Assembly: GCF_001984155.1 (NCBI RefSeq) | Contig: NZ_MTQO01000046.1 | Span: 1 to 64,000 of the forward strand | Direction: 5' to 3' | DNA from: Actinosynnema sp. ALI-1.44 | GTDB taxonomy: Bacteria; Actinomycetota; Actinomycetes; Mycobacteriales; Pseudonocardiaceae | Length of the DNA: 64,000 nucleotides | Shown here: positions 1-64,000 of the stretch, piece after piece | Layout of the letters: every line of letters starts with the position of its first letter | Position numbering within the stretch: the stretch's first letter is position 1 | The notes under the pieces: model-generated | Seen by the model: only the letters and a program-made list of their open reading frames with translations | Told to the model about the DNA's origin: nothing | Databases searched by the model: none | Made by a program: the position numbers and the translations under genes

Positions 1-94
1 AACGGGATCCCAGCGCAGTCGGTCAGCACGTGGATCTTCGATCCGGTCTTGCCGCGGTCGACTGGGTTCGTCCCGGTCATAGGTCCCCTTTTTT
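1..94 (-). CDS. IS5 family transposase, OrfB part (partial)
   Basis: In the -1 frame after the A6 run the complement strand reads GTNPVDRGKTGSKIH followed by VLTDCAGIP, then leaves the window. This is the conserved start of the DDE domain in IS5 transposases (PVDRGK.GSK.H.L.D..G.P). It is truncated by the window edge. The expression route through frameshifting is inferred from the slippery run. Confidence 0.75.
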
Positions 95-448
95 GGCCCT
101 GACCGATGCTCCGTCCAGGACCGCCCGTGACCAGTCGATCAGGCCCTGGCTGCCCAACTCGTCCAGCACCGCGCGGTGCAACCGACGCCACAAACCGGCT
201 TTGGTCCACTCGGTGAACCGACGATGTGCCGTGGGCACGGTGACCCCGAACGACAACGGCAACAGCCGCCAGGCGCAACCACTGGTCAACACGAACACGA
301 TCGCGGTGAACACCGCACGATCATCCACCGGCGCGGTCCCGCCGCCCTGCGGACGTACACCAAACCCTGGAATCAACGGCCGCGCCAACGCCCACAACTC
401 ATCCGGCACCAACCGCCGCGACAGATCATCCACCACCTGAATGATCAT
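77..448 (-). CDS. IS5 family transposase, OrfA part
   Basis: This 123-residue reading frame starts at ATG 448 and stops at 77-79. It has the N-terminal IS5/DUF4096 pattern: a segment reading RRLVPDELWALARPLIPG, then GCAWRLLP and HRRFTEW. It ends AKKGDL directly after a run of six A (complement of 89-94). A -1 slip on that run continues into the OrfB frame, so the full transposase is probably a frameshift fusion, as known for several IS5 subgroups. The DDE catalytic residues are beyond the window. Confidence 0.85.
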   Translation of the reverse strand: MIIQVVDDLSRRLVPDELWALARPLIPGFGVRPQGGGTAPVDDRAVFTAIVFVLTSGCAWRLLPLSFGVTVPTAHRRFTEWTKAGLWRRLHRAVLDELGSQGLIDWSRAVLDGASVRAKKGDL

Positions 449-480
449 GACACACCATGATGAACCACGTGAGACACCCT

Positions 481-875
481 CTTGACACATCACGAGATCA
501 GCTTCGTGAAAGCGCGTAGCCTTGCCAGTGCCAGAGGCCCGGGACAAGCCTGCCGCGCGCGAACGGGTGAGCGTGCCGCAGGAGCGACGTCGTCGACGTA
601 CTCCGCGTCCACGATCGGATGGCACACAGCCGGTGACCGCACCGGCAGCGGTCAGGATCGTCGGCGGCCGTGCCGGTCCAGGCGTAGCTCGACCGGGCGA
701 GGGCGTGGTGCAGGAACTCTCGCCATATCCGCTGTCGCGGCCGCTGGCTTCCAGGCCGAAATGAGCGGTGCCCGCCGAGGTGTCGACGAGCTGCGTGACC
801 GGTGAGCCCGACCGCCGCGGCGGTGTATCGGCGGCCTCAGCTCCCACACTGAGCGCGTCGGCTGAATCTGCGGAT
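481..875. other. Gene-free stretch between IS end and MFS gene
   Basis: About 395 bases lie between the IS and the end of the MFS exporter gene. Open frames exist on both strands, but none has a recognisable domain, a good ribosome-binding site or a convincing start. It may be decayed DNA trapped between the IS and the operon. No clear hairpin terminator was seen after the MFS stop. Confidence 0.5.
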
Positions 876-2135
876 TCAGTCCGCAGCCGAGTCGATGATA
901 CGGACGGATGGTAGCAGTGCCACGGCAACGCTGACGGCGATCGCCAGTCCCGCGAGCAGTGCCAGTCCGCCTGCAACGCCAAGGCCCGCCGCGAGTGGCG
1001 CCGCGAGAATCTCACCAGCCGCGATTCCCCCGAGCGACGCGAGCGCCGAGTAAGACCCAACCCGTCCGATCCGGTCGCTGGGCACCTTCCGCTGCAGGGT
1101 GACGCTTTGGACAGATGCCGCGACCTGGCCGATGACGCCGGCGACCAGCATGGCCATCGACATGGGCATGAGCAGCCCTGCTGTCGGCGGCTGGTTCGCT
1201 GCGCCGAACGCGAGCACACCGAGCGGAGCCGCCAGCGAACACCCCATAGCCGCCACGGCGGTGGACAGGCGGACTCGGTCCTTCATCAGTGTGAAGACCA
1301 TGATCCCGGTGATACTGCCCGCGATCTGGAAAGCGTTGGCCAGCCCCAGGCCCGCGCGTCCGAAGGTGTCGTCGGCAACGATCAAGGCCAGGACTTGGAT
1401 CCCGCAGGCGAAACACGACATGTAGACCCACGTCACGAGCACGCAACCCGCGATCCACCGTGACGCGAGTACGTGAGTGAGTCCTTCCCTCAAAGAACGC
1501 CACATCCCGCTGCTGCTGTCCGTGGTGGTCGGAGGTTCGGGCAAGCACGCGTACATGATCCCGGCGAACAGAAACGTTCCTGCGTCGATCATCAGCGTCG
1601 TCGCCGGCCCGAAAGTCGCGATCAGCACGCCGCCGATACCCGTTCCGGTGAGCAATGCCATATCCATGCCGAACCTCGCGAAAGCGCCCGCGTCACGCAA
1701 CTGCTGATCAGGGACGACAAGGCGGAGCAACGCGTCGCTGGCAGGTCCGGCCAACGCCGCTGAGGATCCGTTGACGACCGACAACGCGAGCAGCAACGGC
1801 AGAGTCGCGTGACCGGACAGGAAGACCCACGCGCACACGAACTGGCTGACCGCTGACACGAAAGCCGACCACATCATGACGCGTCTGCGGATCGACCTGT
1901 CCGCGAGTGCTCCGCCGAATAGCACGAGCAGTAGGTTCGGCACGGAACGCGCCACGATCACTGCACTGAGGCTCGCTACTCCGCCAATCGCGTCCAGCAC
2001 CGCGAAACCGAGGGCCATGGGAGCCATCGCGTTGCCGAACCACGAAAGCGTACGCGCAGACCACAGAACCATGAACGGGCGATTCGTGAATAATGGCCGC
2101 CATCTGCGCGCGAAGGTGGAGCCGAGGGCAGTCAT
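876..2135 (-). CDS. MFS exporter of the biosynthetic operon
   Basis: A 419-residue major facilitator with about 12 hydrophobic segments. The N-terminal half reads NRPFMVLWSARTLSWFGNAM and the cytoplasmic loop carries LADRSIRRRVMMWS, the usual MFS D-R-x-x-R motif. It resembles the EntS/antibiotic-efflux branch. Its ATG overlaps the stop of the carbamoyltransferase gene by four bases (ATGA at 2132-2135), so the two are translationally coupled. By position it is the likely exporter and self-resistance protein for whatever the upstream genes make. The substrate is unknown. Confidence 0.85.
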   Translation of the reverse strand: MTALGSTFARRWRPLFTNRPFMVLWSARTLSWFGNAMAPMALGFAVLDAIGGVASLSAVIVARSVPNLLLVLFGGALADRSIRRRVMMWSAFVSAVSQFVCAWVFLSGHATLPLLLALSVVNGSSAALAGPASDALLRLVVPDQQLRDAGAFARFGMDMALLTGTGIGGVLIATFGPATTLMIDAGTFLFAGIMYACLPEPPTTTDSSSGMWRSLREGLTHVLASRWIAGCVLVTWVYMSCFACGIQVLALIVADDTFGRAGLGLANAFQIAGSITGIMVFTLMKDRVRLSTAVAAMGCSLAAPLGVLAFGAANQPPTAGLLMPMSMAMLVAGVIGQVAASVQSVTLQRKVPSDRIGRVGSYSALASLGGIAAGEILAAPLAAGLGVAGGLALLAGLAIAVSVAVALLPSVRIIDSAAD

Positions 2136-3784
2136 CCGAAGGCGTGGTTAGGCTGGACTTGGTACGGCCGCACTTCTCGTGCCGAGGACCGGTGGGTAAC
2201 CAGTGCGTCACCAAGCACCATGAAGTCCAACGACTGGCGGCTGAAGCAGTTCAGGGCGTCCGCAGCGGAGTTCACGATCGGTTCGCCCGGTCCGTTGAAG
2301 GAGGTGTTGATGAGGATCGGGGGCAGCCCGCCGGCCTCGAGCTCTGCGAGGATGCCCGCGAGAGCCGGGGCCAGCGATTTGTCGACGACTTGCGGCCGGG
2401 TGGAGCCGTCCATGTGAGTGGCGGCGGGCAGGAGTTCGCGTCCGAGCCCGGATGTCGCGGTATTACCGACCATGTAGCGTTCGCGGGCTGGTTGACGTGC
2501 CCAGAGCCTATCCGCGTAGTGCGGCAACGCAGCAGGTGCGAGAGGGCGCCATGGCTCACGCCCTTTGAGCGAGTTCACTACCTTCGCCATCTCGGTCGGT
2601 CTCGGCAGCGCGATGATGGACCTGTTCCCGAGGGCTCGGGGCCCCACCTCCGCGCGTCCGGTTGCCAGCGCGCCGATTCCCCCGGCCAGCAGCAGTTGCG
2701 CCACGTCCGGCGGTGTGAAGTCGCTGATGACCAGGTTCCTGCTGGCCAACTCGGCGGAGGAGGGCACCGGCCCTGGTTCGGGGCCGAGGTAAGGGGAGTG
2801 TTCAACCCTGCCATGCGCTGGTGGCGTCACGATCCAGGCCGCACCGAGCGCGACTCCGGCGTCGTGCGGCCACGGCGGGATGAACACTGGCTCCGGCAAC
2901 CGACCGTTGGCCACCGAGTTGAGCGCCACGCCGCCGGCGACGCACAGGTTCTGCTCACCTGAGAGGCACACGGCGTCTGTGTACAGCTGGCGATACACCT
3001 CTTCCACCGTGCGCTGCGCGGACGCGGCCAGCATCGTCGCAATCTGGTCGTCGCACAGTTGATCGCGATCCTTTGTGATGGAGGTGAACGTGCGCCCGAA
3101 GTACTCCTCCCACCGGTGAAGAAGCTCCACATAGGCCATGTTGTCCTGCAGGGCGGCAAGTGGACGGCTGGTACCGGGGAGCAGGTCACCGAGCGGGAAC
3201 ACCTCGCTGTGCCTGCCCGGCGAATACGGGGCCAGCCCCATGGTCTTCCCGCACTCCAGCGTGCTGAAACCAAGAGTGGTCGTGGCTGCCTCGTACATCG
3301 CGCCAATCGAGTAGCTCGTCGGCCAGGACCGGAGAAGGTGCGGGCCGTGCTGCTGCCTGTCCATGCGGAAAATCGAGATGGACTGACGTTCTCCGCTGCC
3401 GTCGACCACAAGCACGCCCGCACTGTCGAACCCCGACGCGTAGAAGGCCGACGCCGCGTGCGCGACGTGGTGTTGCACGAACTCCACCGGGAGAGGGCTG
3501 GTTGCCGCGTCGTCGCCGAACAGCGCGCACAACAGCTCACGGCGGGTGTTGTCGGTCCAGTGGACTACGGCCGGGATGTCCCAGCCGACCGTCAGGACAT
3601 CCAGATCTCGCCAGTGTATTCCCGCGAGGTCGAGGCAATAACGGGCCGCGTTCACCGGGTAGCTGTTCCTGGCGTGCTTTTGCCTGGTGAACCGCTCCTC
3701 CTCGGCCATTGCCAGTACCTGTCCGTCCATGACCAGTGCCGCGCAGGGGTCGTGCCATTTCCAGTTGATGCCAAGGGTGAACAC
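2132..3784 (-). CDS. NodU/CmcH-type O-carbamoyltransferase
   Basis: About 550 residues. The family transfers a carbamoyl group from carbamoyl phosphate, via a carbamoyl-adenylate, to a hydroxyl of a natural product or sugar. Visible features are the N-terminal start FTLGINWKWHDPCAAL, the metal/ATP-site histidines in VQHHVAHAASAFY, the VVDGSGE phosphate motif, and the C-terminal domain with EVGPRALGNRSI, REPWRPLAPA and INTSFNGPGEP. I place the start at GTG 3784, preceded by GGGGAG at five bases; longer frames upstream would run into the mini-gene. It follows the mini-gene by 109 bases and overlaps the MFS gene. The acceptor is not known; a sugar added by the neighbouring glycosyltransferase or the peptide itself are candidates. 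Confidence 0.9.
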   Translation of the reverse strand: MFTLGINWKWHDPCAALVMDGQVLAMAEEERFTRQKHARNSYPVNAARYCLDLAGIHWRDLDVLTVGWDIPAVVHWTDNTRRELLCALFGDDAATSPLPVEFVQHHVAHAASAFYASGFDSAGVLVVDGSGERQSISIFRMDRQQHGPHLLRSWPTSYSIGAMYEAATTTLGFSTLECGKTMGLAPYSPGRHSEVFPLGDLLPGTSRPLAALQDNMAYVELLHRWEEYFGRTFTSITKDRDQLCDDQIATMLAASAQRTVEEVYRQLYTDAVCLSGEQNLCVAGGVALNSVANGRLPEPVFIPPWPHDAGVALGAAWIVTPPAHGRVEHSPYLGPEPGPVPSSAELASRNLVISDFTPPDVAQLLLAGGIGALATGRAEVGPRALGNRSIIALPRPTEMAKVVNSLKGREPWRPLAPAALPHYADRLWARQPARERYMVGNTATSGLGRELLPAATHMDGSTRPQVVDKSLAPALAGILAELEAGGLPPILINTSFNGPGEPIVNSAADALNCFSRQSLDFMVLGDALVTHRSSAREVRPYQVQPNHAFG

Positions 3785-3893
3785 GGTGTCTCCCCGAGGT
3801 TTCGTGCGGATGATGCCGGGTTGGCGTGTGTGGAGGAACGGCGTGGTGGAGGAACAGTCCTGTCGCTCCACCACGCTGCGGACATCGCGTTAA

Positions 3894-3971
3894 CTAGTGC
3901 GCGCAGGTCCACGTGTAGCGTCCGCCCATGCGGAGCGTGCGGCGGATCTTCCTCAGTACGGTTCTTGCCAT
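3894..3971 (-). CDS. 25-residue peptide gene, candidate RiPP precursor
   Basis: ATG at 3971, stop TAG at 3894-3896. The SD sequence GGAGGTGA ends seven bases before the ATG and is nearly a full complement of the 16S tail, stronger than that of any neighbour. The peptide has a strongly basic N-terminal part (Arg/Lys at 3, 7, 8, 10, 11 and 14), then MGG at 15-17, then the C-terminal octapeptide RYTWTCAH with Tyr19, Trp21, Cys23 and His25. It lies 36 bases after the glycosyltransferase stop and before the carbamoyltransferase, in an operon led by a P450. Known P450-RiPP precursors (biarylitides, atropopeptides) are also tiny and end in aromatic residues. No homologue is recognised, and the alternative is a short translated leader for the downstream gene. 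Confidence 0.55.
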   Translation of the reverse strand: MARTVLRKIRRTLRMGGRYTWTCAH

Positions 3972-3990
3972 TGCAGGTTCACCTCCCCTC
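3972..3990 (-). promoter_or_regulatory. Near-perfect Shine-Dalgarno of the mini-gene
   Basis: On the minus strand GAGGGGAGGTGA is followed by seven bases and the ATG at 3971. It matches eight consecutive anti-SD positions (GGAGGTGA). This is the main evidence that the short frame is translated. Confidence 0.7.
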
Positions 3991-4007
3991 GGGAGCCGTC
4001 GGTGGAT

Positions 4008-5063
4008 TCACCTGACGAGACCGATCGCCAGTGCGGCGATCTTGCTGGGATCGGCCCAGGAAAGGCCGAGGTCGTTGACGTCGCGAAGGTCGTTCGAAGC
4101 GGCTACGTCGTCGGCGAATGCGCGATCGACGTCGTCGTCGACGCATCTGTGCACTGCCACGTTCAAGCCCGCGAGGTAGTTCATTCGCGCGTGTGCCAGC
4201 CAGTCCGCCCGCGATGTGTAGGCGATGGTCGGGGTTCCGGCGCGCAACGATTCCAGCGCCACCGTCCCGGCGCAGGCGAGAACGAGGTCGGCGGCCTTTG
4301 CCAGCAGACGCGTGTGGTTGGTGAAGAGGATCCACTTCACCTCACCGGCTGAGGTGGCGTCAGACCAATTGGCTGGCTTCTCACCAACTACGACGAGGAG
4401 CGAGTCGGAGCGGGATCCGGTCCGCCAGTGATCGACCGCCTCCTGGAGCATCCGCAAGCGGATCGCGCCCTTGCTTGTGTGCGGTGATCCGTGAAGCAGG
4501 ACTGTGATCGTCGCGTCGGCAGGCAGGCCGAGTGCGGCTCGTGCCTGGAGCCGCGTGCAGGTCTCGACCGCGACCAACGGACCGAGGAAGTCGACATGCG
4601 GCGCGATCTCGGGCGGTGTCGGATGCAACGAGTACCAGTCCGGGACCGCGAAACGCATCTGCGACTGTCCGATCGCACCGCGGATGAAGCGGAAGTAACG
4701 GGATGTGGCGAAGGTGCAGGCCATGAACAGGCAGGGCAGTTCCATCTCGACGCAGAGCGCGGGTACGTAGAACAGCTCGTCGACGATGACAAGATCGATG
4801 CTGTCGGCGCGCCGGGCCAGCATGCGGGCGACCTTGCGGCGCGTCGACCACGAATGGTCGTTGTCGTCTGTCCACTTCGCGTCGATGTGCCCTACGCCAG
4901 ACCTGCGGAGGTATTCGCCTCCGCTGCCACCAGTCACCAGTTCTGTTGTCGCGGGTGCCGTGGTTATGCCTCGCATCGACTCGAGGACGTGCGTCGCTCG
5001 AACTGCGTGGCCGTAACCGAACCCGCGACAAAGATACGCAACTCGATTCGCCAAGTCCTTCAC
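4008..5063 (-). CDS. UDP-sugar-type glycosyltransferase (GT-B)
   Basis: 351 residues. The start is GTG 5063, which overlaps the P450 stop as GTGA. The N-terminus reads YLCRGFGYGHAVRATHVLES, the Gly-rich acceptor-side loop of MurG/MJ1255-like GT-B enzymes. The C-terminal half has ITVLLHGSPHTSKG and the donor-binding stretch LLAKAADLVLACAGTVALES followed by GTPTIAY. It lacks a signal peptide, so it is cytoplasmic. Placed between the P450 and the mini-gene, it probably glycosylates the operon's product. Donor sugar and acceptor cannot be told from sequence. Confidence 0.82.
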   Translation of the reverse strand: MKDLANRVAYLCRGFGYGHAVRATHVLESMRGITTAPATTELVTGGSGGEYLRRSGVGHIDAKWTDDNDHSWSTRRKVARMLARRADSIDLVIVDELFYVPALCVEMELPCLFMACTFATSRYFRFIRGAIGQSQMRFAVPDWYSLHPTPPEIAPHVDFLGPLVAVETCTRLQARAALGLPADATITVLLHGSPHTSKGAIRLRMLQEAVDHWRTGSRSDSLLVVVGEKPANWSDATSAGEVKWILFTNHTRLLAKAADLVLACAGTVALESLRAGTPTIAYTSRADWLAHARMNYLAGLNVAVHRCVDDDVDRAFADDVAASNDLRDVNDLGLSWADPSKIAALAIGLVR

Positions 5064-6331
5064 CCCAGCTTGGTGATACCGGCCTCGAAATGCCGAGGGA
5101 CCAACAGGGTTCGCACGTCCGGCGTCGCGTCCAGTTCCACGGTCGTCAACCTGTGTGCACGCAGGAACACGATGAGCATCGTGACAATCTCGATCATCCC
5201 GAGGTGCGACCCGATGCACACGCGAGGGCCTGCTCCGAACGGGAGGAAGATGCCTTTGCGCATGCCGTTGGCCTCGAGCCAGCGCCGCGGCTCGAACGAG
5301 TCGGCCATGTCCCATTCTTTAGCGTCACGATGTATGCTGAACAGGATTATGTTGATCGTGGTTTCTGGTGCCACCGTCAAATCCGGCAGCCGGATTTCCG
5401 AACCGGCCACGCGGGCTATCAGCCAGGCGGGCGGGTACAACCGGAGCACTTCGTACACCATCGCGGTGATGATTGGCGCGTCCTCGAGGATGTTCGACGT
5501 GATCGGCGCGCCGATTGCTTCCTTTCTCGCCATGGCCGCGAATTCGTCGTCGCGCTCGAGCATCGCCAGCGACCACGAAAGCGCCGCGCCAGGTACTCCG
5601 AACGAGGCGAGCAAGCAGACTTGTACCGCGTCTACGACCTGCTTGCGGCTGGCACCCGTGCCGTTGGCTATCGCATCGAGCAGATTTTCGGACTCGGTCT
5701 TCCCGGAACCCTGGCGGTTGGTGACAATCTCGTCGACGCGGGCCCGCAGCGCACGGGATCGCCTGCGCTGCCTGCGTACTCGTGGCAGCGGCAGCCATCC
5801 TGGCAGAACCTGTGAACTGTTCATGATCGGCAGGTTGGCGTGCACGGATGTCCGGACCATCTCGGCGACCTGGGACCCGTGCCTGCCGAACGTGAGTTCG
5901 GCCATGACCTGCCCGGACGCCATTTTCAGCACTTCTGTCACGTCCACTCGACTGCCTTCGACGGTGCGCAGGTACGAGGCAAACGCTTCCTCGACCGCAG
6001 TGGCGTGCTCGGCCGCGCGGCGGCGTTTCATGTGCTGGAGCGCGTTGTGCCTGGCGGGCATCCAGTCACTCGTGTACTGCTTGGCGGCGTCCAGCGGGCA
6101 CCTGGCGGCATACAGGTCAGGGTTGACGAAGTTCGTCCGATTGGTGTCGGCGAGGATCTTCTTCGCACTCGGCCCGTCTGTGATGACGACTTCGTAGTCG
6201 TCCAGGCGAAAATTCTTGCCGTCGGCCTTCCGGCGTTTCTGGATGTAGCCGAGGCGGTCACGGTCGTATGCTTGAATTTCCTTGCGATATGCCAACAGTG
6301 CGCGGAGCTCGTCCCGAGCGCTTCGTAACAT
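5060..6331 (-). CDS. Cytochrome P450, unusual I-helix
   Basis: 423 residues, ATG 6331 after AGGAG at six bases. The heme loop FLPFGAGPRVCIG places the thiolate Cys at about 372. The K-helix ExxR is EVLR before LYPPAWLIAR, and the meander has FEPRRW. The I-helix, which normally carries A/G-G-x-D/E-T, reads LLASFGVPGAALSW, so the acid-alcohol pair used for proton delivery is replaced by V-P-G. This suggests chemistry other than simple hydroxylation, such as phenol or indole coupling, but that is inference. First gene of the operon; it needs a ferredoxin supplied from elsewhere, as none is nearby. Confidence 0.9.
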   Translation of the reverse strand: MLRSARDELRALLAYRKEIQAYDRDRLGYIQKRRKADGKNFRLDDYEVVITDGPSAKKILADTNRTNFVNPDLYAARCPLDAAKQYTSDWMPARHNALQHMKRRRAAEHATAVEEAFASYLRTVEGSRVDVTEVLKMASGQVMAELTFGRHGSQVAEMVRTSVHANLPIMNSSQVLPGWLPLPRVRRQRRRSRALRARVDEIVTNRQGSGKTESENLLDAIANGTGASRKQVVDAVQVCLLASFGVPGAALSWSLAMLERDDEFAAMARKEAIGAPITSNILEDAPIITAMVYEVLRLYPPAWLIARVAGSEIRLPDLTVAPETTINIILFSIHRDAKEWDMADSFEPRRWLEANGMRKGIFLPFGAGPRVCIGSHLGMIEIVTMLIVFLRAHRLTTVELDATPDVRTLLVPRHFEAGITKLG

Positions 6332-6920
6332 CGACCGCTCCTGTGAGTGCCGTTCGCGAGAATGTGCGGATATCGGACGCGTCAGGTCCGGTCACGGAAC
6401 AAAGCGACTGCTGCCGGCCGGTGAGCGCAGCCCGATCCTGACGAAAAATCTCGTGGCAACCATGCCAAGCGGGCGTTGACGGCGCAAGGACTTCGGGCGC
6501 GGTCGCTGTCCCGAGATGCACGGACCCGTGTCAAGCAGGCATTTCTCGCTGGCGTGGGACATGGCCTACCGATTCGGGGCGCCTGCGGCTTGGGGAAGTC
6601 GCTGGCTTTGCCCGGCACTGCGAGTCAGCTCGCGCGGCATCTCACGAGGCCAAAGATTGACGCGCGCCAAGTTATTCCGATCTTGGTCGGAAACCGGCAA
6701 ACACACGCGCTACGAGCGGCCCGAAGCAATCCAGTCGGTCAGGTTCCCTCGATACCGCGATCGATTAGTTCGCAAACTGGCCAGGGAGTCGTGCCGGGGC
6801 ACGTGCAAACGACTTCGAACATTCACAACTCTGGATGTGACAGTCAAAGCTTTGTGGCGCTAGCGTTTTAACGCTTTGTGGCGCATGCCCACGTTGGGTT
6901 CTGTGTTCGACGGAATGAGC
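6332..6920. other. 589-base gene-free region upstream of the P450 operon
   Basis: No gene could be supported on either strand. It should hold the promoter of the P450 operon; a TTGACA hexamer lies on the minus strand at 6529-6534 without a good -10 element. The right end carries a 12-bp direct repeat (see 6849-6884). Base composition is less GC-rich than in the flanking genes. Confidence 0.5.
6849..6884. repeat. 12-bp direct repeat flanking a small palindrome
   Basis: GCTTTGTGGCGC occurs at 6849-6860 and again at 6873-6884, 24 bases apart. Between them the arms AGCG and CGCT flank TTTTAA. It lies just after the stop of the HTH/glycosidase-like gene and upstream of the P450 operon. It could be a regulator site or part of a terminator. 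Confidence 0.5.
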
Positions 6921-8507
6921 TTAGGGCTGGCGGTGCATGATGAGCACTGGGGTTTCGGTGATGTGAACGGTGTCGCCAGGGTGTAGGGGTCTGCTGGTTC
7001 CGTCGAGGTGCCGTACTTCGTCGGCGTGTGGGCCAGCGGTGGTGGTCGCGGAGCCGCCGTGCGTCCAGCGGATCACCAGCGACCGGTGGTCTGCGGTGGT
7101 GAACTGACATTGCCACACGTTGCCCGGTAGGTTGATCGCCACGCCTTGACCGCAGGAGTGGCTCATGGTGTGCGACAGCCAGCGCTGCAGTTCCTCGACG
7201 GCGAGCGCGGCTTGAGTGGGCGGACCGCCGACTGCTTGGAGCGCGATCGGCAGTCGCTCGCCGCCGCCCCAGTTGTAGAAGTACGTGCGCGCGAGTCCGA
7301 AGTTGCTGCCGTAGAGCGCGACGAGGTAGAAGCGCGTCGCGTAGTCGACGGCGCGTTGCTGGTCGAGAGGTTCTTCCCGCACGTACTCATAGGTGACGCC
7401 GGTGTTCCACAGCGGTGGGTGCACACCGGCGTCATGCATCGCGTGGTCGACCTGCTGCAGCAGGTCGAGCATGGTCTCCGGGGGGTCAAGTACTTGTCGC
7501 TGATGCAGATTCAGGCCGGCGATGTCGCAATGGTCGTAACCTCGGAGCTCGGCGAACCGGCGCAGCATCCGCCGGCCTTCGTCAGTCCACAACCCGGTGA
7601 TTGAGGGACAGACCACGACAGCCTTGGGGTCCGTTGCCTTGATGACACGGCTGGCGCGACGCGTCATCTCGACCAGCGTCTCTGTCGAACCGGTGTAGTA
7701 GCGCGCGTCGTTGGCGTGCACCCACACCTCGTACGCCTCGATCCGGTCCCGATACCGAGACACGAGTGCGCGGACGAAGTCGTCCCAGACCGTGAGGTCG
7801 TCGGGTGGCGCGCTGCGTGATCCGTCGCTGTACGGGGCCTTGGGCCCGTGGGGTGCCGCCCATGCTGGTGTTCCGCCGAAGACGAGCGTCGCCGGAAGAC
7901 CGGCCTGCTGCGCCCCGGCCACCAGGCGATCCAGGACGGTCCATTCGTACGCACCCGGTTGCGGCTGCAGGCTGGCCCACCGGGTTCCGCTGTCCCAAAA
8001 CCGCACACTGCCGACCCGGAAGGCCGGCATCGAACCACTCCGTGAGGATGCCGTGACGCCGAACAACTTCGGGTCGACCGGAGTTTCTTTTTGCCAGGAG
8101 GGACCGTCGATGTGTTGCGGGACGCCAAGGTGCTGGGTGTACGGAACGCTGGCCGCTGCCACCGCCAAAGCTATGACAAGCAAAGCCGCAGCGGTTCTGA
8201 GAAGGCGCTGCGGACGTCTCTTTTTCCCTGAAACGGGTACCGGGTCCGCGACTGGCAGCGCCGTGTCCGGGTCGGTGGCCAGGCGCCACTGTCGCAGCAG
8301 CTCGATCAGTTCTTTATCTGTCGCCGAGCACGCTGTGGCGATTCTGACGACAGCGTCATAATCCGGCGGGACCGTTTTCCCGGTGCAGTATCGATGCAGA
8401 GTGGAACTGCTCATATGCGTTTTGCGGCCAAGATCGGAATAACTCAATCCGCTCCGGTTCTTCATCTCGGCGAGATGTCTCGCAAGCTCGCTGCCCGTGT
8501 CGGACAC
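6921..8507 (-). CDS. Membrane-anchored XRE-HTH protein with glycosidase-like outer domain
   Basis: 528 residues from GTG 8507; GGGGAGG stands nine bases upstream, whereas the ATG at 8513 would be only three bases from it. Residues 1-65 form an XRE helix-turn-helix (GLSYSDLGRKTHMSSSTLHRY). Residues 95-121 are a basic stop-transfer and single membrane helix. The remaining 400 residues resemble a GH39/GH5-type barrel, with GVTASSR, VRFWDSGTRWASLQP, the strand YEVW and a C-terminal beta part. At the usual acid/base position (VWNE) this protein reads VWVH, so the glutamate is lost. It may sense a sugar rather than cleave it. The gene points toward the P450 operon. Confidence 0.75.
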   Translation of the reverse strand: MSDTGSELARHLAEMKNRSGLSYSDLGRKTHMSSSTLHRYCTGKTVPPDYDAVVRIATACSATDKELIELLRQWRLATDPDTALPVADPVPVSGKKRRPQRLLRTAAALLVIALAVAAASVPYTQHLGVPQHIDGPSWQKETPVDPKLFGVTASSRSGSMPAFRVGSVRFWDSGTRWASLQPQPGAYEWTVLDRLVAGAQQAGLPATLVFGGTPAWAAPHGPKAPYSDGSRSAPPDDLTVWDDFVRALVSRYRDRIEAYEVWVHANDARYYTGSTETLVEMTRRASRVIKATDPKAVVVCPSITGLWTDEGRRMLRRFAELRGYDHCDIAGLNLHQRQVLDPPETMLDLLQQVDHAMHDAGVHPPLWNTGVTYEYVREEPLDQQRAVDYATRFYLVALYGSNFGLARTYFYNWGGGERLPIALQAVGGPPTQAALAVEELQRWLSHTMSHSCGQGVAINLPGNVWQCQFTTADHRSLVIRWTHGGSATTTAGPHADEVRHLDGTSRPLHPGDTVHITETPVLIMHRQP

Positions 8508-8784
8508 AACCATCGACCTCCCCAGTCGTTCGGTGCCGCGAGCCAGCATGACAGCAGGCGTCCCAAGCCCCTGTAAAATACCTGCTCAACACGGGTTTGT
8601 GCATGTCGGGACGGCGAACGGACCGACACCCCTTGCCACCCCCGTCATCCATTCGACATGGTTGTCCTGCCCCTCACGCCCTCAACTGTGCTTGCAGCAA
8701 TCCTGCAGCAAATCACACGATCGGCCGCACATCCTGGCGCTGGGTAGGCACACGTCCGTAACTGGACCGAATCAGGAAGGCACG

Positions 8785-9186
8785 ATGCACATGCGCACGA
8801 CCAAGACCGTCGTAGTCAGTGGGGTTGCCGCACTTATCGCTTTCAGTGCTGCGGGAACGGCCGCTAGTGCGGAACAAGCGAGTGACGTAGAAATCCAGCA
8901 CTACCCGTGTGGCAGCTCCCGTCCGCCGAACCGGGACACTCAGGGTTCCAATGGCGTATGGCCGAAAGCGATCAGGGACCTGGCCCCGCAGAGCGGCTCG
9001 GCATACTCGTGTTCCGATCTTGCCACCATCTACCACGGCGACCGGCTGGACTACTACTGCTGGACCGTGGGCTCCGACAATGCAATCTGGACGTACGTGT
9101 CCGCATTCGATCGGGGCACAGCAGGGTGGGTTCTCGACAACAAACTCTCCCCGACGAGTCAAGGTAGCGCGAACTGTCCAACCTGA
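8785..9186 (+). CDS. Small secreted protein of unknown function
   Basis: 133 residues. The ATG at 8785 (or 8791) follows AGGAAGG. A Sec signal peptide is clear: a basic start, then VVVSGVAALIAFSAAGTAAS with cleavage after ASA. The mature part is about 100 residues with four cysteines (two likely disulfides) and a Trp/Tyr-rich core including LDYYCWTVG and WTYVS, suggestive of a small beta-barrel of the SH3 kind. It is divergent from the HTH/glycosidase-like gene, sharing a 270-base spacer. No family is assigned with confidence. Confidence 0.75.
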   Translation: MHMRTTKTVVVSGVAALIAFSAAGTAASAEQASDVEIQHYPCGSSRPPNRDTQGSNGVWPKAIRDLAPQSGSAYSCSDLATIYHGDRLDYYCWTVGSDNAIWTYVSAFDRGTAGWVLDNKLSPTSQGSANCPT

Positions 9187-9495
9187 CGTGACGGAGCGCT
9201 CGCCCAGCCTGTGAGGAAGCGGCACGTTCTTCCAGATACGTTGACCGCGTCGATGTCGGAGCGACGCGGCCGGGATTGACTCCGTCGGTGCGGACGAACT
9301 CTTGAGCCGCGTCCTTCTCTCGGTGCCACCTCACGTGAGCGAACATCGGGGGTCTCCGTCCCAGACGGTGCGGTTTGATGTACCGAGACTGGGGCCGAGC
9401 GCGTGCAATCTGGACCCGTTGGATGAGATTGGCCAGATTGCACGGGAAGGAGTTCCCCCCTTTTCATGGACAGGGAAAGAAGCTGTGAGGTGTTG
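9187..9495. other. Gene-free stretch with a 12-bp-stem hairpin
   Basis: No protein is supported. A perfect 12-bp inverted repeat, CGTGCAATCTGG at 9402-9413 with its complement at 9433-9444, has a 19-base loop and is followed by GGGAAGGAG. It lacks a U-run, so it is more likely a binding site or an RNA stem than an intrinsic terminator. Confidence 0.5.
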
Positions 9496-9900
9496 TCACG
9501 GCTGCATAAGACCGTGGGCTCGCCCCCTCGCAAAGAGATAGTCATTGAGACAGAGAAGGAGGGGCTGCCCATCAGTGCGCCGTTTGAGTGAGAACAGGGT
9601 TCTGAGACAGGTTTCGGCCCCGCCGATGCCTCTGTGGCTACCTCGGTGCGGTGTTCTCAACGTCACCCCGTGCCAGCCCCACCAGGGGTCAAAGAAGACC
9701 ATTACAGGTAGGCACCACACCCATGACCAGAACAGCACCGTGACAGCGAGATAGCACGGCACCGGCGGCGCCACGATCAGCACGCCGACCACCGGGTCGA
9801 ACAGCAGCCACAACAGCTCCCGCCACGTGGCGCGGTCACCGAGCAACCACTTGATCCGCTGGTACCGGACAATCCCCTTCGGCGATGCGGACAGGGTAGG
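9496..9900 (-). pseudogene. Decayed sensor-domain protein fragment
   Basis: On the minus strand residues read QRIKWLLGDRATWRELLWLL, followed by FDPVVGVLIVAPP and further hydrophobic stretches. This matches the membrane sensor domain (PF13796) that precedes histidine kinases in actinomycetes. After about 60 residues the match ends and the frame runs on into unrelated sequence; the upstream part changes frame. No kinase domain follows. It is best read as a remnant in an integrated island. Confidence 0.55.
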
Positions 9901-10135
9901 TGAAGGTAATCGACGCCGTTTCCCGTGGCTGGCGGCGGATGTTCACGGTCGCGGGCGGCACGTCGGGAACGGCCAGCGGGTTGTGTCCGGGGTTGCGCGG
10001 CGGCCTCTGCGCGATCTTGTCGGCGTAGTAGGCGCGGACACCGTCGCTGTGGTGCTCGACGCTCCAGATGAACGCCCGGCGGACCGTGGCGGTGAACGTC
10101 TGGCTGAGCAGGTCACGGGCCTCGGCGATGAGCAC
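9836..10135 (-). CDS. Hypothetical protein, start uncertain
   Basis: An open frame with plausible composition, reading through LLSQTFTATVRRAFIWSVEH, DGVRAYYADKIAQRPP and PPATVNIRRQ. Only GTG 10135 is a possible normal start, and no ribosome-binding site is visible; the frame stays open upstream to about 10294. It overlaps the sensor-domain remnant at its end. It may be the body of a broken gene rather than a functional one. No family recognised. Confidence 0.3.
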   Translation of the reverse strand: MLIAEARDLLSQTFTATVRRAFIWSVEHHSDGVRAYYADKIAQRPPRNPGHNPLAVPDVPPATVNIRRQPRETASITFTYPVRIAEGDCPVPADQVVAR

Positions 10136-10185
10136 GCACCGAATCGTATCGGCGAGGCGAACGGTGCCACCTCGGTGGCAGGGAG

Positions 10186-10413
10186 CTATCTGGGCGCGGT
10201 GGTGTCCAGGACACGTTCGACGGCGTCCAGTGGCCAGGGCCGTCCGCGTGTTGGTCCTGGTGGCGCGGCCCGTTCCTGCTCCGTGCAGATCCACACCACC
10301 ATGGTCTTCGCGCCCCGCTGGATGCCACTGATCGCGGTCCGCTCGATGACCTCACCGTCGGCAGTGCGCAGGGCAAGCCAGCGGCCCGGTTCGATACGGG
10401 GCTGCTCGGTCAT
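10186..10413 (-). CDS. Small hypothetical protein (75 aa)
   Basis: ATG at 10413, no strong ribosome-binding site. The sequence RWLALRTADGEVIERTAISG then TMVVWICTEQE suggests a small beta-rich protein. It is divergent from the endonuclease VII-like gene across 76 bases. It is one of several small cargo-type genes in the putative island. No family recognised. Confidence 0.5.
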   Translation of the reverse strand: MTEQPRIEPGRWLALRTADGEVIERTAISGIQRGAKTMVVWICTEQERAAPPGPTRGRPWPLDAVERVLDTTAPR

Positions 10414-10489
10414 CAGAGTTGATCTCGATTCCTTGTCGGGCTTGGGGTTTGGTCCATCAGAATATGTCAGACCCTTCTGTCATCGTGGA

Positions 10490-11260
10490 ATGCGGTGCGG
10501 TGTACCTGAGTTCAGCATCGTCGACGGGCGCGTGCAGACCGCGCCCGGAGTAGCGCTGGTCTGGCTGCCACGCGATGGACAGGTCATCGCGAAAATCCCC
10601 GCTCGAAAAGGCAATCGTCGATGGCTGCATGAGTCGGTCCGGATCCGTTCTCCGCATCTGGATAAGGACAGCGGCAAGTGGACTTTGCCACGCAACTGCC
10701 TGACCAAGCTGGTGACCGCGGCGATCGACCGGTACGGCTACATCGTGGTCTGCCGGGACATGTCCCGGCTCTCGAAGCGCACCAGGACGTGTCTGGAGGC
10801 AGCGGGATCAGACTGCGATTGCTCCTGCCTGGGCGCCTACCACGGCGCGGACTCCTTCGGCTGGTTCGAACGGGTTGGGGACGTGATGGTCGCCGATCTC
10901 GGCGAAGTCAAACGAACTGCCATTCTCTACAGCGCCAAGGCAAACAACACCGACCCCGTCATCTACGACGGCCAACTGAGCGGCCTGGACTACCGCGCCG
11001 ACCGCGCAGGCCGCCATGGGTGGCCCCTGGCGATCCAGTTCATGTGCGCGTGCTGCATGAGCGCGCGAGCTCGCGTGTGGGATCACTGCCACGCGCACGG
11101 GTTCGTCCGTGCACCGCTGTGCAACACCTGCAACACCCGCCACTGGCGCGGGTGGCAACCCCAGCACGGGCGCGCCACACCCAGCAGCAACCTCGACACC
11201 AGCTACTACGCCTGGTGCCCGTGGCACAACGACACAGAGGTAGAGCCGTGCAGCGCGTAA
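10490..11260 (+). CDS. Endonuclease VII-like (His-Me finger) protein
   Basis: 256 residues if started at ATG 10490. The frame is open upstream and the ribosome-binding site is weak, so the start is uncertain. The C-terminal 70 residues carry the recombination endonuclease VII pattern: a CxxC (CACC), then DHCHAHGFVRAPLCNTCN, which gives the HCH catalytic core and the second zinc CxxC. The N-terminal 150 residues are unassigned. Such single-domain HNH-like proteins are common on actinomycete integrative elements. Cleavage specificity is unknown; a role in mobility or in degrading foreign DNA is inference. Confidence 0.75.
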   Translation: MRCGVPEFSIVDGRVQTAPGVALVWLPRDGQVIAKIPARKGNRRWLHESVRIRSPHLDKDSGKWTLPRNCLTKLVTAAIDRYGYIVVCRDMSRLSKRTRTCLEAAGSDCDCSCLGAYHGADSFGWFERVGDVMVADLGEVKRTAILYSAKANNTDPVIYDGQLSGLDYRADRAGRHGWPLAIQFMCACCMSARARVWDHCHAHGFVRAPLCNTCNTRHWRGWQPQHGRATPSSNLDTSYYAWCPWHNDTEVEPCSA

Positions 11261-11455
11261 CCGGCCACATCCCGTGCCGAACCACGCCGCGCGACATCGC
11301 TGCCACCGCAGTCTCGCAGGAATATTCCAGCGCCTGCTTCCGGCGCTCTCACGTGGGCCGGGTTGAGGCCATGCTCGAGGTCGCACTCGAGGTCAGGTCA
11401 ACTCCGGTGCGTTCGGGAACATCTTCGCCGCTGACCCGATACCGGCGATGGACGG

Positions 11456-11671
11456 TCAGTTCCGCCGCCCGTCCAACCGGTTGATCGCCTCGTTCACTGG
11501 GTCTCGGCGTCCGCCCGGCGAGGGTGGGGAACGCCGCGCCTGGTCCGCGACCCACTGATCCCGCCGCGCCCGCGCGTCGGCAGTCAACCCCGCCGGCTCC
11601 GGCGCGTCTCGGGCTGCCGACAGAATCCGCTGACCAGCACCGACTTGTCCTGGTTGTCCCTGAGCGGCCAC
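11456..11671 (-). CDS. Small hypothetical protein (about 71 aa)
   Basis: Start chosen at GTG 11671; no ribosome-binding site is seen and the frame is open upstream through the palindrome. It is rich in Ala, Arg and Pro (ARDAPEPAGLTADARARRDQ) and ends EAINRLDGRRN. It converges on the endonuclease VII-like gene. No family recognised. Confidence 0.4.
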   Translation of the reverse strand: MAAQGQPGQVGAGQRILSAARDAPEPAGLTADARARRDQWVADQARRSPPSPGGRRDPVNEAINRLDGRRN

Positions 11672-11682
11672 GCTAACGTTGA

Positions 11683-11726
11683 TCGTTTCCCGGTGTGGCC
11701 GGGTACCCGGCCACACCGGGAAACGA
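11683..11726. repeat. 44-bp perfect palindrome
   Basis: The two 22-base arms are exact reverse complements meeting at GGGT/ACCC (11701-11708), with no spacer. The right half reads ACCCGGCCACACCGGGAAAC and continues GA. It lies 12 bases upstream of the GTG of the 71-aa gene and downstream of the 98-aa gene. There is no U-run on either side. It could form a long cruciform or act as a dimer-binding, terminator or processing site. Confidence 0.9.
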
Positions 11727-11834
11727 GCCGCGCGATGTCGCCGCCGTGAAGTCGATGTCGTAGGGGCGGCCCCGTGCGTGTGCGCGAGGGTTGGCGCTGG
11801 TCCGATCAGCCCTCGCACGTCCGATGACGGGGTG

Positions 11835-12131
11835 TTAGTCGTGGTCTGCGTCGTCGGCGTCGTGAAGCACGACGTCGCCGTGTTGTTCCGAGTAGATCCA
11901 ACATCGGCGGGACCGCTGGTGGGCCCACGCGATCGAGTCGTCCCTGTTGCCGGTGAACTCGCCGAGTACGGAGGCCGGGCCTTGCCAGGTCGCCCGCCAG
12001 CTTCCATCACGCATCTTCATCACGACTGCTGAGTCTTGATGCTCAGGACTCGGGGGGCCAGGAGGCTGAGGCGGCTGCGCTCCGGACCTGGTGAGGTAGT
12101 CGCGATATCGCGGTGATGGAGTATCTGTCAA
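11835..12131 (-). CDS. Small hypothetical protein (98 aa) coupled to integrase
   Basis: The frame starts at TTG 12131, which overlaps the integrase stop as TTGA, indicating translational coupling. It has a Pro-rich N-terminus, then VVMKMRDGSWRATWQGP and IAWAHQRSRRCWIYS, and an Asp-rich end. The central part looks like a small beta-sheet domain. No family recognised. Position suggests it belongs to the integrated element. Confidence 0.5.
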   Translation of the reverse strand: MTDTPSPRYRDYLTRSGAQPPQPPGPPSPEHQDSAVVMKMRDGSWRATWQGPASVLGEFTGNRDDSIAWAHQRSRRCWIYSEQHGDVVLHDADDADHD

Positions 12132-13534
12132 CGACGCCAGCCTCCGCCGTCCGAGTTCGCAGGGACCTGACGTACGTCATAGTACCGGTAAATTTGTTTG
12201 TCGTCTGTCTGTGTACAGGTGCTCTTGACGTACAGGTACCAGTACCCGGGATAGCCCTCTGCTTCGAACGAGAATTGGTGGACCAGACTGTGATCCCACA
12301 TCGTGTTGTCGTAGGCTTTGTAGCCGTTCGGGCCCCAGGAGTGACTGGCGTTGGCGGGAATACTGCCGATGGGACCGTAGATACTCCACTTACCTTCTAT
12401 CGCGTCACCTTCCACACCTGGCGCGGAATTCAGCAGGTCTCCAGTGAACACGACATTCTTAGTCGCTCGCGTATTGACGTACCGCACCGGGTTGCTCACA
12501 CTCTGGGCGCCTTGTAGCTGAATGTCTGGCACGTAGGTGAGTGCGGCGAGGGCGGCGGCGATTTCGGCGAGGGTGGCGCGGACGTAGGTCGCGGTGGCGC
12601 CGGGCTCGGTGCCGCTGTCGGTGTGTCCGGCGAACGCGTGGGCGACGGCGTAGCCGAAGTTGCGTTCGACCCAGGTGAGGGTGGTGTGGCGGAGCCAGTG
12701 GGTGGAGATTTGTTGGATACGGACCCAGGGCAGGTGTTGGCCGATGCGCAGCCAGAGGTGGTCATAGCGGCGGCTGGTGATCGGGTGGCCGTTGCGGTAC
12801 CGCAGCAGCTGTCCGTTGTGAGGTGCGTGGCGCTCGTCGGCGTGGTGCACCAGGTAGGTCATGAGGGTGGGTGATACCGGTTGCCAGCGTACGGTTTCGC
12901 CCTTTTCGCGCAGGAAGATCAGGCACTGGTCCGGGTCGAGGTCTTGGGGTCGCAGGGCGAGGGCTCCGCCCCGGCGACACGCGGTCTCGGTGTGTAGCCG
13001 CAACAACAGCGTGTCCAGTGCGGGGTCGTTGCCCGTGGTGGCCGCTGCCGTGTTGATCTCGGCCAGGCGGGTGTCGGCGACCGCGCGGCGAGTGGAAGGA
13101 AGACGGCGTGGTTTGTCGACCTTGCGGGCTGGGTTGTCGGTCTTGGTGATGAGGTTGTCGTCTTCGGCGTGTCGGTAGACGCAGCGTAGGGCGGCGATGA
13201 GGTGTTCGGCGGCGCTGCGTCCGCCGCGGGAGTTGCGTCGGGCCACCACGTTGGCTTTGACGTCTTCGACCAGGGCGCGGATCTCGGAGGGGGTGGGTTC
13301 GTCCAGGCGGCGGTCGCCCCACCGGTCGGTGATGCGGTTCCAGTAGGAGCCGTAAACCCGCCGGGTGCCTGCGGTGACCGCAGCGGACACGGTGGGGATG
13401 TATTCGGCGAACGTGGGCGCCGGTGGCCGGGTGTCGGGTTGGGTGAGCAGGTCCTGCGGGGACAGGCCCATCCCGGCCAAGACGAGCTTCGCGGCGTCCA
13501 GCGCGGCCGTCTTGTCGGGGTGCGAGGTCGTCAT
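12128..13534 (-). CDS. Tyrosine integrase with foreign C-terminal tail
   Basis: 468 residues, ATG 13534 overlapping the upstream gene as ATGA. Residues 1-345 are a phage-type integrase: SAM-like N-terminal domain, then the catalytic set in ETACRRGGALALRPQDLD (Arg I), STHWLRHTTLTW (HxxR), HAFAGHTD (His III) and ATYVRATLAEI (nucleophile Tyr). Integrases of this type normally end shortly after that Tyr helix. Here another 120 residues follow, with NVVFTGDLLNSAPG, ANASHSWGPNG and YPGYWYLYVKS, which look like the C-terminal part of a secreted beta-rich protein. The joint probably arose by recombination. The catalytic residues are intact. Confidence 0.85.
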   Translation of the reverse strand: MTTSHPDKTAALDAAKLVLAGMGLSPQDLLTQPDTRPPAPTFAEYIPTVSAAVTAGTRRVYGSYWNRITDRWGDRRLDEPTPSEIRALVEDVKANVVARRNSRGGRSAAEHLIAALRCVYRHAEDDNLITKTDNPARKVDKPRRLPSTRRAVADTRLAEINTAAATTGNDPALDTLLLRLHTETACRRGGALALRPQDLDPDQCLIFLREKGETVRWQPVSPTLMTYLVHHADERHAPHNGQLLRYRNGHPITSRRYDHLWLRIGQHLPWVRIQQISTHWLRHTTLTWVERNFGYAVAHAFAGHTDSGTEPGATATYVRATLAEIAAALAALTYVPDIQLQGAQSVSNPVRYVNTRATKNVVFTGDLLNSAPGVEGDAIEGKWSIYGPIGSIPANASHSWGPNGYKAYDNTMWDHSLVHQFSFEAEGYPGYWYLYVKSTCTQTDDKQIYRYYDVRQVPANSDGGGWRR

Positions 13535-14010
13535 CGTGACTCACCACCCTCACCTGAGGCGCTGCTGCGGATGGCCTGATGGACCGTGCCGAGCGGGTAC
13601 ACCGTCAGCAGATCTTCATCCGGGGTGGCGGCCAGCAACACCCGATCGCCTGTGGACAGTCCGCACCGTGTGCGCAGGACGGCGGGAATGGTGAGGTAGG
13701 GCTTGTGGCCGAAGGCGATCATGCCGGTCGGGTCACGGCGGGCGATGACCACGCCGGGGGTGCCGGTGAGGGTGAGGCGGTCACCGATCTGCCAGCCCAG
13801 CGCCTCGGTCACTGCTCGGTCGGAGATCCGGCCGGAGGAGTCGATCCGGCCCATGCCGTAAATCACATCCACCGGTGCCGCCACGGGCGGGGCCGGAGGG
13901 ACAGCCAACGGCAACGTCTTCGCTCGACCTGCCCCGGCAGGGGCCGACGATCGAGACGGAGACGTGCTTGTTGACCATGGAATGACGGGAGCCACGACTC
14001 GGTCGATCAT
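13531..14010 (-). CDS. AbrB/MazE/SpoVT-like DNA-binding protein next to integrase
   Basis: 159 residues from ATG 14010; a GTG at 14022 is also possible. A Pro/Ala-rich N-terminus precedes a region with two swapped-hairpin-like repeats: RIDSSGRISDRAVTEALGW and then KPYLTIPAVLRTRCGLSTGD followed by RVLLAATPDEDLL. This pattern (hydrophobic-IPAxxR-GL-GDRV) is that of AbrB-type domains often found next to actinomycete integrases. It overlaps the integrase start by four bases, so it may regulate integration or excision. Confidence 0.65.
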   Translation of the reverse strand: MIDRVVAPVIPWSTSTSPSRSSAPAGAGRAKTLPLAVPPAPPVAAPVDVIYGMGRIDSSGRISDRAVTEALGWQIGDRLTLTGTPGVVIARRDPTGMIAFGHKPYLTIPAVLRTRCGLSTGDRVLLAATPDEDLLTVYPLGTVHQAIRSSASGEGGESR

Positions 14011-14108
14011 GGCTGCCCCCACATCGTGGGGGTGATCCAGCTTCGTGCGCGGTCACCGTGAAGGTGTTCAAGTACCTTGCGCTGCTGGGGAAATATCACG
14101 TACTGCGG

Positions 14109-14192
14109 TGTCCGAGGGGGGACTTGAACCCCCACGCCCGTTAAGGGCACTAGCACCTCAAGCTAGCGCGTCTGCCATTCCGCCACCCGGAC
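14109..14192 (-). tRNA. tRNA-Leu (anticodon GAG)
   Basis: 84 bases on the minus strand. The acceptor strands GTCCGGG and CTCGGAC pair with one G-T wobble. The D arm contains TGGCGGAATGGCAGA, the anticodon loop is TTGAGGT (GAG), a long class II variable arm is CCCTTAACGGG, and the T arm is GGGGG-TTCAAGT-CCCCC. CCA is not encoded. Its 3' end faces the integrase gene, the usual geometry for an attachment site. Confidence 0.95.
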
Positions 14193-14287
14193 TTGCTCTC
14201 TTCTGTTGTGGCAACAGCTTAGCGGATGGTTGATGATCATCCCAAATCGGGGGGTGGGTTCGGTGAAATCAGTGATAGGAAGGCCTT

Positions 14288-15634
14288 GTGACTGAGCAGC
14301 TGCCACCCACCGCCCGTCAGGTTCCGGACACCTCCTTCGCTGAGGAGGAGGCCGTTCTCCTCACCTCTGAGCTCATCCGGATCGACACCACCAACACCGG
14401 TGATCCGGACACCCTCGTGGGGGAGCGGGCTGCCGCTGAGTATGTCGCGGAGAAGCTGGCTGAGGTTGGGTACGAGACCACCTACGTCGAGTCGGGGGCT
14501 CCTGGGCGGGGCAATGTTGTCGCGCGGTTGGCCGGTAGTGATCCTGGTCGTGGGGCGTTGCTGGTGCACGGGCATCTTGATGTTGTTCCCGCGGATGCTT
14601 CCGAGTGGTCTGTTCACCCGTTCTCCGGTGCCGTTCAGGACGGCTACGTGTGGGGCCGGGGTGCCGTGGACATGAAGGACATGGTTGGGATGAGCCTTGC
14701 GCTTGCCCGGCGTTTCAAGCGGGATGGCATCGTGCCCAAGCGGGACATCATCTTCGCCTTCCTCGCCGATGAGGAGGCCGGCGGGCACTTCGGCGCCCAG
14801 TGGCTGGTGGAGAACCGGCCCGAGCTCTTCGAGGGCGCCACCGAGGCCATCTCCGAGGTCGGGGGCTTCTCGATCACCGTCAAGGACGGTGTGCGGGCCT
14901 ATCTCATCGAGACCGCCGAGAAGGGCATCGCCTGGATGACCCTGCGGGCCCGGGGGCGGGCTGGGCACGGGTCGATGATCCATGACGACAACGCTGTTAC
15001 CAAGCTCACGCAGGCCGTGACCAGGCTGGGGACCCATCGGTTCCCCATCGTGCTGACCGACTCCGTTCGTGACTTCCTCCACGGCATCAGTGACATCACC
15101 GGGCTCGCTGTCGACGAGGACGATCTCGAGGGCACCGTCGCCAAGCTCGGCAACATCTCCCGGATGATCGGTGCCACCCTCCGCGACACGGCCAACCCGA
15201 CCATGCTCAAGGCCGGTTACAAGGCCAACGTCATCCCGTCGATTGCCGAGGCCACTGTGGACTGCCGGGTTCTTCCCGGTCGTCAGGAGGCCTTCGAGCG
15301 GGAGCTCGACGAGATCCTCGGTCCGGACATCGAGCGGGAGTGGACCGGCCTTCCCGCCGTCGAGACGACCTTCGACGGTGCTCTCGTCGACCACATGACC
15401 TCGTCGATCCTCGCCGAGGACCCCGCCGCGAAGGCTCTCCCGTACATGTTGTCCGGTGGGACGGATGCCAAGTCGTTCGCTCAGCTGGGGATTCGGTGCT
15501 TCGGGTACGCCCCGCTTCAGCTCCCCGCCGACCTGGACTTCTCCGCGCTCTTCCACGGCGTCGACGAGCGGGTGCCGGTGGACGCCCTCAAGTTCGGCAC
15601 GCGGGTGCTCGACCGGTTCCTGCGCGACTGCTAG
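14288..15634 (+). CDS. M20 family metallopeptidase
   Basis: 448 residues, GTG 14288 after AGGAAGG. Zinc-dependent peptidase or amide hydrolase of the M20 (ArgE/DapE/CPG2) family, cytoplasmic. Metal-site motifs are LLVHGHLDVVPAD (His and its neighbouring Asp), GRGAVDMKDMVGM (bridging Asp) and FLADEEAGG (Glu-Glu). A dimerisation domain follows around residues 215-330, and the last metal His lies near the C-terminus in LFHGVDERV. Substrate unknown; dipeptides or acyl-amino acids are typical. It converges on the GntR gene, the two stops sharing CTAG. Confidence 0.9.
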   Translation: MTEQLPPTARQVPDTSFAEEEAVLLTSELIRIDTTNTGDPDTLVGERAAAEYVAEKLAEVGYETTYVESGAPGRGNVVARLAGSDPGRGALLVHGHLDVVPADASEWSVHPFSGAVQDGYVWGRGAVDMKDMVGMSLALARRFKRDGIVPKRDIIFAFLADEEAGGHFGAQWLVENRPELFEGATEAISEVGGFSITVKDGVRAYLIETAEKGIAWMTLRARGRAGHGSMIHDDNAVTKLTQAVTRLGTHRFPIVLTDSVRDFLHGISDITGLAVDEDDLEGTVAKLGNISRMIGATLRDTANPTMLKAGYKANVIPSIAEATVDCRVLPGRQEAFERELDEILGPDIEREWTGLPAVETTFDGALVDHMTSSILAEDPAAKALPYMLSGGTDAKSFAQLGIRCFGYAPLQLPADLDFSALFHGVDERVPVDALKFGTRVLDRFLRDC

Positions 15635-16326
15635 CTGTGCTTGGCCGACTCCCAGGCCAGGAATGCGTCGATCGTCGCGGTCCTGTGGGTCCGCGCTCGG
15701 TGTTCGATCCATTCCTGGCCTGCGCCGGTCCGGATCAGGTCGAGCAGTTGGTCGTGTTCGGCGACGGAGGCTTCCGCGCGGCCCGGCACGAACGAGAACG
15801 TCGAATCACGGATCGTGGCGAGCCTCGACCAGCCTTTTTGGACCAGGTCGATCAGCGTCGGGTTCGGGCACGGCAGGTAGAGCGTCTCGTGGAACTCGTG
15901 GTTGAGCTGGGTGAAGGCGACCGGATCGAACGTGCTCAGCAGTGCCCGCAGGCGGTCGTTGACGTCGGTGGCGTGCGCGATCGCGTCCGCGGTCAGGTGT
16001 GGCGCCGCCAGCGCTGTCGCCGCGCCTTCGACGATCGCCAGCATCTGCATGGTGTGCTGGTACTCCAGCGGGTCGATCGCCGCCACTGTCGCGCCGATGT
16101 TGCGTTCGAAGTGGACGAGGCCTTCGGCCTGCAGCAGGCGGATCGCTTCACGGACCGGTACCGGGCTGACGTCGAACTCCTTGGCCAGCGCGCCGAGCAC
16201 CAGGCGGTGGCCGGGGCTGTAGGTGCCGTCCGCGATCCGGGACCGGATGGCCTGGTAGGTCCTCTGGGCCTTGCTCAGCCCGTCCGTGGCCTGGTCGGAT
16301 ATCGCCAGCTCTTCGCCCGAAACCAT
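15631..16326 (-). CDS. GntR family regulator, FadR/FCD subgroup
   Basis: 231 residues from ATG 16326; no clear ribosome-binding site. The N-terminal winged helix reads IADGTYSPGHRLVLGALAKE followed by FDVSPVPVREAIRLLQAEG. The all-helical FCD ligand domain has the metal-binding histidines in LNHEFHETLY and near AEHDQLL. It is divergent from the MHS transporter across 141 bases, so it probably controls that gene in response to the transported acid. The ligand is unknown. Confidence 0.88.
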   Translation of the reverse strand: MVSGEELAISDQATDGLSKAQRTYQAIRSRIADGTYSPGHRLVLGALAKEFDVSPVPVREAIRLLQAEGLVHFERNIGATVAAIDPLEYQHTMQMLAIVEGAATALAAPHLTADAIAHATDVNDRLRALLSTFDPVAFTQLNHEFHETLYLPCPNPTLIDLVQKGWSRLATIRDSTFSFVPGRAEASVAEHDQLLDLIRTGAGQEWIEHRARTHRTATIDAFLAWESAKHS

Positions 16327-16421
16327 ATATGAAAAGGTACACCATTCGGTAAAGATTTCGCAGCTACTAGCCGATATATCCCCCAGGGGTCGGACAATGT
16401 CGTACCTGAACGGGTGTGACT

Positions 16422-16427
16422 GTATAC
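16422..16427. promoter_or_regulatory. Possible GntR operator core GTATAC
   Basis: The sequence CTGTATACGAT surrounds the palindromic core GTATAC, which resembles FadR-type GntR operators (ATNGTATACNAT). It lies 40 bases before the transporter start. No second copy was seen. Confidence 0.35.
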
Positions 16428-16467
16428 GATCCTGGGTCGGTTTTCCTCCAGCGCACGGGGAGTCGCG

Positions 16468-17778
16468 ATGATGCGATTGACCAAGCACGTCGACGCCGAG
16501 CACCGCCGGGTCGTCCTGGCGGCCATGGTGGGTACGACGATCGAGTGGTTCGACTTCTTCATCTACGCCATCTGCGCGGGCCTGGTCTTCGCCTCGCAGT
16601 ACTTCGCCGCACTGGGCAAGGACGCGCTGCTGCTGTCGTTCGCCACCATCGGCATCAGCTTCTTCTTCCGCCCCGTCGGCGCCATCATCGCAGGCCACTT
16701 AGGCGACAGGATCGGCAGACGCGCCATGCTGATCCTGACGTTGCTGCTGATGGGCGTGTCGACTGTGCTGATCGGCCTCGTGCCCACCACCGCGTCGATC
16801 GGTGTGGCCGCCCCGATCATCCTGGTGCTTCTGCGGATCCTGCAGGGCCTGTCCGCCGGCGGTGAGTGGGGCGGGGCGGCGCTGCTCGCCGTCGAGCACG
16901 CGCCGGCCGAGCGCCGTGGCCTCTACGGCGCGTTCCCGCAGATCGGTGTTCCCATCGGGTTGCTGCTGGCCAACGGTGTGCTCGCGCTGGTCGCCGGGCT
17001 GACCACGGCCGAGCAGTTCCTCGCGTGGGGCTGGCGGATCCCGTTCCTGGCCAGTGTCGTGCTGATCGTCGTCGGCATGTTCATCCGCACCAGGGTTTCC
17101 GAAAGCCCGGTCTTCGAGGAGGTACGGCAGTCGCGCGCCCAGTCCAGCGTGCCGATCGTGCCACTGTTTCGAAACCACTGGCCGCTGGTGATCGGGGGCG
17201 CGTTGATGTTCGCGGCCAACAACGCCGTCGGTTACATGACCACAGGTGGGTACGTCCAATCGTATGCGACCCGCGCGCTGCACCTGGATCGCTCGACCGT
17301 GTTGATCGCGGTGATGATCTCGGCGCTGGGGTGGCTGGTGAGCACGCTGGTCGGCGGCTGGCTGTCGGACCGCTACGGCCGTATCCGGGTCTACCAGGTC
17401 GGGTTCGTCATCCAACTGGCGTGGATGTTCCCGTTCTTCGCCCTGATCAACACCGGCAACGTCGGGTTGTTGATCCTCGCGCTGCTGCTGTTCTCCGTGG
17501 GACTCGGTTTGACGTACGGACCGCAGGCCGCGTTCTACGCGGAGTTGTACCCGACCAGGGTCCGGTACAGCGGCGCTGCGATTTCGTACGCCCTCGGCGC
17601 GGTCCTCGGTGGAGCGTTCGCGCCGACCATCGCCGAAGCTTTGCAGACAAGCACAGGGACGGTGTACGCGGTCGGTGTGTACCTCGCGGTCGTGACGCTC
17701 GTCGGCCTGGTCACGACCCTGTTCGTGAAGGAACCGCGCGGTGTTCCCCTGAGTGATCCGGTGGCGAAGGCTCAGTAG
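16468..17778 (+). CDS. MHS-type metabolite:proton symporter
   Basis: 436 residues with 12 predicted membrane helices; ATG 16468 after GGGGAG. The family mark is the start of helix 1, GTTIEWFDFFIYA, then RPVGAIIAGHLGDRIGRR, and RILQGLSAGGEWGGAALLAVEH in helix 4. This is the ShiA/ProP/CitA branch that takes up carboxylates or osmolytes with protons. The substrate is not readable from sequence. The divergent GntR gene is its likely regulator. Confidence 0.88.
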   Translation: MMRLTKHVDAEHRRVVLAAMVGTTIEWFDFFIYAICAGLVFASQYFAALGKDALLLSFATIGISFFFRPVGAIIAGHLGDRIGRRAMLILTLLLMGVSTVLIGLVPTTASIGVAAPIILVLLRILQGLSAGGEWGGAALLAVEHAPAERRGLYGAFPQIGVPIGLLLANGVLALVAGLTTAEQFLAWGWRIPFLASVVLIVVGMFIRTRVSESPVFEEVRQSRAQSSVPIVPLFRNHWPLVIGGALMFAANNAVGYMTTGGYVQSYATRALHLDRSTVLIAVMISALGWLVSTLVGGWLSDRYGRIRVYQVGFVIQLAWMFPFFALINTGNVGLLILALLLFSVGLGLTYGPQAAFYAELYPTRVRYSGAAISYALGAVLGGAFAPTIAEALQTSTGTVYAVGVYLAVVTLVGLVTTLFVKEPRGVPLSDPVAKAQ

Positions 17779-17859
17779 TGATGTCGGATCCTGCGTGCGC
17801 CGTTCGTGGTGTGGGTGAGCGGCCGCCGCGAGGGCGCCGCCAGGAACACAGGGGATGAG

Positions 17860-18693
17860 ATGTCGCACCCGCAACCCGTAGCCCGCCGCATGTACGACCT
17901 GGTCGAGCCGATCGGCATGGTGCCCTACTTTGCCGACGAGTCGGACGAGGCCCTGATTGCGCTGGGCCTGCGTAACCAGTGGGACGCCTACTTCGCCGGA
18001 CGGGCCGCGCCGTTCGGCCGGGCGGTGCCCGCCGAGGTGGTCCACGCGGTCTTCTACAACTTCGCCCCAGGCGAGGTGGCACGCCACCTCCCGCGGGTCT
18101 GGGCCCTGACCACGCCCGAGGCGGCGCTGGCCGCCCGCGAGCGGGGCTGCGTCGCGGGGATGCGGCGGATCCTCGGTGAACTCGCCGACGCCCCCGGTGT
18201 CGCGCGCGCCAGCGACCTCCTGGTGAGGGCGGCGACCAGCGCGCCTATGGAGGGACGCGCCCTCTACGCCGCCCTGCGTGCGCTTCCCGTACCGCAGGAG
18301 CCTGTGGCCCGGCTGTGGCACGCGGCCACCTTGCTGCGCGAACACCGCGGCGACGGCCACACCGTCGCGTTGGTGGCCGAGGGTGTCGGCGGGACGGAGG
18401 CACACGTGTTGCACGCGCTGTCCGTGGACATGCCCGCCGAGCAGTTCGGCCGGGTCCACCATCTGCCTGCCGCGCAGCTGACCGCGGTCATCGACGGGAT
18501 GCGTGCCCGTGGTCTTGTCGGGACCGACGGCTGGCTGACCGCCGCCGGTCGGGCCACGAAGGAACGAGTCGAGGCGCTGACCGACCGGCTCGCCGAGGCA
18601 CCGTACAACGCACTGAGCCCCAGCGAACTCGATCGCCTCGTCGCCGACCTCGAGCCGATCTCAGTCGCCCTCCGGGCGGTGTTCCCGTGGTAG
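17860..18693 (+). CDS. SCO6745/SalK-type protein
   Basis: 277 residues, ATG 17860. It is mostly helical with no membrane segment. Typical stretches are the start ARRMYDLVEPIGMVPYFADE, then AAPFGRAVPAEVVHAVFYNF and LPVPQEPVARLWHAATLLRE followed by HRGDGHTVAL. These match the SCO6745 family; the C-terminal third looks like a winged helix and the family is sometimes labelled MarR-like. Biochemical role unknown. It stands alone, 80 bases after the transporter. Confidence 0.75.
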   Translation: MSHPQPVARRMYDLVEPIGMVPYFADESDEALIALGLRNQWDAYFAGRAAPFGRAVPAEVVHAVFYNFAPGEVARHLPRVWALTTPEAALAARERGCVAGMRRILGELADAPGVARASDLLVRAATSAPMEGRALYAALRALPVPQEPVARLWHAATLLREHRGDGHTVALVAEGVGGTEAHVLHALSVDMPAEQFGRVHHLPAAQLTAVIDGMRARGLVGTDGWLTAAGRATKERVEALTDRLAEAPYNALSPSELDRLVADLEPISVALRAVFPW

Positions 18694-18714
18694 CGGCTGG
18701 TGCCGCGAAACAGC

Positions 18715-18739
18715 GGACCTGGCCGCGCGGGCCAGGTCC
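18715..18739. terminator. Bidirectional hairpin between convergent genes
   Basis: GGACCTGGCC at 18715-18724 and GGCCAGGTCC at 18730-18739 form a perfect 10-bp stem with a 5-base loop between the stops of the SCO6745-type gene and the acyl-CoA dehydrogenase gene. No U-run, as is common in high-GC actinomycetes. Confidence 0.65.
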
Positions 18740-18750
18740 GAGGGTTCTGG

Positions 18751-19932
18751 TCAGACGAACGCGCTTTCGCCGGTGATGGCCTTGCCGACGATGAGGGTGT
18801 TCATCTCACGGGTGCCTTCGAAGGAGTAGATCGCTTCGGCGTCGGTGAAGAACCGGGCGATGTCGTGCTCCAGGAGGATTCCGTTGCCGCCGAAGATCTC
18901 GCGGGCGCGGGCGACCACGTCCCGCATCCGGGAGGTGACGAACGCCTTGGCCAGCGACGAGTGTTCGTCGCGGAAGACCCCGGCGTCCTGCAGCCGGGCC
19001 AGTTGCACGAGCATGCCCCACGAGGCGGTGATGTCGCCGAGGCTCTTCACCAGCAGGTCCTGGACCAGTTGGAACTTCGCGATCGGGCGGCCGAACTGCT
19101 TGCGTTGCTTGGCGTAGTCCAGGGCGAGTTCGTACGCGCCGATCATCACGCCCAGGGCTTGCCAGGCGACGCCGCCGCGGGTGGCGCGCAGGATCTCCGC
19201 CACGTCGCGGAACGAGTCGATGTTCTGCAGGCGGTTGGCCTCCGGCACGTGGACGTCGGTCAGGGTGATCTCGGCGTTCTCCACGATTCGGAAGGCCACT
19301 TTGCCCTCGATCTTCACCGGGTCGAACCCGGGCGTGCCTTTCTCGACGACGAAGCCCTTCACGTGGTTGTCGTCCACGTCCCTGGCCCAGACCACGACGT
19401 AGTCGGCGAAGGTGGCGTTGCCGATCCACTTCTTGGCGCCATTGAGAATCCACGTGTCACCGTCGCGCTTTGCGGTGGTACGCATGCCGCCCGCGACGTC
19501 GGAGCCGCCGAGCGGCTCGGTCATCGCGAACGCGCCGATCTTGTCCATCGCCGCCATCGACGGGAGCCAGCGGTCGCGCTGTTGCTGGCTGCCGCCGGAG
19601 TGGATCGAGTACATCGCGAGTCCGTTGTGGACGCCGAAGAACGTCGCCACCGACGCGTCCGTGCGGCTCATCTCCATGGCCATCATGCCGGTCAGCAGGT
19701 GGCTGACGGCAGGCTGGTGCTCGCCGTAGCCCTCGTACGGCAGGCCCGTCAGGCCGCTCGCGCGGAACTTGGCGATCAGTTCCTTCGGGAACTCGCCCTT
19801 GGCCCAGTACTCGTTGACCAGCGGCTTGATCTCGTCACGCATGAAGGTGCGGGTCCGCAGCAGGATCTTTCGTTCGTCGTCGGACAACAGCGCTTCGTAG
19901 TCGTAGAAGTCGGCGATCAGTTGGTCGTCCAT
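18751..19932 (-). CDS. Acyl-CoA dehydrogenase
   Basis: 393 residues from ATG 19932, overlapping the previous stop by one base (TGATG). It oxidises an acyl-CoA to the 2-enoyl-CoA with FAD. FAD/substrate motifs are AFAMTEPLGGSDVAGGM and WILNGAKKWIGNATFADY. The C-terminal segment YSFEGTREMNTLIVGKAITG holds the catalytic Glu and is closest in pattern to the glutaryl-CoA dehydrogenase branch. Last gene of a five-enzyme CoA operon. The true substrate is unknown. Confidence 0.9.
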   Translation of the reverse strand: MDDQLIADFYDYEALLSDDERKILLRTRTFMRDEIKPLVNEYWAKGEFPKELIAKFRASGLTGLPYEGYGEHQPAVSHLLTGMMAMEMSRTDASVATFFGVHNGLAMYSIHSGGSQQQRDRWLPSMAAMDKIGAFAMTEPLGGSDVAGGMRTTAKRDGDTWILNGAKKWIGNATFADYVVVWARDVDDNHVKGFVVEKGTPGFDPVKIEGKVAFRIVENAEITLTDVHVPEANRLQNIDSFRDVAEILRATRGGVAWQALGVMIGAYELALDYAKQRKQFGRPIAKFQLVQDLLVKSLGDITASWGMLVQLARLQDAGVFRDEHSSLAKAFVTSRMRDVVARAREIFGGNGILLEHDIARFFTDAEAIYSFEGTREMNTLIVGKAITGESAFV

Positions 19933-20777
19933 CAGTTCTGCTCCAATGCGGACATCACGGCCTGCTGCCTGCGGTCGCGGGTTTCGGTGAGTTCTTCGTA
20001 CGTGGCGGCTCCGTAGGCCCTCTCGACCGCCTCGATCAGCGGTTCGGGGTCGGTCGACGGTTCGCCGAGGTCGATCTCGCGCATCGACGCGCCGATGTGC
20101 TCCATCAGGTGCCGGTAACCGCCGGGGCCGCCACCCAGGTGGGAGGCGAGGAACGGGCCGGTCGCGGCCCACCGGATGCCCAGCGAGTTCATCACGACCG
20201 CGTCCAGGTCCTCCGGCGTGACCACGCCTTGCTCGACCAGGAAGATCGCCTCACGGCTCAACGCGCTCTGCAGGCGGTTGCCGACGAACCCCGGGATCTC
20301 CTTGCGTTCCACGACCGGCGTGCGGCCGACCGACCGGTAGAAGGCCACGGCCGCCTGGACCGATTCCTCGCTCGTGCGCCGACCGGGCACGACCTCGACC
20401 AGGGGCAGCACGTGCGGCGGGTTGAACGGGTGGCCGATCAGGATTCGGCTCGCGTCCTCGATGTCCTCGGTGAACGCCGACGACGGGATCGCCGAAGACG
20501 AGCTCAGCAGCAGCGCGTGTGCGGGAGCCAGGCGCACGAGCGTCGTGAACAGGTCCTTTTTGAACTCCAGGCTCTCCGGGCCGTTCTCCTGCACCACGTC
20601 CGCGCCCCGCACAGCGTCGGCGACGGACGCGGCGATCTGGACGTCACCGGGGATGTCCGCGACGGCTTCGGCGAGGTCCGGGCGCGGGTCGCTGACCCGG
20701 ACGGTCATTCCATAGGACGCGAACAGGCGAGCCCACGACAGGCCGATGGTGCCCGCGCCGATCACTGCGACGATCAT
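19932..20777 (-). CDS. 3-hydroxyacyl-CoA dehydrogenase family NAD enzyme
   Basis: 281 residues. The Rossmann start MIVAVIGAGTIGLSWARLFA binds NAD. SSSSAIPSS and IGHPFNPPHVLPLVEVVPG carry the catalytic His region, and IPGFVGNRLQSALSREAI opens the helical domain. The same pattern occurs in 3-hydroxybutyryl-CoA, L-gulonate and L-carnitine dehydrogenases, so the substrate could be a free 3-hydroxy acid. It overlaps the decarboxylase-like gene by four bases and the acyl-CoA dehydrogenase gene by one. Confidence 0.88.
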   Translation of the reverse strand: MIVAVIGAGTIGLSWARLFASYGMTVRVSDPRPDLAEAVADIPGDVQIAASVADAVRGADVVQENGPESLEFKKDLFTTLVRLAPAHALLLSSSSAIPSSAFTEDIEDASRILIGHPFNPPHVLPLVEVVPGRRTSEESVQAAVAFYRSVGRTPVVERKEIPGFVGNRLQSALSREAIFLVEQGVVTPEDLDAVVMNSLGIRWAATGPFLASHLGGGPGGYRHLMEHIGASMREIDLGEPSTDPEPLIEAVERAYGAATYEELTETRDRRQQAVMSALEQN

Positions 20778-21517
20778 GACGCCTCCTTGAGGTAGTCGAA
20801 GACCGGCTTGACTCCGGCGAGCGTCAGGTCGGTACGGATGTGGCTGGCGGACACGACCTCCAGCACCGGCAGATCCGCCATTGGGGCCAGGACGTGCTGG
20901 AACAGCTGAAGCCGCGCCGGGCCGGTGTAGGCCTCCTTGACGACGACGTCGGTGATCTCGGTCCGCACCAGCTCCTGCACGCGGGGCGTGCCGTCGTAGC
21001 CGGGGATGGTCTTGAGCATGAACGTCGGCACGGTGATCTGCGCTTCGGCGTCACCGGCGTCCAGCGCGTGGTGCTTGTATCCCATGGTCGCGGTGGCCAC
21101 GCGCAGCGTGCCGTAGTCCACTGTGCCGACCAGGGCGCCGCTGTCGACGTACAGCCGTGGCTGGCCCATGACCTTCGGATACGCGCTGACCTCACGCCCG
21201 GACGCCGTCGCCGGGAAGTTGTCCAGGTACATCGCGTGCAGGTATTCGCCGTGCTCGCCGTCGAAGACGACTTGGAGCGCTTGACCCGCCTCGGTGTACG
21301 GGCCGTATCCGGTGACGTCTCCCATCTTCATGACCTCGAACCGCACCAACGGCTCGTCGATCTCGAGTGGCTCCGGCACGACCGCGCGCAACGCGTCAGG
21401 ATCGGTGCGGTACACGATGTTGAGGTACTCGCGGTCGGTGAACCGGGGTACGACCGGAGCGAACGCGGGGCTGGTCAGCGGCGTGGTCGGGTGCTGCCGT
21501 ACATCCTGGATCTTCAT
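20774..21517 (-). CDS. Acetoacetate decarboxylase-like protein
   Basis: 247 residues. The family barrel is recognisable by YLNIVYRTDPDALRAVVPEP at the start and by GREVSAYPKVMGQP, where Lys is the expected Schiff-base residue (the decarboxylase has PKK there; here it is PKV). The loss of the second Lys, which lowers the pKa in true acetoacetate decarboxylase, leaves the reaction open: decarboxylation or an aldolase/dehydratase activity as in other family members. It is one base from the enoyl-CoA hydratase gene and overlaps the dehydrogenase gene by four bases. Confidence 0.82.
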   Translation of the reverse strand: MKIQDVRQHPTTPLTSPAFAPVVPRFTDREYLNIVYRTDPDALRAVVPEPLEIDEPLVRFEVMKMGDVTGYGPYTEAGQALQVVFDGEHGEYLHAMYLDNFPATASGREVSAYPKVMGQPRLYVDSGALVGTVDYGTLRVATATMGYKHHALDAGDAEAQITVPTFMLKTIPGYDGTPRVQELVRTEITDVVVKEAYTGPARLQLFQHVLAPMADLPVLEVVSASHIRTDLTLAGVKPVFDYLKEAS

Positions 21518-21518
21518 G

Positions 21519-22295
21519 TCACTCTCCCGTCCACTGGGGAACTCGCCGTTCGGCGAAGGCGGTCATGCCCTCGCGGACGTCCGCGGACGCCATCAAGGTG
21601 GTCATTTCCTTGCGTTGCAGCTCGAAGATCTCGGCTTCGGGCACGCGCGCGATCTTCTTCACGGCGGCGAGCGCGAGCGGGGCGTTCGCCGCGATGGACT
21701 CCGCCAGCTGGATCGCGACCGCAGCGGCTTCACCGGGCTCCGTGACCCGGTTGACCAGGCCGAACTCGCTGGCCCGGCGGGCGTCGATGGGCTCGCCGGT
21801 CAGCAGCAGTTCCATCGCCAGGTGGTACGGCAGGCGCTTGGGCAGCCGGATCACACCACCACCCGCGGCGATCAGACCGCGTTTGACCTCGGGCAGGCCG
21901 AACCGCGCGTCGTCGGCCGCGACGATCAGGTCGCAGGCCAGGGCCAGCTCGAACCCGCCGCCCAGCGCCCAGCCCTCGACCGCGGCGATCAACGGCTTGG
22001 TCACGGTGGCCTCGGTCAGTCCGCCGAAACCCCTGCCCGGGACGTCGGGTGACTCGCCTTTCAACGCGGCCTTGAGATCCATGCCCGCGCTGAACGTGCC
22101 CTGTGCGCCGGTCAGCACGCCTGCTCGCAGCTGCTTGTCGGCGTCGAGTTCGTCGAGTGCGGCGGCGAGACCGGTGGCGACCGCGGCGTTCACCGCGTTG
22201 CGTGCCTCCGGGCGGTCGATCGTGATCAACAGGATCGAGCCGATGCGTTCCGTGCGGACCGCGTTCACGACTGGGGTCATCACTGGGTTCATCAC
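21519..22295 (-). CDS. Enoyl-CoA hydratase/isomerase (crotonase fold)
   Basis: 258 residues. The oxyanion-hole segments are GTFSAGMDLKAAL and VEGWALGGGFELALACD; the catalytic region reads FGLPEVKRGLIAAGGGVIRLP. The first catalytic Glu position (GGGFELAL) is occupied by polar residues as in hydratases; the second lies in PEVKRG. It hydrates a 2-enoyl-CoA. Its start overlaps the stop of the CoA-transferase gene by four bases. Confidence 0.9.
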   Translation of the reverse strand: MMNPVMTPVVNAVRTERIGSILLITIDRPEARNAVNAAVATGLAAALDELDADKQLRAGVLTGAQGTFSAGMDLKAALKGESPDVPGRGFGGLTEATVTKPLIAAVEGWALGGGFELALACDLIVAADDARFGLPEVKRGLIAAGGGVIRLPKRLPYHLAMELLLTGEPIDARRASEFGLVNRVTEPGEAAAVAIQLAESIAANAPLALAAVKKIARVPEAEIFELQRKEMTTLMASADVREGMTAFAERRVPQWTGE

Positions 22296-23446
22296 TGGGC
22301 TCCTGTCAGTTCGGCGAGCACCTCGGCGGTGTCCTGGCCCGGCAGCGGCGCGAGACGGCGGATCGAGCCGGGCGTGGCGGAGAACGTCACCGGGATGCCG
22401 ATCGTGCGGACCGGGCCCTCGGTCGGGTGCTCGTAGGTGTCGAGCAGGTGGCCGCCGCGGACGTAGTCGTCCTCATGCGCCTGCTCCAGGTCCAGCACGG
22501 GCGACATCGGGATGCTGTGCTTGGCGCACACCTCGGCCCACTCGTCGGTGGTCAACGCCGGTGCGCAGTCCTCGAGCAACGCCAGCAGCGCCGGGTAGTC
22601 CGCGCGGTCGATCGCGTCACCGTTGACCCGGGGGTCGTCGGCCAGGTCGGGACGGCCGGCCGCGGCGAAGAAGTCACGGAAGTTCTGCGGGCCGTACGGG
22701 ATCACGCACGCCAGGCCGTCCTTGGTGCGGACAGCCTTGTGCCCCTTGGTCATCGAGGCGGGGAACCCGGTGGGTGCCTCCGGCGGCTCGAACACGTGCC
22801 CGGCGAGGTGCTCGACCAGGTTGAACGCGATCAGCGTGTCGGTCATCGGGACCTCGACCTGCTGGCCACGGCCGGTCCGGTCGCGGTGCACCAGCGCGGC
22901 GAGCACGCTGTAGACGATCGTCAGCGCGGACACCTTGTCGGCGATGATCGTCGGCAGGTACACCGGCTCGCCCAGCGCCCGGTTGGCGATGTCGACCAGC
23001 CCGGAGGAAGCCTGCACGCTCTCGTCGTACGCGGCCATGCCCGCCCGGTCGGAGTCGGCGCGGAATCCCTGCGCGTGCGCGTAGACCAGGCGTGGGAAGC
23101 GTTCGGCGATGTCCGCATAGGTCAGTCCGAGCCTGGCCAGCGCGCCTTGCCGCATGTTCGTGATCAGCACGTCGGCGGTGCCGATCAGGTCGAACGCCTG
23201 TGCGCGTTCGGTGTCGTCCTTGAGGTTGAGCGCCACACTGCGCTTGTTGCGGTTGACGTTGAGGTCCAGCGGGGTCATGCCCGGGGTGGTGCGGTACAGG
23301 CCGACCCGGATGGTGTCCGACGGCGACTCGATCTTGATCACGTCCGCGCCGAGGTCACCGAGGATCTGCGCCGCGTACGGGCCCATCACCACGGTCGAAA
23401 GGTCGATCACCCGCACCCCGGCGAGCGGTCCGGCTGTGACAGCCAT
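22292..23446 (-). CDS. CaiB/BaiF family III CoA-transferase
   Basis: 384 residues from ATG 23446, with AAAGGAC upstream. Family start GVRVIDLSTVVMGPYAAQIL then DLGADVIKIESPSD, with NRNKRSVALNLKD and DVLITNMRQGALARLGL. The catalytic Asp is expected in ASSGLVDIAN. The enzyme moves CoA between carboxylic acids and thus activates the pathway's acid. First enzyme gene of the operon, 121 bases after the LysR gene and just after a perfect palindrome. Confidence 0.92.
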   Translation of the reverse strand: MAVTAGPLAGVRVIDLSTVVMGPYAAQILGDLGADVIKIESPSDTIRVGLYRTTPGMTPLDLNVNRNKRSVALNLKDDTERAQAFDLIGTADVLITNMRQGALARLGLTYADIAERFPRLVYAHAQGFRADSDRAGMAAYDESVQASSGLVDIANRALGEPVYLPTIIADKVSALTIVYSVLAALVHRDRTGRGQQVEVPMTDTLIAFNLVEHLAGHVFEPPEAPTGFPASMTKGHKAVRTKDGLACVIPYGPQNFRDFFAAAGRPDLADDPRVNGDAIDRADYPALLALLEDCAPALTTDEWAEVCAKHSIPMSPVLDLEQAHEDDYVRGGHLLDTYEHPTEGPVRTIGIPVTFSATPGSIRRLAPLPGQDTAEVLAELTGAQ

Positions 23447-23535
23447 TGTTGTCGTCCTTTCCCGTATTTCGCTTCGTTCCTCTGACATCAACAGTAGGAA
23501 CGTGCGGATGGAAAGGGAATCACCGTCTGGCGAAC

Positions 23536-23564
23536 AATGGTGTGACCGCAGCGGTCACACCATT
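23536..23564. promoter_or_regulatory. 29-bp perfect palindrome between LysR gene and CoA operon
   Basis: AATGGTGTGACCGC at 23536-23549 and its exact complement at 23551-23564 flank a single A. It begins four bases after the LysR stop and lies 90 bases before the CoA-transferase start. The one-base spacer favours a protein operator; as RNA it would give a 13-bp stem, so a terminator is possible. Confidence 0.6.
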
Positions 23565-23567
23565 CTC

Positions 23568-24476
23568 TTACCGCACAATGGGCTCCGCGAAGACCTCGCG
23601 GGCGATGGCGACGATGTCGTCCAGGTCACCGCCGTCGGCCCGCTCACGCAGCCACACCAGGCCGGTGTCCATGTGGGCGGCGAAGTCGGTGACCGGGAGC
23701 ACGGTCACGTCGGCGATCCGGTAGCCCCGCATCGGGCTGTCCTCGTCCAGCATGGAGAACGAAAAGGACATACTGCTTGATATGACTTCGGAAACGCCGC
23801 TGTAGTCGGTTCCCGACAATTTTATGCGTTTTCTGATGCCCCGGTCGGCGAGTTCTCGTTCCAATACGTCGAAATACGGCGGCAGCACTTCCGGCGGGGC
23901 GCTCACGTACGTGAAATCCGCCAGTTCGGCCAGCGTCACCGAGTCCCGGCCCGCGAACCGGTCCGCCGACACCACCGCGCCCAGCCGCTCGGACATCACC
24001 GGCAACTGGTCGAGCGCCGGATCGCTGACGGGCAACCGGGCCAACGTCAGGGCGAGTTTTCCCTCGCGCACCGCGTCGATCAGCGCCGAGGTGACGCCCG
24101 GCCAGCGTTTCAGATCCACCCGCTCGCGTACGCGTTCCACCAGCGTGTTGACGCGCGTCCGCAGGTCGGGGTGGACACCGGCGGGCATGCCGAGGAACAT
24201 CGTGCCGCGCTGCGGCCCGGTCGCCTCCCGCAGCCGCCAGGGGATCGAATTCACCTGATCGAGGACATCCCGGGCGATCGGCAGCAGCGTCTCACCGGCC
24301 TGGGTGAGCGTCACGTGATGGGTGTCGCGGTCGAACAGCCGCTGGCCCAGTTCGTGTTCCAGATCCCGGATCCGTTGGCTCAACGGCGACGTCGCCATGT
24401 GCAGCCTGCGTGCCGCCGCCGTGAAGTTCAGTTCTTCCGCGACCGCAAGGAAATAGCGGAGGTGCAGCATCTCCAC
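23568..24476 (-). CDS. LysR family regulator
   Basis: 302 residues. The N-terminal winged helix reads LHLRYFLAVAEELNFTAAAR then LHMATSPLSQRIRDLEHELG and LFDRDTHHVTLT. The effector domain follows from residue 90. It is co-oriented with and directly upstream of the CoA operon, so it is the probable local activator, with the small-molecule inducer being an acid or CoA ester of that pathway (inference). Confidence 0.9.
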   Translation of the reverse strand: MEMLHLRYFLAVAEELNFTAAARRLHMATSPLSQRIRDLEHELGQRLFDRDTHHVTLTQAGETLLPIARDVLDQVNSIPWRLREATGPQRGTMFLGMPAGVHPDLRTRVNTLVERVRERVDLKRWPGVTSALIDAVREGKLALTLARLPVSDPALDQLPVMSERLGAVVSADRFAGRDSVTLAELADFTYVSAPPEVLPPYFDVLERELADRGIRKRIKLSGTDYSGVSEVISSSMSFSFSMLDEDSPMRGYRIADVTVLPVTDFAAHMDTGLVWLRERADGGDLDDIVAIAREVFAEPIVR

Positions 24477-24483
24477 GGCAGGC

Positions 24484-24861
24484 TCACTTCTTGACCGGGC
24501 GTTCCTTCAGCCGGGTTTCCTCGGCACGGACCTCCGCCTGGACCTCGCGTTCCCGCACCAGCCACTCCGGGTTGGCTTCCTTGATCTCGTTGATCTCGTC
24601 GGTGGTCAGCGCGGCAGTGACACCCGCACGGGCGAGGCCGCTGATGGACACGCCGAGCTTGGTCGCGATGACCTGGCGCGGGTGGGGGCCGTTGCGGCGC
24701 AGATCACGCAGCCACTCCGGCGGCGAGGCCTGCAGTTCGTTGAGTTCGTCGCGGGACACCACGCCCTCCTGGAAGTCCGCGGGCGTGGCTTCGAGGTAGA
24801 CACCCAGCTTCTTGGCCGCCGTTGCGGGCTTCATGGTCTGGACGGTCTTGCGCGACGTCAT
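24484..24861 (-). CDS. DUF5997 family protein
   Basis: 125 residues, ATG 24861. The pattern MKPATAAKKLGVYLEATPAD, then FQEGVVSRDELNELQASPPE and WLRDLRRNGPHPR is that of DUF5997. It has two tandem helical modules, each with a hydrophobic LGV turn, and may bind nucleic acid. It is divergent from a LysR-effector-domain gene (36 bases apart), a pairing that recurs in actinomycetes. Function unknown. Confidence 0.8.
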   Translation of the reverse strand: MTSRKTVQTMKPATAAKKLGVYLEATPADFQEGVVSRDELNELQASPPEWLRDLRRNGPHPRQVIATKLGVSISGLARAGVTAALTTDEINEIKEANPEWLVREREVQAEVRAEETRLKERPVKK

Positions 24862-24897
24862 GGCGAACAGAGTAACCGCACCCGGTAATCTGGCCTG

Positions 24898-25632
24898 GTG
24901 ACAGGCTCGTTTCGGCTCGGGTACGTGCCCGGCGCCACCCCGGCCAAGTGGGCGCGGATCTGGGCGGAACGTGAGCCTGATGTGCCGTTGGACCTCATCG
25001 GTGTCGCCGCCGCCGAGGCCGCGGACCAGGTGCGTGGGGGAGACCTCGACGCCGTCCTGCTGCGGCTCACGACCGATCGGGACGGTCTGCACGCCATCCC
25101 GCTCTACACCGAGACCACTGTGGTCGTCATCCCCAAGGACCACGCGATCGCCGCCGCCGACGAACTGTCCACCGAGGAACTCGCCGACGAGACCGTCCTG
25201 CACCCGCACGACGACACGCTCGACTGGACGCGGCCGCCGGGGCAGCCCGCGTCACAGCGTCCGGACACCACCGCCGACGCCATCGAACTCGTCGCGGCCG
25301 GGGTGGGGCTGCTGGTCGTGCCGCAGTCGCTGGCCCGTTTGCACCACCGCCGGGACTTGACCTACCGGCCGCTCACCGACGCCCCGCAGTCCCGGGTCGC
25401 GTTGTCCTGGCTGGCGGAGGAGACCAGCGACCTGATGGAACAGTTCATCGGGATCGTGCGGGGCCGGACGGTGAACAGCACCCGTGGCCGCCCGCAGGCC
25501 GAGCCGCAGCCGAAGAAACCTGCCGCCAAGAAGGCTGAACCGAAGAAAGCTGCCTCGAAGGGTGTGGCTGCGAAACCGGTTCGACGGCAGGGCGCCCCGA
25601 AGCCGGGCAGACGGGGCCGCCGGTCACGGTGA
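24898..25632 (+). CDS. LysR-type effector domain protein without HTH
   Basis: 244 residues, GTG 24898. It begins directly with the periplasmic-binding-like fold of LysR effectors ([54 protein letters not shown]) and has no DNA-binding helix-turn-helix. The last 50 residues are a Lys/Ala/Pro-rich tail ([17 protein letters not shown]) ending in Arg-rich sequence, resembling histone-like tails that bind DNA non-specifically. Its stop overlaps the convergent kinase gene by nine bases. It probably works with the DUF5997 protein. Confidence 0.82.
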
Positions 25633-27468
25633 GCGCTGCGCGGAGAGGTGCTTGCCGCGTTCGGCGGTGAACGCCCGGCCGAGGGCCGTCCTGTCCGAAG
25701 GGGACAGTGTGCGGCGCAGTTCGTTGAGCAGCGTGCTCTCCTCCTCGCGGATGTGCTGGAGCACGGCGTTCTCCAGGTCGTCCGAGTCGATGTCAGTGGG
25801 GGAGTGCAGGATCCGCTCGGTCGCGGCCACATGGGCTTCGACCTGACCGGTCAGTTCAAGCAGGACCACTGCCCGGTCGGCGTCGTCGTTGCGCAGTTCC
25901 CGCAGGAGGTTCTCGATGCGGCGGTGGTCGTCGAGGATCACGTCGACGATGTCCGTCCCGGTCGGCCGGGCCGCCTCGGTCGGGCGCATCCAGCCGAACG
26001 TCAACTCGACGGCCTGGCGCCAGTTCGCGTACTCGGCCGCACGCCGGGGCGGCGGCATCGTGGGCAACCACTGGCCCGCCCGGTGCCAGTTGCGGCGCAG
26101 TCCCTCCAGGTCCGGCCAGTAGCCGACGGACAAGCCCGCCGCGTAGGCCGCGCCCAGCGACACCGTCTCGGCCACCATCGGCCGCACCACCGGCACGTCC
26201 AGGACGTCCGCGATGATCTGCATCAGCAGGTTGTTCGCGGTCATCCCGCCGTCCACTTTGAGCGTGGACAGGGCCAGGCCGGAATCGGCGTTCATCGCGT
26301 CGACCACTTCTCGCGTCTGCCAGCCGGTCGCCTCCAGCACCGCCCGCGCCAGGTGGCCTTTGGTGATGTACGAGGTCAGCCCGGCGATCACGCCGCGGGC
26401 CTCGCTGTGCCAGTGCGGCGCGAACAGCCCGGAGAACGCGGGCACGATGTAGCAGCCGCCGTTGTCCCGCACTGTGCGTGCCAGGGTTTCGATCTCCGGC
26501 GCGGTGCCGATCAGCTCCAGGCTGTCGCGGAACCACTGCACCAGCGAGCCGGTCACCGCGATCGAGCCTTCCAACGCGTACACCGCCGGCTCGTCACCGA
26601 TCTTGAACCCGACCGTGGTGAGCATGCCGTGCGCGCTCAGCACCGGGGTGTGGCCGGTGTTGAGCAACAGGAAACTCCCGGTGCCGTACGTGCATTTCGC
26701 CTCGCCCGGTGCGAAACAGGTCTGCCCGAACAACGCCGCCTGCTGGTCGCCGAGCGCCGCGGCGATCCTGATCCCCGGCACGACCGTGGTCGTGGTGCCG
26801 TAGACCTCCGTGGACGACCGGATCTCCGGCAGCATCGCGCGGGGGATGTCGAAGAACTCCAGCAACTCGTCGTCCCACGACAGCGTGCGCAGGTTCATCA
26901 GCATGGTGCGGCTGGCGTTGGTCACGTCGGTGATGTGCAGGCCGCCTGTCAGGTTCCAGATCAGCCAGCTCTCGGTCGTGCCGAACAGCACCTCGCCGCG
27001 CTCGGCCCGCTCCTGCAAGCCGGGCGTCTGGTCGAGCATCCAGCGGATCTTGGGCGCCGAGAAGTACGTGGCCAACGGCAACCCACACAGCTCACGCACC
27101 CGTTTCGCGCCCGGCTCCCTGGCCAGTTGTTCGACCACGCGGTCCGTGCGGGTGTCCTGCCAGACGACCGCCCGGCCGATCGGCGCCCCGGTCCGCCGGT
27201 CCCACAGCACGGTCGTCTCACGCTGGTTGGCGATGCCCAGCCCGACGACCTGCTCCGCACTCGCCCCGGCCTGGGTCAGCGCCTCCGGCATCAGCCTGGC
27301 CAGGTTGCGCCAGATCTCCGCCGCGTCGTGCTCCACCCAGCCCGGCCGGGGGAAGTGCTGCTGGTGTTCGCGCTGCACCACCGACACCAGCCTGCCGCGC
27401 GCGTCGAACAGGATGCACCTGGTCGACGTCGTGCCCTGGTCGACCGACATCACGTAACGATGCGTCAT
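25624..27468 (-). CDS. Glycerol kinase fused to a hemerythrin-like domain
   Basis: 614 residues from ATG 27468. Residues 1-500 are a full FGGY glycerol kinase: [53 protein letters not shown], and [14 protein letters not shown]. Usual length is about 500. The extra 110 residues read [33 protein letters not shown] and [13 protein letters not shown], which is the His/Glu four-helix pattern of HHE/hemerythrin domains that bind di-iron and O2 or redox signals. The gene follows the IclR gene by seven bases. The fusion hints at redox or oxygen control of glycerol phosphorylation (inference). Confidence 0.88.
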
Positions 27469-27475
27469 CTTCCCC

Positions 27476-28243
27476 TCACCACCGGGACGCGCCGAGATCA
27501 CGGGACACCGCACGGGCGGCGTCACGCACGTGCCCGAGCAGTGTCGCCTTCGGACTGCCGTGCGAATCCATCAGGCGTTCCACGGCTCCCGAGATCCCCA
27601 ACGCACCGACCACGATGCCGCCGTGTCCCCGGATCGGCGCCGCGATCCCGGCTTCGCCGGGCGTCATCTCGCCGAGTTCGCTCGCCCAACCGGCCTCGCG
27701 CACGCCGGCCAGTGCACGTTTGATCGCGGTGAGCGACGACAACGTCCGTCGGGTGTAGGCCGCGATGTCCGTGCCGCGCAGGGCGGCCACGAGCGTCGTG
27801 TCGTAGGCCAGCAGGACCTTGCCGAGCGCGGTCGCGTGCAACGGCAGCAGGGCGCCGACGTCGAGCGTCTGCAGCGAGTCGTCCGGCCGGAACACGTGGT
27901 GCACCACCAGCACCCGGCCGTCCAGTGGCGACCCGATCCGGACCGCCTCGCCGCTGCGCGCGGCCAACGCGTCCGCCCAGTTGATCGCGCGTGACCGCAA
28001 CTCGTTGACGTCCAGGTAGCTGGTGCCCAGGTGCAGCAGGGCCGCGCCGAGCTGGTACTTGCCGGTGTCGCGGTCCTGCTCGACGAACCCGACGCCCTGC
28101 AAGGTGCGCAGGATGCCGTGCGCGGTCGCCTTGGCCAGCTCCAGCGACTCGGCTATCTCGCCGACGCCGAGCTTGCCGGAGCCGCGGGCCAGCAGCCGCA
28201 GGATCGCGGCGGCTCGTTCGATCGACTGGATGGGTCCCGGCAC
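27476..28243 (-). CDS. IclR family regulator of glycerol genes (GylR-like)
   Basis: 255 residues from GTG 28243, after GAGGAGGT. The N-terminal winged helix is [20 protein letters not shown] then [20 protein letters not shown]. The effector domain has [17 protein letters not shown] and [11 protein letters not shown]. GylR, an IclR protein, controls the glycerol operon in Streptomyces; the position here between two glycerol kinase transcripts fits the same role. Candidate operators lie in the divergent spacer. Confidence 0.88.
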
Positions 28244-28272
28244 CGCTCGCCCGACCTCCTCACCGGCTCCGA

Positions 28273-28318
28273 TTCGACATCGTCGAACAGCCTCCGCGCG
28301 TCGTTCGACAATGCCGAC
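28273..28318. promoter_or_regulatory. Paired operator-like repeats in the glycerol intergenic region
   Basis: TTCGAC-ATC-GTCGAA at 28273-28287 is a perfect inverted repeat, and TTCGAC-AAT-GCCGAC at 28304-28318 is a weaker copy 31 bases away, about three helical turns. They lie between the divergent IclR and glpF genes and are candidate sites for the IclR protein. Confidence 0.5.
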
Positions 28319-28399
28319 CGGTGCTCGTTGACCTGTTCTTTCCACGATCTTAACGTTCGGGCAAGTCGGGGCCTTGGGTGTCCTTTGTGGAGGAATGCA

Positions 28400-29197
28400 A
28401 TGGTGCGAAACCTCAAATCCCGGGGGCTCGGCGGCGAGATGGCCGCCGAGTTCGTCGGGACGCTGATCCTGATCCTGTTCGGATGCGGGGTGGTCGCCCA
28501 GGTGGCGGCCGCCGGGATCGGTGATCACGACAGCATCGCCTGGGCGTGGGGAATCGGCGTGACCCTGGGGGTTTACGTCGCGTCCCGGGTCAGCGGAGCT
28601 CATCTCAACCCCGCCGTGACGATCGCGCTCGCGGTGTTCAAAGGCTTCTCCTGGAAGAAGGTCGCGCCGTACGCCCTCGCGCAGACCGCGGGCGCGTTCC
28701 TCGCCGCACTGCTGGTGCGGTGGAACTACACCGAGGTGCTCAACGCCGCCGACCCCGGCCTGACGATCAAGACGCAGGGCGTGTTCTCCACTCTTCCGGG
28801 TAACGGCACGCTTCCGGTGGGTGACTGGGGCGCGTTCCGTGACCAGATCATCGGCACCGCCATCCTCGTCCTGGTCATCTTCGCCATCACGGATCTGCGC
28901 AACACTGCGCCGCTGGCCAACATGGGCCCGGTGGTCGTCGGGTTCTCCGTGGTCGCGATCGGGATGGCGTGGGGCACCAACGCCGGGTACGCGATCAACC
29001 CCGCCCGTGACTTCGGGCCGCGGCTGGCGTCCTGGCTGACCGGCTACGACACGGCGTTCCAGGACCAGCACGGTCACTCGTATTGGTGGATTCCGATCGT
29101 GGCCCCGGTTCTCGGCGGGCTGATCGGCGCCGGGATCTACAAGGTCTTCATCGAGAAGTTCCTGCCAGCCGACGAGCCAGCGGCCGTCAAGGCCTGA
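28400..29197 (+). CDS. glpF: Glycerol uptake facilitator
   Basis: 265 residues, ATG 28400 with GGAGGAA upstream. Major intrinsic protein with six helices and two NPA half-helices: SGAHLNPAVTIAL and GYAINPARDFGPRL. The Arg-Asp after the second NPA is typical of aquaglyceroporins. It moves glycerol across the membrane by diffusion. It is the first gene of glpF-glpK-glpD, 14 bases before glpK. Confidence 0.93.
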   Translation: MVRNLKSRGLGGEMAAEFVGTLILILFGCGVVAQVAAAGIGDHDSIAWAWGIGVTLGVYVASRVSGAHLNPAVTIALAVFKGFSWKKVAPYALAQTAGAFLAALLVRWNYTEVLNAADPGLTIKTQGVFSTLPGNGTLPVGDWGAFRDQIIGTAILVLVIFAITDLRNTAPLANMGPVVVGFSVVAIGMAWGTNAGYAINPARDFGPRLASWLTGYDTAFQDQHGHSYWWIPIVAPVLGGLIGAGIYKVFIEKFLPADEPAAVKA

Positions 29198-29211
29198 AGG
29201 AGGAGTGACCG

Positions 29212-30723
29212 ATGCCGGAATTCGTCGCATCCGTCGACCAGGGCACCACCAGCACCCGGTTCATGATCTTCGACCACGGTGGCAACGAGATCGCCCGCCA
29301 CCAGCTGGAACACGAGCAGATCCTGCCGCGGCCGGGCTGGGTGGAGCACAACCCCACCGAGATCTGGGAGCGCACGCGCTCGGTGATCGAGTCCACGTTC
29401 ACCAGGACCACGCTGACCCACGCCGACCTGGCCGCGCTGGGCATCACCAACCAGCGTGAGACCACAGTGGTCTGGAACCGCCGCACCGGCCGCCCGTACT
29501 GCAACGCCATCGTCTGGCAGGACACCCGCACCGACCGGATCGCCGCCGAACTCGAGCGCAGCGGCAAGGGCGACGTGATCCGCCGCAAGGCCGGGCTGCC
29601 GCCCGCCACCTACTTCTCCGGCGGCAAACTCCAGTGGATCCTGGAGAACGTCGACGGCGTGCGCAAGGACGCCGAGAACGGTGATGCCCTCTTCGGCACC
29701 ACCGACACGTGGCTGCTGTGGAACCTGACCGGCGGCAAGGACGGCGGTGCGCACGTCACCGACCCGACCAACGCCAGCCGTACCATGCTGATGGACCTCG
29801 AAACTCTCGCGTGGGACGACGAGCTGCTGTCCTTCTTCGACATCCCGCGCCAGATGCTGCCGGAGATCAAGCCGTCGTCCGGGCACCTCGGCGTCACCCG
29901 GGCGGGTGGCCCGTTGCACGGCGAGGTGCCGATCACCGGCGACCTGGGCGACCAGCAGGCCGCGACCGTCGGCCAGGTCTGCTTCCGGCCCGGCGAGGCC
30001 AAGAACACCTACGGCACCGGCAACTTCCTGCTGCTCAACACCGGCCACGAACCCGTGCGCTCCAAGCACGGCCTGCTGACCACGCTGTGCTACCAGTTCG
30101 GCGACGACAAGCCCGTCTACGCACTGGAAGGCTCGATCGCCGTCACCGGCTCGGCCGTGCAGTGGCTGCGCGACCAGCTCGGCATCATCAGCGGCGCGTC
30201 GCAGAGCGAGACCCTGGCTGCCCAGGTCGCCGACAACGGCGGCATCTACTTCGTGCCCGCGTTCTCCGGCCTGTTCGCCCCGTACTGGCGCTCCGACGCC
30301 CGCGGCGCGATCGTCGGCCTGACCCGCGCGACCACCAACGCGCACGTCGCCAGGGCCACCCTGGAGGCGATCTGCTACCAGAGCCGCGACGTCGTGGAAG
30401 CCATGCAGAACGACTCCGGCGTCACGCTCGACGTGTTGCGTGTGGACGGCGGCGTGACCGCGAACCAGCTGTGCATGCAGATGCAGGCCGACGTGCTGGG
30501 CGTGCCCGTGTCCAAGCCGGTCGTCGCGGAAACCACCGCGCTCGGCGCCGCCTACGCCGCCGGGCTGGCCGTCGGGTTCTGGAAGTCCACCGACGAACTC
30601 GTGCAGAACTGGAACGAGGACCGGCGCTGGCAGCCCAGCTGGACCGAGCAACAACGGAGCAGGGGCTACCAGGGCTGGCAGAAGGCCGTCGGCCGGACGC
30701 TCGACTGGGTCGACGTGAACTAG
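29212..30723 (+). CDS. glpK: Glycerol kinase
   Basis: 503 residues, the usual length; ATG 29212 with AAGGAGGAG upstream. It phosphorylates glycerol to sn-glycerol 3-phosphate with ATP. Motifs are [61 protein letters not shown] and [15 protein letters not shown]. It is the conventional copy in the glycerol operon, unlike the fused paralogue on the opposite strand. Confidence 0.95.
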
Positions 30724-30893
30724 TGGTCACGAACGGAAGTCTGTCGGGGGTCTCGACGGCCCAGCTTCCCGCTGGACGCACCGGCCAAAGGCGCCGGTAC
30801 AACCCCGGTACCGGCTCCTTCGCCCGGCACGCCCAGCGAAAACCTGGATCCGCCGAATACCCCCAACGAACTCCCCTTCGCAACCACTAGGAG
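30724..30893. other. glpK-glpD spacer with a GC-rich hairpin
   Basis: This 170-base gap contains GCCGGTAC and its complement GTACCGGC separated by six bases (about 30792-30813), a possible attenuation or processing hairpin within the operon. No gene seen. Confidence 0.4.
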
Positions 30894-30902
30894 ATGGTCA
30901 AA

Positions 30903-32588
30903 GTGTCTGCTGTACGCCTTTCCCCGCAGTACCGCGAGGACGCGCTGCGCACCCTGCGCACGCGGGAGGTCGACGTCCTGGTGATCGGCGGCGGGGTGAC
31001 CGGTGCCGGGATCGCGCTGGACGCCGCCGCACGCGGCCTGTCGGTGGGGCTGATCGAGGCCCGTGACTTCGCCGCGGGCACGTCGAGCCGCTCCAGCAAG
31101 CTGATCCACGGCGGGCTGCGCTACCTGGAGCAGCTGGACTTCAAGCTGGTGCGGGAGGCGCTGAAGGAACGGGGTCTGCTGCTCACGAAACTCGCCCCGC
31201 ACCTGGTGCGCCCGGTGAAGTTCCTGGTGCCGCTCACGCACCGGGTGTGGGAACGCGGGTACATCGGCGCGGGCGTGATGCTCTACGACACGCTCGGCGG
31301 CGCGCGGGCGCTGCCGCGGCACAAGCACCTCAGCCGGCGCCGCGCGTTCGAGGTCGCTCCCGGGCTGGCGCCGGACGCGTTGATCGGCGCGATCCAGTAC
31401 TACGACGCGCAGGTCGACGACGCCCGGCACACGATGATGATCGCCCGTACCGCCGCGGAGCTGGGCGCGTCGGTGCTGACCCGGGCACGGATGACCGAAC
31501 TGCTGCGCTCGGGCGACCGGATCACCGGTGCCCGGGTCCGCGACCGGGAAAGCGGCGCCGAGTTCGACGTGCGGGCCCGGGTCGTGATCGCCGCGACCGG
31601 GGTGTGGAGCGACGACGTGTCCCAGGCCGCCGGGATTCCCGCGCCGTTCACGGTCCGCGCGTCCAAGGGGATCCACCTCGTGGTGCCCAAGGAGAAGATC
31701 GACCTGGACACCGGGCTGATCCTGCGGACCGAGAAGAGCGTCCTGTTCGTCATCCCCTGGGGCCGCCACTGGATCGTGGGCACCACCGACACCCCGTGGG
31801 AGCTCGACCGCAACCACCCGGCTGCCAGCAAGGCCGATGTGGACTACGTGCTCGACCACGTCAACGCCGTGCTGCGCACGCCGATCACCCGTGACGACAT
31901 CGAAGGCGTCTACGCTGGACTGCGGCCCCTGCTCGCGGCGAAGGCAGCGGAGACCACCAAGCTGTCGCGTGAGCACGCCGTCGCCAACCCCGCACCCGGC
32001 TTGGTGCTCATCGCGGGCGGGAAGTACACGACCTACCGCGTGATGGCGCAGGACGCGGTGGATGTCGCGGCCGAGAACCTGTCGCGGCCGGTGCGGCCGT
32101 CCACGACCGACCGGCAACCGATCCTCGGTGCGGACGGATACCACGAGCTGTGGCGCGACCGCCAGGACCTGGCCGTCCACACACGACTGCCGCTGGCCCG
32201 GATCGAGCACTTGTTGCAGCGGTACGGCACCGCCATCCACGACCTGCTGGCCCTGGTCGGCGAACGTCCCGCGCTGGCCGATCCGATCACCGGCGCGCAG
32301 GACTACCTCAAGGTGGAAGCCGTGTACGCCGCCTCGCACGAGGGTGCCCTGCACCTGGAGGACGTGCTGACCCGGCGGACGCGGATCTCCATCGAGCAAC
32401 CGGATCGTGGTGTGGCCGCGGCCGCCGAGGTGGCCGCCTTGATCGCGCCGGTGCTCGGCTGGGACGATGCCAAGCGGCAGCACGAGGTGGACAGCTACCT
32501 GTCCCGTGTGGACGCCGAGCGTTCGGCGCAGCAGCAGCCGGACGACGCCACCGCCAACGCGACACGGTTGAGTTTCGTCGCCGTGTGA
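30903..32588 (+). CDS. glpD: Glycerol-3-phosphate dehydrogenase (FAD)
   Basis: 561 residues if started at GTG 30903; AGGAG lies nine bases upstream of it, while the in-frame ATG at 30894 is only one base from the SD. FAD-binding start VDVLVIGGGVTGAGIALDAA then SVGLIEARDFAAGTSSRSSK and LIHGGLRYLEQ are the GlpD hallmarks. A C-terminal helical cap begins at about residue 400. It oxidises glycerol 3-phosphate to DHAP and passes electrons to quinone at the membrane. Last gene of the glycerol operon. Confidence 0.93.
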   Translation: MSAVRLSPQYREDALRTLRTREVDVLVIGGGVTGAGIALDAAARGLSVGLIEARDFAAGTSSRSSKLIHGGLRYLEQLDFKLVREALKERGLLLTKLAPHLVRPVKFLVPLTHRVWERGYIGAGVMLYDTLGGARALPRHKHLSRRRAFEVAPGLAPDALIGAIQYYDAQVDDARHTMMIARTAAELGASVLTRARMTELLRSGDRITGARVRDRESGAEFDVRARVVIAATGVWSDDVSQAAGIPAPFTVRASKGIHLVVPKEKIDLDTGLILRTEKSVLFVIPWGRHWIVGTTDTPWELDRNHPAASKADVDYVLDHVNAVLRTPITRDDIEGVYAGLRPLLAAKAAETTKLSREHAVANPAPGLVLIAGGKYTTYRVMAQDAVDVAAENLSRPVRPSTTDRQPILGADGYHELWRDRQDLAVHTRLPLARIEHLLQRYGTAIHDLLALVGERPALADPITGAQDYLKVEAVYAASHEGALHLEDVLTRRTRISIEQPDRGVAAAAEVAALIAPVLGWDDAKRQHEVDSYLSRVDAERSAQQQPDDATANATRLSFVAV

Positions 32589-32593
32589 GAACT

Positions 32594-32631
32594 CCCTGTG
32601 GGTGGCCTGGATCGGGTGGCCACCCACAGGG
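32594..32631. terminator. Strong bidirectional terminator hairpin
   Basis: CCCTGTGGGTGGCC at 32594-32607 and its exact complement at 32618-32631 form a 14-bp stem with a 10-base loop, between the convergent glpD and DUF6010 genes. Confidence 0.8.
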
Positions 32632-32640
32632 TTCCACCGT

Positions 32641-33036
32641 CTACACGGGACTGTGCCGGTTGACGGGCAGGATCGATCTGCCCCCGGCGAAGCACCAGAT
32701 GGCGAGAATGGGATCGCAGACGGCGCAGCCGAGCGACGAGTGCTCGACGAACGGGATGATCGGGTATCCCTTGACGTGGTGGATGATGTCCCATCCGGTG
32801 TGCAGCAGCCAGGCGATGCCGATGAAGGTCCACGATTCCAGGCCGCGGTAGGCGACGTACGTCATGACCACGGTGAAGGCGATTTCCCAGCCGCCCATGC
32901 CGCCGCCGCTCAGGTAGGCCGCTCCGGCACCGCCCACGGCGACGGCGTTGAGGCGGCGGCGATGCGGCTCGCGCACGAGCGACATCGCCGCGATGTAGGC
33001 GAAGGGGACAAGGGCGAAGATGATCGCAGTCGTCAA
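32641..33036 (-). CDS. DUF6010 family membrane protein
   Basis: 131 residues with about four hydrophobic segments. The stretches GGMGGWEIAFTVVMTYVAYR then SWTFIGIAWLLHTGWDIIHH and CAVCDPILAIWCF match the DUF6010 family. The HTGWDIIHH segment could bind a metal. Function unknown. It is separated from the MarR gene by 107 bases. Confidence 0.75.
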   Translation of the reverse strand: MTTAIIFALVPFAYIAAMSLVREPHRRRLNAVAVGGAGAAYLSGGGMGGWEIAFTVVMTYVAYRGLESWTFIGIAWLLHTGWDIIHHVKGYPIIPFVEHSSLGCAVCDPILAIWCFAGGRSILPVNRHSPV

Positions 33037-33143
33037 CGGGTGTCCTCGGTGTCCAGTGGGATCAACGGGGTCACGCTATTCAGCGGGCTCGCCGGGGCAC
33101 CATTGGCGAAAAGGACACGTTCCAACGGATAATCGCCAGCGGG

Positions 33144-33596
33144 TCAGCGCAGGTGGTCGTTGAGCGCGGCGATCGCCGTGGCCATCCCGGTGAACTGCCG
33201 CTCCGACAAGCCATCCCGGAACAACGCGCGGACCAGGGCCGCGTGCCCGGGGGCGGTCTGGCGGATCTTGGCCCAGCCCTTGTCGGTCAGGTAGGCCACG
33301 ACGCCGCGTTCGTCGTGTGTGGACGTCCGGCGTCCGACGAGACCGGCCTTCTCCAGCTGGGTGACCTGGTAGGTCAGGCCGCTCTTGGAGGTGACGGCCG
33401 CCTGGGCCAGTTCGGTCATCCGCAGTGAGCCTTCGGGCGCGTCCGACAGCCGGGTGAGCACCTCGTACTGCGGGTGGGTCAGGCCTGCTTCGTCTTTCAG
33501 CTGCTGCTCGATGCGCCGGTGGATGGTCGCGGTGACCGTGAGGAAGTCCTTCCAGGCGGCCAGTTCCGGCTCGGTCAACCATCTGTCGTCGGTCAT
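33144..33596 (-). CDS. MarR family regulator
   Basis: 150 residues from ATG 33596; an ATG at 33614 is also in frame. Winged helix with QYEVLTRLSDAPEGSLRMTE then LAQAAVTSKSGLTYQVTQLE and the wing THDERGVVAYLT. It is divergent from the DoxX gene, with two operator-like repeats in the spacer, so it likely represses that gene and itself. Confidence 0.88.
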   Translation of the reverse strand: MTDDRWLTEPELAAWKDFLTVTATIHRRIEQQLKDEAGLTHPQYEVLTRLSDAPEGSLRMTELAQAAVTSKSGLTYQVTQLEKAGLVGRRTSTHDERGVVAYLTDKGWAKIRQTAPGHAALVRALFRDGLSERQFTGMATAIAALNDHLR

Positions 33597-33658
33597 GGGA
33601 CCAAGCCTATTCATCGCGGGCCGACCCTGTCGGTTCCCTGTCGACCTCCGCCGTGGTC

Positions 33659-33703
33659 GTTGAAATTTGAACAAGCCGGGATACGCTTCGTTCGAATTTG
33701 AAC
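33659..33703. promoter_or_regulatory. Two MarR-type operators
   Basis: GTTGAAATTTGAAC (33659-33672) and GTTCGAATTTGAAC (33690-33703) are near-identical imperfect palindromes 31 bases apart, in the MarR/DoxX divergent spacer. The second lies directly before the DoxX ribosome-binding site. Their A+T-rich core and symmetry fit MarR dimers. Confidence 0.65.
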
Positions 33704-33724
33704 CAACGTGTGGAGGGACCTTTC

Positions 33725-34240
33725 ATGGCTGTCGTGGCCGAAGTGGACGTCAAGCGCGGGACCGACACCGGACTGCTGGTGCTGCGGGCCGCACTCGGGC
33801 TGATCATGGCGGCGCACGGCGCTCAACAGCTGCTCGGCTGGTTCGGCGGCGGCGGAGTCGACGGCACGGCGGCGTTCTTCGCCGCCAGCGGGTATTCCGC
33901 GTCGACCCTGATGGCCGTCCTGTCCGGGCTGAGCCACATCCTCGGTGGCCTCGCGCTGACCGTCGGCCTGTTCACGCCGCTGGCCTGCGCCGCGATCATC
34001 GGCACGATGATCAACGCCGTCGCGGTGATGTGGGGTTCCGGGTTCTTCGCGGCCAAGGGCGGCATCGAGTACGAGCTGCTGCTCATCGTCGCCACCGCCG
34101 GTGTCGCGTTGACCGGGCCGGGCCGGTTGGCGCTGGACCGTGGCATCCCGGTGCTGCGCGAACACCGCGCCACGCTCGGCCTCGCCGGGATCGTGATCGG
34201 CGTCGTGTCCGGAGTGCTCGTGCTCGCCTTGTTCCGGTAG
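33725..34240 (+). CDS. DoxX family membrane protein
   Basis: 171 residues, ATG 33725, GGAGGG at seven bases. Four to five membrane helices: LLVLRAALGLIMAAHGAQQL then GWFGGGGVDGTAAFF, LMAVLSGLSHILGGLALTVG, and a last helix GIVIGVVSGVLVLALF. The HGAQQL..FGG pattern is typical of DoxX, linked in actinobacteria with thiol/oxidative stress. MarR control suggests induction by a reactive compound (inference). Confidence 0.88.
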   Translation: MAVVAEVDVKRGTDTGLLVLRAALGLIMAAHGAQQLLGWFGGGGVDGTAAFFAASGYSASTLMAVLSGLSHILGGLALTVGLFTPLACAAIIGTMINAVAVMWGSGFFAAKGGIEYELLLIVATAGVALTGPGRLALDRGIPVLREHRATLGLAGIVIGVVSGVLVLALFR

Positions 34241-34298
34241 GGGCGGTCGCCTGAATGGCCGACGCGCGTGCTCGGCCGTTCAGCCTACTGTCGGCGGT

Positions 34299-34826
34299 AT
34301 GGCGAGCGACTTACAGCGGCGCAAAGTAGCGGGTGTCTTCGACGCCATGGACGTGGACGGTGACGGTTTCCTTGAGGAGCGGGACTTCCGGGCGCTGGCC
34401 GACCGGTGGACGGCACTGCGGGGCGCGGACGAGCAACGGCTGACCTCGATCATGCTGGGCTGGTGGGCCACGTTGCTCGCCGCGTCCGACCAGAACAGGG
34501 ACAACAAGGTCACCATCGACGAGGTCCTGCTCGTGGTCGACCAGCTGCCCGAGATGCCCGAGACGGTGATCGCCACCGCCGACGCCATGTTCAAGGCCAT
34601 CGACGCCGACGGGGACGGTTACGTCACCGCGAGCGAGTACCGCCAGATGATCGAAGCCTGGAACGGCACCGAGACCGACACCGACACGATCTTCCCCGCG
34701 CTCGACACCGACGGCGACGGACGGCTTTCCCGCGCGGAGTTCGCGACGCTGTGGTTCGAGTTCTGGGCGGGGAACAACGCCGACGCCCCCGGAACCCTGG
34801 TGTTCGGCCCGCTGGTAACCACCTGA
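34299..34826 (+). CDS. EF-hand calcium-binding protein, calerythrin-like
   Basis: 175 residues, cytoplasmic. Four EF-hand loops are visible: DVDGDGFLEERDF, DQNRDNKVTIDE, DADGDGYVTASEY and DTDGDGRLSRAEF. All have Asp at loop position 1 and an acidic residue at 12, so all may bind Ca2+. Length and spacing match calerythrin of Saccharopolyspora. A buffering or sensing role is inferred. Confidence 0.9.
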   Translation: MASDLQRRKVAGVFDAMDVDGDGFLEERDFRALADRWTALRGADEQRLTSIMLGWWATLLAASDQNRDNKVTIDEVLLVVDQLPEMPETVIATADAMFKAIDADGDGYVTASEYRQMIEAWNGTETDTDTIFPALDTDGDGRLSRAEFATLWFEFWAGNNADAPGTLVFGPLVTT

Positions 34827-34847
34827 GCGACCCATGTGGACCGCGTA

Positions 34848-34880
34848 AGTATTTTCCGGGGTTGGAACCCGGGAAATACT
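34848..34880. terminator. Hairpin between EF-hand gene and cbiZ
   Basis: The arms AGTATTTTCCGGGG and CCCGGGAAATACT are complementary with one mismatch around the loop TTGGAA. It follows the EF-hand stop and precedes the next gene, so it is a likely terminator or leader hairpin. Confidence 0.5.
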
Positions 34881-34896
34881 CACGAGGTGGTAGCGC

Positions 34897-35535
34897 GTGT
34901 TCTCCATCCTTCAGCCAGCCGTGGCCGACCAGCGTGCCAACGGATACCCGATGCTCATGTGGTCGATGCCCGAGCGCACACGCGCGATCTCGACCGGCGT
35001 GGTCGGTGGCGGGATCAACCCGTGCCGGTGGGTGGTCAACGTGCGGGTCGAGTACGAGTACCACCGCGACCCCGTCGAACACCTCACCGGACTGGCCGCC
35101 GAGTGGAACCTCACCGGCCCCGGGACCGGGCTGCTCACCGCGGCCGGGCTCACCGACTTCACCACCGGCACCGACGGCGACGCGGAATGCGTGACCACCG
35201 TCGGGCTGACACACCCGGTCCGCGCCGCCGCGCCCGAACCGAGCGTCGCCTGGTCGCCGGGCACCATCAACACCGTCTGCTGGGTGCCTGTCGGCCTGAG
35301 TGACGCGGCCCTGGTCAACACGGTGGTGACGGCCACCGAGGCCAAGGTCCAGGCCTTGCACGACGCGGGAGTGGCGGGGACCGGCACGCCCAGCGACGCC
35401 CTCGTCGTCTGTTGCCCGCAGGAAGGTGACGAGGCTTACGGTGGCCCGCGTTCGCAGTGGGGCCGACGCCTGGCCAACGCCGTCTACCAGGCGACCTTCG
35501 CCGGATCCGAGCAGTGGCTGCGCAAGGCGCGGTGA
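34897..35535 (+). CDS. cbiZ: Adenosylcobinamide amidohydrolase
   Basis: 212 residues starting at GTG 34897. CbiZ removes the aminopropanol side chain of adenosylcobinamide so that salvaged corrinoids can re-enter B12 synthesis. Family features seen are GGGINPCRWVVNVRVEYEYH, TVVTATEAKVQALHDAGVAG and TGTPSDALVVCCP, ending YGGPRSQWGRRLANAVYQA. It is isolated from other cobalamin genes here. Confidence 0.82.
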   Translation: MFSILQPAVADQRANGYPMLMWSMPERTRAISTGVVGGGINPCRWVVNVRVEYEYHRDPVEHLTGLAAEWNLTGPGTGLLTAAGLTDFTTGTDGDAECVTTVGLTHPVRAAAPEPSVAWSPGTINTVCWVPVGLSDAALVNTVVTATEAKVQALHDAGVAGTGTPSDALVVCCPQEGDEAYGGPRSQWGRRLANAVYQATFAGSEQWLRKAR

Positions 35536-35602
35536 CCGGTGCGGAACATCCGGGCGTGTTGCGCGGTTGAACGTGTCAGGTCCGCGAACAAAGGAGATCC
35601 CG

Positions 35603-35965
35603 GTGGCGACCGTGGAACTGACAGAGGACAACTTCAACGAGGTCGTGAGCGCCCCTGGCACGGTGCTCGTCGACTTCTGGGCGTCCTGGTGTGGCCCGTG
35701 CCGCATGTTCGCGCCGGTTTACGAGAGCGCGTCCGAGCAGCACGACGAGATCACGTTCGGCACCGTCGACACCGAGGCGCAGACCGCCCTCGCGCAGGCG
35801 TTCGGGATCTCCTCGATTCCCACGCTGATGGCTGTGCGCGACGGTGTGGTGGTCTACTCGCAGCCGGGAGCGCTTCCCGCGACGGAGCTGGAGAAGCTGA
35901 TCGGCAAGGTCCAGGAGCTCGACATGGACGAGGTCCGCGCCTCGATCGCCGCGCAACAGGCGTAG
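35603..35965 (+). CDS. Thioredoxin
   Basis: 120 residues, GTG 35603 with AAGGAG six bases before. Active site FWASWCGPCRMF, then FGISSIPTLMAV with the cis-Pro. Disulfide reductase of the cytoplasm. The C-terminus is about ten residues longer than E. coli thioredoxin and acidic. It stands between cbiZ and a methyltransferase gene. Confidence 0.92.
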   Translation: MATVELTEDNFNEVVSAPGTVLVDFWASWCGPCRMFAPVYESASEQHDEITFGTVDTEAQTALAQAFGISSIPTLMAVRDGVVVYSQPGALPATELEKLIGKVQELDMDEVRASIAAQQA

Positions 35966-35994
35966 CCGATGATCCACCCACTAGGTTCGGGTGG

Positions 35995-36840
35995 GTGACC
36001 GTCTACGACGCTTTGGCCGCCTTGGCCGCGGGAAACCCTGAGCAGGCAAGGCAACTACTCGACCACCCCGCGCCGCGGCACCCGTTGTTGCGGGCGGCGT
36101 TGGCGAAGTACCTCGATGGCGACGCCTCGAAGTCCGTCTACGACCAACCGGCGGCCTTCGAGGCGTTCATCGACGGCGGCGGCAACGTCCCGCTCTACCA
36201 GGCCGTCAGCGCCGCGCTGGCCGACCAGTACCGGACTCACGGCGTGAAGTCGCTCGTGGACATCGGCTGCGGCAGCGGAAAGGCCCTTGTCCCAGCGCTG
36301 GCCGAGACGCCGGTCCCGGCGGTCACCCTGGTCGAGCCGTCCCAGGCCTTGCTGGACAAGGCCCTCGCGCGGCTGGGCGACCAGCAGGTGACGGTGGCCG
36401 CGACGACCGGGGCCGCTTTCGTTGCCGGCTTGGACGCCCGGTTCGACCTGGGCGAGTCCACGTTCGCGTTGCACACCATGCCGCACGAGGACCGGTCGGA
36501 CTTCCTGGCCGCGCTGCGGCCCCACGTCGGGCGGTTCGTCGTGATCGAGTTCGACGTGGCCGAGGAATGCCCGGAAGACCGGCGGCGAACCCTCGCCGAC
36601 ACCTTCGAACGGGGCATAGCGGAATACGGCGATGACCGCGACCTCGTCGCCCAAGGTTTCCTCATGCCCGTGCTGACCGGTCAGCTCGAGCCCGGCGCGA
36701 AGCGCAACACGTACGAACAGCCCATGCGGACATGGGTCGAGCAGTTCACCGCGTGTGGCTACCAGGACGTGCGGGCCGAGACCCTCATCGACTACTGGGC
36801 CGCGCCGTCGTTCGTGCTGACCGCGCTCAGTAAGGCGTGA
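35995..36840 (+). CDS. SAM-dependent class I methyltransferase
   Basis: 281 residues from GTG 35995. SAM motif I is VDIGCGSGKALVPAL, acidic loop VEPSQALLDKA, and post-motif FALHTMPHEDR. A 70-residue helical N-terminal part precedes it. The substrate is unknown. Its stop overlaps the convergent Uma2 gene by 14 bases. Confidence 0.8.
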   Translation: MTVYDALAALAAGNPEQARQLLDHPAPRHPLLRAALAKYLDGDASKSVYDQPAAFEAFIDGGGNVPLYQAVSAALADQYRTHGVKSLVDIGCGSGKALVPALAETPVPAVTLVEPSQALLDKALARLGDQQVTVAATTGAAFVAGLDARFDLGESTFALHTMPHEDRSDFLAALRPHVGRFVVIEFDVAEECPEDRRRTLADTFERGIAEYGDDRDLVAQGFLMPVLTGQLEPGAKRNTYEQPMRTWVEQFTACGYQDVRAETLIDYWAAPSFVLTALSKA

Positions 36841-37384
36841 CGAGGTCTTCGGGTACCAGCGTCAGGGGATAGGGCTCGGTGAGGGTGATCGCGTCGGTGC
36901 CGTGCGCATCGGCTGCCAACGTGTACGCGCCGTCTTCCAGGGCATAGCAGGAGATGCTGGGCGTGCGGGGGTCGATCAGCCAGTAGTGCGGACATCCCGC
37001 GGCGGCCAGCCGCGCGGGTTTGAGGAAGCGGTCGATGTAGTCGCTCGACGGCGAGACCACCTCGACCACCAGTTCCGGTGCGCCGATGAGTGCCCGTTCG
37101 GTGAACGCTTCCCGTCTGCCGACCACCACGTCCGGGATCAGCACGGTGTCGTCGTTGATCCACACGTCCACCGGGGCGGGCAGTGCTTCACAGCCCGCCG
37201 GGCACACTCTCGCCAGCGCGGCCAGCACGCGGGCGACCGCGCGCTGGTGCAGCGGGCGCGGTGAGGGGCTCATGATCAGTGTTCCGTCGACCAGTTCATA
37301 GCGGTGACGTTCATCGGTGATCGACTCCAGATCCCGGCGGGTGAGGGGCTCGCCGTGGGAGAACGCCGGTAGTGCTGCCTCCAT
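36827..37384 (-). CDS. Uma2 family PD-(D/E)XK nuclease-like protein
   Basis: 185 residues, ATG 37384. Typical order: RRDLESITDERHRYELVDGT, then VLIPDVVVGRRE (catalytic Asp), APELVVEVVSPSS (Glu in the ExK position) and the helix DRFLKPARLAAAGCPHYWLI. The family is very common in actinomycetes and cyanobacteria; nuclease activity is assumed, and the biological role is unknown. Confidence 0.88.
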   Translation of the reverse strand: MEAALPAFSHGEPLTRRDLESITDERHRYELVDGTLIMSPSPRPLHQRAVARVLAALARVCPAGCEALPAPVDVWINDDTVLIPDVVVGRREAFTERALIGAPELVVEVVSPSSDYIDRFLKPARLAAAGCPHYWLIDPRTPSISCYALEDGAYTLAADAHGTDAITLTEPYPLTLVPEDLVTPY

Positions 37385-37682
37385 GCTGCCCTCACGGTGT
37401 GGGAAGACGGGAACTGTCCCCGCAAGCCTAGGGACTTACCCGGTGTATCGCGAACGCCGCAATCCGGCCTGAACGGCCCGACCACCCGGTTTCTCCGGCG
37501 AGGAGTGCTCACCGCCCGAAACCGCGGCGGCCGGGGGATGACACCGATGGCGCAAGGACCGGGCGGTGTTACGCCGGACGAGCGAAAAGTGAGAATTGTT
37601 CTCCGCGATGGCCCGAGTCATCGTCGCGGACACTCGTGATCCACTGAACGGACACCATTTCCGCGAGCACTGCCGCACGGTA

Positions 37683-39391
37683 TCAAGGGATGACGTAGAC
37701 GTGTACGGGTATTCCGTATGTCGTAAGCGTCACCCACGCCGACACGAGTGCCGAACGCGCGAAGGTGAACAGCGTGTCGGGCGTCAGCAAACGGTCTGAA
37801 CGGTGTATCGCGTAGACAATGGCCGACGGCCGCCGCCCCAGCTGAGCAGCCCGTTCGGGCGACTGCGCGGCGATCAGGGCGGTGAAGTCCCGCCAGGCGA
37901 CCGGATCGGTCAGCGTTTCCGCGGCGACGAGTCCTTGGGCGAACAAATGGCTCAACGGCGCCGAACCGGTTCGCGAGCTCGTGCGTTTCACGTGCACGAG
38001 CTCATTGCCGGGCCCGAGCAGATCGCAGGCCTCGAAACCACGCCGATGCGCCCGGGTGAACACCAGATTCTTGTCCATCAGCAGAAAGCGCGGATCGGTC
38101 CGCGCCACGTACCGGTTGTAGGTGTCCTCGGGCGGCGAGGGATCGTTCGGGTGAACCCGCGACTCGTTCCACGGGGGCAGCACCCAGTCAGGTGCGTGCG
38201 AGAAAGCCCGTTCGGTGACCGACCGCACATGCCGCAGATATTCGTCGCCGAGTTCGTACCATTCGCCGTCGAGCAGGACGCAGCGGGTTTCCTCGTGCTC
38301 GACCTCCGCGGCGATCCAGTGCAGCGCCGGGACGTCACCGCCCACGCTCTGACCGTGCTCGTCGTAACCGGCGATGCGGCCCATGCGCAGGGCGTCCAGG
38401 CGTCCGGTGGACAACGGGTCCAGCAGCGGGCGCGTCAGGTCGGCCAGCGTGAGATCGGCAGTGTCGATCTCGGTGCCGTTGATCCGGCCGCGGTAGTGGT
38501 CCGCGCTCGGGCCGTCGTGGTACCGGGCCGGATACGCGATCCCGACCTCGCCGACGCCGTTGCCTTCCAGAAGGGCGAGCACGCAACGCTCCAGTGCCGC
38601 GCGGCGATCGTCGTACGGCGGGATCCGGCGCACCCACGTCAACGGCCGCAGACGCGGATCGACCGCGTCGGACCGCAGAATCCGGGTGATCTCGGCCAGA
38701 TCCGCGGCCAGCCCGGCGCCGTCACTGCTCAACGGCATCCGCACGCCGTCGCCGAACTCCAGGCGCAGCCGGAAGTTCTGGCGGTTGCGCATCCGGCGCA
38801 CGTGCGTCAACTCGACGGGGAGCTCCGCACGGACGTAGCCGGTCAGTTGCCGCACGAACTCGGCGTGCTCACGTAGCCCGAACGCCCACAACCCTTGCCC
38901 GCCCGGCACGGAACTGCGGTCCACTCGCGACCGTGCGCTCAACGCCCACCGGGTGATCTGCCGGATCTCGTCGGGATCGAGCACGCGCACCGCGAACCGC
39001 AGCCCGAAATCCGGTCGACGCTGCTGTCGCGGATCAGCCGCCACCCCTGCCCGAACGTGACCGCGTACACCTCGTCGCCACTGTCGCTGGTACTGCGGAC
39101 GAACAACGCGGCCGAGGCCGTGCGGCTGCGGAAATCCAGGTCGGTTCCGGTGAGGCTGCGCACCATCGCGCCCCACTCGACCGGGTCGTCATCGGACAGT
39201 CCGGCCACGAGCAGCGCGGGCATGCCACCGACAACCGCGTTGAGGCTGACGAATTCGTGGTCGTCGTGGACGACTTTGGGAGCCCGCAGGGAATGCAGGT
39301 CGTCACCTGCCCGCAGGCGGTACAGGCTGACTCTTCTGGTGTGCGCGAGATCGGCCAGCGAAGGGAGATGGGCCAGTGCGGTGAGATCCAT
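37683..39391 (-). pseudogene. DUF6119/TIGR04141-type gene broken by one frameshift
   Basis: The frame starting at ATG 39391 (MDLTALAHLPSLADL, RRVSLYRLRAGDDL) runs to about 39015, ending its natural sequence at RLIRDSSVDR. The protein continues one frame over as DFGLRFAVRVLDPDEIRQIT, through the long body to the stop at 37683. Restoring one G in the run at about 39010 gives VDRDFGLRF and an intact protein of about 568 residues. The family is sporadic and often near mobile or defence genes. The break could be real or a sequencing error. Confidence 0.75.
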
Positions 39392-39530
39392 GGCGAGCCT
39401 CTCGAAGCTACTTGCGAGAGTGCGCCGCACAGGTGACACCGGAGTGGACAGCCGGGCCGGGAAGGCCCAACGAAAGGTGACCGTTGAGAGTTGCCCCGCT
39501 GGTGCCGCCCAGCGGGGAGACTGTCAGATG

Positions 39531-39728
39531 TCAGGCCGTGTGGTCCAGTCGTGCGCGGACCGCTCGTTCGACCAAGATGGGGACGAAAGTCCGAACGGGA
39601 GCGGCGGCGAAGCGGTCGGCTTCGGCCCGCATGCACTCCCGCACGTCCTCCGCCGGGACATCGTTCTGGTAGCGGGTGATCAGGCGGTCTTCGATCTGGT
39701 CGAGGTGGATACCGTTCTGCCCTGCCAT
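39531..39728 (-). CDS. Small three-helix protein (65 aa)
   Basis: ATG 39728. The sequence LDQIEDRLITRYQNDVPAED then VRECMRAEADRFAAAPVRTF and VPILVERAVRARL predicts three amphipathic helices. It resembles the three-helix bundle dimerisation domain found as small proteins in actinobacteria. It lies directly upstream of the broken DUF6119 gene on the same strand. Function unknown. Confidence 0.65.
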   Translation of the reverse strand: MAGQNGIHLDQIEDRLITRYQNDVPAEDVRECMRAEADRFAAAPVRTFVPILVERAVRARLDHTA

Positions 39729-39878
39729 GGCCTTCGGTCCTCTCGTCGGCGCGCCTTCGGTGTCATTGGATGACGCGAAAATGACGAGAAGGTGAACGGG
39801 AGATATCTGCTCGGCCTAGTCACGTGCGGCGACCGGCGATCACGCGCTGTCAGAGCGAATGTCGTGGTTGACCCGGGT

Positions 39879-40706
39879 TCACCGGCCCGATGCCCACACC
39901 CCGGTGGCGGCGGTCCTCCTGGCGTACTCGCGGAACGAGCGCGGCTCACGGCCCAGCGCCTGCCGGACACCCTCGGTCGGCTTGGCGTTGCGGCCGTCGA
40001 GGACCTCGGTGAACAGGTAGGTCAGGAACCCGGCGTACTCCGGCCCGACCTCGTCGGCCAGCGCCGCCGCGAACTGCTCGGTCGTGATCCGCAGGTAGCG
40101 GACGTCACGAGCGGCCGCGACGGCGATCTCGGCGATCGCGTCGGAGAACGACAACGCCTCCGGACCGGTCAGCTCGTACAGCTTGCCGACGTGACCGGCA
40201 TCGGTCAGCGCCGCCACGGCTACGTCCGCGATGTCCTCCACGTCGACGAACGGCTCGACGACGTCTCCCGCGGGCAGCATCACCGATCCGTCGAGGACCG
40301 GGTCGAGCAGGAAGCTCTCGCTGAAGTTCTGCGCGAACCAGCTCGCCCGCAGGATCGTCCAGTCCGCGCCGGACTTGCGCAGCTCCTGCTCGCTGCGCTC
40401 GGCTTCCTCCTCGCCACGGCCCGACAGCAGCACCAGGCGTGTGACGCCCAGTGAGACGGCCAGTTGGCAGAACGCGCCGATGGCGGCCGCGGCGCCAGGC
40501 GCGCCGAGGTCGGGGTAGTACGCGATGTAGGCGGCCGAGGTGCCTCGAAGCGCGGGGCCCCAGGTCTGGTCGTCCTCCCAGGTGAACGGAATCTCGGCGG
40601 ATCGTGAACCGATCCGCACCGGAACGCCGAGTGCGGTCAGGCGGGCCGCGACGCGGCTGCCCGTCTTGCCGGTTCCGCCGAGGACCAGGATTGGCTGCTC
40701 TGTCAT
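39879..40706 (-). CDS. NmrA-like NAD(P)-binding protein
   Basis: 275 residues from ATG 40706. Rossmann start ILVLGGTGKTGSRVAARL, then LVLLSGRGEEEAERSEQELR, WTILRASWFAQNFSE and FVDVEDIADVAVAAL. This is the atypical SDR/NmrA family that includes NAD(P)H:quinone oxidoreductases and redox sensors. It is divergent from an AraC-type regulator across 81 bases, so it is probably that regulator's target. Confidence 0.88.
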   Translation of the reverse strand: MTEQPILVLGGTGKTGSRVAARLTALGVPVRIGSRSAEIPFTWEDDQTWGPALRGTSAAYIAYYPDLGAPGAAAAIGAFCQLAVSLGVTRLVLLSGRGEEEAERSEQELRKSGADWTILRASWFAQNFSESFLLDPVLDGSVMLPAGDVVEPFVDVEDIADVAVAALTDAGHVGKLYELTGPEALSFSDAIAEIAVAAARDVRYLRITTEQFAAALADEVGPEYAGFLTYLFTEVLDGRNAKPTEGVRQALGREPRSFREYARRTAATGVWASGR

Positions 40707-40787
40707 GACACCCAGTAAAGGCGAACCGGATGAGACGGGCCATGGTCGAAAATCTCGTTTCCATAAGCGTGCGTCTAAGGTGGGGGA

Positions 40788-41720
40788 GTGGACGCACTCG
40801 CCAACCTCCTCGACGGCCCACGCGCCCGCGGCGCGTTCCTGATGAAGGTCGTCCTCGATCCGCCGTGGAGCATCCACGTCCGTGACGAGGCCCCGCTCGC
40901 GTTGGTCACGATGGCCCGCGGCAGCGGCTGGGTCATCCCCGATGGCGACGAGCCCGTCAAGGTGAACACCGGCGACGTGGTTGTCGCCCGCGGCACCACC
41001 CCGTACATCGTCGCCAACGACCCGGCGACGCCCCCGCAGGTGGTGATCCACCCCGGCGACCGGTGCACGACGCTGCGCGGCGAACCGCTGGAGGAGAAAC
41101 TGGGCCTGGGCGTGCGCACCTGGGGCGACAAACTCGACGGCGACACGATGATGCTCATCGGCACGTACCACATGTCCGGCGAGGTGAGCCGAAGACTGCT
41201 GGACGCGTTGCCGCCCATGCTGGTCGTGCCGTCGGGCACGGGGGAGTCGCCGATCATCCCGGTACTGGCCGACGAGATCGCCAAGGACGAACCGGCGCAG
41301 GCGGTGGTCCTCGACCGCCTGCTCGACCTGGTGCTCATCACGGTCCTGCGGGCGTGGTTCGCGCGGGAGGACGCCGAAACCCCGCCCTGGTACCGGGCAC
41401 ATGGCGATCCTGTTGTGGGGGCCGCGCTCCGGATGATCTACAACGACCCCGCACACCCGTGGACGGTGGCGTCACTGGCGGACGCGACCGGCGTCTCGCG
41501 GGCCACACTGGCCCGGCGGTTCACGGAGTTGGTGGGTGAGTCGCCGATGGCGTTCCTGACCGACTGGCGCCTCGCGCTCGCCGCCGACCTGCTGCGGGAG
41601 CCCGCGGCCACGGTCGGCTCGGTGGCGAGGAAAGTCGGGTACGGCAGCGGTTTCGCCCTGAGTGCCGCGTTCAAGCGGGTGCGTGGGGTGAGTCCGAGGG
41701 AACACCTCGCCCGTCACTGA
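40788..41720 (+). CDS. AraC family regulator with cupin sensor domain
   Basis: 310 residues, GTG 40788. The N-terminal cupin_6 half has FLMKVVLDPPWSIHVRDEAP and VNTGDVVVARGTTPYIVAND. The C-terminal two-HTH unit is WTVASLADATGVSRATLARR then FTELVGESPMAFLTDWRLAL and VGYGSGFALSAAFKRV. Probably regulates the divergent NmrA-like gene. Confidence 0.9.
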   Translation: MDALANLLDGPRARGAFLMKVVLDPPWSIHVRDEAPLALVTMARGSGWVIPDGDEPVKVNTGDVVVARGTTPYIVANDPATPPQVVIHPGDRCTTLRGEPLEEKLGLGVRTWGDKLDGDTMMLIGTYHMSGEVSRRLLDALPPMLVVPSGTGESPIIPVLADEIAKDEPAQAVVLDRLLDLVLITVLRAWFAREDAETPPWYRAHGDPVVGAALRMIYNDPAHPWTVASLADATGVSRATLARRFTELVGESPMAFLTDWRLALAADLLREPAATVGSVARKVGYGSGFALSAAFKRVRGVSPREHLARH

Positions 41721-41739
41721 CACAGGGCCGGTTTCGGTT

Positions 41740-43060
41740 GTGGTTCGGCGGGGTCTGTGGAGGTTGAGGGAATGGCAGAGCTGATTGACAGCCCGGCCGA
41801 TGTCGACTGTCCACAACGCTATCGTCCCGTCGGTGCTCGCTGACGCCAGCGATGCGCCGTCGGCACTCCACGCGAGCTGCTGGACGGCTTGCCCGTGCCC
41901 AGTCAGCACGGCCCAACGGGTTCGAGCCGCGACATCCCAGAGGGAGAGCTTGCCGTCCCGGTCGACCGACGCCAGCAGCGTGCCGTCGGGGTTCAGGTCG
42001 CCGAATGCCGCGAACCGCGACTCGTTCACGGTCTCGACTTGGGCGACCCGACGCGGATCCCGGAGGTCCCACACTTCCGCCCGGCCGTGGCTCGCGATGG
42101 CCACGCGCGTGCCGTCCTTGCTGAACCGCGGCGAGCCGTGCGTTCCGGCGTTGAACTCGGAGACCTGCTGCCGGGTGGCGAGGTCCCAGGTGACGACGGA
42201 CATCGGTTGGTAGGTGAGCGCCTCGTGGATCATCTCGACGCCCGTGTGGTCGGCGACCAGCAATCTCGCCTCGGTCAGGCGCGCGACCACGGGCGAACGA
42301 CGGGTCCTCGTCGAGTTCGTCCGTGCTGATTCGTCGTTTGGTGTCGGCGGTGCCCTCGCCGACCGTGATCATCCGCAGGTACAGGCGCCGGACTGCCTCC
42401 TGCTGGCTGGGACCCAACGTGCTGTAGACGTTTTCGGCCGTGTGTGCCACCGCGTGTTCGATTCCGCCTGCTGCCTCGTAGCCCGCCAGGGTGAGCGCCA
42501 TGCCCTGGCGTCGCCGCCACGTCTCGAGCAGCGCGTGCGAGACCAGCGGGAGAATCCCGGGCTGCCCGGTCGCGTCGGCCACGATCCGCGTCACCAGGGC
42601 GGTTTCGACCTGGTACCCGTCCCGTACGGCAGGGGCGGTGATCGCCTCCCGCAATTGCTGGGCGGTGAAGGGACCGAGATGGAAATACCCGTGCCGCCGG
42701 GCGTCGACCAGGTCCGGGCTCAGCTCGGCGTGGCTGTAGAAGCCCGCGCGTATTCCCAGCACGATCCGTACCCGGCTGGTCTCGGCGGCCGCGGCGAGGA
42801 GAACGGCCTCGGTGAGCCACGCGCGTTCGCGGTGGCCGCACAACGTGACCACCTCCTCGAACTGGTCGATGACCAGCAGGAGGTCATCGGCGTCCTGACT
42901 CATCGCCTGCCTGATGCGCAGGTGCAGGTTCGTCGGGTCGGCGGTCAGGTCCGCGTGCCACGACGCGGCGGAGTCGCCGGTGAGCGCGGCCAGGTGTACC
43001 GCGCATGCCTCGGCCGGATCTGTTCCTGGCGTGATGACAACCGACCGTCACGCCCGCGGG
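41740..43060 (-). pseudogene. nSTAND-NTPase/WD40 gene remnant
   Basis: Reading leftward, one frame gives HLAALTGDSAASWHADL and LLLVIDQFEEVVTLCGHRER (Walker B), on to STDELDEDPSFARG; a second frame continues ARLLVADHTGVEMIHEALTY, then jumps straight into WD40 blades (WDLATRQQVSEF, LSLWDVAARTRWAVLTGHG, SADGASLASASTDGTIALW). At least two frameshifts and an internal deletion after HEAL (where HEALIRTWPRL is expected) have destroyed it. Upstream, TADKPAGVTV in yet another frame marks a third break near 43035. nSTAND-WD40 proteins are often signalling or anti-phage proteins. Confidence 0.75.
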
Positions 43061-43304
43061 CTTGTCCGCCGTGCCGGCCTTCGGCGCGCCGCTCGTGAAC
43101 CCCGGCACGCCGATCAGCGATACGACAATTGCCACAGCCGCGACCTCTGAGGGGCACGCCGGCGAACTGCGCCAATGTCGCGACGAGCTCGAACCATGCC
43201 TCGCCGACAGATTCAGCCGGACGTGGTTGACCTTTCGGAAATCGCGTGCTCTCCGGCGCGCCCGTGGGGAAGACTGCGTTGCCGTCGAGGAGGGGGAAGC
43301 TGCG

Positions 43305-44876
43305 GTGACTGAATGGTTGATCAAGCGATTGCGTGCGCGCCTAGGACCGGCGTCGAACGCAACGCACGTCTACGACGACGCGCCTGCCGACATGCTCAGC
43401 CTGGAGCGAATCCACCGTGCTGTCGACCGTGCCACAACCGGCCGGACGTCCGCAGCCGATGACCTCGCGTCGTTGCTGCTCGCGATCAGCCACCGCGGGG
43501 ACGCCGAACTGATCGCGGGCACGATGCGGGCCTTGATCGGGGCGAAGCCACGGTTGTGGCTCATGGTGGACGTGTCCACTCGACGGAGTCTGTGGCATGC
43601 GCCCCAATGGACCGAGGCCGTCGCCGACCGCCTGGGCGCGGGCCACGCCGGGCCGTTGGATCTGCTGCTCGCGGCGTGCCACCCGGACGGCTTTGTCAGG
43701 GAAGCCGCGCTCGACGACGACACCATGGTCGTGCTGCCGACGCTGGCCCTGCGTGCCGCGGACTGGGTGCCTGAGCTGCGGGACCGTGCCCGGCAGGTGT
43801 GCCGCCGGTACCTCAACCGCGCACCGGCGGAGGCGATCGTGTCCCTGGCACCGGTCGCACTTGCCCTGCGAGCCCGGCAAGCGGGCGCCTGGCTCGCCGA
43901 CGCCATCGACGGCCTGCTGCGCGACGGTCCGCCCGAAGCAATAGCCGCCGCGTTGGCTAGCGAGGACTGGCGTGTCAGGCGAAACGCCCACGCCATCGTC
44001 CTGGGCGCCGGGCGGCTCAGCGTCGAGCAGATGGTGCACGCGGCGACCGCCGACGGCGACTTGCCCGTCCGGATCATGTGCGCGCAGGCCGCCATCCGCG
44101 CCGCGCGGGCTATGGGCGATCATGAGACCCCGCGCCGACTGCTCGGCAGCGGCACCGCGGCGGTCCGTGCCGAAGCCGTATGCGTCCTCGGCGAAGTCGG
44201 CGCAGCCATCGAAGCTCTGGACGACCGCAGTGCGCTGGTGCGCGCGACCGCGCAGACCATCGCACGTCGGGCTGGCACGGACCCGGCCGTACGGTACCGA
44301 GCACTGCTCGCCGAACAACGGCCACCCAACCCCGCGGTGATCGCGGGTCTGGGCGAGACCGGCATCGACTCGGACATCGACCTGCTACGGCCGTGGCTGG
44401 CTCACCCGTCGTCACGTGGGCGAGCCGAAACGGTACGAGCACTGCGACGGCGTGGATGCACGTCGCCGGATCTGTTGCTGCCACGGTTGACCGACGCCGT
44501 GTCCTCGGTGACACGACAGGTCACGCTGTCACTCAGCCCCCACGCGAGCAGTCTGGACGAGCGGGCCCTGCGGCCGTTGCTCGACCCGTCACAGACGCGG
44601 CACGTACGGCAGGCGGCCCACCGGCTTCTGCGTGCCCGCGACACGTGGACGCGGATCAGCGTCGACCTGCGTCTCATCAACGACCCCGAGCACGCCATCC
44701 GGGCCGACGCCCGCGCCGACCTCGCCAACTGGCTGACCCGAGACGCGGCGACCACGTACTCGTTCCCCAGCGGATCCCGGGCGGACGAGTTGTCCGCACT
44801 GGTCACCGGCGCCGAAGCGGTCCTCGGCCAGGAACAGACACGCCTCCTGCGATTCCACTTGGGACTGCCCGGTTGA
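43305..44876 (+). CDS. HEAT-repeat protein
   Basis: 523 residues from GTG 43305, with GGAGGGGG eight bases before. Soluble and almost all helical. Repeats with the A-x-R-x-x-A-x-x-x-L-G pattern occur from about residue 100 on: VREAALDDDTMVVLPTLALR, VRRNAHAIVLGAGRL, VRAEAVCVLGEVGAAIEALD and HVRQAAHRLLRARD. Such scaffolds bind proteins. It is divergent from the dead nSTAND gene and may once have been its partner. No enzymatic domain seen. Confidence 0.7.
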   Translation: MTEWLIKRLRARLGPASNATHVYDDAPADMLSLERIHRAVDRATTGRTSAADDLASLLLAISHRGDAELIAGTMRALIGAKPRLWLMVDVSTRRSLWHAPQWTEAVADRLGAGHAGPLDLLLAACHPDGFVREAALDDDTMVVLPTLALRAADWVPELRDRARQVCRRYLNRAPAEAIVSLAPVALALRARQAGAWLADAIDGLLRDGPPEAIAAALASEDWRVRRNAHAIVLGAGRLSVEQMVHAATADGDLPVRIMCAQAAIRAARAMGDHETPRRLLGSGTAAVRAEAVCVLGEVGAAIEALDDRSALVRATAQTIARRAGTDPAVRYRALLAEQRPPNPAVIAGLGETGIDSDIDLLRPWLAHPSSRGRAETVRALRRRGCTSPDLLLPRLTDAVSSVTRQVTLSLSPHASSLDERALRPLLDPSQTRHVRQAAHRLLRARDTWTRISVDLRLINDPEHAIRADARADLANWLTRDAATTYSFPSGSRADELSALVTGAEAVLGQEQTRLLRFHLGLPG

Positions 44877-44920
44877 CCGGGGCCCGGCGTGAGCCGTCAA
44901 GGCAAGCGGATCGACTGGCG

Positions 44921-45085
44921 GTGGCGGAACGTGTCCCCGGGGATCCCAGCAGACTGAGTAGCAGAGCCCGCCGGGGATTGTCACGCCCCAGTTGCGGTAC
45001 AGCCGTTCGTAGACGCCCTGCAGCTTCGCGCCCGCGCCGACGGAGAACGCTTCATGCTCGGAGTCGTAGTACAACAGTGGACAAC
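44921..45085 (-). pseudogene. FAD-linked oxidase fragment
   Basis: On the minus strand the residues EAFSVGAGAKLQGVYERLYR then NWGVTIPGGLCYSV match the FAD-binding loop of BBE-like oxidases (VGAG..L..VY..L...G...P.G.C..VG). Only about 50 residues are left, and no flanking parts were found. Confidence 0.6.
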
Positions 45086-45157
45086 AGGGAGAGGTGCCAC
45101 CGCCTCGTCCGTCGAAGCTGGACTCGTTCAAACCGGTGATCGACGAAATCCCTACGC

Positions 45158-45346
45158 GTGGACCTGGACGCGCCGCGGAAACAGCGGCATACGGTGAAGC
45201 GGATCTTTGACCGGTTGATCGACGAGCACGCCATGGTCGACGTGTCGTATCAGGTGGTCCAGCTGCGCGGCACGATGGTGACCTGTTTCCCGTTCGCGTT
45301 GCGGCTGTCGTTCTCCGACAAGGCGGTGCACCGGGCCGTTGCGTGA
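45158..45346 (+). pseudogene. IS21 transposase (IstA) remnant
   Basis: DLDAPRKQRHTVKRIFDRLI then DEHAMVDVSYQVV is the HTH region of IS21-type IstA. After an internal deletion the catalytic-domain piece VTCFPFALRLSFSDKAVHRA follows and then stops. Two pieces of one transposase fused by deletion. Confidence 0.7.
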
Positions 45347-45408
45347 CCTGTTGGCGTGTGGAAACAGCCCAGCGTCCTGCCGTTCCTACGGCTACGACCT
45401 GCTGTGCG
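45343..45408 (+). pseudogene. Tyrosine recombinase N-terminal shard
   Basis: In another frame, RDLLACGNSPASCRSYGYDL resembles the SAM-like N-terminal domain of phage integrases (SP.TCRSYGYDLLRW). Only about 20 residues remain before the next fragment. Confidence 0.45.
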
Positions 45409-45423
45409 AGCTGACGTGGCCCC

Positions 45424-45545
45424 GTGTTACACGTCGCCGTAGGCGCTCGACCAGCAGCCGGAACGCTGCGACGGGGCCGATGTCGTGGCGGTGCATGAGG
45501 ATTCCCTCGGCTATACCGATCATGTCGCGGTGTTCCGTCTGGCGC
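45424..45545 (-). pseudogene. ANTAR-domain shard
   Basis: On the minus strand TEHRDMIGIAEGILMHRHDI then GPVAAFRLLVERLRRR fits the RNA-binding ANTAR signature (R..IG.A.GILM.R......AF..L). The GAF part and start are missing. Start, stop and the remaining domain could not be found. Confidence 0.55.
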
Positions 45546-45600
45546 TGCTGTGCTGAGGCGATACCATGTTTCTTGGCTCACTGCGGGAGCGGAGGTGTGT

Positions 45601-46083
45601 GTGGTACGCCGGGTCGCGGTGCCGGGCCGGATACTCGGCATGGGGTTGTTGGACGTCGTGGATTACCAGGACTCCTATGTCGTCATCGGGTCACCGGGGC
45701 TGCGGGCAGGACGGTCCGCCGACGCGCTGGCCGCGCTGGCCTTCGGCAGCGTCCCGCGCCTGCGTGGTGTGGTCGCCGCGCTGCAGCGATGTGTGCTGCG
45801 ATTGCGGCTCGATGCCTCCTCGAGCGCGCCACTGTCGGGCTGGAAGCGGTTACGTGATGAGCCCGACGAGGCTGTCTACGGCGTGGACGGCACGCTTCTG
45901 GTTCTCCGGCTCGTGGTCTCGGCGACTGCTGCCAAGATTCAGGTTTCCACGCTGGTCCGATTCGACAAACCGGCTGGCCGCCTGCTCTGGGCGGTGGCAG
46001 GTCCGGTGCATCGGGTCGTCGCGCGCGTAGTGCTCCACCGAGGGATCGACGCGGCCCGCCGGGAGAACACACGCCCTGCCTGA
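45601..46083 (+). CDS. DUF2867-like protein
   Basis: 160 residues from GTG 45601, which follows GGAGG by five bases; the frame is open to 45550. It begins VVRRVAVPGRILGMGLLDVV then DYQDSYVVIGSPGLRAG and ends LLWAVAGPVHRVVARVVLHR. The pattern of a beta-helix-grip protein ending in a hydrophobic GPVHR segment resembles DUF2867. It may be intact despite the debris upstream. Assignment is tentative. Confidence 0.5.
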   Translation: MVRRVAVPGRILGMGLLDVVDYQDSYVVIGSPGLRAGRSADALAALAFGSVPRLRGVVAALQRCVLRLRLDASSSAPLSGWKRLRDEPDEAVYGVDGTLLVLRLVVSATAAKIQVSTLVRFDKPAGRLLWAVAGPVHRVVARVVLHRGIDAARRENTRPA

Positions 46084-46462
46084 ACCGCAGCCCAGATCCG
46101 ACTGGGTCGCGTCAACGCGACCGGCCTCAGGGTGGATCGCGGAGGCCAGCACAACCGCCGCGACACCTGCGAACACCCGCCGCGACACCCTCATCGGCCC
46201 ATCCCTCCATCCACAGATCAACACCCTGACCCCTCCACCTCAGCCGCCACGCCACCGCGCGCACGCGACAGCCGGGTGAACACCGACCACTACTAACGAG
46301 GGATGCCACCACAGCGCTGCGCGACCAACAGCAACGCGGCGGCCACCGCCTCGGGCAGCGTGCCGCACACCGGAACGCACAACCGCCGCGCGTGCCAGAC
46401 CGCGACGAGATCGAGGTCGTGTGGCAGGTGCTGCTCAAGTCGTACACGTACGCCCGTGGCCG
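46084..46462. other. Gene-poor stretch with possible gene ends
   Basis: On the plus strand a frame ends with DEIEVVWQVLLKSYTYARGR then HIE and stop at 46473-46475; it looks protein-like but has no start or family. On the minus strand ATG 46194, with GGAGGG upstream, opens a signal-peptide-like stretch (MRVSRRVFAGVAAVVLASAI) that continues antisense to the DUF2867-like gene. Both are best seen as remnants. Confidence 0.4.
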
Positions 46463-47146
46463 TCACATCGAGTGACCCCGGACGTGTAGGCGTCCGTCTT
46501 GGACTTCGGCGATCTGGTCGACCGCGGTGAGGTGGGTGCGGTCGTGGGTCACCAGGACGGTGGCGGTCGCCTGCTGGTGGGTCAGACGCGTAATGAGGTC
46601 GACGACGGCCGCTCCGCGTTCGTGGTCGAGCGCGCTCGTGGGCTCGTCGACCAGCAGGACAGTGGGGTTGTTCATCAACGCACGGGCGATGTTCACGCGT
46701 TGGCGCTGGCCGCCGGAGAGCTGGTGCGGCCGACGCCGTGCCTGAGGCGCCAGGCCGACAGTGTCGAGCAGCTCCAGAGCCCGGGTGCGCGCCTTGGCCG
46801 GGGAGCGGCCGTCGATCTGGGCCATGACCTGGAGCTGTTCGGCGGCTGTGAGAGCGGGCAGCAGGTTGGGCTGCTGGAAGACGATGCCGATCTTGTGGCG
46901 ACGCAGGTCGGTGAGTTCGCCGCGGCTCATTCCTGTGGTCGTGGTGCCGTCGATGGTGACGGTGCCTGCGTCGGGAGCGATCAGGGTGGCGGCGACGGCG
47001 AGCAGGCTGGATTTCCCGGAGCCGGACGGGCCGATCACGGCGGTCAGGCTGCCTCGGGGAACGTCCAGGGTGACCTGGTCGAGTGCGGTGAGACGGGCGT
47101 CGCCGTCGGGATAGGTGAGGGTGACGCCGGTCAGGGTGAGACTCAT
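46463..47146 (-). CDS. MacB/LolD-type ABC transporter ATPase
   Basis: 227 residues. Walker A GPSGSGKSSLLAVAATL, signature LSGGQRQRVNIARALM, Walker B VLLVDEPTSALD, and H-loop VLVTHDRTH. It powers the adjoining FtsX-like permease, whose stop overlaps its ATG by four bases. This type couples ATP to extrusion or mechanotransmission rather than import. The pair is divergent from a two-component system, as in many bacteriocin/antibiotic resistance modules. Confidence 0.92.
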   Translation of the reverse strand: MSLTLTGVTLTYPDGDARLTALDQVTLDVPRGSLTAVIGPSGSGKSSLLAVAATLIAPDAGTVTIDGTTTTGMSRGELTDLRRHKIGIVFQQPNLLPALTAAEQLQVMAQIDGRSPAKARTRALELLDTVGLAPQARRRPHQLSGGQRQRVNIARALMNNPTVLLVDEPTSALDHERGAAVVDLITRLTHQQATATVLVTHDRTHLTAVDQIAEVQDGRLHVRGHSM

Positions 47147-48213
47147 CGGGTGCTCCCCAAGGCGGTCAGCGGGTCGACAGCAGTGATGCGGCGGATGGCG
47201 AGCGCGGCTCCCAGTGCGCCGAGCAGGACCATCACGGTGACCGGGACGACCACAGTGGAGGGTGTGAGGACGAAGGGAACAGCGGTGCCCGCGATGGCGG
47301 CGCCGAGGCCCGCTGCGAGGCCGGTGCCGACGAGGGCGCAGCCCGCGAGCAGGACGACAGCCTGGCCCAGTGCGTCCTTCAACAGCCCGGCCGTGGTGGC
47401 GCCCAGTGCCTTGAGGACGGCGATGTCACCGCTGCGCTGGATGGTCCAGACGGCGAAGAAGGCGCCGACGACCAGGGCGGAGATCACGAACAGGAAGCCG
47501 CGCATCAGCTGCAGGGAGCCGTTTTCGGAGGTGTAGGAGCCGATCGCGGACAAGGAGTCGTCCTTGGACACTGTCGTGGTGCCTACGGCGCGGTCGGTGT
47601 CGGTGATGTCGGCTTCGGAAGTGGTGGTCAGTGCGATCACGGTCGCAGTCGTGCCGCTGGTTGCCGTTCGCCAGGCTTCGAGGGTGATCCAGACGACCGG
47701 GGTGTGGCTGAAGGAAGCGTCGCCGGACACGGCGGCCACGGTCAGCTGCCGTCCGGCCAGGGTGAGGCTGTCACCGGGCTGGACTCCCAGGTCGGCGGCA
47801 GCCGTGGCGGACAGCACGGCGGAGTGCTCGTTGAGCTTGCCGCTGTCCGGGGCGAGGACGGACCCGGTCTGGACGCCGAAGGCCGACACACCGGTGCTGC
47901 GCCGGCCCGCGGTGGCCTTGGTGGTAGTGATGCCCAGCGGTTCGGCGCTGGTGACGCCGGGAGCGGTGGCCCATCGCCGCCACTGTGCCTCGGTCACCGT
48001 CGAGTCGGCGTACGACAGGCCCTGGTCGCCACTGGGGGCCGCGAAGGCGATCCGGTCGGCGGGCAAGCCGGTGATGGCGGAGGTGTTCTGCCGACCGAGG
48101 CCCGCGGTCAGTCCGGACAGCAGGCCGACCAGCAGGGTGATCAGCACGATGACGGCGCCCATCAGGGCGAACCGTCCCTTGGCGAATCTCAGGTCTCTCC
48201 AGGCGACGAACAT
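47143..48213 (-). CDS. MacB/FtsX-type ABC permease
   Basis: 356 residues, ATG 48213. One N-terminal membrane helix (GAVIVLITLLVGLLSGLTAG), a large extracytoplasmic domain of about 200 residues, then three C-terminal helices beginning GFLFVISALVVGAFFAVW and a last cytoplasmic motif AIRRITAVDPLTAL. This is the MacB-like FtsX topology with four helices. Partner of the ATPase encoded directly downstream. Confidence 0.9.
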   Translation of the reverse strand: MFVAWRDLRFAKGRFALMGAVIVLITLLVGLLSGLTAGLGRQNTSAITGLPADRIAFAAPSGDQGLSYADSTVTEAQWRRWATAPGVTSAEPLGITTTKATAGRRSTGVSAFGVQTGSVLAPDSGKLNEHSAVLSATAAADLGVQPGDSLTLAGRQLTVAAVSGDASFSHTPVVWITLEAWRTATSGTTATVIALTTTSEADITDTDRAVGTTTVSKDDSLSAIGSYTSENGSLQLMRGFLFVISALVVGAFFAVWTIQRSGDIAVLKALGATTAGLLKDALGQAVVLLAGCALVGTGLAAGLGAAIAGTAVPFVLTPSTVVVPVTVMVLLGALGAALAIRRITAVDPLTALGSTR

Positions 48214-48348
48214 GGTTCCCACAGTCGCCGTCGGCACCCCGGTGGGGCATCTGGCCGGGGATGGCACTTCACCAGCCGGAAGGCGGCGCGCCGGTTCCCT
48301 CTTTCGATAGAGGTGGTTCCCGTCGGCGCTCCGTAGCCTGGGTCTACT

Positions 48349-49530
48349 GTGAACGCCGCCGCTCCTGCCTTGACACCGACCAGCCGGGTGCTGACCTGGT
48401 GCCTGCACCTGCTGCTCATCGCCCTGCTCGTCCTGGCAGCCGCCCGGTCCACGGCCGGGGCGGTCGTCGCCGTGGCAGCGGTGTGCGGTGTGGTGTACGC
48501 GGCCGGACCGCTCCTGCCGCACGTCCGCACGTCCAGGCGGGTTGCCGCGGGGTGGCTGGGTGCCGTCAGCGCCGTGTGGCTGGTCCTGGTGGTCCTGACC
48601 GCCGACGGGGTGTGGGTCGCCTTCCCGTTGTACTTCCTCCAACTCCACCTGTTGCCGCGTCGGGTGGGCCTGGTCGCGGTGACGGCGACGGCGCTGGCAG
48701 CGGTCATCGGCTTCGCCGTGCACCAGGGTGCCTTCAGCCTGGTCGCCGCGATCGGCCCGGTGATCGGTGCTGCCGTGGCAGTCGCCGTGGTGTGGGGCTA
48801 TCAGGCGCTGTACCGGGAGAGCGAGCGGCGCAGACGCCTGATCGATGAGCTCACAGCGACCCGTGCGGACCTCGCCGAGGCCCAGCACACCGCCGGGGGC
48901 CTGGCCGAACGCGAACGCCTGGCCCGCGAGATCCACGACACCCTCGCCCAGGGGCTGTCCAGCATCCAGTTGCTGCTGCGCGCAGCCGAACGGTCCCTGC
49001 CCGCGACTGCGGACAACGCTGCCCGCTACGTGGACCAGGCTCGCCAGGCCGCCGTGGACAACCTCGCCGAAGCCCGCCGCTTCGTCGCCGCCCACACCCC
49101 ACCGGCCCTCGACGACACCACGCTGGCGGGCGCACTGGAACGCTTGTGCACCACCACGAGCGCCCGCCACCAGATCACCGCGCGATTCCACCTCACCGGC
49201 GACCCGGCCCCGTTGCCGACGGCCCAGGAGGTCGCACTGCTGCGTATCGCCCAGGCTGCCCTCGCCAACACCGTCCGCCACGCCGACGCCGCCAGCGTCG
49301 ACGTCACCCTGAGCTACCTCGGTGACGAGATCGCGCTCGACGTCGTCGACGACGGAACCGGCTTCGACCTCGGCAGGCTTCCGGCGCCCGATCCCGGCGA
49401 GGGCGGATTCGGGCTGGCCGCCATGCGCACCCGGGCCCGAGCGCTGGGTGGCACCCTCACCGTCGAGTCAATCCCGGGCCACGGCACCGCTCTGGCCGCT
49501 CGACTGCCACGATCCGGGACTCGCCCGTGA
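48349..49530 (+). CDS. Sensor histidine kinase, HisKA_3 (NarL-type) class
   Basis: 393 residues, GTG 48349. Five to six N-terminal membrane helices, a coiled linker, then the phospho-acceptor box ERLAREIHDTLAQGLSSIQL. The ATPase domain has ALANTVRHADAASVDV (N-box), VVDDGTGFDLG and GEGGFGLAAMRTRARALGG. It likely senses membrane or envelope-active compounds and phosphorylates the downstream regulator, whose gene overlaps by four bases. The divergent ABC exporter is the expected target. Confidence 0.92.
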   Translation: MNAAAPALTPTSRVLTWCLHLLLIALLVLAAARSTAGAVVAVAAVCGVVYAAGPLLPHVRTSRRVAAGWLGAVSAVWLVLVVLTADGVWVAFPLYFLQLHLLPRRVGLVAVTATALAAVIGFAVHQGAFSLVAAIGPVIGAAVAVAVVWGYQALYRESERRRRLIDELTATRADLAEAQHTAGGLAERERLAREIHDTLAQGLSSIQLLLRAAERSLPATADNAARYVDQARQAAVDNLAEARRFVAAHTPPALDDTTLAGALERLCTTTSARHQITARFHLTGDPAPLPTAQEVALLRIAQAALANTVRHADAASVDVTLSYLGDEIALDVVDDGTGFDLGRLPAPDPGEGGFGLAAMRTRARALGGTLTVESIPGHGTALAARLPRSGTRP

Positions 49531-50162
49531 CAGACACCCCGATCCGCCTTCTCCTGGCTGACGACCACCCCGTGGTGCGCGCCGGGCTTCGCGCGGTGCT
49601 GGAGACCGAACCCGGCCTCGTCGTGGTCGCCGAGGCCGCGACGGCCGAAGCCGCCGTGGCCCGTGCCCTCGAAGGTGACATCGACGTCGTCCTGATGGAC
49701 CTGCAGTTCGGCGCGGGAATGACCGGCGCCGAAGCCACCGCGGCGATCACCGCGCACCCCGATGCGCCCCGCGTTCTGATCGTCACCACCTACGACACGG
49801 ACGCCGACACGCTGCCCGCCATCGAGGCGGGCGCCACCGGGTATCTGCTCAAGGACGCGCTTCCCGAAGACCTGGCAGCCGCCGTGCGCACCGCGGCGGC
49901 GGGGCGCACCACGTTGGCGCCCACCGTCGCCGACCGGCTGCTGAACCGGATGCGCATGCCGGACATCGCGTTGACCCGGCGGGAGATCGAAGTCCTCACC
50001 CTGGTGGCCGGTGGTCTGTCCAACCGGGGCATCGCGGAACGGCTGCATCTCACCGAAGGCACCGTGAAATCGCACCTTGCCCGTTGCTACACCAAACTCG
50101 GCGTCGACTCGCGCACCGCTGCCGTGGCCACCGCCACGGACCTCGGCCTGATCCGCCGATAA
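49527..50162 (+). CDS. NarL/LuxR-type response regulator
   Basis: 211 residues. Receiver with phospho-Asp in DIDVVLMDLQFGAGMTG, Lys in LLKDALPEDLAA, and a C-terminal LuxR helix-turn-helix LTRREIEVLTLVAGGLSNRG then IAERLHLTEGTVKSHLARCY. Output of the upstream kinase. Confidence 0.93.
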   Translation: MTDTPIRLLLADDHPVVRAGLRAVLETEPGLVVVAEAATAEAAVARALEGDIDVVLMDLQFGAGMTGAEATAAITAHPDAPRVLIVTTYDTDADTLPAIEAGATGYLLKDALPEDLAAAVRTAAAGRTTLAPTVADRLLNRMRMPDIALTRREIEVLTLVAGGLSNRGIAERLHLTEGTVKSHLARCYTKLGVDSRTAAVATATDLGLIRR

Positions 50163-50186
50163 CGAGCGCTACTCGGTGTTGCCGAG

Positions 50187-50219
50187 TACCGGTAGTACGT
50201 GTCACTATGTACCGGTAGT
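50187..50219. promoter_or_regulatory. Direct repeats upstream of drrAB-like genes
   Basis: TACCGGTAGT occurs at 50187-50196 and 50210-50219, 23 bases apart. Just upstream ACTCGG-TGTTG-CCGAGT (50171-50187) is a small inverted repeat after the response regulator stop. The direct repeats sit 30-60 bases before the transporter start and look like a regulator's paired sites. Confidence 0.5.
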
Positions 50220-50250
50220 CAGTATCACCGAGTAGTTGAGGGGTGGCCGG

Positions 50251-51003
50251 ATGACGACAGTGATCCGCGTGCAGGGCATGGAAAAGTCCTACAAGGACCT
50301 GCGGGTGCTGCGCGGCGTGGACTTCGAAGTCGCCAAGGGCAGCATCTTCGCCCTGCTGGGCTCCAACGGGGCGGGCAAGACGACCGTCGTGAAGATCCTG
50401 TCCACGTTGCTCAAGGCCGACGCGGGGACAGCGACCGTGAACGGCTTCGACGTGGCGGCACAACCGGAGAACGTACGGGAGTCCATCAGCCTCACCGGGC
50501 AGTTCGCGGCCGTCGACGAGATCCTCACCGGACGCGAGAACCTGGTGCTGGTCGCGAAACTGCGGCACCTCAAAGACCCAGGCACGATCGCGGACACCCT
50601 GCTGGGCCGGTTCTCGCTGGCCGATGCGGGCGCACGCAAGGTGTCGACGTACTCCGGTGGCATGCGCCGACGGCTCGACATCGCGATGAGCCTCATCGGC
50701 AGCCCACCGGTGATCTTCCTCGACGAGCCCACGACCGGGCTCGACCCCCAGGCCCGCATCGAGGTGTGGGACGCCGTCAGGGAACTCGCGGGTCAGGGCA
50801 CGACCGTGCTGCTCACGACGCAGTACCTGGACGAGGCCGAACACCTGGCCGACCGGATCGCGATCCTGCACGAGGGCCGGATCCTCGTGCACGGCACCCT
50901 CGCCGAACTCAAGCAACTGCTCCCGCCCGCCACGGTCGAGTACGTCGAGAAACAGCCCAGTCTCGAAGACGTCTTCCTCTCCCTCGTCGGCACGAACCAC
51001 TAA
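50251..51003 (+). CDS. DrrA-type ABC ATPase
   Basis: 250 residues, ATG 50251. Walker A LLGSNGAGKTTVVKIL, signature STYSGGMRRRLDIAMSLIG, Walker B VIFLDEPTTGLDPQARIEVW. The C-terminus ends PSLEDVFLSLVG, the DrrA-family tail. ATPase of a drug-efflux exporter with the next gene. It is shorter than typical DrrA (about 320) by a reduced C-terminal part. Confidence 0.92.
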   Translation: MTTVIRVQGMEKSYKDLRVLRGVDFEVAKGSIFALLGSNGAGKTTVVKILSTLLKADAGTATVNGFDVAAQPENVRESISLTGQFAAVDEILTGRENLVLVAKLRHLKDPGTIADTLLGRFSLADAGARKVSTYSGGMRRRLDIAMSLIGSPPVIFLDEPTTGLDPQARIEVWDAVRELAGQGTTVLLTTQYLDEAEHLADRIAILHEGRILVHGTLAELKQLLPPATVEYVEKQPSLEDVFLSLVGTNH

Positions 51004-51012
51004 GGACCATCG

Positions 51013-51774
51013 ATGCGCAAGCATTTCCTCGGTGACACAGCGGTGTTGCTGGGACGTTCCATGACGCACGTGACGCGCAGCGTCGACACCATCATCACGA
51101 CGGCGATCATGCCGGTCGCCATGATGCTGCTGTTCGTCTACGTGTTCGGCGGCGCGATCAGCACCGGGTCGCCTTCGTACGTGACGTACCTGTTGCCCGG
51201 GATCCTCCTGATCACGGTCGCCTCCGGGATCTCCTACACGGCGTTCCGGCTCTTCACCGACATGAAGAGCGGGGTCTTCGAGCGATTCCACTCCATGCCG
51301 ATCGCACGGTCGAGCGTCCTCTGGGCGCACGTGCTGACCTCGTTGGTGGCCAACCTGATCTCGCTCGTGGTCGTCGTCGGCGTCGCCCTGATCATGGGTT
51401 TCCGCTCCAGCGCCGGAATCCTGGCGTGGCTCGCGGTCGCGGGCATCATGATCCTGTTCACCCTGGCACTGACCTGGCTGGCCGTCATCCCCGGGCTGAC
51501 CGCGAAGTCGGTGGAGGGTGCGGGAGTGTTCGCGTACCCGCTGATGTTCCTGCCGTTCCTCAGCTCGGCGTTCGTCCCGACCGGCACCATGCCCGGACCG
51601 CTCCGCGCCTTCGCCGAGAACCAGCCGGTGACGTCCATCGTCAACGCCATCCGCGCCCTGTTCACCGAATCCCCGCTCGGCAACGACATCTGGATCGCGC
51701 TCGGCTGGTGCGTCGGCATCCTCATCGTCACCTACGCGTTCGCCACGGCCGCGTACCGCCGCAAGATCGCCTAG
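51013..51774 (+). CDS. DrrB-type ABC permease
   Basis: 253 residues with six membrane helices, ATG 51013, nine bases after the ATPase gene. ABC2 family pattern: MPVAMMLLFVYVFGGAI, SYVTYLLPGILLITVASGIS, FERFHSMPIARSSVLWAHVL and PLMFLPFLSSAFVPTGTMPG. Membrane partner of the DrrA-type ATPase. Substrate unknown. Confidence 0.92.
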   Translation: MRKHFLGDTAVLLGRSMTHVTRSVDTIITTAIMPVAMMLLFVYVFGGAISTGSPSYVTYLLPGILLITVASGISYTAFRLFTDMKSGVFERFHSMPIARSSVLWAHVLTSLVANLISLVVVVGVALIMGFRSSAGILAWLAVAGIMILFTLALTWLAVIPGLTAKSVEGAGVFAYPLMFLPFLSSAFVPTGTMPGPLRAFAENQPVTSIVNAIRALFTESPLGNDIWIALGWCVGILIVTYAFATAAYRRKIA

Positions 51775-52262
51775 CGGCCCAGGAATGGCGCAAGCAGGCT
51801 GAGCAGTTCTCATGGGCGGTCGAGGGGAATGATGTGCCCGCAGTCGGCGATGAGATGTCCCGTGAGGTCGTCGCTGATCGGACGCAGCTGCCGTTCCAGT
51901 GCGTCGCCGACCGGGTGGGCGACGATCGACAGGGTGGGCACGGTGAGTCGGCCACGGCTCACGGCATCGCTGATTTGACGCGCAGGCCGCTCGCGAGGAA
52001 GTCCTCGGCACCGGGAAGTGAACCCAGCAGCGACTCCATCAGCACGAGCCGCCGGACCCGGTCGGGGCGCCGCACCGCGAGCAGGAACGCGGCCGGGACG
52101 GCGGCGTCGATGGCGACCACGGCGGCGGTGGGTTCGCCGACGGCGTCGAGGAGGCCTTCGACATCGGCGGCCAGCGTGGCCGCGTCGTAGCCGTCCTGGG
52201 CGCGAGTGCTCGCGCCCAGCCCGCGCAGGTCCGGTGCGATGACCTCGTCGACAGGTGGTGAG
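51773..52262 (-). pseudogene. Alpha/beta hydrolase remnant
   Basis: On the minus strand one frame reads VIAPDLRGLGASTRAQDGYD and AAVPAAFLLAVRRPDRVRRL then VLMESLLGSLPGAEDF; after a frameshift RLTVPTLSIVAHPVGDALER and DCGHIIPLDRP follow, and then a TGA interrupts ELLSLLAPFLGR before the natural stop at 51773. The N-terminal third is missing where the HxlR gene begins. A dead hydrolase with a frameshift, a nonsense codon and a 5' truncation. Confidence 0.75.
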
Positions 52263-52268
52263 GTCCAG

Positions 52269-52550
52269 GTGACTGCCCGACCGGAGCGGGGCGACCTGTT
52301 CGAACCCGCCTGCCCGACCCGTCAGCTGCTGGATCGCATCGGGACGAAATGGACCTCGATGGCGGTCAAGGCGCTCGCCGACGCCGCGCCCGCCGAGATG
52401 CGGTTCGCCGAGGTGCGGCGCCGGATGCCCGGCGTCTCGCAGAAGATGCTGTCGGTGACCCTGCGGAGCATGGTCCGCGACGGCCTCGTGGCACGCCGGG
52501 TGGAACCGACCGTGCCGCCACGCGTGCACTACCGGCTCACCGACGAGTGA
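52269..52550 (+). CDS. HxlR family regulator, short
   Basis: 93 residues from GTG 52269. ACPTRQLLDRIGTKWTSMAV then MRFAEVRRRMPGVSQKMLSV and TLRSMVRDGLVARR form the HxlR winged helix. It stops at YRLTDE, where family members continue for 10-20 residues with G..L.P....L..W, so the C-terminal helix is shortened. It is divergent from the dead hydrolase, its probable former target. Confidence 0.8.
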   Translation: MTARPERGDLFEPACPTRQLLDRIGTKWTSMAVKALADAAPAEMRFAEVRRRMPGVSQKMLSVTLRSMVRDGLVARRVEPTVPPRVHYRLTDE

Positions 52551-52562
52551 CAAGATCATCCT

Positions 52563-53462
52563 GTGCTGCTGTCGCCCCGGGTGCGTCCCGGTGATCGTGT
52601 CCGCCTGGTTTCCCCGGCCAGTTTCCCCAGCCCGGAGCTGCTCGCCGAGTCCGCCGAGGTCCTGCGCGGGTGGGGGCTGGTGGTCGAGGTCGGCGACCAC
52701 GCGCTCGACCAGTGGGGTTACATGGCGGGCCGCGATGAGGACCGGCTCAGAGACCTCAACGACGCGTTCCGCGATCCCGGCGTCCGCGCGGTGTTCGCCA
52801 CCCGGGGTGGCGCGGGCGCGTACCGCATCGCGGACCGCATCGACTTCGACGCTGTGCGAGCCGATCCGAAGCCGGTCGTGGGATTCAGCGACATCACGAA
52901 CGTGCACCTCGCGCTCTGGCGGCACTGCCGTCTCGCCGGGATCCACGGGTTCCTGGCCGGGCGACGCTCGGCGGCCGCGACCCGGAGCCTGCTGATGAGC
53001 AGCGAACCCGTCACGCTCCACCGCGATCCGGGGGCGATGGCGGTCGCCGCCGAGGTACCCGGCACGGCCACCGGGAATCTCGTCGGCGGGCACCTGGGGA
53101 CGATCGCGCACGCCGTCGGCGTGGGGTTGCCCAGTCTGGCCGGTGCGATCCTGTTCGCCGAGGCGGAACGGGCCATCGGCATCGGCCAGATCGATCGTCA
53201 GCTGACCCAGCTCATCCGCTCCGGGAGTCTGCGGGGACTGCGCGGCGTCGCACTCGGCCGTTTTCCCGGCTTCGACGACTACGTCGACCGAGGCTGGAAC
53301 CTGGTCGACGTCTTCCGGGACCGGCTGGGTGCGCTGGACGTGCCGGTGCTCGGCGGCATCGACGTCGGGCACGGCTCGGAGCCGTTGTCCGTGCCGTTGG
53401 GCCCGATCGCTGTCCTGGACACGGATGCGGGGACTCTCACCGTGCAACCGGCGGTCAGGTGA
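52563..53462 (+). CDS. S66 family LD-carboxypeptidase-like protein
   Basis: 299 residues, GTG 52563. Start VRPGDRVRLVSPASFPSPEL, then FATRGGAGAYRIADRIDFDA, nucleophile region KPVVGFSDITNVHLAL, Glu region VPGTATGNLVGGHLGTIAHA, and the His in GGIDVGHGSEPLSVPLG. The family includes muropeptide LD-carboxypeptidase and MccF-type microcin self-immunity peptidases, which cleave acyl-sulfamoyl adenylates. Which applies here is open. Confidence 0.88.
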   Translation: MLLSPRVRPGDRVRLVSPASFPSPELLAESAEVLRGWGLVVEVGDHALDQWGYMAGRDEDRLRDLNDAFRDPGVRAVFATRGGAGAYRIADRIDFDAVRADPKPVVGFSDITNVHLALWRHCRLAGIHGFLAGRRSAAATRSLLMSSEPVTLHRDPGAMAVAAEVPGTATGNLVGGHLGTIAHAVGVGLPSLAGAILFAEAERAIGIGQIDRQLTQLIRSGSLRGLRGVALGRFPGFDDYVDRGWNLVDVFRDRLGALDVPVLGGIDVGHGSEPLSVPLGPIAVLDTDAGTLTVQPAVR

Positions 53463-53475
53463 GGGCTGCGCCCGC

Positions 53476-53913
53476 TCACTCGCCGGGCTGCTGTGGGACC
53501 TCGACCGGGGCCCACAGGCTGGGCAGGTTGACCACGATGCCCTCCTGGCTGCTGCGCGAAATGATCACCACGGCGGGTTCGCCCGTGGGATTCTCCTCGC
53601 GGTGCGGCACGTAGGGCGGGACGAAGATGTAGTCGCCGGGTTCGGTCTCCAGCCGGATCTCCTTGTCACCGTCGGCGAACACGAACACCGGATGGCCGGA
53701 CTTGACGTAGATCGCGGTCTCCGCCTCGCCGTGGTGGTGGTCGCCGGAGTTCGTGTTCGGGCCGACGTGCGTCTCACCCATCCAGATCTTCGACGACCCG
53801 ACTGTCTTGCCGGACACCGCCTCCAGCCGGGTCATCCCGGTGGTCTGGTTGGTGTCGCCCGTCAGCTCGGCGCCCCGGATGTGCCGCAACGGCTGGTGCC
53901 ACTCGTCGGTCAT
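53476..53913 (-). CDS. Cupin domain protein
   Basis: 145 residues, ATG 53913. Cupin motif 1 is GDHHHGEAETAIYVKSG with three consecutive His and Glu; motif 2 is GDYIFVPPYVPHREEN. A mononuclear metal site is therefore likely. Its start overlaps the stop of the next gene by four bases. Function unknown. Confidence 0.85.
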   Translation of the reverse strand: MTDEWHQPLRHIRGAELTGDTNQTTGMTRLEAVSGKTVGSSKIWMGETHVGPNTNSGDHHHGEAETAIYVKSGHPVFVFADGDKEIRLETEPGDYIFVPPYVPHREENPTGEPAVVIISRSSQEGIVVNLPSLWAPVEVPQQPGE

Positions 53914-54608
53914 GGTGTGCCTTCCCGGTCGTGCTGCGGTTGGGTCAGGGTGGCTGCGGCTTCTCGTGCGGCCGCGGCGACTCGTGGCCAGTGCGGATGG
54001 CGGACGTAGTCGGTGTCGGACTCGGCGGGGATCGCCCGTGCGAGGTCCAGCAGCCTGTGGATGACCTCGGCCTCGGCGTGGTCGCGCAGGAGGGTGCCGA
54101 TGGTGGATCCGGGGTCACCGAGGATGTCGTCGCGCAGCATCCAGCCGATCCGGTAGGTCAGGGCGTGGTTGAACCGCGGGGGATCGGTGGTCTGCCCGAT
54201 GACGTCGAGCGCGTGGACGACTTCGATGCGGCGAGCCTGGTAGCGCACGCCGGTCTGCGCGTCGCTGATCCGGTTCCAGCCCCGCGCGATCTCCTCGGCC
54301 TTCTCCTTCGTCGGCCAGGCCGAGCCCAGGTGCTCGCGCACGGCGGGACTGTGGACGCCCTGGACCCGGAAATCGGTCAGGTGCCGCCGCTGCACGATCA
54401 TCCGGACCAGGCCGCGGGCGCCGCGGTGCCTGCCGAGGACCTCGACCTGGTCTCCGCCGCTTCCCCAGAGCGGTTCGACCAGCCACAGTTTGGTGCCGGG
54501 GGAGAAGTGCTTCAGGCCGGCTCGCACTTCCGCACCACCAGGGCCGTGTGAGGTCAGGGGCGCCACGTTGGCGACCACGCACCACCGCACCGCGTCCTGT
54601 TCCTCCAC
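53910..54608 (-). CDS. Hypothetical two-part protein
   Basis: 232 residues from GTG 54608. The N-terminal part reads RWCVVANVAPLTSHGPGGAE then VRAGLKHFSPGTKLWLVEPL, a beta-rich module; the C-terminal half is helical with YRIGWMLRDDILGDPGST and HAEAEVIHRLLDLARAIP, somewhat like the SCO4402 family. It overlaps the cupin gene by four bases, so the two are co-expressed. Function unknown. Confidence 0.65.
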   Translation of the reverse strand: MEEQDAVRWCVVANVAPLTSHGPGGAEVRAGLKHFSPGTKLWLVEPLWGSGGDQVEVLGRHRGARGLVRMIVQRRHLTDFRVQGVHSPAVREHLGSAWPTKEKAEEIARGWNRISDAQTGVRYQARRIEVVHALDVIGQTTDPPRFNHALTYRIGWMLRDDILGDPGSTIGTLLRDHAEAEVIHRLLDLARAIPAESDTDYVRHPHWPRVAAAAREAAATLTQPQHDREGTP

Positions 54609-54636
54609 GAGCGTGAGTATTCCGGGTCGCAGCGTC

Positions 54637-54679
54637 TTGACACACGGACGTCCCCGAATTCAAGATGATGTCATCATCT
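54637..54679 (+). promoter_or_regulatory. Promoter with overlapping 17-bp palindrome
   Basis: TTGACA at 54637-54642 and CAAGAT at 54661-54666 (18-base spacer) form a plausible sigma-70-type promoter. AGATGATG-T-CATCATCT at 54663-54679 is a perfect palindrome overlapping the -10, the place for a repressor. Confidence 0.55.
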
Positions 54680-54711
54680 GGATGATCAGAACATCTGAAA
54701 GTGGGGGACGG

Positions 54712-56733
54712 GTGACCATCGATACGCCACGGCGGCCGGTCAACAAGACCATCGGCGGAGTGGCCTTCACCGATCCGTACGACTGGCTCGGCGCGGACAC
54801 CGAGGAAGTACGGTCCTGGCAGGACAAGCAGGTCGACGCGGCCGTCACCGCGATCCGGGCTTCTCCGCACTTCGAGCCGACGTTGCGGGCGCTGCGTGAC
54901 CTGCCATCCGCTGTCGACGGCGCATTGGGAGCGCCAGTGGCGGTGGCGGGCAGGGAATTCCGGATCGGACGCAACGGCGACGGGACCGCGCAAGCCATCC
55001 GCGTCACGGACGGCAGCGGTGAACGCGTCCTGCTCGACGCGGCCGACGTGACCGCACGGCGAGGTGACGGGAGGCCGACGACCTTCCTCTACGCGATCCC
55101 GTCACCTGACGGGCGACGGCTGGCGTTCAGCCACTCCGCGGGCGGCGAACCGTTCGGCCACTACGGCGTGGTCGACGTGGACTCCGGGCACCTGCTGGAC
55201 GTCGCCGAACCGGCGATGCAGGGCAACATGCTGCGCGTCGAGTGGCTGCCCGACGGCTCCGGGTTCTTCCTGCACGGCCGTACGGCGGACGGCCGTCACG
55301 CGCTGCGGTTCGCCGCCGTGACCGGCGACGTGCACCACCCCGAGGCGATCTTCGAGTTCGGCGACGTCTCACCGACCGCCCTCGGGCTCACCCCACAGGT
55401 GTCGCCGTCGGGCCGGTTCGTCCTCGGCGTCACCGTGCCGCACGAGTACGTCGCCTCGGTGATCGGTGACCTGACCACCGGGCACTGGCGGCGGTTCACA
55501 CCGGTGGACTTCACTCAGGAACTGCACGGCACCTGGCTCGACGACGAGACCTACCTGGCGATCGTCACGGACACACCCCGTGGGCGTGTCGTGGCGATCC
55601 CGGTGGCCACCTCCACCGACCAGGAGACCTGGACCGAGATCATCCCCGCTGGCGACAGGGTGCTGCGGTCGTTGGACATCGTAGGCGGCCGGATTGTTGT
55701 CTCGGCGCTGAAGGACGTTGCGCTGGACATCAGCGTGCACGAACCCGACGGCACGCTCGTCGGCACCGCCCCGCTGCCGCCCGCCAGTGCGTCCTACGGG
55801 CTCGTGCTCGACCGGGTCAGGCCACGGTCGGACAACTTCTCCTTCTACGCCAACACATTCACCACCGCCGACACGCTGTACCAGTTGGACGTGGCCGACC
55901 TCCGCCTTGACGTGCTCCAGGCCGGTCGTGAACTGGCGGGCATCACGTCCGAGCAGTTCTTCGCCACGTCGAAGGACGGCACCCGCATCCCGTACTTCGT
56001 CCTGGCCGGACCGGGCGGCAACCGCGGGAAACCGGCGCTGGTCAACGCCTACGGCGGCTTCAACATCCCCTGGCTGCCGGTGTTCCTCGGCGACAACACC
56101 CCGTTCGTCCAGGCGGGTGGCATCTATGTCCGCGCCACCCTGCGCGGTGGCAGCGAATACGGCCGTGACTGGTACGAATCCGGCCGCAGGCAGCACAAGC
56201 AGAACGTCTTCGACGACCTGCGCGCGGTCGCCGAAGACCTGCTCGCCCGTGGCATCGCGAGCACACTGGCGTTTCACGGCGCGTCGAACGGCGGCCTGGT
56301 CGCCGGTGTCGCCGCGACGCAGCAGCCGGACCTGTGGCGTGCGGTCGTGGCCCAGGTTCCCGTGCTCGACGTGCTCGAACCGCTGGCCGGTGTGGATGGC
56401 GCCGAGGCCATCCGCGCGGTGTACGCCAAGGACTACGGCGATCCCGACGATCCGGGCGACGCCCCGGTCCTCGCCGCGTACTCGCCGTACCACAACGTCC
56501 AGCCGGGCGTGGCCTATCCGGCCGTGCTGCAGGTGATCGGTGAGCACGACATCGGCTGCCCGCCCGTGCAGGGCCGGAAGTTCACCGCTGCCCTGCAACA
56601 CGCGTCGACCAGCGATCACCCGGTCCTGCTGCGGGTGTGGCGGGACGTCGGCCACGGCAGCATCGACCCCGCGATCGCCGCGGAGACCCGCGCCGAGATA
56701 CTGGCGTTCCTGCTGGACCAGTTGGGCATCTGA
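54712..56733 (+). CDS. Prolyl oligopeptidase family serine peptidase (S9A)
   Basis: 673 residues from GTG 54712. An N-terminal beta-propeller (repeats such as IPSPDGRRLAFSHSAGGEPF and VEWLPDGSGFFLHG) gates a C-terminal alpha/beta hydrolase domain. Catalytic Ser is in AFHGASNGGLVAGV, Asp in VIGEHDIGCPP, His in WRDVGHGS. LRGGSEYGRDWYESGRRQHK is the S9A hallmark. No signal peptide, so cytoplasmic. It cleaves short peptides after proline. Confidence 0.93.
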   Translation: MTIDTPRRPVNKTIGGVAFTDPYDWLGADTEEVRSWQDKQVDAAVTAIRASPHFEPTLRALRDLPSAVDGALGAPVAVAGREFRIGRNGDGTAQAIRVTDGSGERVLLDAADVTARRGDGRPTTFLYAIPSPDGRRLAFSHSAGGEPFGHYGVVDVDSGHLLDVAEPAMQGNMLRVEWLPDGSGFFLHGRTADGRHALRFAAVTGDVHHPEAIFEFGDVSPTALGLTPQVSPSGRFVLGVTVPHEYVASVIGDLTTGHWRRFTPVDFTQELHGTWLDDETYLAIVTDTPRGRVVAIPVATSTDQETWTEIIPAGDRVLRSLDIVGGRIVVSALKDVALDISVHEPDGTLVGTAPLPPASASYGLVLDRVRPRSDNFSFYANTFTTADTLYQLDVADLRLDVLQAGRELAGITSEQFFATSKDGTRIPYFVLAGPGGNRGKPALVNAYGGFNIPWLPVFLGDNTPFVQAGGIYVRATLRGGSEYGRDWYESGRRQHKQNVFDDLRAVAEDLLARGIASTLAFHGASNGGLVAGVAATQQPDLWRAVVAQVPVLDVLEPLAGVDGAEAIRAVYAKDYGDPDDPGDAPVLAAYSPYHNVQPGVAYPAVLQVIGEHDIGCPPVQGRKFTAALQHASTSDHPVLLRVWRDVGHGSIDPAIAAETRAEILAFLLDQLGI

Positions 56734-56946
56734 CCGTTCCTGTCGGAGAGCGTCGACCTGCCAGCGGGCGTCGCTCGTTACAGATGGTGGACAACCGACT
56801 ACGTAGCCAACTGTGGGTGTTCGGAGCCGGAGTGGCCGTGGATCACCTTCCACGGCCGCTCCGACGAGTCGCTCACCGCGATCCAGGTGATCGAGGCGGC
56901 CCGGCGGGGGCGTTGGCCGTGGGAACTGGCCACTGCTCGGCAATGA
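56734..56946 (+). pseudogene. C-terminal gene remnant
   Basis: An open frame directly after the peptidase stop reads VARYRWWTTDYVANCGCSEP then EWPWITFHGRSDESLTAIQV and ends WPWELATARQ with TGA at 56944-56946. Composition is protein-like, but there is no ATG, GTG or TTG in frame. It looks like the end of a lost gene. No family recognised. Confidence 0.35.
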
Positions 56947-56956
56947 CTCCGATAGT

Positions 56957-58198
56957 GTGACCGCCGTGGCACAGCGGATCCTGGTACGAGTGGAGGGGAT
57001 GGAGCAGGCGTGGGCCGATCCGTCCGAGGAGCAGCTGTTCGACCTGATCAGCGAGCTGAACCTGCGGAACCAGTACATGATCGTCGACCGGGTCGGCGCA
57101 CCCAACGACCAGTACTACATCCAGCTGCGCATCAGTGACGAACTGGACTTCTACGACATCGAGTACCGCGACGGCAGCCCGGACACGCACTTCACCGCCG
57201 TGGTGGACCGGGACAACGAGTTCGCCGCACAAGAACTGGTCTCACGAGTCATCACGCAGTGGGCGTTCGAGCGGGACGGCTGGCGTGAGGCGTTGCCGTG
57301 GCGACCGTGGACGCCGGAGAGGTGCAACTGCTGCGGCCAGACCATCACCACCAGCGGTCAGATCGACTTCCGCCTCTACCGGCCGGAAGTCGCGATCGAC
57401 ATGCCACGCGACGCCGTGCACGCTGTCAACCCCGGTCTGCTGCGGGTCGACGGTGTCGGCGCGTTCGCTCGCTGTCTGCTGCCGATCGCGCTGACCGAAG
57501 GCGTCACCATGGTGTTCGGTGCCTGGATGAAGATCAGCGACGCCGACCTGGAGCGCGCCGCGTCGGTGTGGCACGAGGACGCGTACAAGGACCTTGTGCT
57601 ACAAGGGACCTTCGCCAACGTGATCAAGCCGTGGGGCGAGGAGATCCTCGACGCGCCGCTCACCGCCGTGGTGCGCAACGTCGACGAGATCCCGTACGTC
57701 GACGCCTCGGATCACCCGCTGCTGCACCGGATGCTGACCGAGCCGTGGAACCGGGACTACGTGCTCGGCTTCTTCGGCGTCGCGCTGCCGGTGACCTTCC
57801 GGGAGTCCATCGGCGGCGACTGGACCATCGAGCGCACGGCCGGGTTGGCGGCCAGGGTCGAAGGCACGACCCTGACGTTCACCGGACCGGGCCGCACTGT
57901 CCACATCGACCAGTTCACCGCCGGGCGCGACCGCCCGGCCGAGGAGTTCCTCAACACGTTGCTCAAGGGCGCGCCGGACGTACCGGTGTCGCAGTCCAGC
58001 AGGCAGGAAACAGGCGTCGAGGTCCGGTACTGCTTCTGGCTCGCCAATACCGTCGACGGCAAGCAGCAGAATGAGGTCTATTGCTTCGTGGCGTGGCCGG
58101 GGGCGGTTCTGCGGGTTGTGTTCGTTCACGACGACCCCTCGGAAACGGAACGCGCGTGGGCGATGCACGTCTTCAACTCCGTGCAGTACCACGGGTAA
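56957..58198 (+). CDS. Hypothetical protein with DUF2199-like middle
   Basis: 413 residues from GTG 56957; GTG 56966 is also possible. Residues 1-110 (LNLRNQYMIVDRVGAPNDQY, DIEYRDGSPDTHFTAVVD) form an alpha/beta domain of unknown type. Near residue 120 RCNCCGQTITTSG begins a DUF2199-like part that runs to about 280 and includes FGAWMKISDADLERAASVWH. The last 110 residues (VEVRYCFWLANTVDGKQQNE, AWPGAVLRVVFVHDD) are a separate domain. Soluble. Function unknown. Confidence 0.65.
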   Translation: MTAVAQRILVRVEGMEQAWADPSEEQLFDLISELNLRNQYMIVDRVGAPNDQYYIQLRISDELDFYDIEYRDGSPDTHFTAVVDRDNEFAAQELVSRVITQWAFERDGWREALPWRPWTPERCNCCGQTITTSGQIDFRLYRPEVAIDMPRDAVHAVNPGLLRVDGVGAFARCLLPIALTEGVTMVFGAWMKISDADLERAASVWHEDAYKDLVLQGTFANVIKPWGEEILDAPLTAVVRNVDEIPYVDASDHPLLHRMLTEPWNRDYVLGFFGVALPVTFRESIGGDWTIERTAGLAARVEGTTLTFTGPGRTVHIDQFTAGRDRPAEEFLNTLLKGAPDVPVSQSSRQETGVEVRYCFWLANTVDGKQQNEVYCFVAWPGAVLRVVFVHDDPSETERAWAMHVFNSVQYHG

Positions 58199-58215
58199 CC
58201 GTCAGGGGAGAAGTC

Positions 58216-58692
58216 GTGACGCAAACAGTCGGCAATTCGGTCCGCAATCTCGCGCGAACCTGGTCGGCGCTGCTGGGCATGGCGCTCGCGATTTTCACGG
58301 TCGTGTTCGTGTTGGCCTACGGAGACCTCACCAAAGGCTTGGTCATCGCGAGCCTCGTGCTGTCGGTCGGCGCGATCGCGGTGGCGGCGGCGGCGATCCT
58401 CAGGAAACGGATTCCGCTGCTCGTGCTGGCCCTGCTCCTCGCGTTCTCGGGTGCGGCCAGCGGCGGGCTCGGCCTAAAGACGGAGAAGCCCCGCGTGGAC
58501 TCGCTCCAGCAGGTCCATGGAGGGGCGGTTGTCCACGAGTTCGAGTTCGTGCACGTGGATGAGGCCCAGCTCGACCACGTCCGCGATCAGCACCCGCGCG
58601 GCGCCGAGCGGCAGACCGAGCCGGACCGCCAGCTCCGCGGTCGACTGCGGGGCCTGGCAGGCCAGGCAGATCGCCCGGTGGTCGGCACGTAA
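58216..58692 (+). CDS. Small membrane protein, tail read antisense to DUF742 gene
   Basis: GTG 58216 after GGGGAG. Three membrane helices occupy residues 15-90: LLGMALAIFTVVFVLAYGDL, VIASLVLSVGAIAVAAAAIL and LLVLALLLAFSGAASGGLG. From about residue 88 the frame passes through the complement of the DUF742 gene for 219 bases and gives a charged, improbable tail. The original stop seems lost. The first 90 residues are the credible part. Function unknown. Confidence 0.6.
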   Translation: MTQTVGNSVRNLARTWSALLGMALAIFTVVFVLAYGDLTKGLVIASLVLSVGAIAVAAAAILRKRIPLLVLALLLAFSGAASGGLGLKTEKPRVDSLQQVHGGAVVHEFEFVHVDEAQLDHVRDQHPRGAERQTEPDRQLRGRLRGLAGQADRPVVGT

Positions 58693-59022
58693 CGCAGTCA
58701 GGTCCGTCTGCCGTCCGGGTGAGTAGGACAGCAGCGTCTCGAGTTCGAGGGTGTGCTGGGGCCGCGTGCGCCCGCCGGTCCGGGTGTACGGCCGTACGAG
58801 TGTGCGCGGCTCGTCCTCCTCGACCGGCTCGGCGAAAGGCAGGTCGTCCGGGTCGACCGGCTCCATGTACGGCTGGGTCACCGGTTGCTCCGATGCCCGA
58901 TCGTCCTGAGTTGACACCGGTTTCTCCGTCGACGAACGCAGCTGGAAATCATGGTCGGCCCATGTCTGGTAATCACCCCAGCCCCCGAAGAACAAGCCAC
59001 TGAGCTGACCGCTCTCGCCCAT
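58474..59022 (-). CDS. DUF742 family protein
   Basis: About 182 residues from ATG 59022; GTG 59034 is an alternative. The C-terminal 115 residues are DUF742: LVRPYTRTGGRTRPQHTLEL then ALRADHRAICLACQAPQSTA, ELAVRLGLPLGAARVLIADV and VELGLIHVHE, a winged-helix-like fold. An acidic, low-complexity N-terminus precedes it. In actinomycetes DUF742 normally sits in a conservon with a kinase, a roadblock protein and a small GTPase; none of these is present here. Confidence 0.85.
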   Translation of the reverse strand: MGESGQLSGLFFGGWGDYQTWADHDFQLRSSTEKPVSTQDDRASEQPVTQPYMEPVDPDDLPFAEPVEEDEPRTLVRPYTRTGGRTRPQHTLELETLLSYSPGRQTDLTALRADHRAICLACQAPQSTAELAVRLGLPLGAARVLIADVVELGLIHVHELELVDNRPSMDLLERVHAGLLRL

Positions 59023-59225
59023 GGCGGAATTCACCCACCCGCACTCGCCTGACGAAGGTGTGAGTTTAAGTTGGTTTCAGATTGTCACGCAATGGTTCAT
59101 CTGGGTTTTCGTAAGACGATCATAGTTGGTTAGTTTGTCACAGACAGGCTAGCAGTGGATCACCGCCGCGCCCAAGACCCGTTCGGCTGATCGAGTCGGC
59201 CGCCCTCGGCTCGTACCGTGGACGG

Positions 59226-60245
59226 ATGCCGTTACACAGGTGGAAAATCGGTCTTGTATCCGCATTGGTGGGCGCGTTGGCGATACCCACGCAAGCCGCG
59301 GCCGACCCCCGGCCGACGGCGGTTGTCTCCCTGGGGGACAGCGCGATGTCCGGCGAAGGCGCCGGCGACTACGAACCCGGCACCCGGGGCGAGAACGGCA
59401 ACTGGTGCCATCGCTCGACCCGCTCGATGATCCACCGGACCCAGCTCGCCGACCGCACGATCAACCTCGCGTGCTCCGGCGCGGACTCGGCGAACGTGTC
59501 GTTGGCGGACACCACCCACTACACCGAAGGATCACAGGCGAAACGCCTGATCGACATCGCCAAGCTGAACCGCGTAACCACAGTGATCGTGCAGGTCGGC
59601 GCGAATGACGAACCCGCCTTCGCGGACACTGTGGTCTCCTGCATCAAGGAATGGTTCAACCCGTTCAGCCCGGGCTGCGCCCCGCGTATGCGTCAGCAAT
59701 GGCCCGGTCGTCTCGCGGCAATGGCTCCCCGTGTGGAAACCGCGCTGGCCGACGTCAGGTCGGCGATGCGACAGGCCGGGTACGCGGATTCCTCGTACGC
59801 GTTGGTGCTGACTTCCTACGCCTCTCCGATCACCGAGAAGATGGACCCGTTGCTGCACGGTCCACAGGGGTGCCCGTTCAAGCTGGCCGACGGCAAGTAC
59901 GGCCGCACGGAGGCCGTACCGCAGTTCAACGAGGCACTGCGGGACGTGGCCACCCGTGCGGGCGTGCGGTTCCTGGACTTCTCCCGTGCCACCGAAGGCC
60001 GTGAGGCGTGCAGTGGCGGCGCTGACGCGTCCCGTGAGTGGCAACGCCGGGTGACAGTGGATCCGTACGCGCTGGTGTTCGGCGGACTGGACGCGGTCGG
60101 CATCCACCTGGCTCAGGAATCCTTCCACCCCAACGCGTCCGGGCACGCGCAACTGGGCAGGTGCGTCACGCAGTTCGTCCTGAGTGGAACCAACAGCGCG
60201 CGGTGCTTGGCGGGCAGCGACGGCAACCTGAACGCGGTCGGTTGA
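59226..60245 (+). CDS. Secreted SGNH/GDSL hydrolase
   Basis: 339 residues, ATG 59226. Signal peptide: IGLVSALVGALAIPTQAAA. Block I VVSLGDSAMSGEGAGDY holds the nucleophile Ser, block III VQVGANDEP the oxyanion Asn, and block V ESFHPNASGHAQLG the catalytic Asp/His position. Six or more cysteines suggest disulfides, as in the secreted Streptomyces lipases/esterases of this family. Substrate is likely an ester outside the cell. Confidence 0.9.
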   Translation: MPLHRWKIGLVSALVGALAIPTQAAADPRPTAVVSLGDSAMSGEGAGDYEPGTRGENGNWCHRSTRSMIHRTQLADRTINLACSGADSANVSLADTTHYTEGSQAKRLIDIAKLNRVTTVIVQVGANDEPAFADTVVSCIKEWFNPFSPGCAPRMRQQWPGRLAAMAPRVETALADVRSAMRQAGYADSSYALVLTSYASPITEKMDPLLHGPQGCPFKLADGKYGRTEAVPQFNEALRDVATRAGVRFLDFSRATEGREACSGGADASREWQRRVTVDPYALVFGGLDAVGIHLAQESFHPNASGHAQLGRCVTQFVLSGTNSARCLAGSDGNLNAVG

Positions 60246-60325
60246 GGACGGGCGGCCGGGTTCGGTCGGCGCGGTGACCGAACCCGGCCGGGGGCGGGAA
60301 GCAACGACGGCCGCATTTGGTTGCG

Positions 60326-62044
60326 TCAGTTGGCAGGGGCGGGGGCGGTGGTTTCCAGGGCTGGGGCTGGTTGTGCCGGTGGAGGCGGTGGTTCCTCGGT
60401 CGCGGTGGGTGCGGGCGCGTCGGCGGTGGATACCGCCGGTGGCGGTGGCGGTGGTGCTTCGGCGACGGTGGCGTCGCCTTCCGATGGTGCTGATCCAGTC
60501 GGGTTGCCGGTGGACGGCGTGCTGTCCGGGGTAGTCGCCGATTCGGCCGTGGGTTCGTTGCGGAGCGCCGCCGAAGGGCTGGCCGTCCCACCGGATTGAG
60601 ACGTCGCCGAAGCCGGACCCGGTGCGCGGGGCGAGGCGCCGGTGCCGTCGGTGCTGTTGTCGCCGTCGATGTCGCCGTTGGGTTGGCCGGGGTTGTCGCG
60701 GTTGGTGGCATCGGTGGGACGCGGTGGGCGTTTCTTGGTCGTTCCCGGTTGCGCCGGATTTCCTGCCTGTGCTCCAGGTTGGTCGGCTTGGGCCGGAGCG
60801 GAGTTGTCGCGTGCCGGGGGCGAGGTGTCGGCGGTGAAGGGTGAGGGAATAACCGCCAATGCCAGGACGAGCATGATGAACGTGCCGAGGAACACCTTGG
60901 TGCGGTGCAGGCGCCTGCGTGGCCTGGTCAGCTCCGGGGGCGTGCAGTCGTGGTCCGGCCTGCGAGGCACAGGGACCAGACCGTCCGGATCGGGCACCGT
61001 GGACTGGTGCGCAGCCAGGGCGGCACCCAGCGCGATGACGCTCTTGGGATCGGTGTCCACCGCCACCGGACGGCCCAGCTTCGTCGAGATCACCTGTTCG
61101 ACCAGGGGAATCCGGGACGATCCGCCAACCAGCAGGACCGCGTCCACGTCGTCGGCGGCCACCTCGGCCGACGCGATGGTGCGTGCCAGGGCATCGACCG
61201 TGTCGGCGAGAACGGGCGAGATCAGCGACTCGAACTGCGTACGTGTCACGGTGACCTGCGAGGTGGCTCCCGGGAACAGCACAGGGATGGTCGCCTCGGT
61301 GTCGGTGGACAGGGCTTCCTTGGCCTCGGTGCATTCACGGCGCAGCCGGGCCATCGCGATCGGGTCGTCGCAGCCGGATTCCGCACCGAGCACGTGCGAG
61401 ACGACCGCGTCGTCGAAATCGATGCCTCCGACACGGTCCAGGCCGTGCGGACTGCCCAGCAACTCGAAACCGCCTGCGGTCTTGCGGACCACCGCAGCGT
61501 CGAACGTGCCGCCGCCGAGGTCGTAGACGGCGATCGTGGCGCCCGGCGAGACGCGGGCGGCGGACGCGTACTGCACGGCGGCGGCCTGAGGTTCGGTGAG
61601 CAACACGACCTCCTCGAGTTCGACGTCGCCCAACGCGCCACGCAGGACAGCGATCCGGTGCGGCCCCCACGAGGCGGGGTGGGTGACAGCGACGGCATCC
61701 GGGGGTCCGCCCTCACGTTCGATGACCCGGTCGACCACCCAGCGCACCAGCGTGGCCGCCAGGTCGTGCGCCTCGTGCGGGGTGTCGCCGACCAGGATCG
61801 GAACCTCGTCGCCGATGCGTCTCTTGAACTCCCGCACCACCAGATCGGGGTCGGTCACCGCCCGTCGTTCCGCGGCGGCACCGACCAGCACCGTGTCCGG
61901 CCCGAAGAACAACACGGACGGCACAGCGGCCGACCTCGCGCCGAGCATGACGAGTTCGGTATGGACTGTCCTATCCGGAGTCTGGCGACAGATCGCCGCG
62001 GCCGTGAACGTCGTGCCGAGGTCGATCCCGAGTCGATACGGCAT
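60326..62044 (-). CDS. Membrane-anchored Hsp70-like protein
   Basis: 572 residues from ATG 62044. Residues 1-350 are an Hsp70 actin-like ATPase: LGIDLGTTFTAAAI, AVYDLGGGTFDAAVV and AVLLVGGSSRIPLVEQV. The peptide-binding domain is absent. Residues 384-403 are a membrane helix (VFLGTFIMLVLALAVIPSPF). The outer 170 residues are Pro/Thr/Ser/Ala-rich, ending in tracts of Pro. It is divergent from an IniB-like gene and a dynamin-type GTPase gene, which suggests a joint envelope function. Confidence 0.88.
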   Translation of the reverse strand: MPYRLGIDLGTTFTAAAICRQTPDRTVHTELVMLGARSAAVPSVLFFGPDTVLVGAAAERRAVTDPDLVVREFKRRIGDEVPILVGDTPHEAHDLAATLVRWVVDRVIEREGGPPDAVAVTHPASWGPHRIAVLRGALGDVELEEVVLLTEPQAAAVQYASAARVSPGATIAVYDLGGGTFDAAVVRKTAGGFELLGSPHGLDRVGGIDFDDAVVSHVLGAESGCDDPIAMARLRRECTEAKEALSTDTEATIPVLFPGATSQVTVTRTQFESLISPVLADTVDALARTIASAEVAADDVDAVLLVGGSSRIPLVEQVISTKLGRPVAVDTDPKSVIALGAALAAHQSTVPDPDGLVPVPRRPDHDCTPPELTRPRRRLHRTKVFLGTFIMLVLALAVIPSPFTADTSPPARDNSAPAQADQPGAQAGNPAQPGTTKKRPPRPTDATNRDNPGQPNGDIDGDNSTDGTGASPRAPGPASATSQSGGTASPSAALRNEPTAESATTPDSTPSTGNPTGSAPSEGDATVAEAPPPPPPAVSTADAPAPTATEEPPPPPAQPAPALETTAPAPAN

Positions 62045-62123
62045 GCCAATTCCTCCTCGTCGGGGGTGGGGCGTGCGTGTGATCGCACCACGGCAGCGGG
62101 TGTTAGCCGCCGGGACACGAACG

Positions 62124-62137
62124 AGGGGAATTCCCCT
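62124..62137. promoter_or_regulatory. 14-bp palindrome in the Hsp70/IniB divergent spacer
   Basis: AGGGGAATTCCCCT is a perfect palindrome about 120 bases before the IniB-like start and 80 before the Hsp70 start. It may bind a regulator controlling both. Confidence 0.45.
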
Positions 62138-62258
62138 ATGGCCCGCATCGGCATTGGGGGATCGGGCTTGTCGGCAACAGGTGATCCGCCCCGATGAGCC
62201 CATGGCGCCGCTGTCCTTACGTTGGTGGCTCACCCCGGTCCCCATGAAAGGAACAGTC

Positions 62259-63152
62259 ATGACGAGTCTGCTCCAGTTCATCCTCTCCCTGCTGCGCGAC
62301 CCGGAGTTTAAGCAGGAGTTCCGCGACGACCCCGCCGGAACGCTGGAGAAGCACGGGTTGGAAGGGCTGTGCGGCCAGGACGTCGCCGACGTGCTGCCGC
62401 TGGTCGTCGACAACAGCCGCGTGTCACTGGACCGCTCCTACGAGACCGGCAACAACCACGTGATGGTCGTGCCGCCACCGCCGTCCCCGCACCCGATGCC
62501 CGGTGAGCCAGGACTGCACTCCGTGGTGCGGCAGTTCGACTACATAACCAACACCTACGTCTACAACGACAGCCACGACACCGTGCTGGACAACTCCGTG
62601 AACCAGAACATCTGGGCATACGGTGACGTGTTCCAGAAGTTCGACAACGATCCGGTGGTGGCGTCCGGCGATGGTGCCGTCGCGGCAGGCGACGACGTGG
62701 ACGATGTGAACACCGGGGACATCGACGCCGACGACGGCGCCGCGGTCGCGGTCGGTGGTAACGCCACCGGGTCCAATGACGACAACTCCACACAAGCCAA
62801 CGTCCACAACTTCGGTTCGGGCGAAGTCGCCGTGGCGGGCACGGGCGGAACCGCGACCCAGAACGACTCCGATTCGCACGACGACATCGGCTCGCACAAC
62901 GACGTCGACGTGGACATCGCGTCCAACAACGATGTCAACTCGCACAACGACATCGACTCACACAACACGACAACGACAACGACCACGACAACGGCCACCG
63001 CGAACTCGAACAACCAGATCGATTCGCACGACGACATCGGGTCCCACAACGATGTCGATGTCGCCTCGCACAACGACGTCAACTCCAACAACGACCTGAG
63101 CACCCACACGGACGTCGCGTCCCACAACGACACTCTCGTCATCGCTCCGTAG
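62259..63152 (+). CDS. IniB-like protein with Asp/Asn/His repeats
   Basis: 297 residues from ATG 62259, with AAAGGA upstream. The first 60 residues (LLQFILSLLRDPEFKQEFRD then DPAGTLEKHGLEGLCGQDVA) are the IniB N-terminal domain. A middle part carries VYNDSHDTVLDNSVNQNIWA and acidic Gly/Ala stretches. The last third consists of short repeats of the type SHND/SNND alternating with DI or DV, interrupted by a run of nine Thr. Such a His/Asp-rich tail could bind metal or pack as beta-strands. Mycobacterial iniB is induced by cell-wall drugs. Confidence 0.8.
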   Translation: MTSLLQFILSLLRDPEFKQEFRDDPAGTLEKHGLEGLCGQDVADVLPLVVDNSRVSLDRSYETGNNHVMVVPPPPSPHPMPGEPGLHSVVRQFDYITNTYVYNDSHDTVLDNSVNQNIWAYGDVFQKFDNDPVVASGDGAVAAGDDVDDVNTGDIDADDGAAVAVGGNATGSNDDNSTQANVHNFGSGEVAVAGTGGTATQNDSDSHDDIGSHNDVDVDIASNNDVNSHNDIDSHNTTTTTTTTTATANSNNQIDSHDDIGSHNDVDVASHNDVNSNNDLSTHTDVASHNDTLVIAP

Positions 63153-63184
63153 AGGTGTTCGTGTCCGACACGCGGGGAGGAAGC

Positions 63185-64000
63185 ATGTCGACCGTCGTCG
63201 AAGTGATCGACACCGCGATCACGGCGGCCGAGGCCTACCACCGCGACGACCTGGCCGCCCGGCTCCGCCAGAGCCGGGCGCGGGCGTTGTCCGGCGAGGT
63301 GCGGGTCCTGGTCGCGGGCGGGTTCAAACAAGGCAAGAGCCGCCTGGTGAACGCGCTGGTCGGCGCCCCTGCCTGCCCGGTCGCCGACGACACCACACCG
63401 GCCAAGGCGATCACCCTGCGGTACGCCGACACTGCCGGGCCCATCGGGGACGACACGGGCCAGATCGGCCTGCCGAGCGGGATCCTGCGTGGACTGACCC
63501 TGGTGGACAGTCCGGTACTCGAACCGGCCGACGCGATCCTGATCGTGTCCGACGCGTCCGCCCCCTACACCCAGGCCGAGCTGGACCTGATCGACCAGGC
63601 ACGCGCCCTGGCACCGATCGTCGTCTGCGTGCTGTCCAAGGTGGACCTCCACCCCGGCTGGCGTGAGGTCGCCGAGCGCAACCAGGCATCGACCGGTCTG
63701 CCGGTGGTCCCGGTGTCGGCGGAGCTGCGGTGGCACGCGATGGCGACCGCGGACGCCGGGGTGAACGACGAGTCCGGGTTCCCGGCGTTGACCGCGGTCC
63801 TGCGCGCCGAACTGGGCGCACACCGGGGCACCCGGCGGTCGGCGGCGTACGAGGTCCTGGCGGTGACAGGCGACCTGACGGCGACGATGACCGGCGAGGT
63901 GGACGGCCTACGGGCCGAAGAGACCGAGCAGTTGGGGATCCGCTGGCAACAGGTGCTCAACGACGGCATCACCGACCTGATCGCGGACATCGACCACGAC
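63185..64000 (+). CDS. Dynamin-type GTPase, IniA/IniC-like (partial)
   Basis: ATG 63185 after GGGGAGGAAG; the frame runs off the window end at 64000 (272 residues seen). P-loop VLVAGGFKQGKSRLVNALVG, switch region ADDTTPAKAITLRYAD, G3 LTLVDSPVLEPADA and G4 VVCVLSKVDLH are present. The helical stalk starts at about residue 220. IniA and IniC are bacterial dynamin-like proteins that act on the membrane in drug tolerance. It follows the IniB-like gene by 32 bases and is probably followed by a second GTPase gene outside the window. Confidence 0.88.
   Translation, partial: MSTVVEVIDTAITAAEAYHRDDLAARLRQSRARALSGEVRVLVAGGFKQGKSRLVNALVGAPACPVADDTTPAKAITLRYADTAGPIGDDTGQIGLPSGILRGLTLVDSPVLEPADAILIVSDASAPYTQAELDLIDQARALAPIVVCVLSKVDLHPGWREVAERNQASTGLPVVPVSAELRWHAMATADAGVNDESGFPALTAVLRAELGAHRGTRRSAAYEVLAVTGDLTATMTGEVDGLRAEETEQLGIRWQQVLNDGITDLIADIDHD

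Follow-up and report, generated by a model that had tools for sequence, protein, structure and literature searches.

Organization of the operon and its predicted enzymes

The window analysed here is a 64,000-nucleotide stretch, the first 64 kb of one contig from a genome of 11.7 Mb. Positions 876–6331 hold five co-directional genes on the minus strand which, read from 6331 to 876, encode a P450, a glycosyltransferase (GT), a 25-residue peptide, a carbamoyltransferase and an MFS protein (Table 1). Two pairs of genes overlap, the P450 stop and the GT start within a GTGA, the carbamoyltransferase stop and the MFS start within an ATGA, all as the sequence-only reading of this DNA had placed them. 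Between the GT stop and the small ORF lie 36 nt, and between the small ORF and the carbamoyltransferase 109 nt, every intergenic gap within the operon being below 110 nt. This gene content and coupling can be read directly from the DNA.

Table 1. Features of the operon, in the order in which they are read on the minus strand.
Feature	Coordinates	Strand	Details
P450	5060..6331	-	423 aa; Pfam p450, motifs and tree; predicted Tyr-Trp crosslinking enzyme
GT-B glycosyltransferase	4008..5063	-	351 aa, GTG start; structure model and Foldseek; rare family
Shine-Dalgarno GGAGGTGA	3979..3986	-	7 nt before the precursor ATG
RiPP precursor peptide (assigned by profile test and family motif)	3894..3971	-	25 aa
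Hairpin	3841..3876	-	11 perfect pairs plus an inner 4-pair extension; 17 nt past the precursor stop
TobZ/NodU-type carbamoyltransferase	2132..3784	-	550 aa from the chosen GTG start; Pfam, PDB TobZ, motifs
Predicted MFS exporter (MFS_3/MFS_1)	876..2135	-	419 aa, ATG start; Pfam MFS_3 6.4e-23

The operon is flanked by an IS transposase on one side and by an integrase-containing stretch on the other. The transposase, of IS4/5 type, adjoins the downstream end past position 876 and is followed by the end of the contig, so that additional operon genes may exist on that side. Pfam analysis of the four large proteins placed p450, Carbam_trans_N, Carbam_trans_C and MFS_3 over their cut-offs and revealed no domain of a PKS, NRPS or terpene cyclase, which agrees with the earlier claim that the operon lacks such a core enzyme; this negative covers the operon, the remainder of the window having been skimmed by eye. 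The operon also contains no leader peptidase gene, no sugar biosynthesis genes and no gene for an MNIO or radical SAM partner. An Rfam search of positions 1–9000 gave no match.

TobZ/NodU-type enzymes are marked by the signature motifs HHxxHA and GPRALGxRS, and TobZ itself carbamoylates an aminoglycoside sugar. The window carbamoyltransferase carries both motifs (HHVAHA and GPRALGNRS) and both Pfam domains (Carbam_trans_N, 1.5e-36; Carbam_trans_C, 2.4e-47), and TobZ is its closest solved structure (PDB, 3.3e-78). By domains and motifs it is thus assigned to the TobZ/NodU type. For the GT, Pfam yielded only a sub-threshold LpxB match, and no sequence relative was found in the PDB at E values up to 1. 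An AlphaFold2 model built from six family sequences (pLDDT 79.5, pTM 0.81) has a GT-B fold, and its Foldseek matches in the PDB are antibiotic GT-B enzymes (6j31 ranks first, E 2.7e-11, TM about 0.6), among them the kitacinnamycin GT, CalG1, SnogD and GtfB. Judged by this modelled fold, the protein is a natural-product-type GT-B glycosyltransferase, for which transfer to the peptide is predicted.

The hairpin past the precursor (-24.8 kcal/mol) is one of ten sites in the window that combine a perfect stem of at least 10 pairs with a loop of 3–17, and its whole 116-nt region is only mildly stabler than shuffles (z -1.73). It is a possible attenuator or RNA-stabilising stem, in a position that would suit raising precursor over enzyme mRNA.

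The small ORF and the P450 in related genomes

The small ORF encodes MARTVLRKIRRTLRMGGRYTWTCAH, 25 residues that we divide into a putative basic leader, MARTVLRKIRRTLRMGG (about residues 1–17), which holds the only Lys of the peptide, and a core, (MGG)RYTWTCAH. The Shine-Dalgarno sequence GGAGGTGA, placed 3–9 nt ahead of an ATG or GTG, occurs at one site only in the 64 kb, the start of this ORF. When the 223-nt intergenic stretch was shuffled 20,000 times by mononucleotides, a GGAGG Shine-Dalgarno with an ORF of 15–45 aa arose in 89 shuffles, and the same combination with a family-like motif in none. The GC3 of the small ORF is 0.85, against 0.78–0.81 in the neighbouring genes.

A first survey of 394 genomes of the class at E 1e-40 returned a sole other P450, in genome G427, with an identity of about 31–33% to that of the window. 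An ORF situated directly upstream of this P450 ends in MGGRYHWATPTG. A two-row P450 profile then matched 111 of the 341 genomes of the family of G427 at E <= 1e-45, and loci were taken from 30 of the best 32; a six-row profile matched 82 of the 297 genomes of the window's family at 1e-60, with loci from 25 of the top 26 matches, the window being among these 25. The resulting 54 homologue loci (30 + 24) are best matches only and do not count the window.

We defined as strict motif an ORF of 15–60 aa, preceded by a Shine-Dalgarno sequence and bearing [MV][GSAKP]G[RKMFLA]Y close to the C terminus ([MV]xGxY for short). Such an ORF is present at 31 of the 54 best-match loci (22/30 and 9/24), a count that is descriptive, the motif having been written after the peptides were seen. 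The encoded peptides have 25–45 residues, among them a basic leader and, towards the C terminus, [MV]xGxY. All 31 ORFs directly precede the P450 gene and share its strand (30 were placed by script and L052 from coordinates), whereas the window precursor is the third gene of its operon. No second precursor was seen upstream of the window P450, and the strict-motif scan of the 64 kb gave one ORF, the precursor itself. The motif was absent from 7 other P450 loci of the window's genome, drawn from its 15 other P450 matches, and from 241,232 bases of 13 GT or carbamoyltransferase loci, two of them overlapping. Scans for the P450 found no relative in viral contigs and, in plasmids, only general P450s at 26–32% identity.

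The peptides differ in their tails. One group has Y-x-W (YTW in the window, YHW in L023 and L025, YWW in L024 and YVW in L080), a second Y-x-Y-W (YTYW, YIYW, YPYW, YVYW, YFYW) and a third Y-x-[IV]-Y with R[LV]R after it; L084 (AGAYTGPYAV) stands apart. The cores of the Y-x-W relatives contain MGGRYHW (L023, L025), MGGRYWW (L024) or MAGRYVW (L080). After the Tyr, no Ser, Thr or Cys is found in L024, L025 and L080; L023 has a Thr in its tail, and the window has TWTC. The Thr and Cys residues around the window's putative ring would supply acceptors for the GT. Three further small ORFs, at L044, L045 and L087, have aromatic tails (TGAYPFYWG, SYAWV and TAPYVYY, respectively), fail the strict motif and were counted as misses.

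A profile was built from 26 peptides of relatives, excluding that of the window: 25 of the 31 strict-motif peptides (five identical copies and L052 were left out) and the peptide of L044. It ranked the window ORF first among the 866 ORFs of the window (E 0.0014, next 0.09), with a score of 14.2 bits after a 10.6-bit composition correction and a best-domain E of 0.028. This window-free test is supportive, if on its own not overwhelming. The rank and the family ORFs at 31 of the 54 P450 loci support the earlier proposal that the 25-residue ORF could be a RiPP scaffold, and on such comparative evidence we take it to be a RiPP precursor. The sequence-only reading had also named what would speak against it, homologous operons lacking the small ORF or carrying a polyketide or terpene core gene; the outcome favours pairing the P450 with the peptide, the loci that bear the small ORF including the four of the Y-x-W group. 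Beyond this locus, [MV]xGxY precursors offer a search handle for more clusters.

The window P450 matches Pfam p450 (3.5e-40) and has an intact heme loop (FGAGPRVCIG) and EVLR. Its I-helix reads GVPGA where xxETT is usual. ETT was kept in all 7 ordinary P450s checked, while G[VI]P[GA] was present in 11 of the 16 precursor-candidate P450s checked; the other five have GTMG (L034 and L038), GTPG (L084), MPTR (L044) and FETT (L087). L083 has a GVPG helix despite no precursor being found there. In a tree of 57 rows, which does not include L052, lacking a heme-pattern ORF, or L086, where no P450 ORF was found, a branch with support of 90/91, below the 95 mark, has on one side the window P450, 30 strict-motif P450s and L083 and L085, both with no precursor found. 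Its other side holds the ordinary P450s and also L044, L045 and L087, three loci labelled precursor-bearing in the tree. The window P450 is divergent (branch 1.68, unusual composition); its closest neighbours in the tree are L023 and L080, two members of the Y-x-W group. At the level of sequence, these data establish the catalytic motifs of the enzymes and the membership of P450 and peptide in one family.

Genomic surroundings of the glycosyltransferase and the carbamoyltransferase

The window GT, carbamoyltransferase and MFS protein were compared by tblastn with 20 (E 1e-4) and 9 (E 1e-3) P450 neighbourhoods reaching about 8 kb per side where the contig allows. Strict-motif precursors are present in 25 of these 29, and the strict-motif loci outside the set, with 1.5-kb flanks only, are L035, L040, L042, L052, L077 and L078. 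No homologue of the GT or of the carbamoyltransferase was found in the 29 neighbourhoods. The MFS protein had weak matches in two of them (L103, L107), and MFS genes unlike that of the window follow the P450 in L016 and L056. The expectation of a conserved five-gene neighbourhood was therefore not borne out, and the link of the GT and the carbamoyltransferase to the peptide rests on the operon structure and on the company that the GT family keeps. The putative sugar- and carbamate-tailored form is known from this one genome only; we regard it as a good, testable prediction.

Relatives of the GT were found in 2 of the 296 other family genomes, on one plasmid and, by a two-pattern scan, on five genome contigs, one of which repeats G278, making seven distinct loci; the other 393 genomes of the class sample gave none. 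A YcaO gene lies within about 6 kb of the GT relative at five of the seven loci (L012 by annotation, L019–L022 by Pfam). As L012 and L020–L022 are one cluster type, these represent two independent YcaO contexts. At the remaining two loci (G278, G051) the neighbourhoods are alike and include an aminotransferase (identified by Pfam at L018) and a dioxygenase-like gene (by eye). That this family is often found in RiPP clusters supports a peptide acceptor.

At E 1e-90, 4 of the 267 other family genomes hold a relative of the carbamoyltransferase, the best two at 55% and 52%, and a further one at 52% is carried by a Streptomyces megaplasmid. Their surroundings, inspected by eye, are PKS/NRPS-like in L113 and L117 and contain condensation-like and radical SAM genes in L115; nothing clear was seen in L116.

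Proposed pathway and comparison with known systems

Our preferred reading, to which we give a probability of about 0.7, is that the operon is a P450-crosslinked RiPP cluster whose product carries a Tyr19-Trp21 crosslink, is glycosylated, is carbamoylated on the sugar and is exported. From the genes described above we infer the sites of crosslinking, glycosylation and carbamoylation, the order of the steps, leader removal and export. The basic leader (about residues 1–17) would dock on the P450, which would link Tyr19 to Trp21 in Y-T-W through their side chains, giving a three-residue biaryl ring with loss of 2 H. The GT-B enzyme would add a sugar to a hydroxyl or thiol, that of Thr20, Thr22, Tyr19 or Cys23; since the operon has no sugar genes, this sugar would come from the common NDP-sugar pool. 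With carbamoyl phosphate and ATP, the TobZ-type enzyme would then carbamoylate this sugar. Removal of the leader would fall to a host protease, as is believed for atropopeptides (PMC11450843), and export of the product to the MFS protein.

The cluster could also make a P450-RiPP in which the carbamoyl group is placed on the peptide itself, at a Thr hydroxyl or the N-terminal amine, with the sugar elsewhere. We consider this unlikely, as TobZ, the closest solved relative, acts on an aminoglycoside sugar, and the pairing of a GT with a carbamoyltransferase in one operon points to the sugar as acceptor. The core does contain two Thr, and the NodU-like StdF carbamoylates a peptide Lys in a RiPP pathway (PMC13174530), but the only Lys of the window peptide is in the leader. 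Less likely still is a division of the operon, in which the P450 and the peptide form a RiPP and the GT, the carbamoyltransferase and the MFS protein are part of, or derived from, a separate pathway and modify some other scaffold that is not made here. Such a division would fit the absence of the GT and the carbamoyltransferase from all 29 neighbourhoods searched, the genes seen by eye around carbamoyltransferase homologues of 41–55% identity, which are PKS/NRPS-like at L113 and L117 and condensation-like and radical SAM at L115, and the place of the operon between an IS transposase and an integrase-bearing stretch. Against it stand the GT/P450 overlap, the position of the peptide between the GT and the carbamoyltransferase, the shared direction with gaps below 110 nt and the RiPP company of the GT family. 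Although polyketide clusters commonly hold P450/GT/carbamoyltransferase sets and the peptide is known here from sequence alone, a chance ORF in an operon that acts on a non-peptide scaffold from elsewhere, such as a macrolide or terpene, is very improbable, the profile rank, the motif and the Shine-Dalgarno and shuffle tests ruling against it.

A crosslinked peptide with a carbamoylated sugar may further represent a glyco-cyclophane RiPP class, defined by a Tyr-x-Trp ring of P450 origin and by a sugar that bears a tobramycin-style carbamate; with one example so far, we put this at slightly better than even. Should the proposed pathway prove right, the operon would combine decoration in the aminoglycoside style with very small RiPP scaffolds, provide a peptide-acting GT and a carbamoyltransferase for engineering, and indicate that P450-RiPP clusters can conceal tailoring beyond precursor and P450.

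Tyr-x-Trp rings made by P450Blt are established (PMC12352619, PMC13417212). The biarylitides (P450Blt/BytO) resemble the window operon in combining a P450 with a minimal precursor, of five residues (MxYxY/H, in some cases MKYLW or MKYIW), in a basic residue before Tyr and in aromatics at i and i+2, Tyr-x-Trp being within the reach of P450Blt (PMC13417212, PMC12352619). Unlike their pentapeptides, the window precursor has 25 residues with a long leader and is accompanied by a GT and a carbamoyltransferase, neither of which is named in the main text of the biarylitide paper. We rejected an assignment to the biarylitides, which calls for a five-residue precursor with aromatics at positions 3 and 5; even the inner start M15 of the 25-aa ORF would still leave 11 residues.

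Atropopeptides (tryptorubin family) share a small precursor of leader and core with one P450, and GTs are named among the tailoring genes frequent in their clusters; carbamoyl enzymes, by contrast, are not mentioned in the available text (PMC11450843). The last six residues of the window peptide, TWTCAH, fit the atropopeptide xWxxxx core by letter, which those of its Y-x-W relatives do not (L023 WATPTG, L024 RYWWFH, L025 RYHWAW, L080 RYVWYH). This assignment was rejected as well, because the required KSLK-type leader motif, as defined in PMC11450843, is missing: MARTVLRKIRRTLRMGG contains none of KSLK, RSLK, ESLK, KSRK, KPLK and PSLK.

The cyptides rubrin and lapparbin and micitide 982 likewise derive from small precursors and have P450-made Tyr-Trp biaryl links (PMC12299652, PMC13383641), lapparbin and micitide being described in PMC13383641; we liken them by description and not by precursor sequences. 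As to tailoring, the available text of PMC13383641 contains neither "glycosyl" nor "carbamoyl" and that of the review PMC12299652 neither in connection with a RiPP. The aminopyruvatide P450 ApyO needs an Arg before its Y-L-Y motif (PMC13192836), and its model is the best NCBIfam match of the window P450. At 100.7 bits this match is far under the ApyO cut-off of 525, and the window operon lacks an MNIO or radical SAM partner.

Carbamoyl transfer within a ribosomal peptide pathway is known from crocagin and StdF (PMC13174530). Such transferases are "exceedingly rare" in RiPPs, StdF being counted in this 2026 preprint as the second well-characterised case after crocagin. StdF carbamoylates a Lys amine of its peptide (PMC13174530), whereas the window enzyme is partnered by a GT and a P450.

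A word search of the available texts of PMC11450843, PMC12352619, PMC13417212 and PMC13383641 gave no glycosylated or carbamoylated P450-RiPP product, and a literature search, largely confined to papers outside subscription, found no P450-RiPP with both modifications. The [MV]xGxY precursor family may already be in print, for example in the earlier P450-RiPP surveys of Nam 2023, He 2023 and Liu 2024 (1057 clusters, 11 categories), cited in the review PMC12299652. What is probably new here, compared with the known P450-crosslinked RiPPs and unlike the relatives examined, is the proposed tailoring with a sugar and a carbamate.

Precursors at related P450 loci

The precursors found at eleven loci of a single actinomycete family (L034-L043 and L052) are closely alike, ending in M[KP]GRYxxYR[LV]R, and each is followed downstream by its P450. 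At locus L045, a different small ORF, MAKQASPLSRVIHKIARTVGIKEHPASYAWV, lies upstream of the P450 and, like the window's precursor, carries Y-x-W near its end. A P450 from a genome of the window's own genus (G093, loci L083/L105) falls on the window's side of the P450 tree; no precursor was detectable at this P450 locus, and its neighbours, as judged by eye, are oxygenase-like and aminotransferase-like genes.

Surroundings of the operon

Between the precursor and carbamoyltransferase genes lies a hairpin that is possibly an attenuator. At the contig end, the operon is adjoined by part of a transposase; this repeat may be the reason why the contig breaks off at that point. On the operon's upstream side, the HTH_31 gene appears to encode an unusual DNA-binding/glycoside-hydrolase-like fusion. 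The window's initial 18 kb has a GC content of 62-67%, and the next stretch mostly 67-70%; together with the Endonuclease VII-like and phage-integrase genes, this lower GC suggests that the region is perhaps mobile.

Features of the window and of locus L045
Feature	Position	Strand	Remarks
IS4/5-family transposase part	77-448		DUF4096
Hairpin	3841-3876		eleven pairs
HTH_31 protein	6921-8549		N-terminal HTH_31; sub-threshold Glyco_hydro_42 match
Endonuclease VII-like gene	9827-11260		
Inverted repeat	11683-11726		perfect, 20 pairs, 4-nt loop
Phage-integrase gene	12128-13534		
L045 P450	L045:1498-2766	-	

YcaO clusters with a related glycosyltransferase

Homologues of the window's glycosyltransferase are present in the YcaO clusters L012 and L020-L022. 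In L022, the gene preceding the glycosyltransferase has no Pfam match and a small Cys-rich ORF lies close to the YcaO gene. The four clusters possibly direct the synthesis of glycosylated azole peptides.
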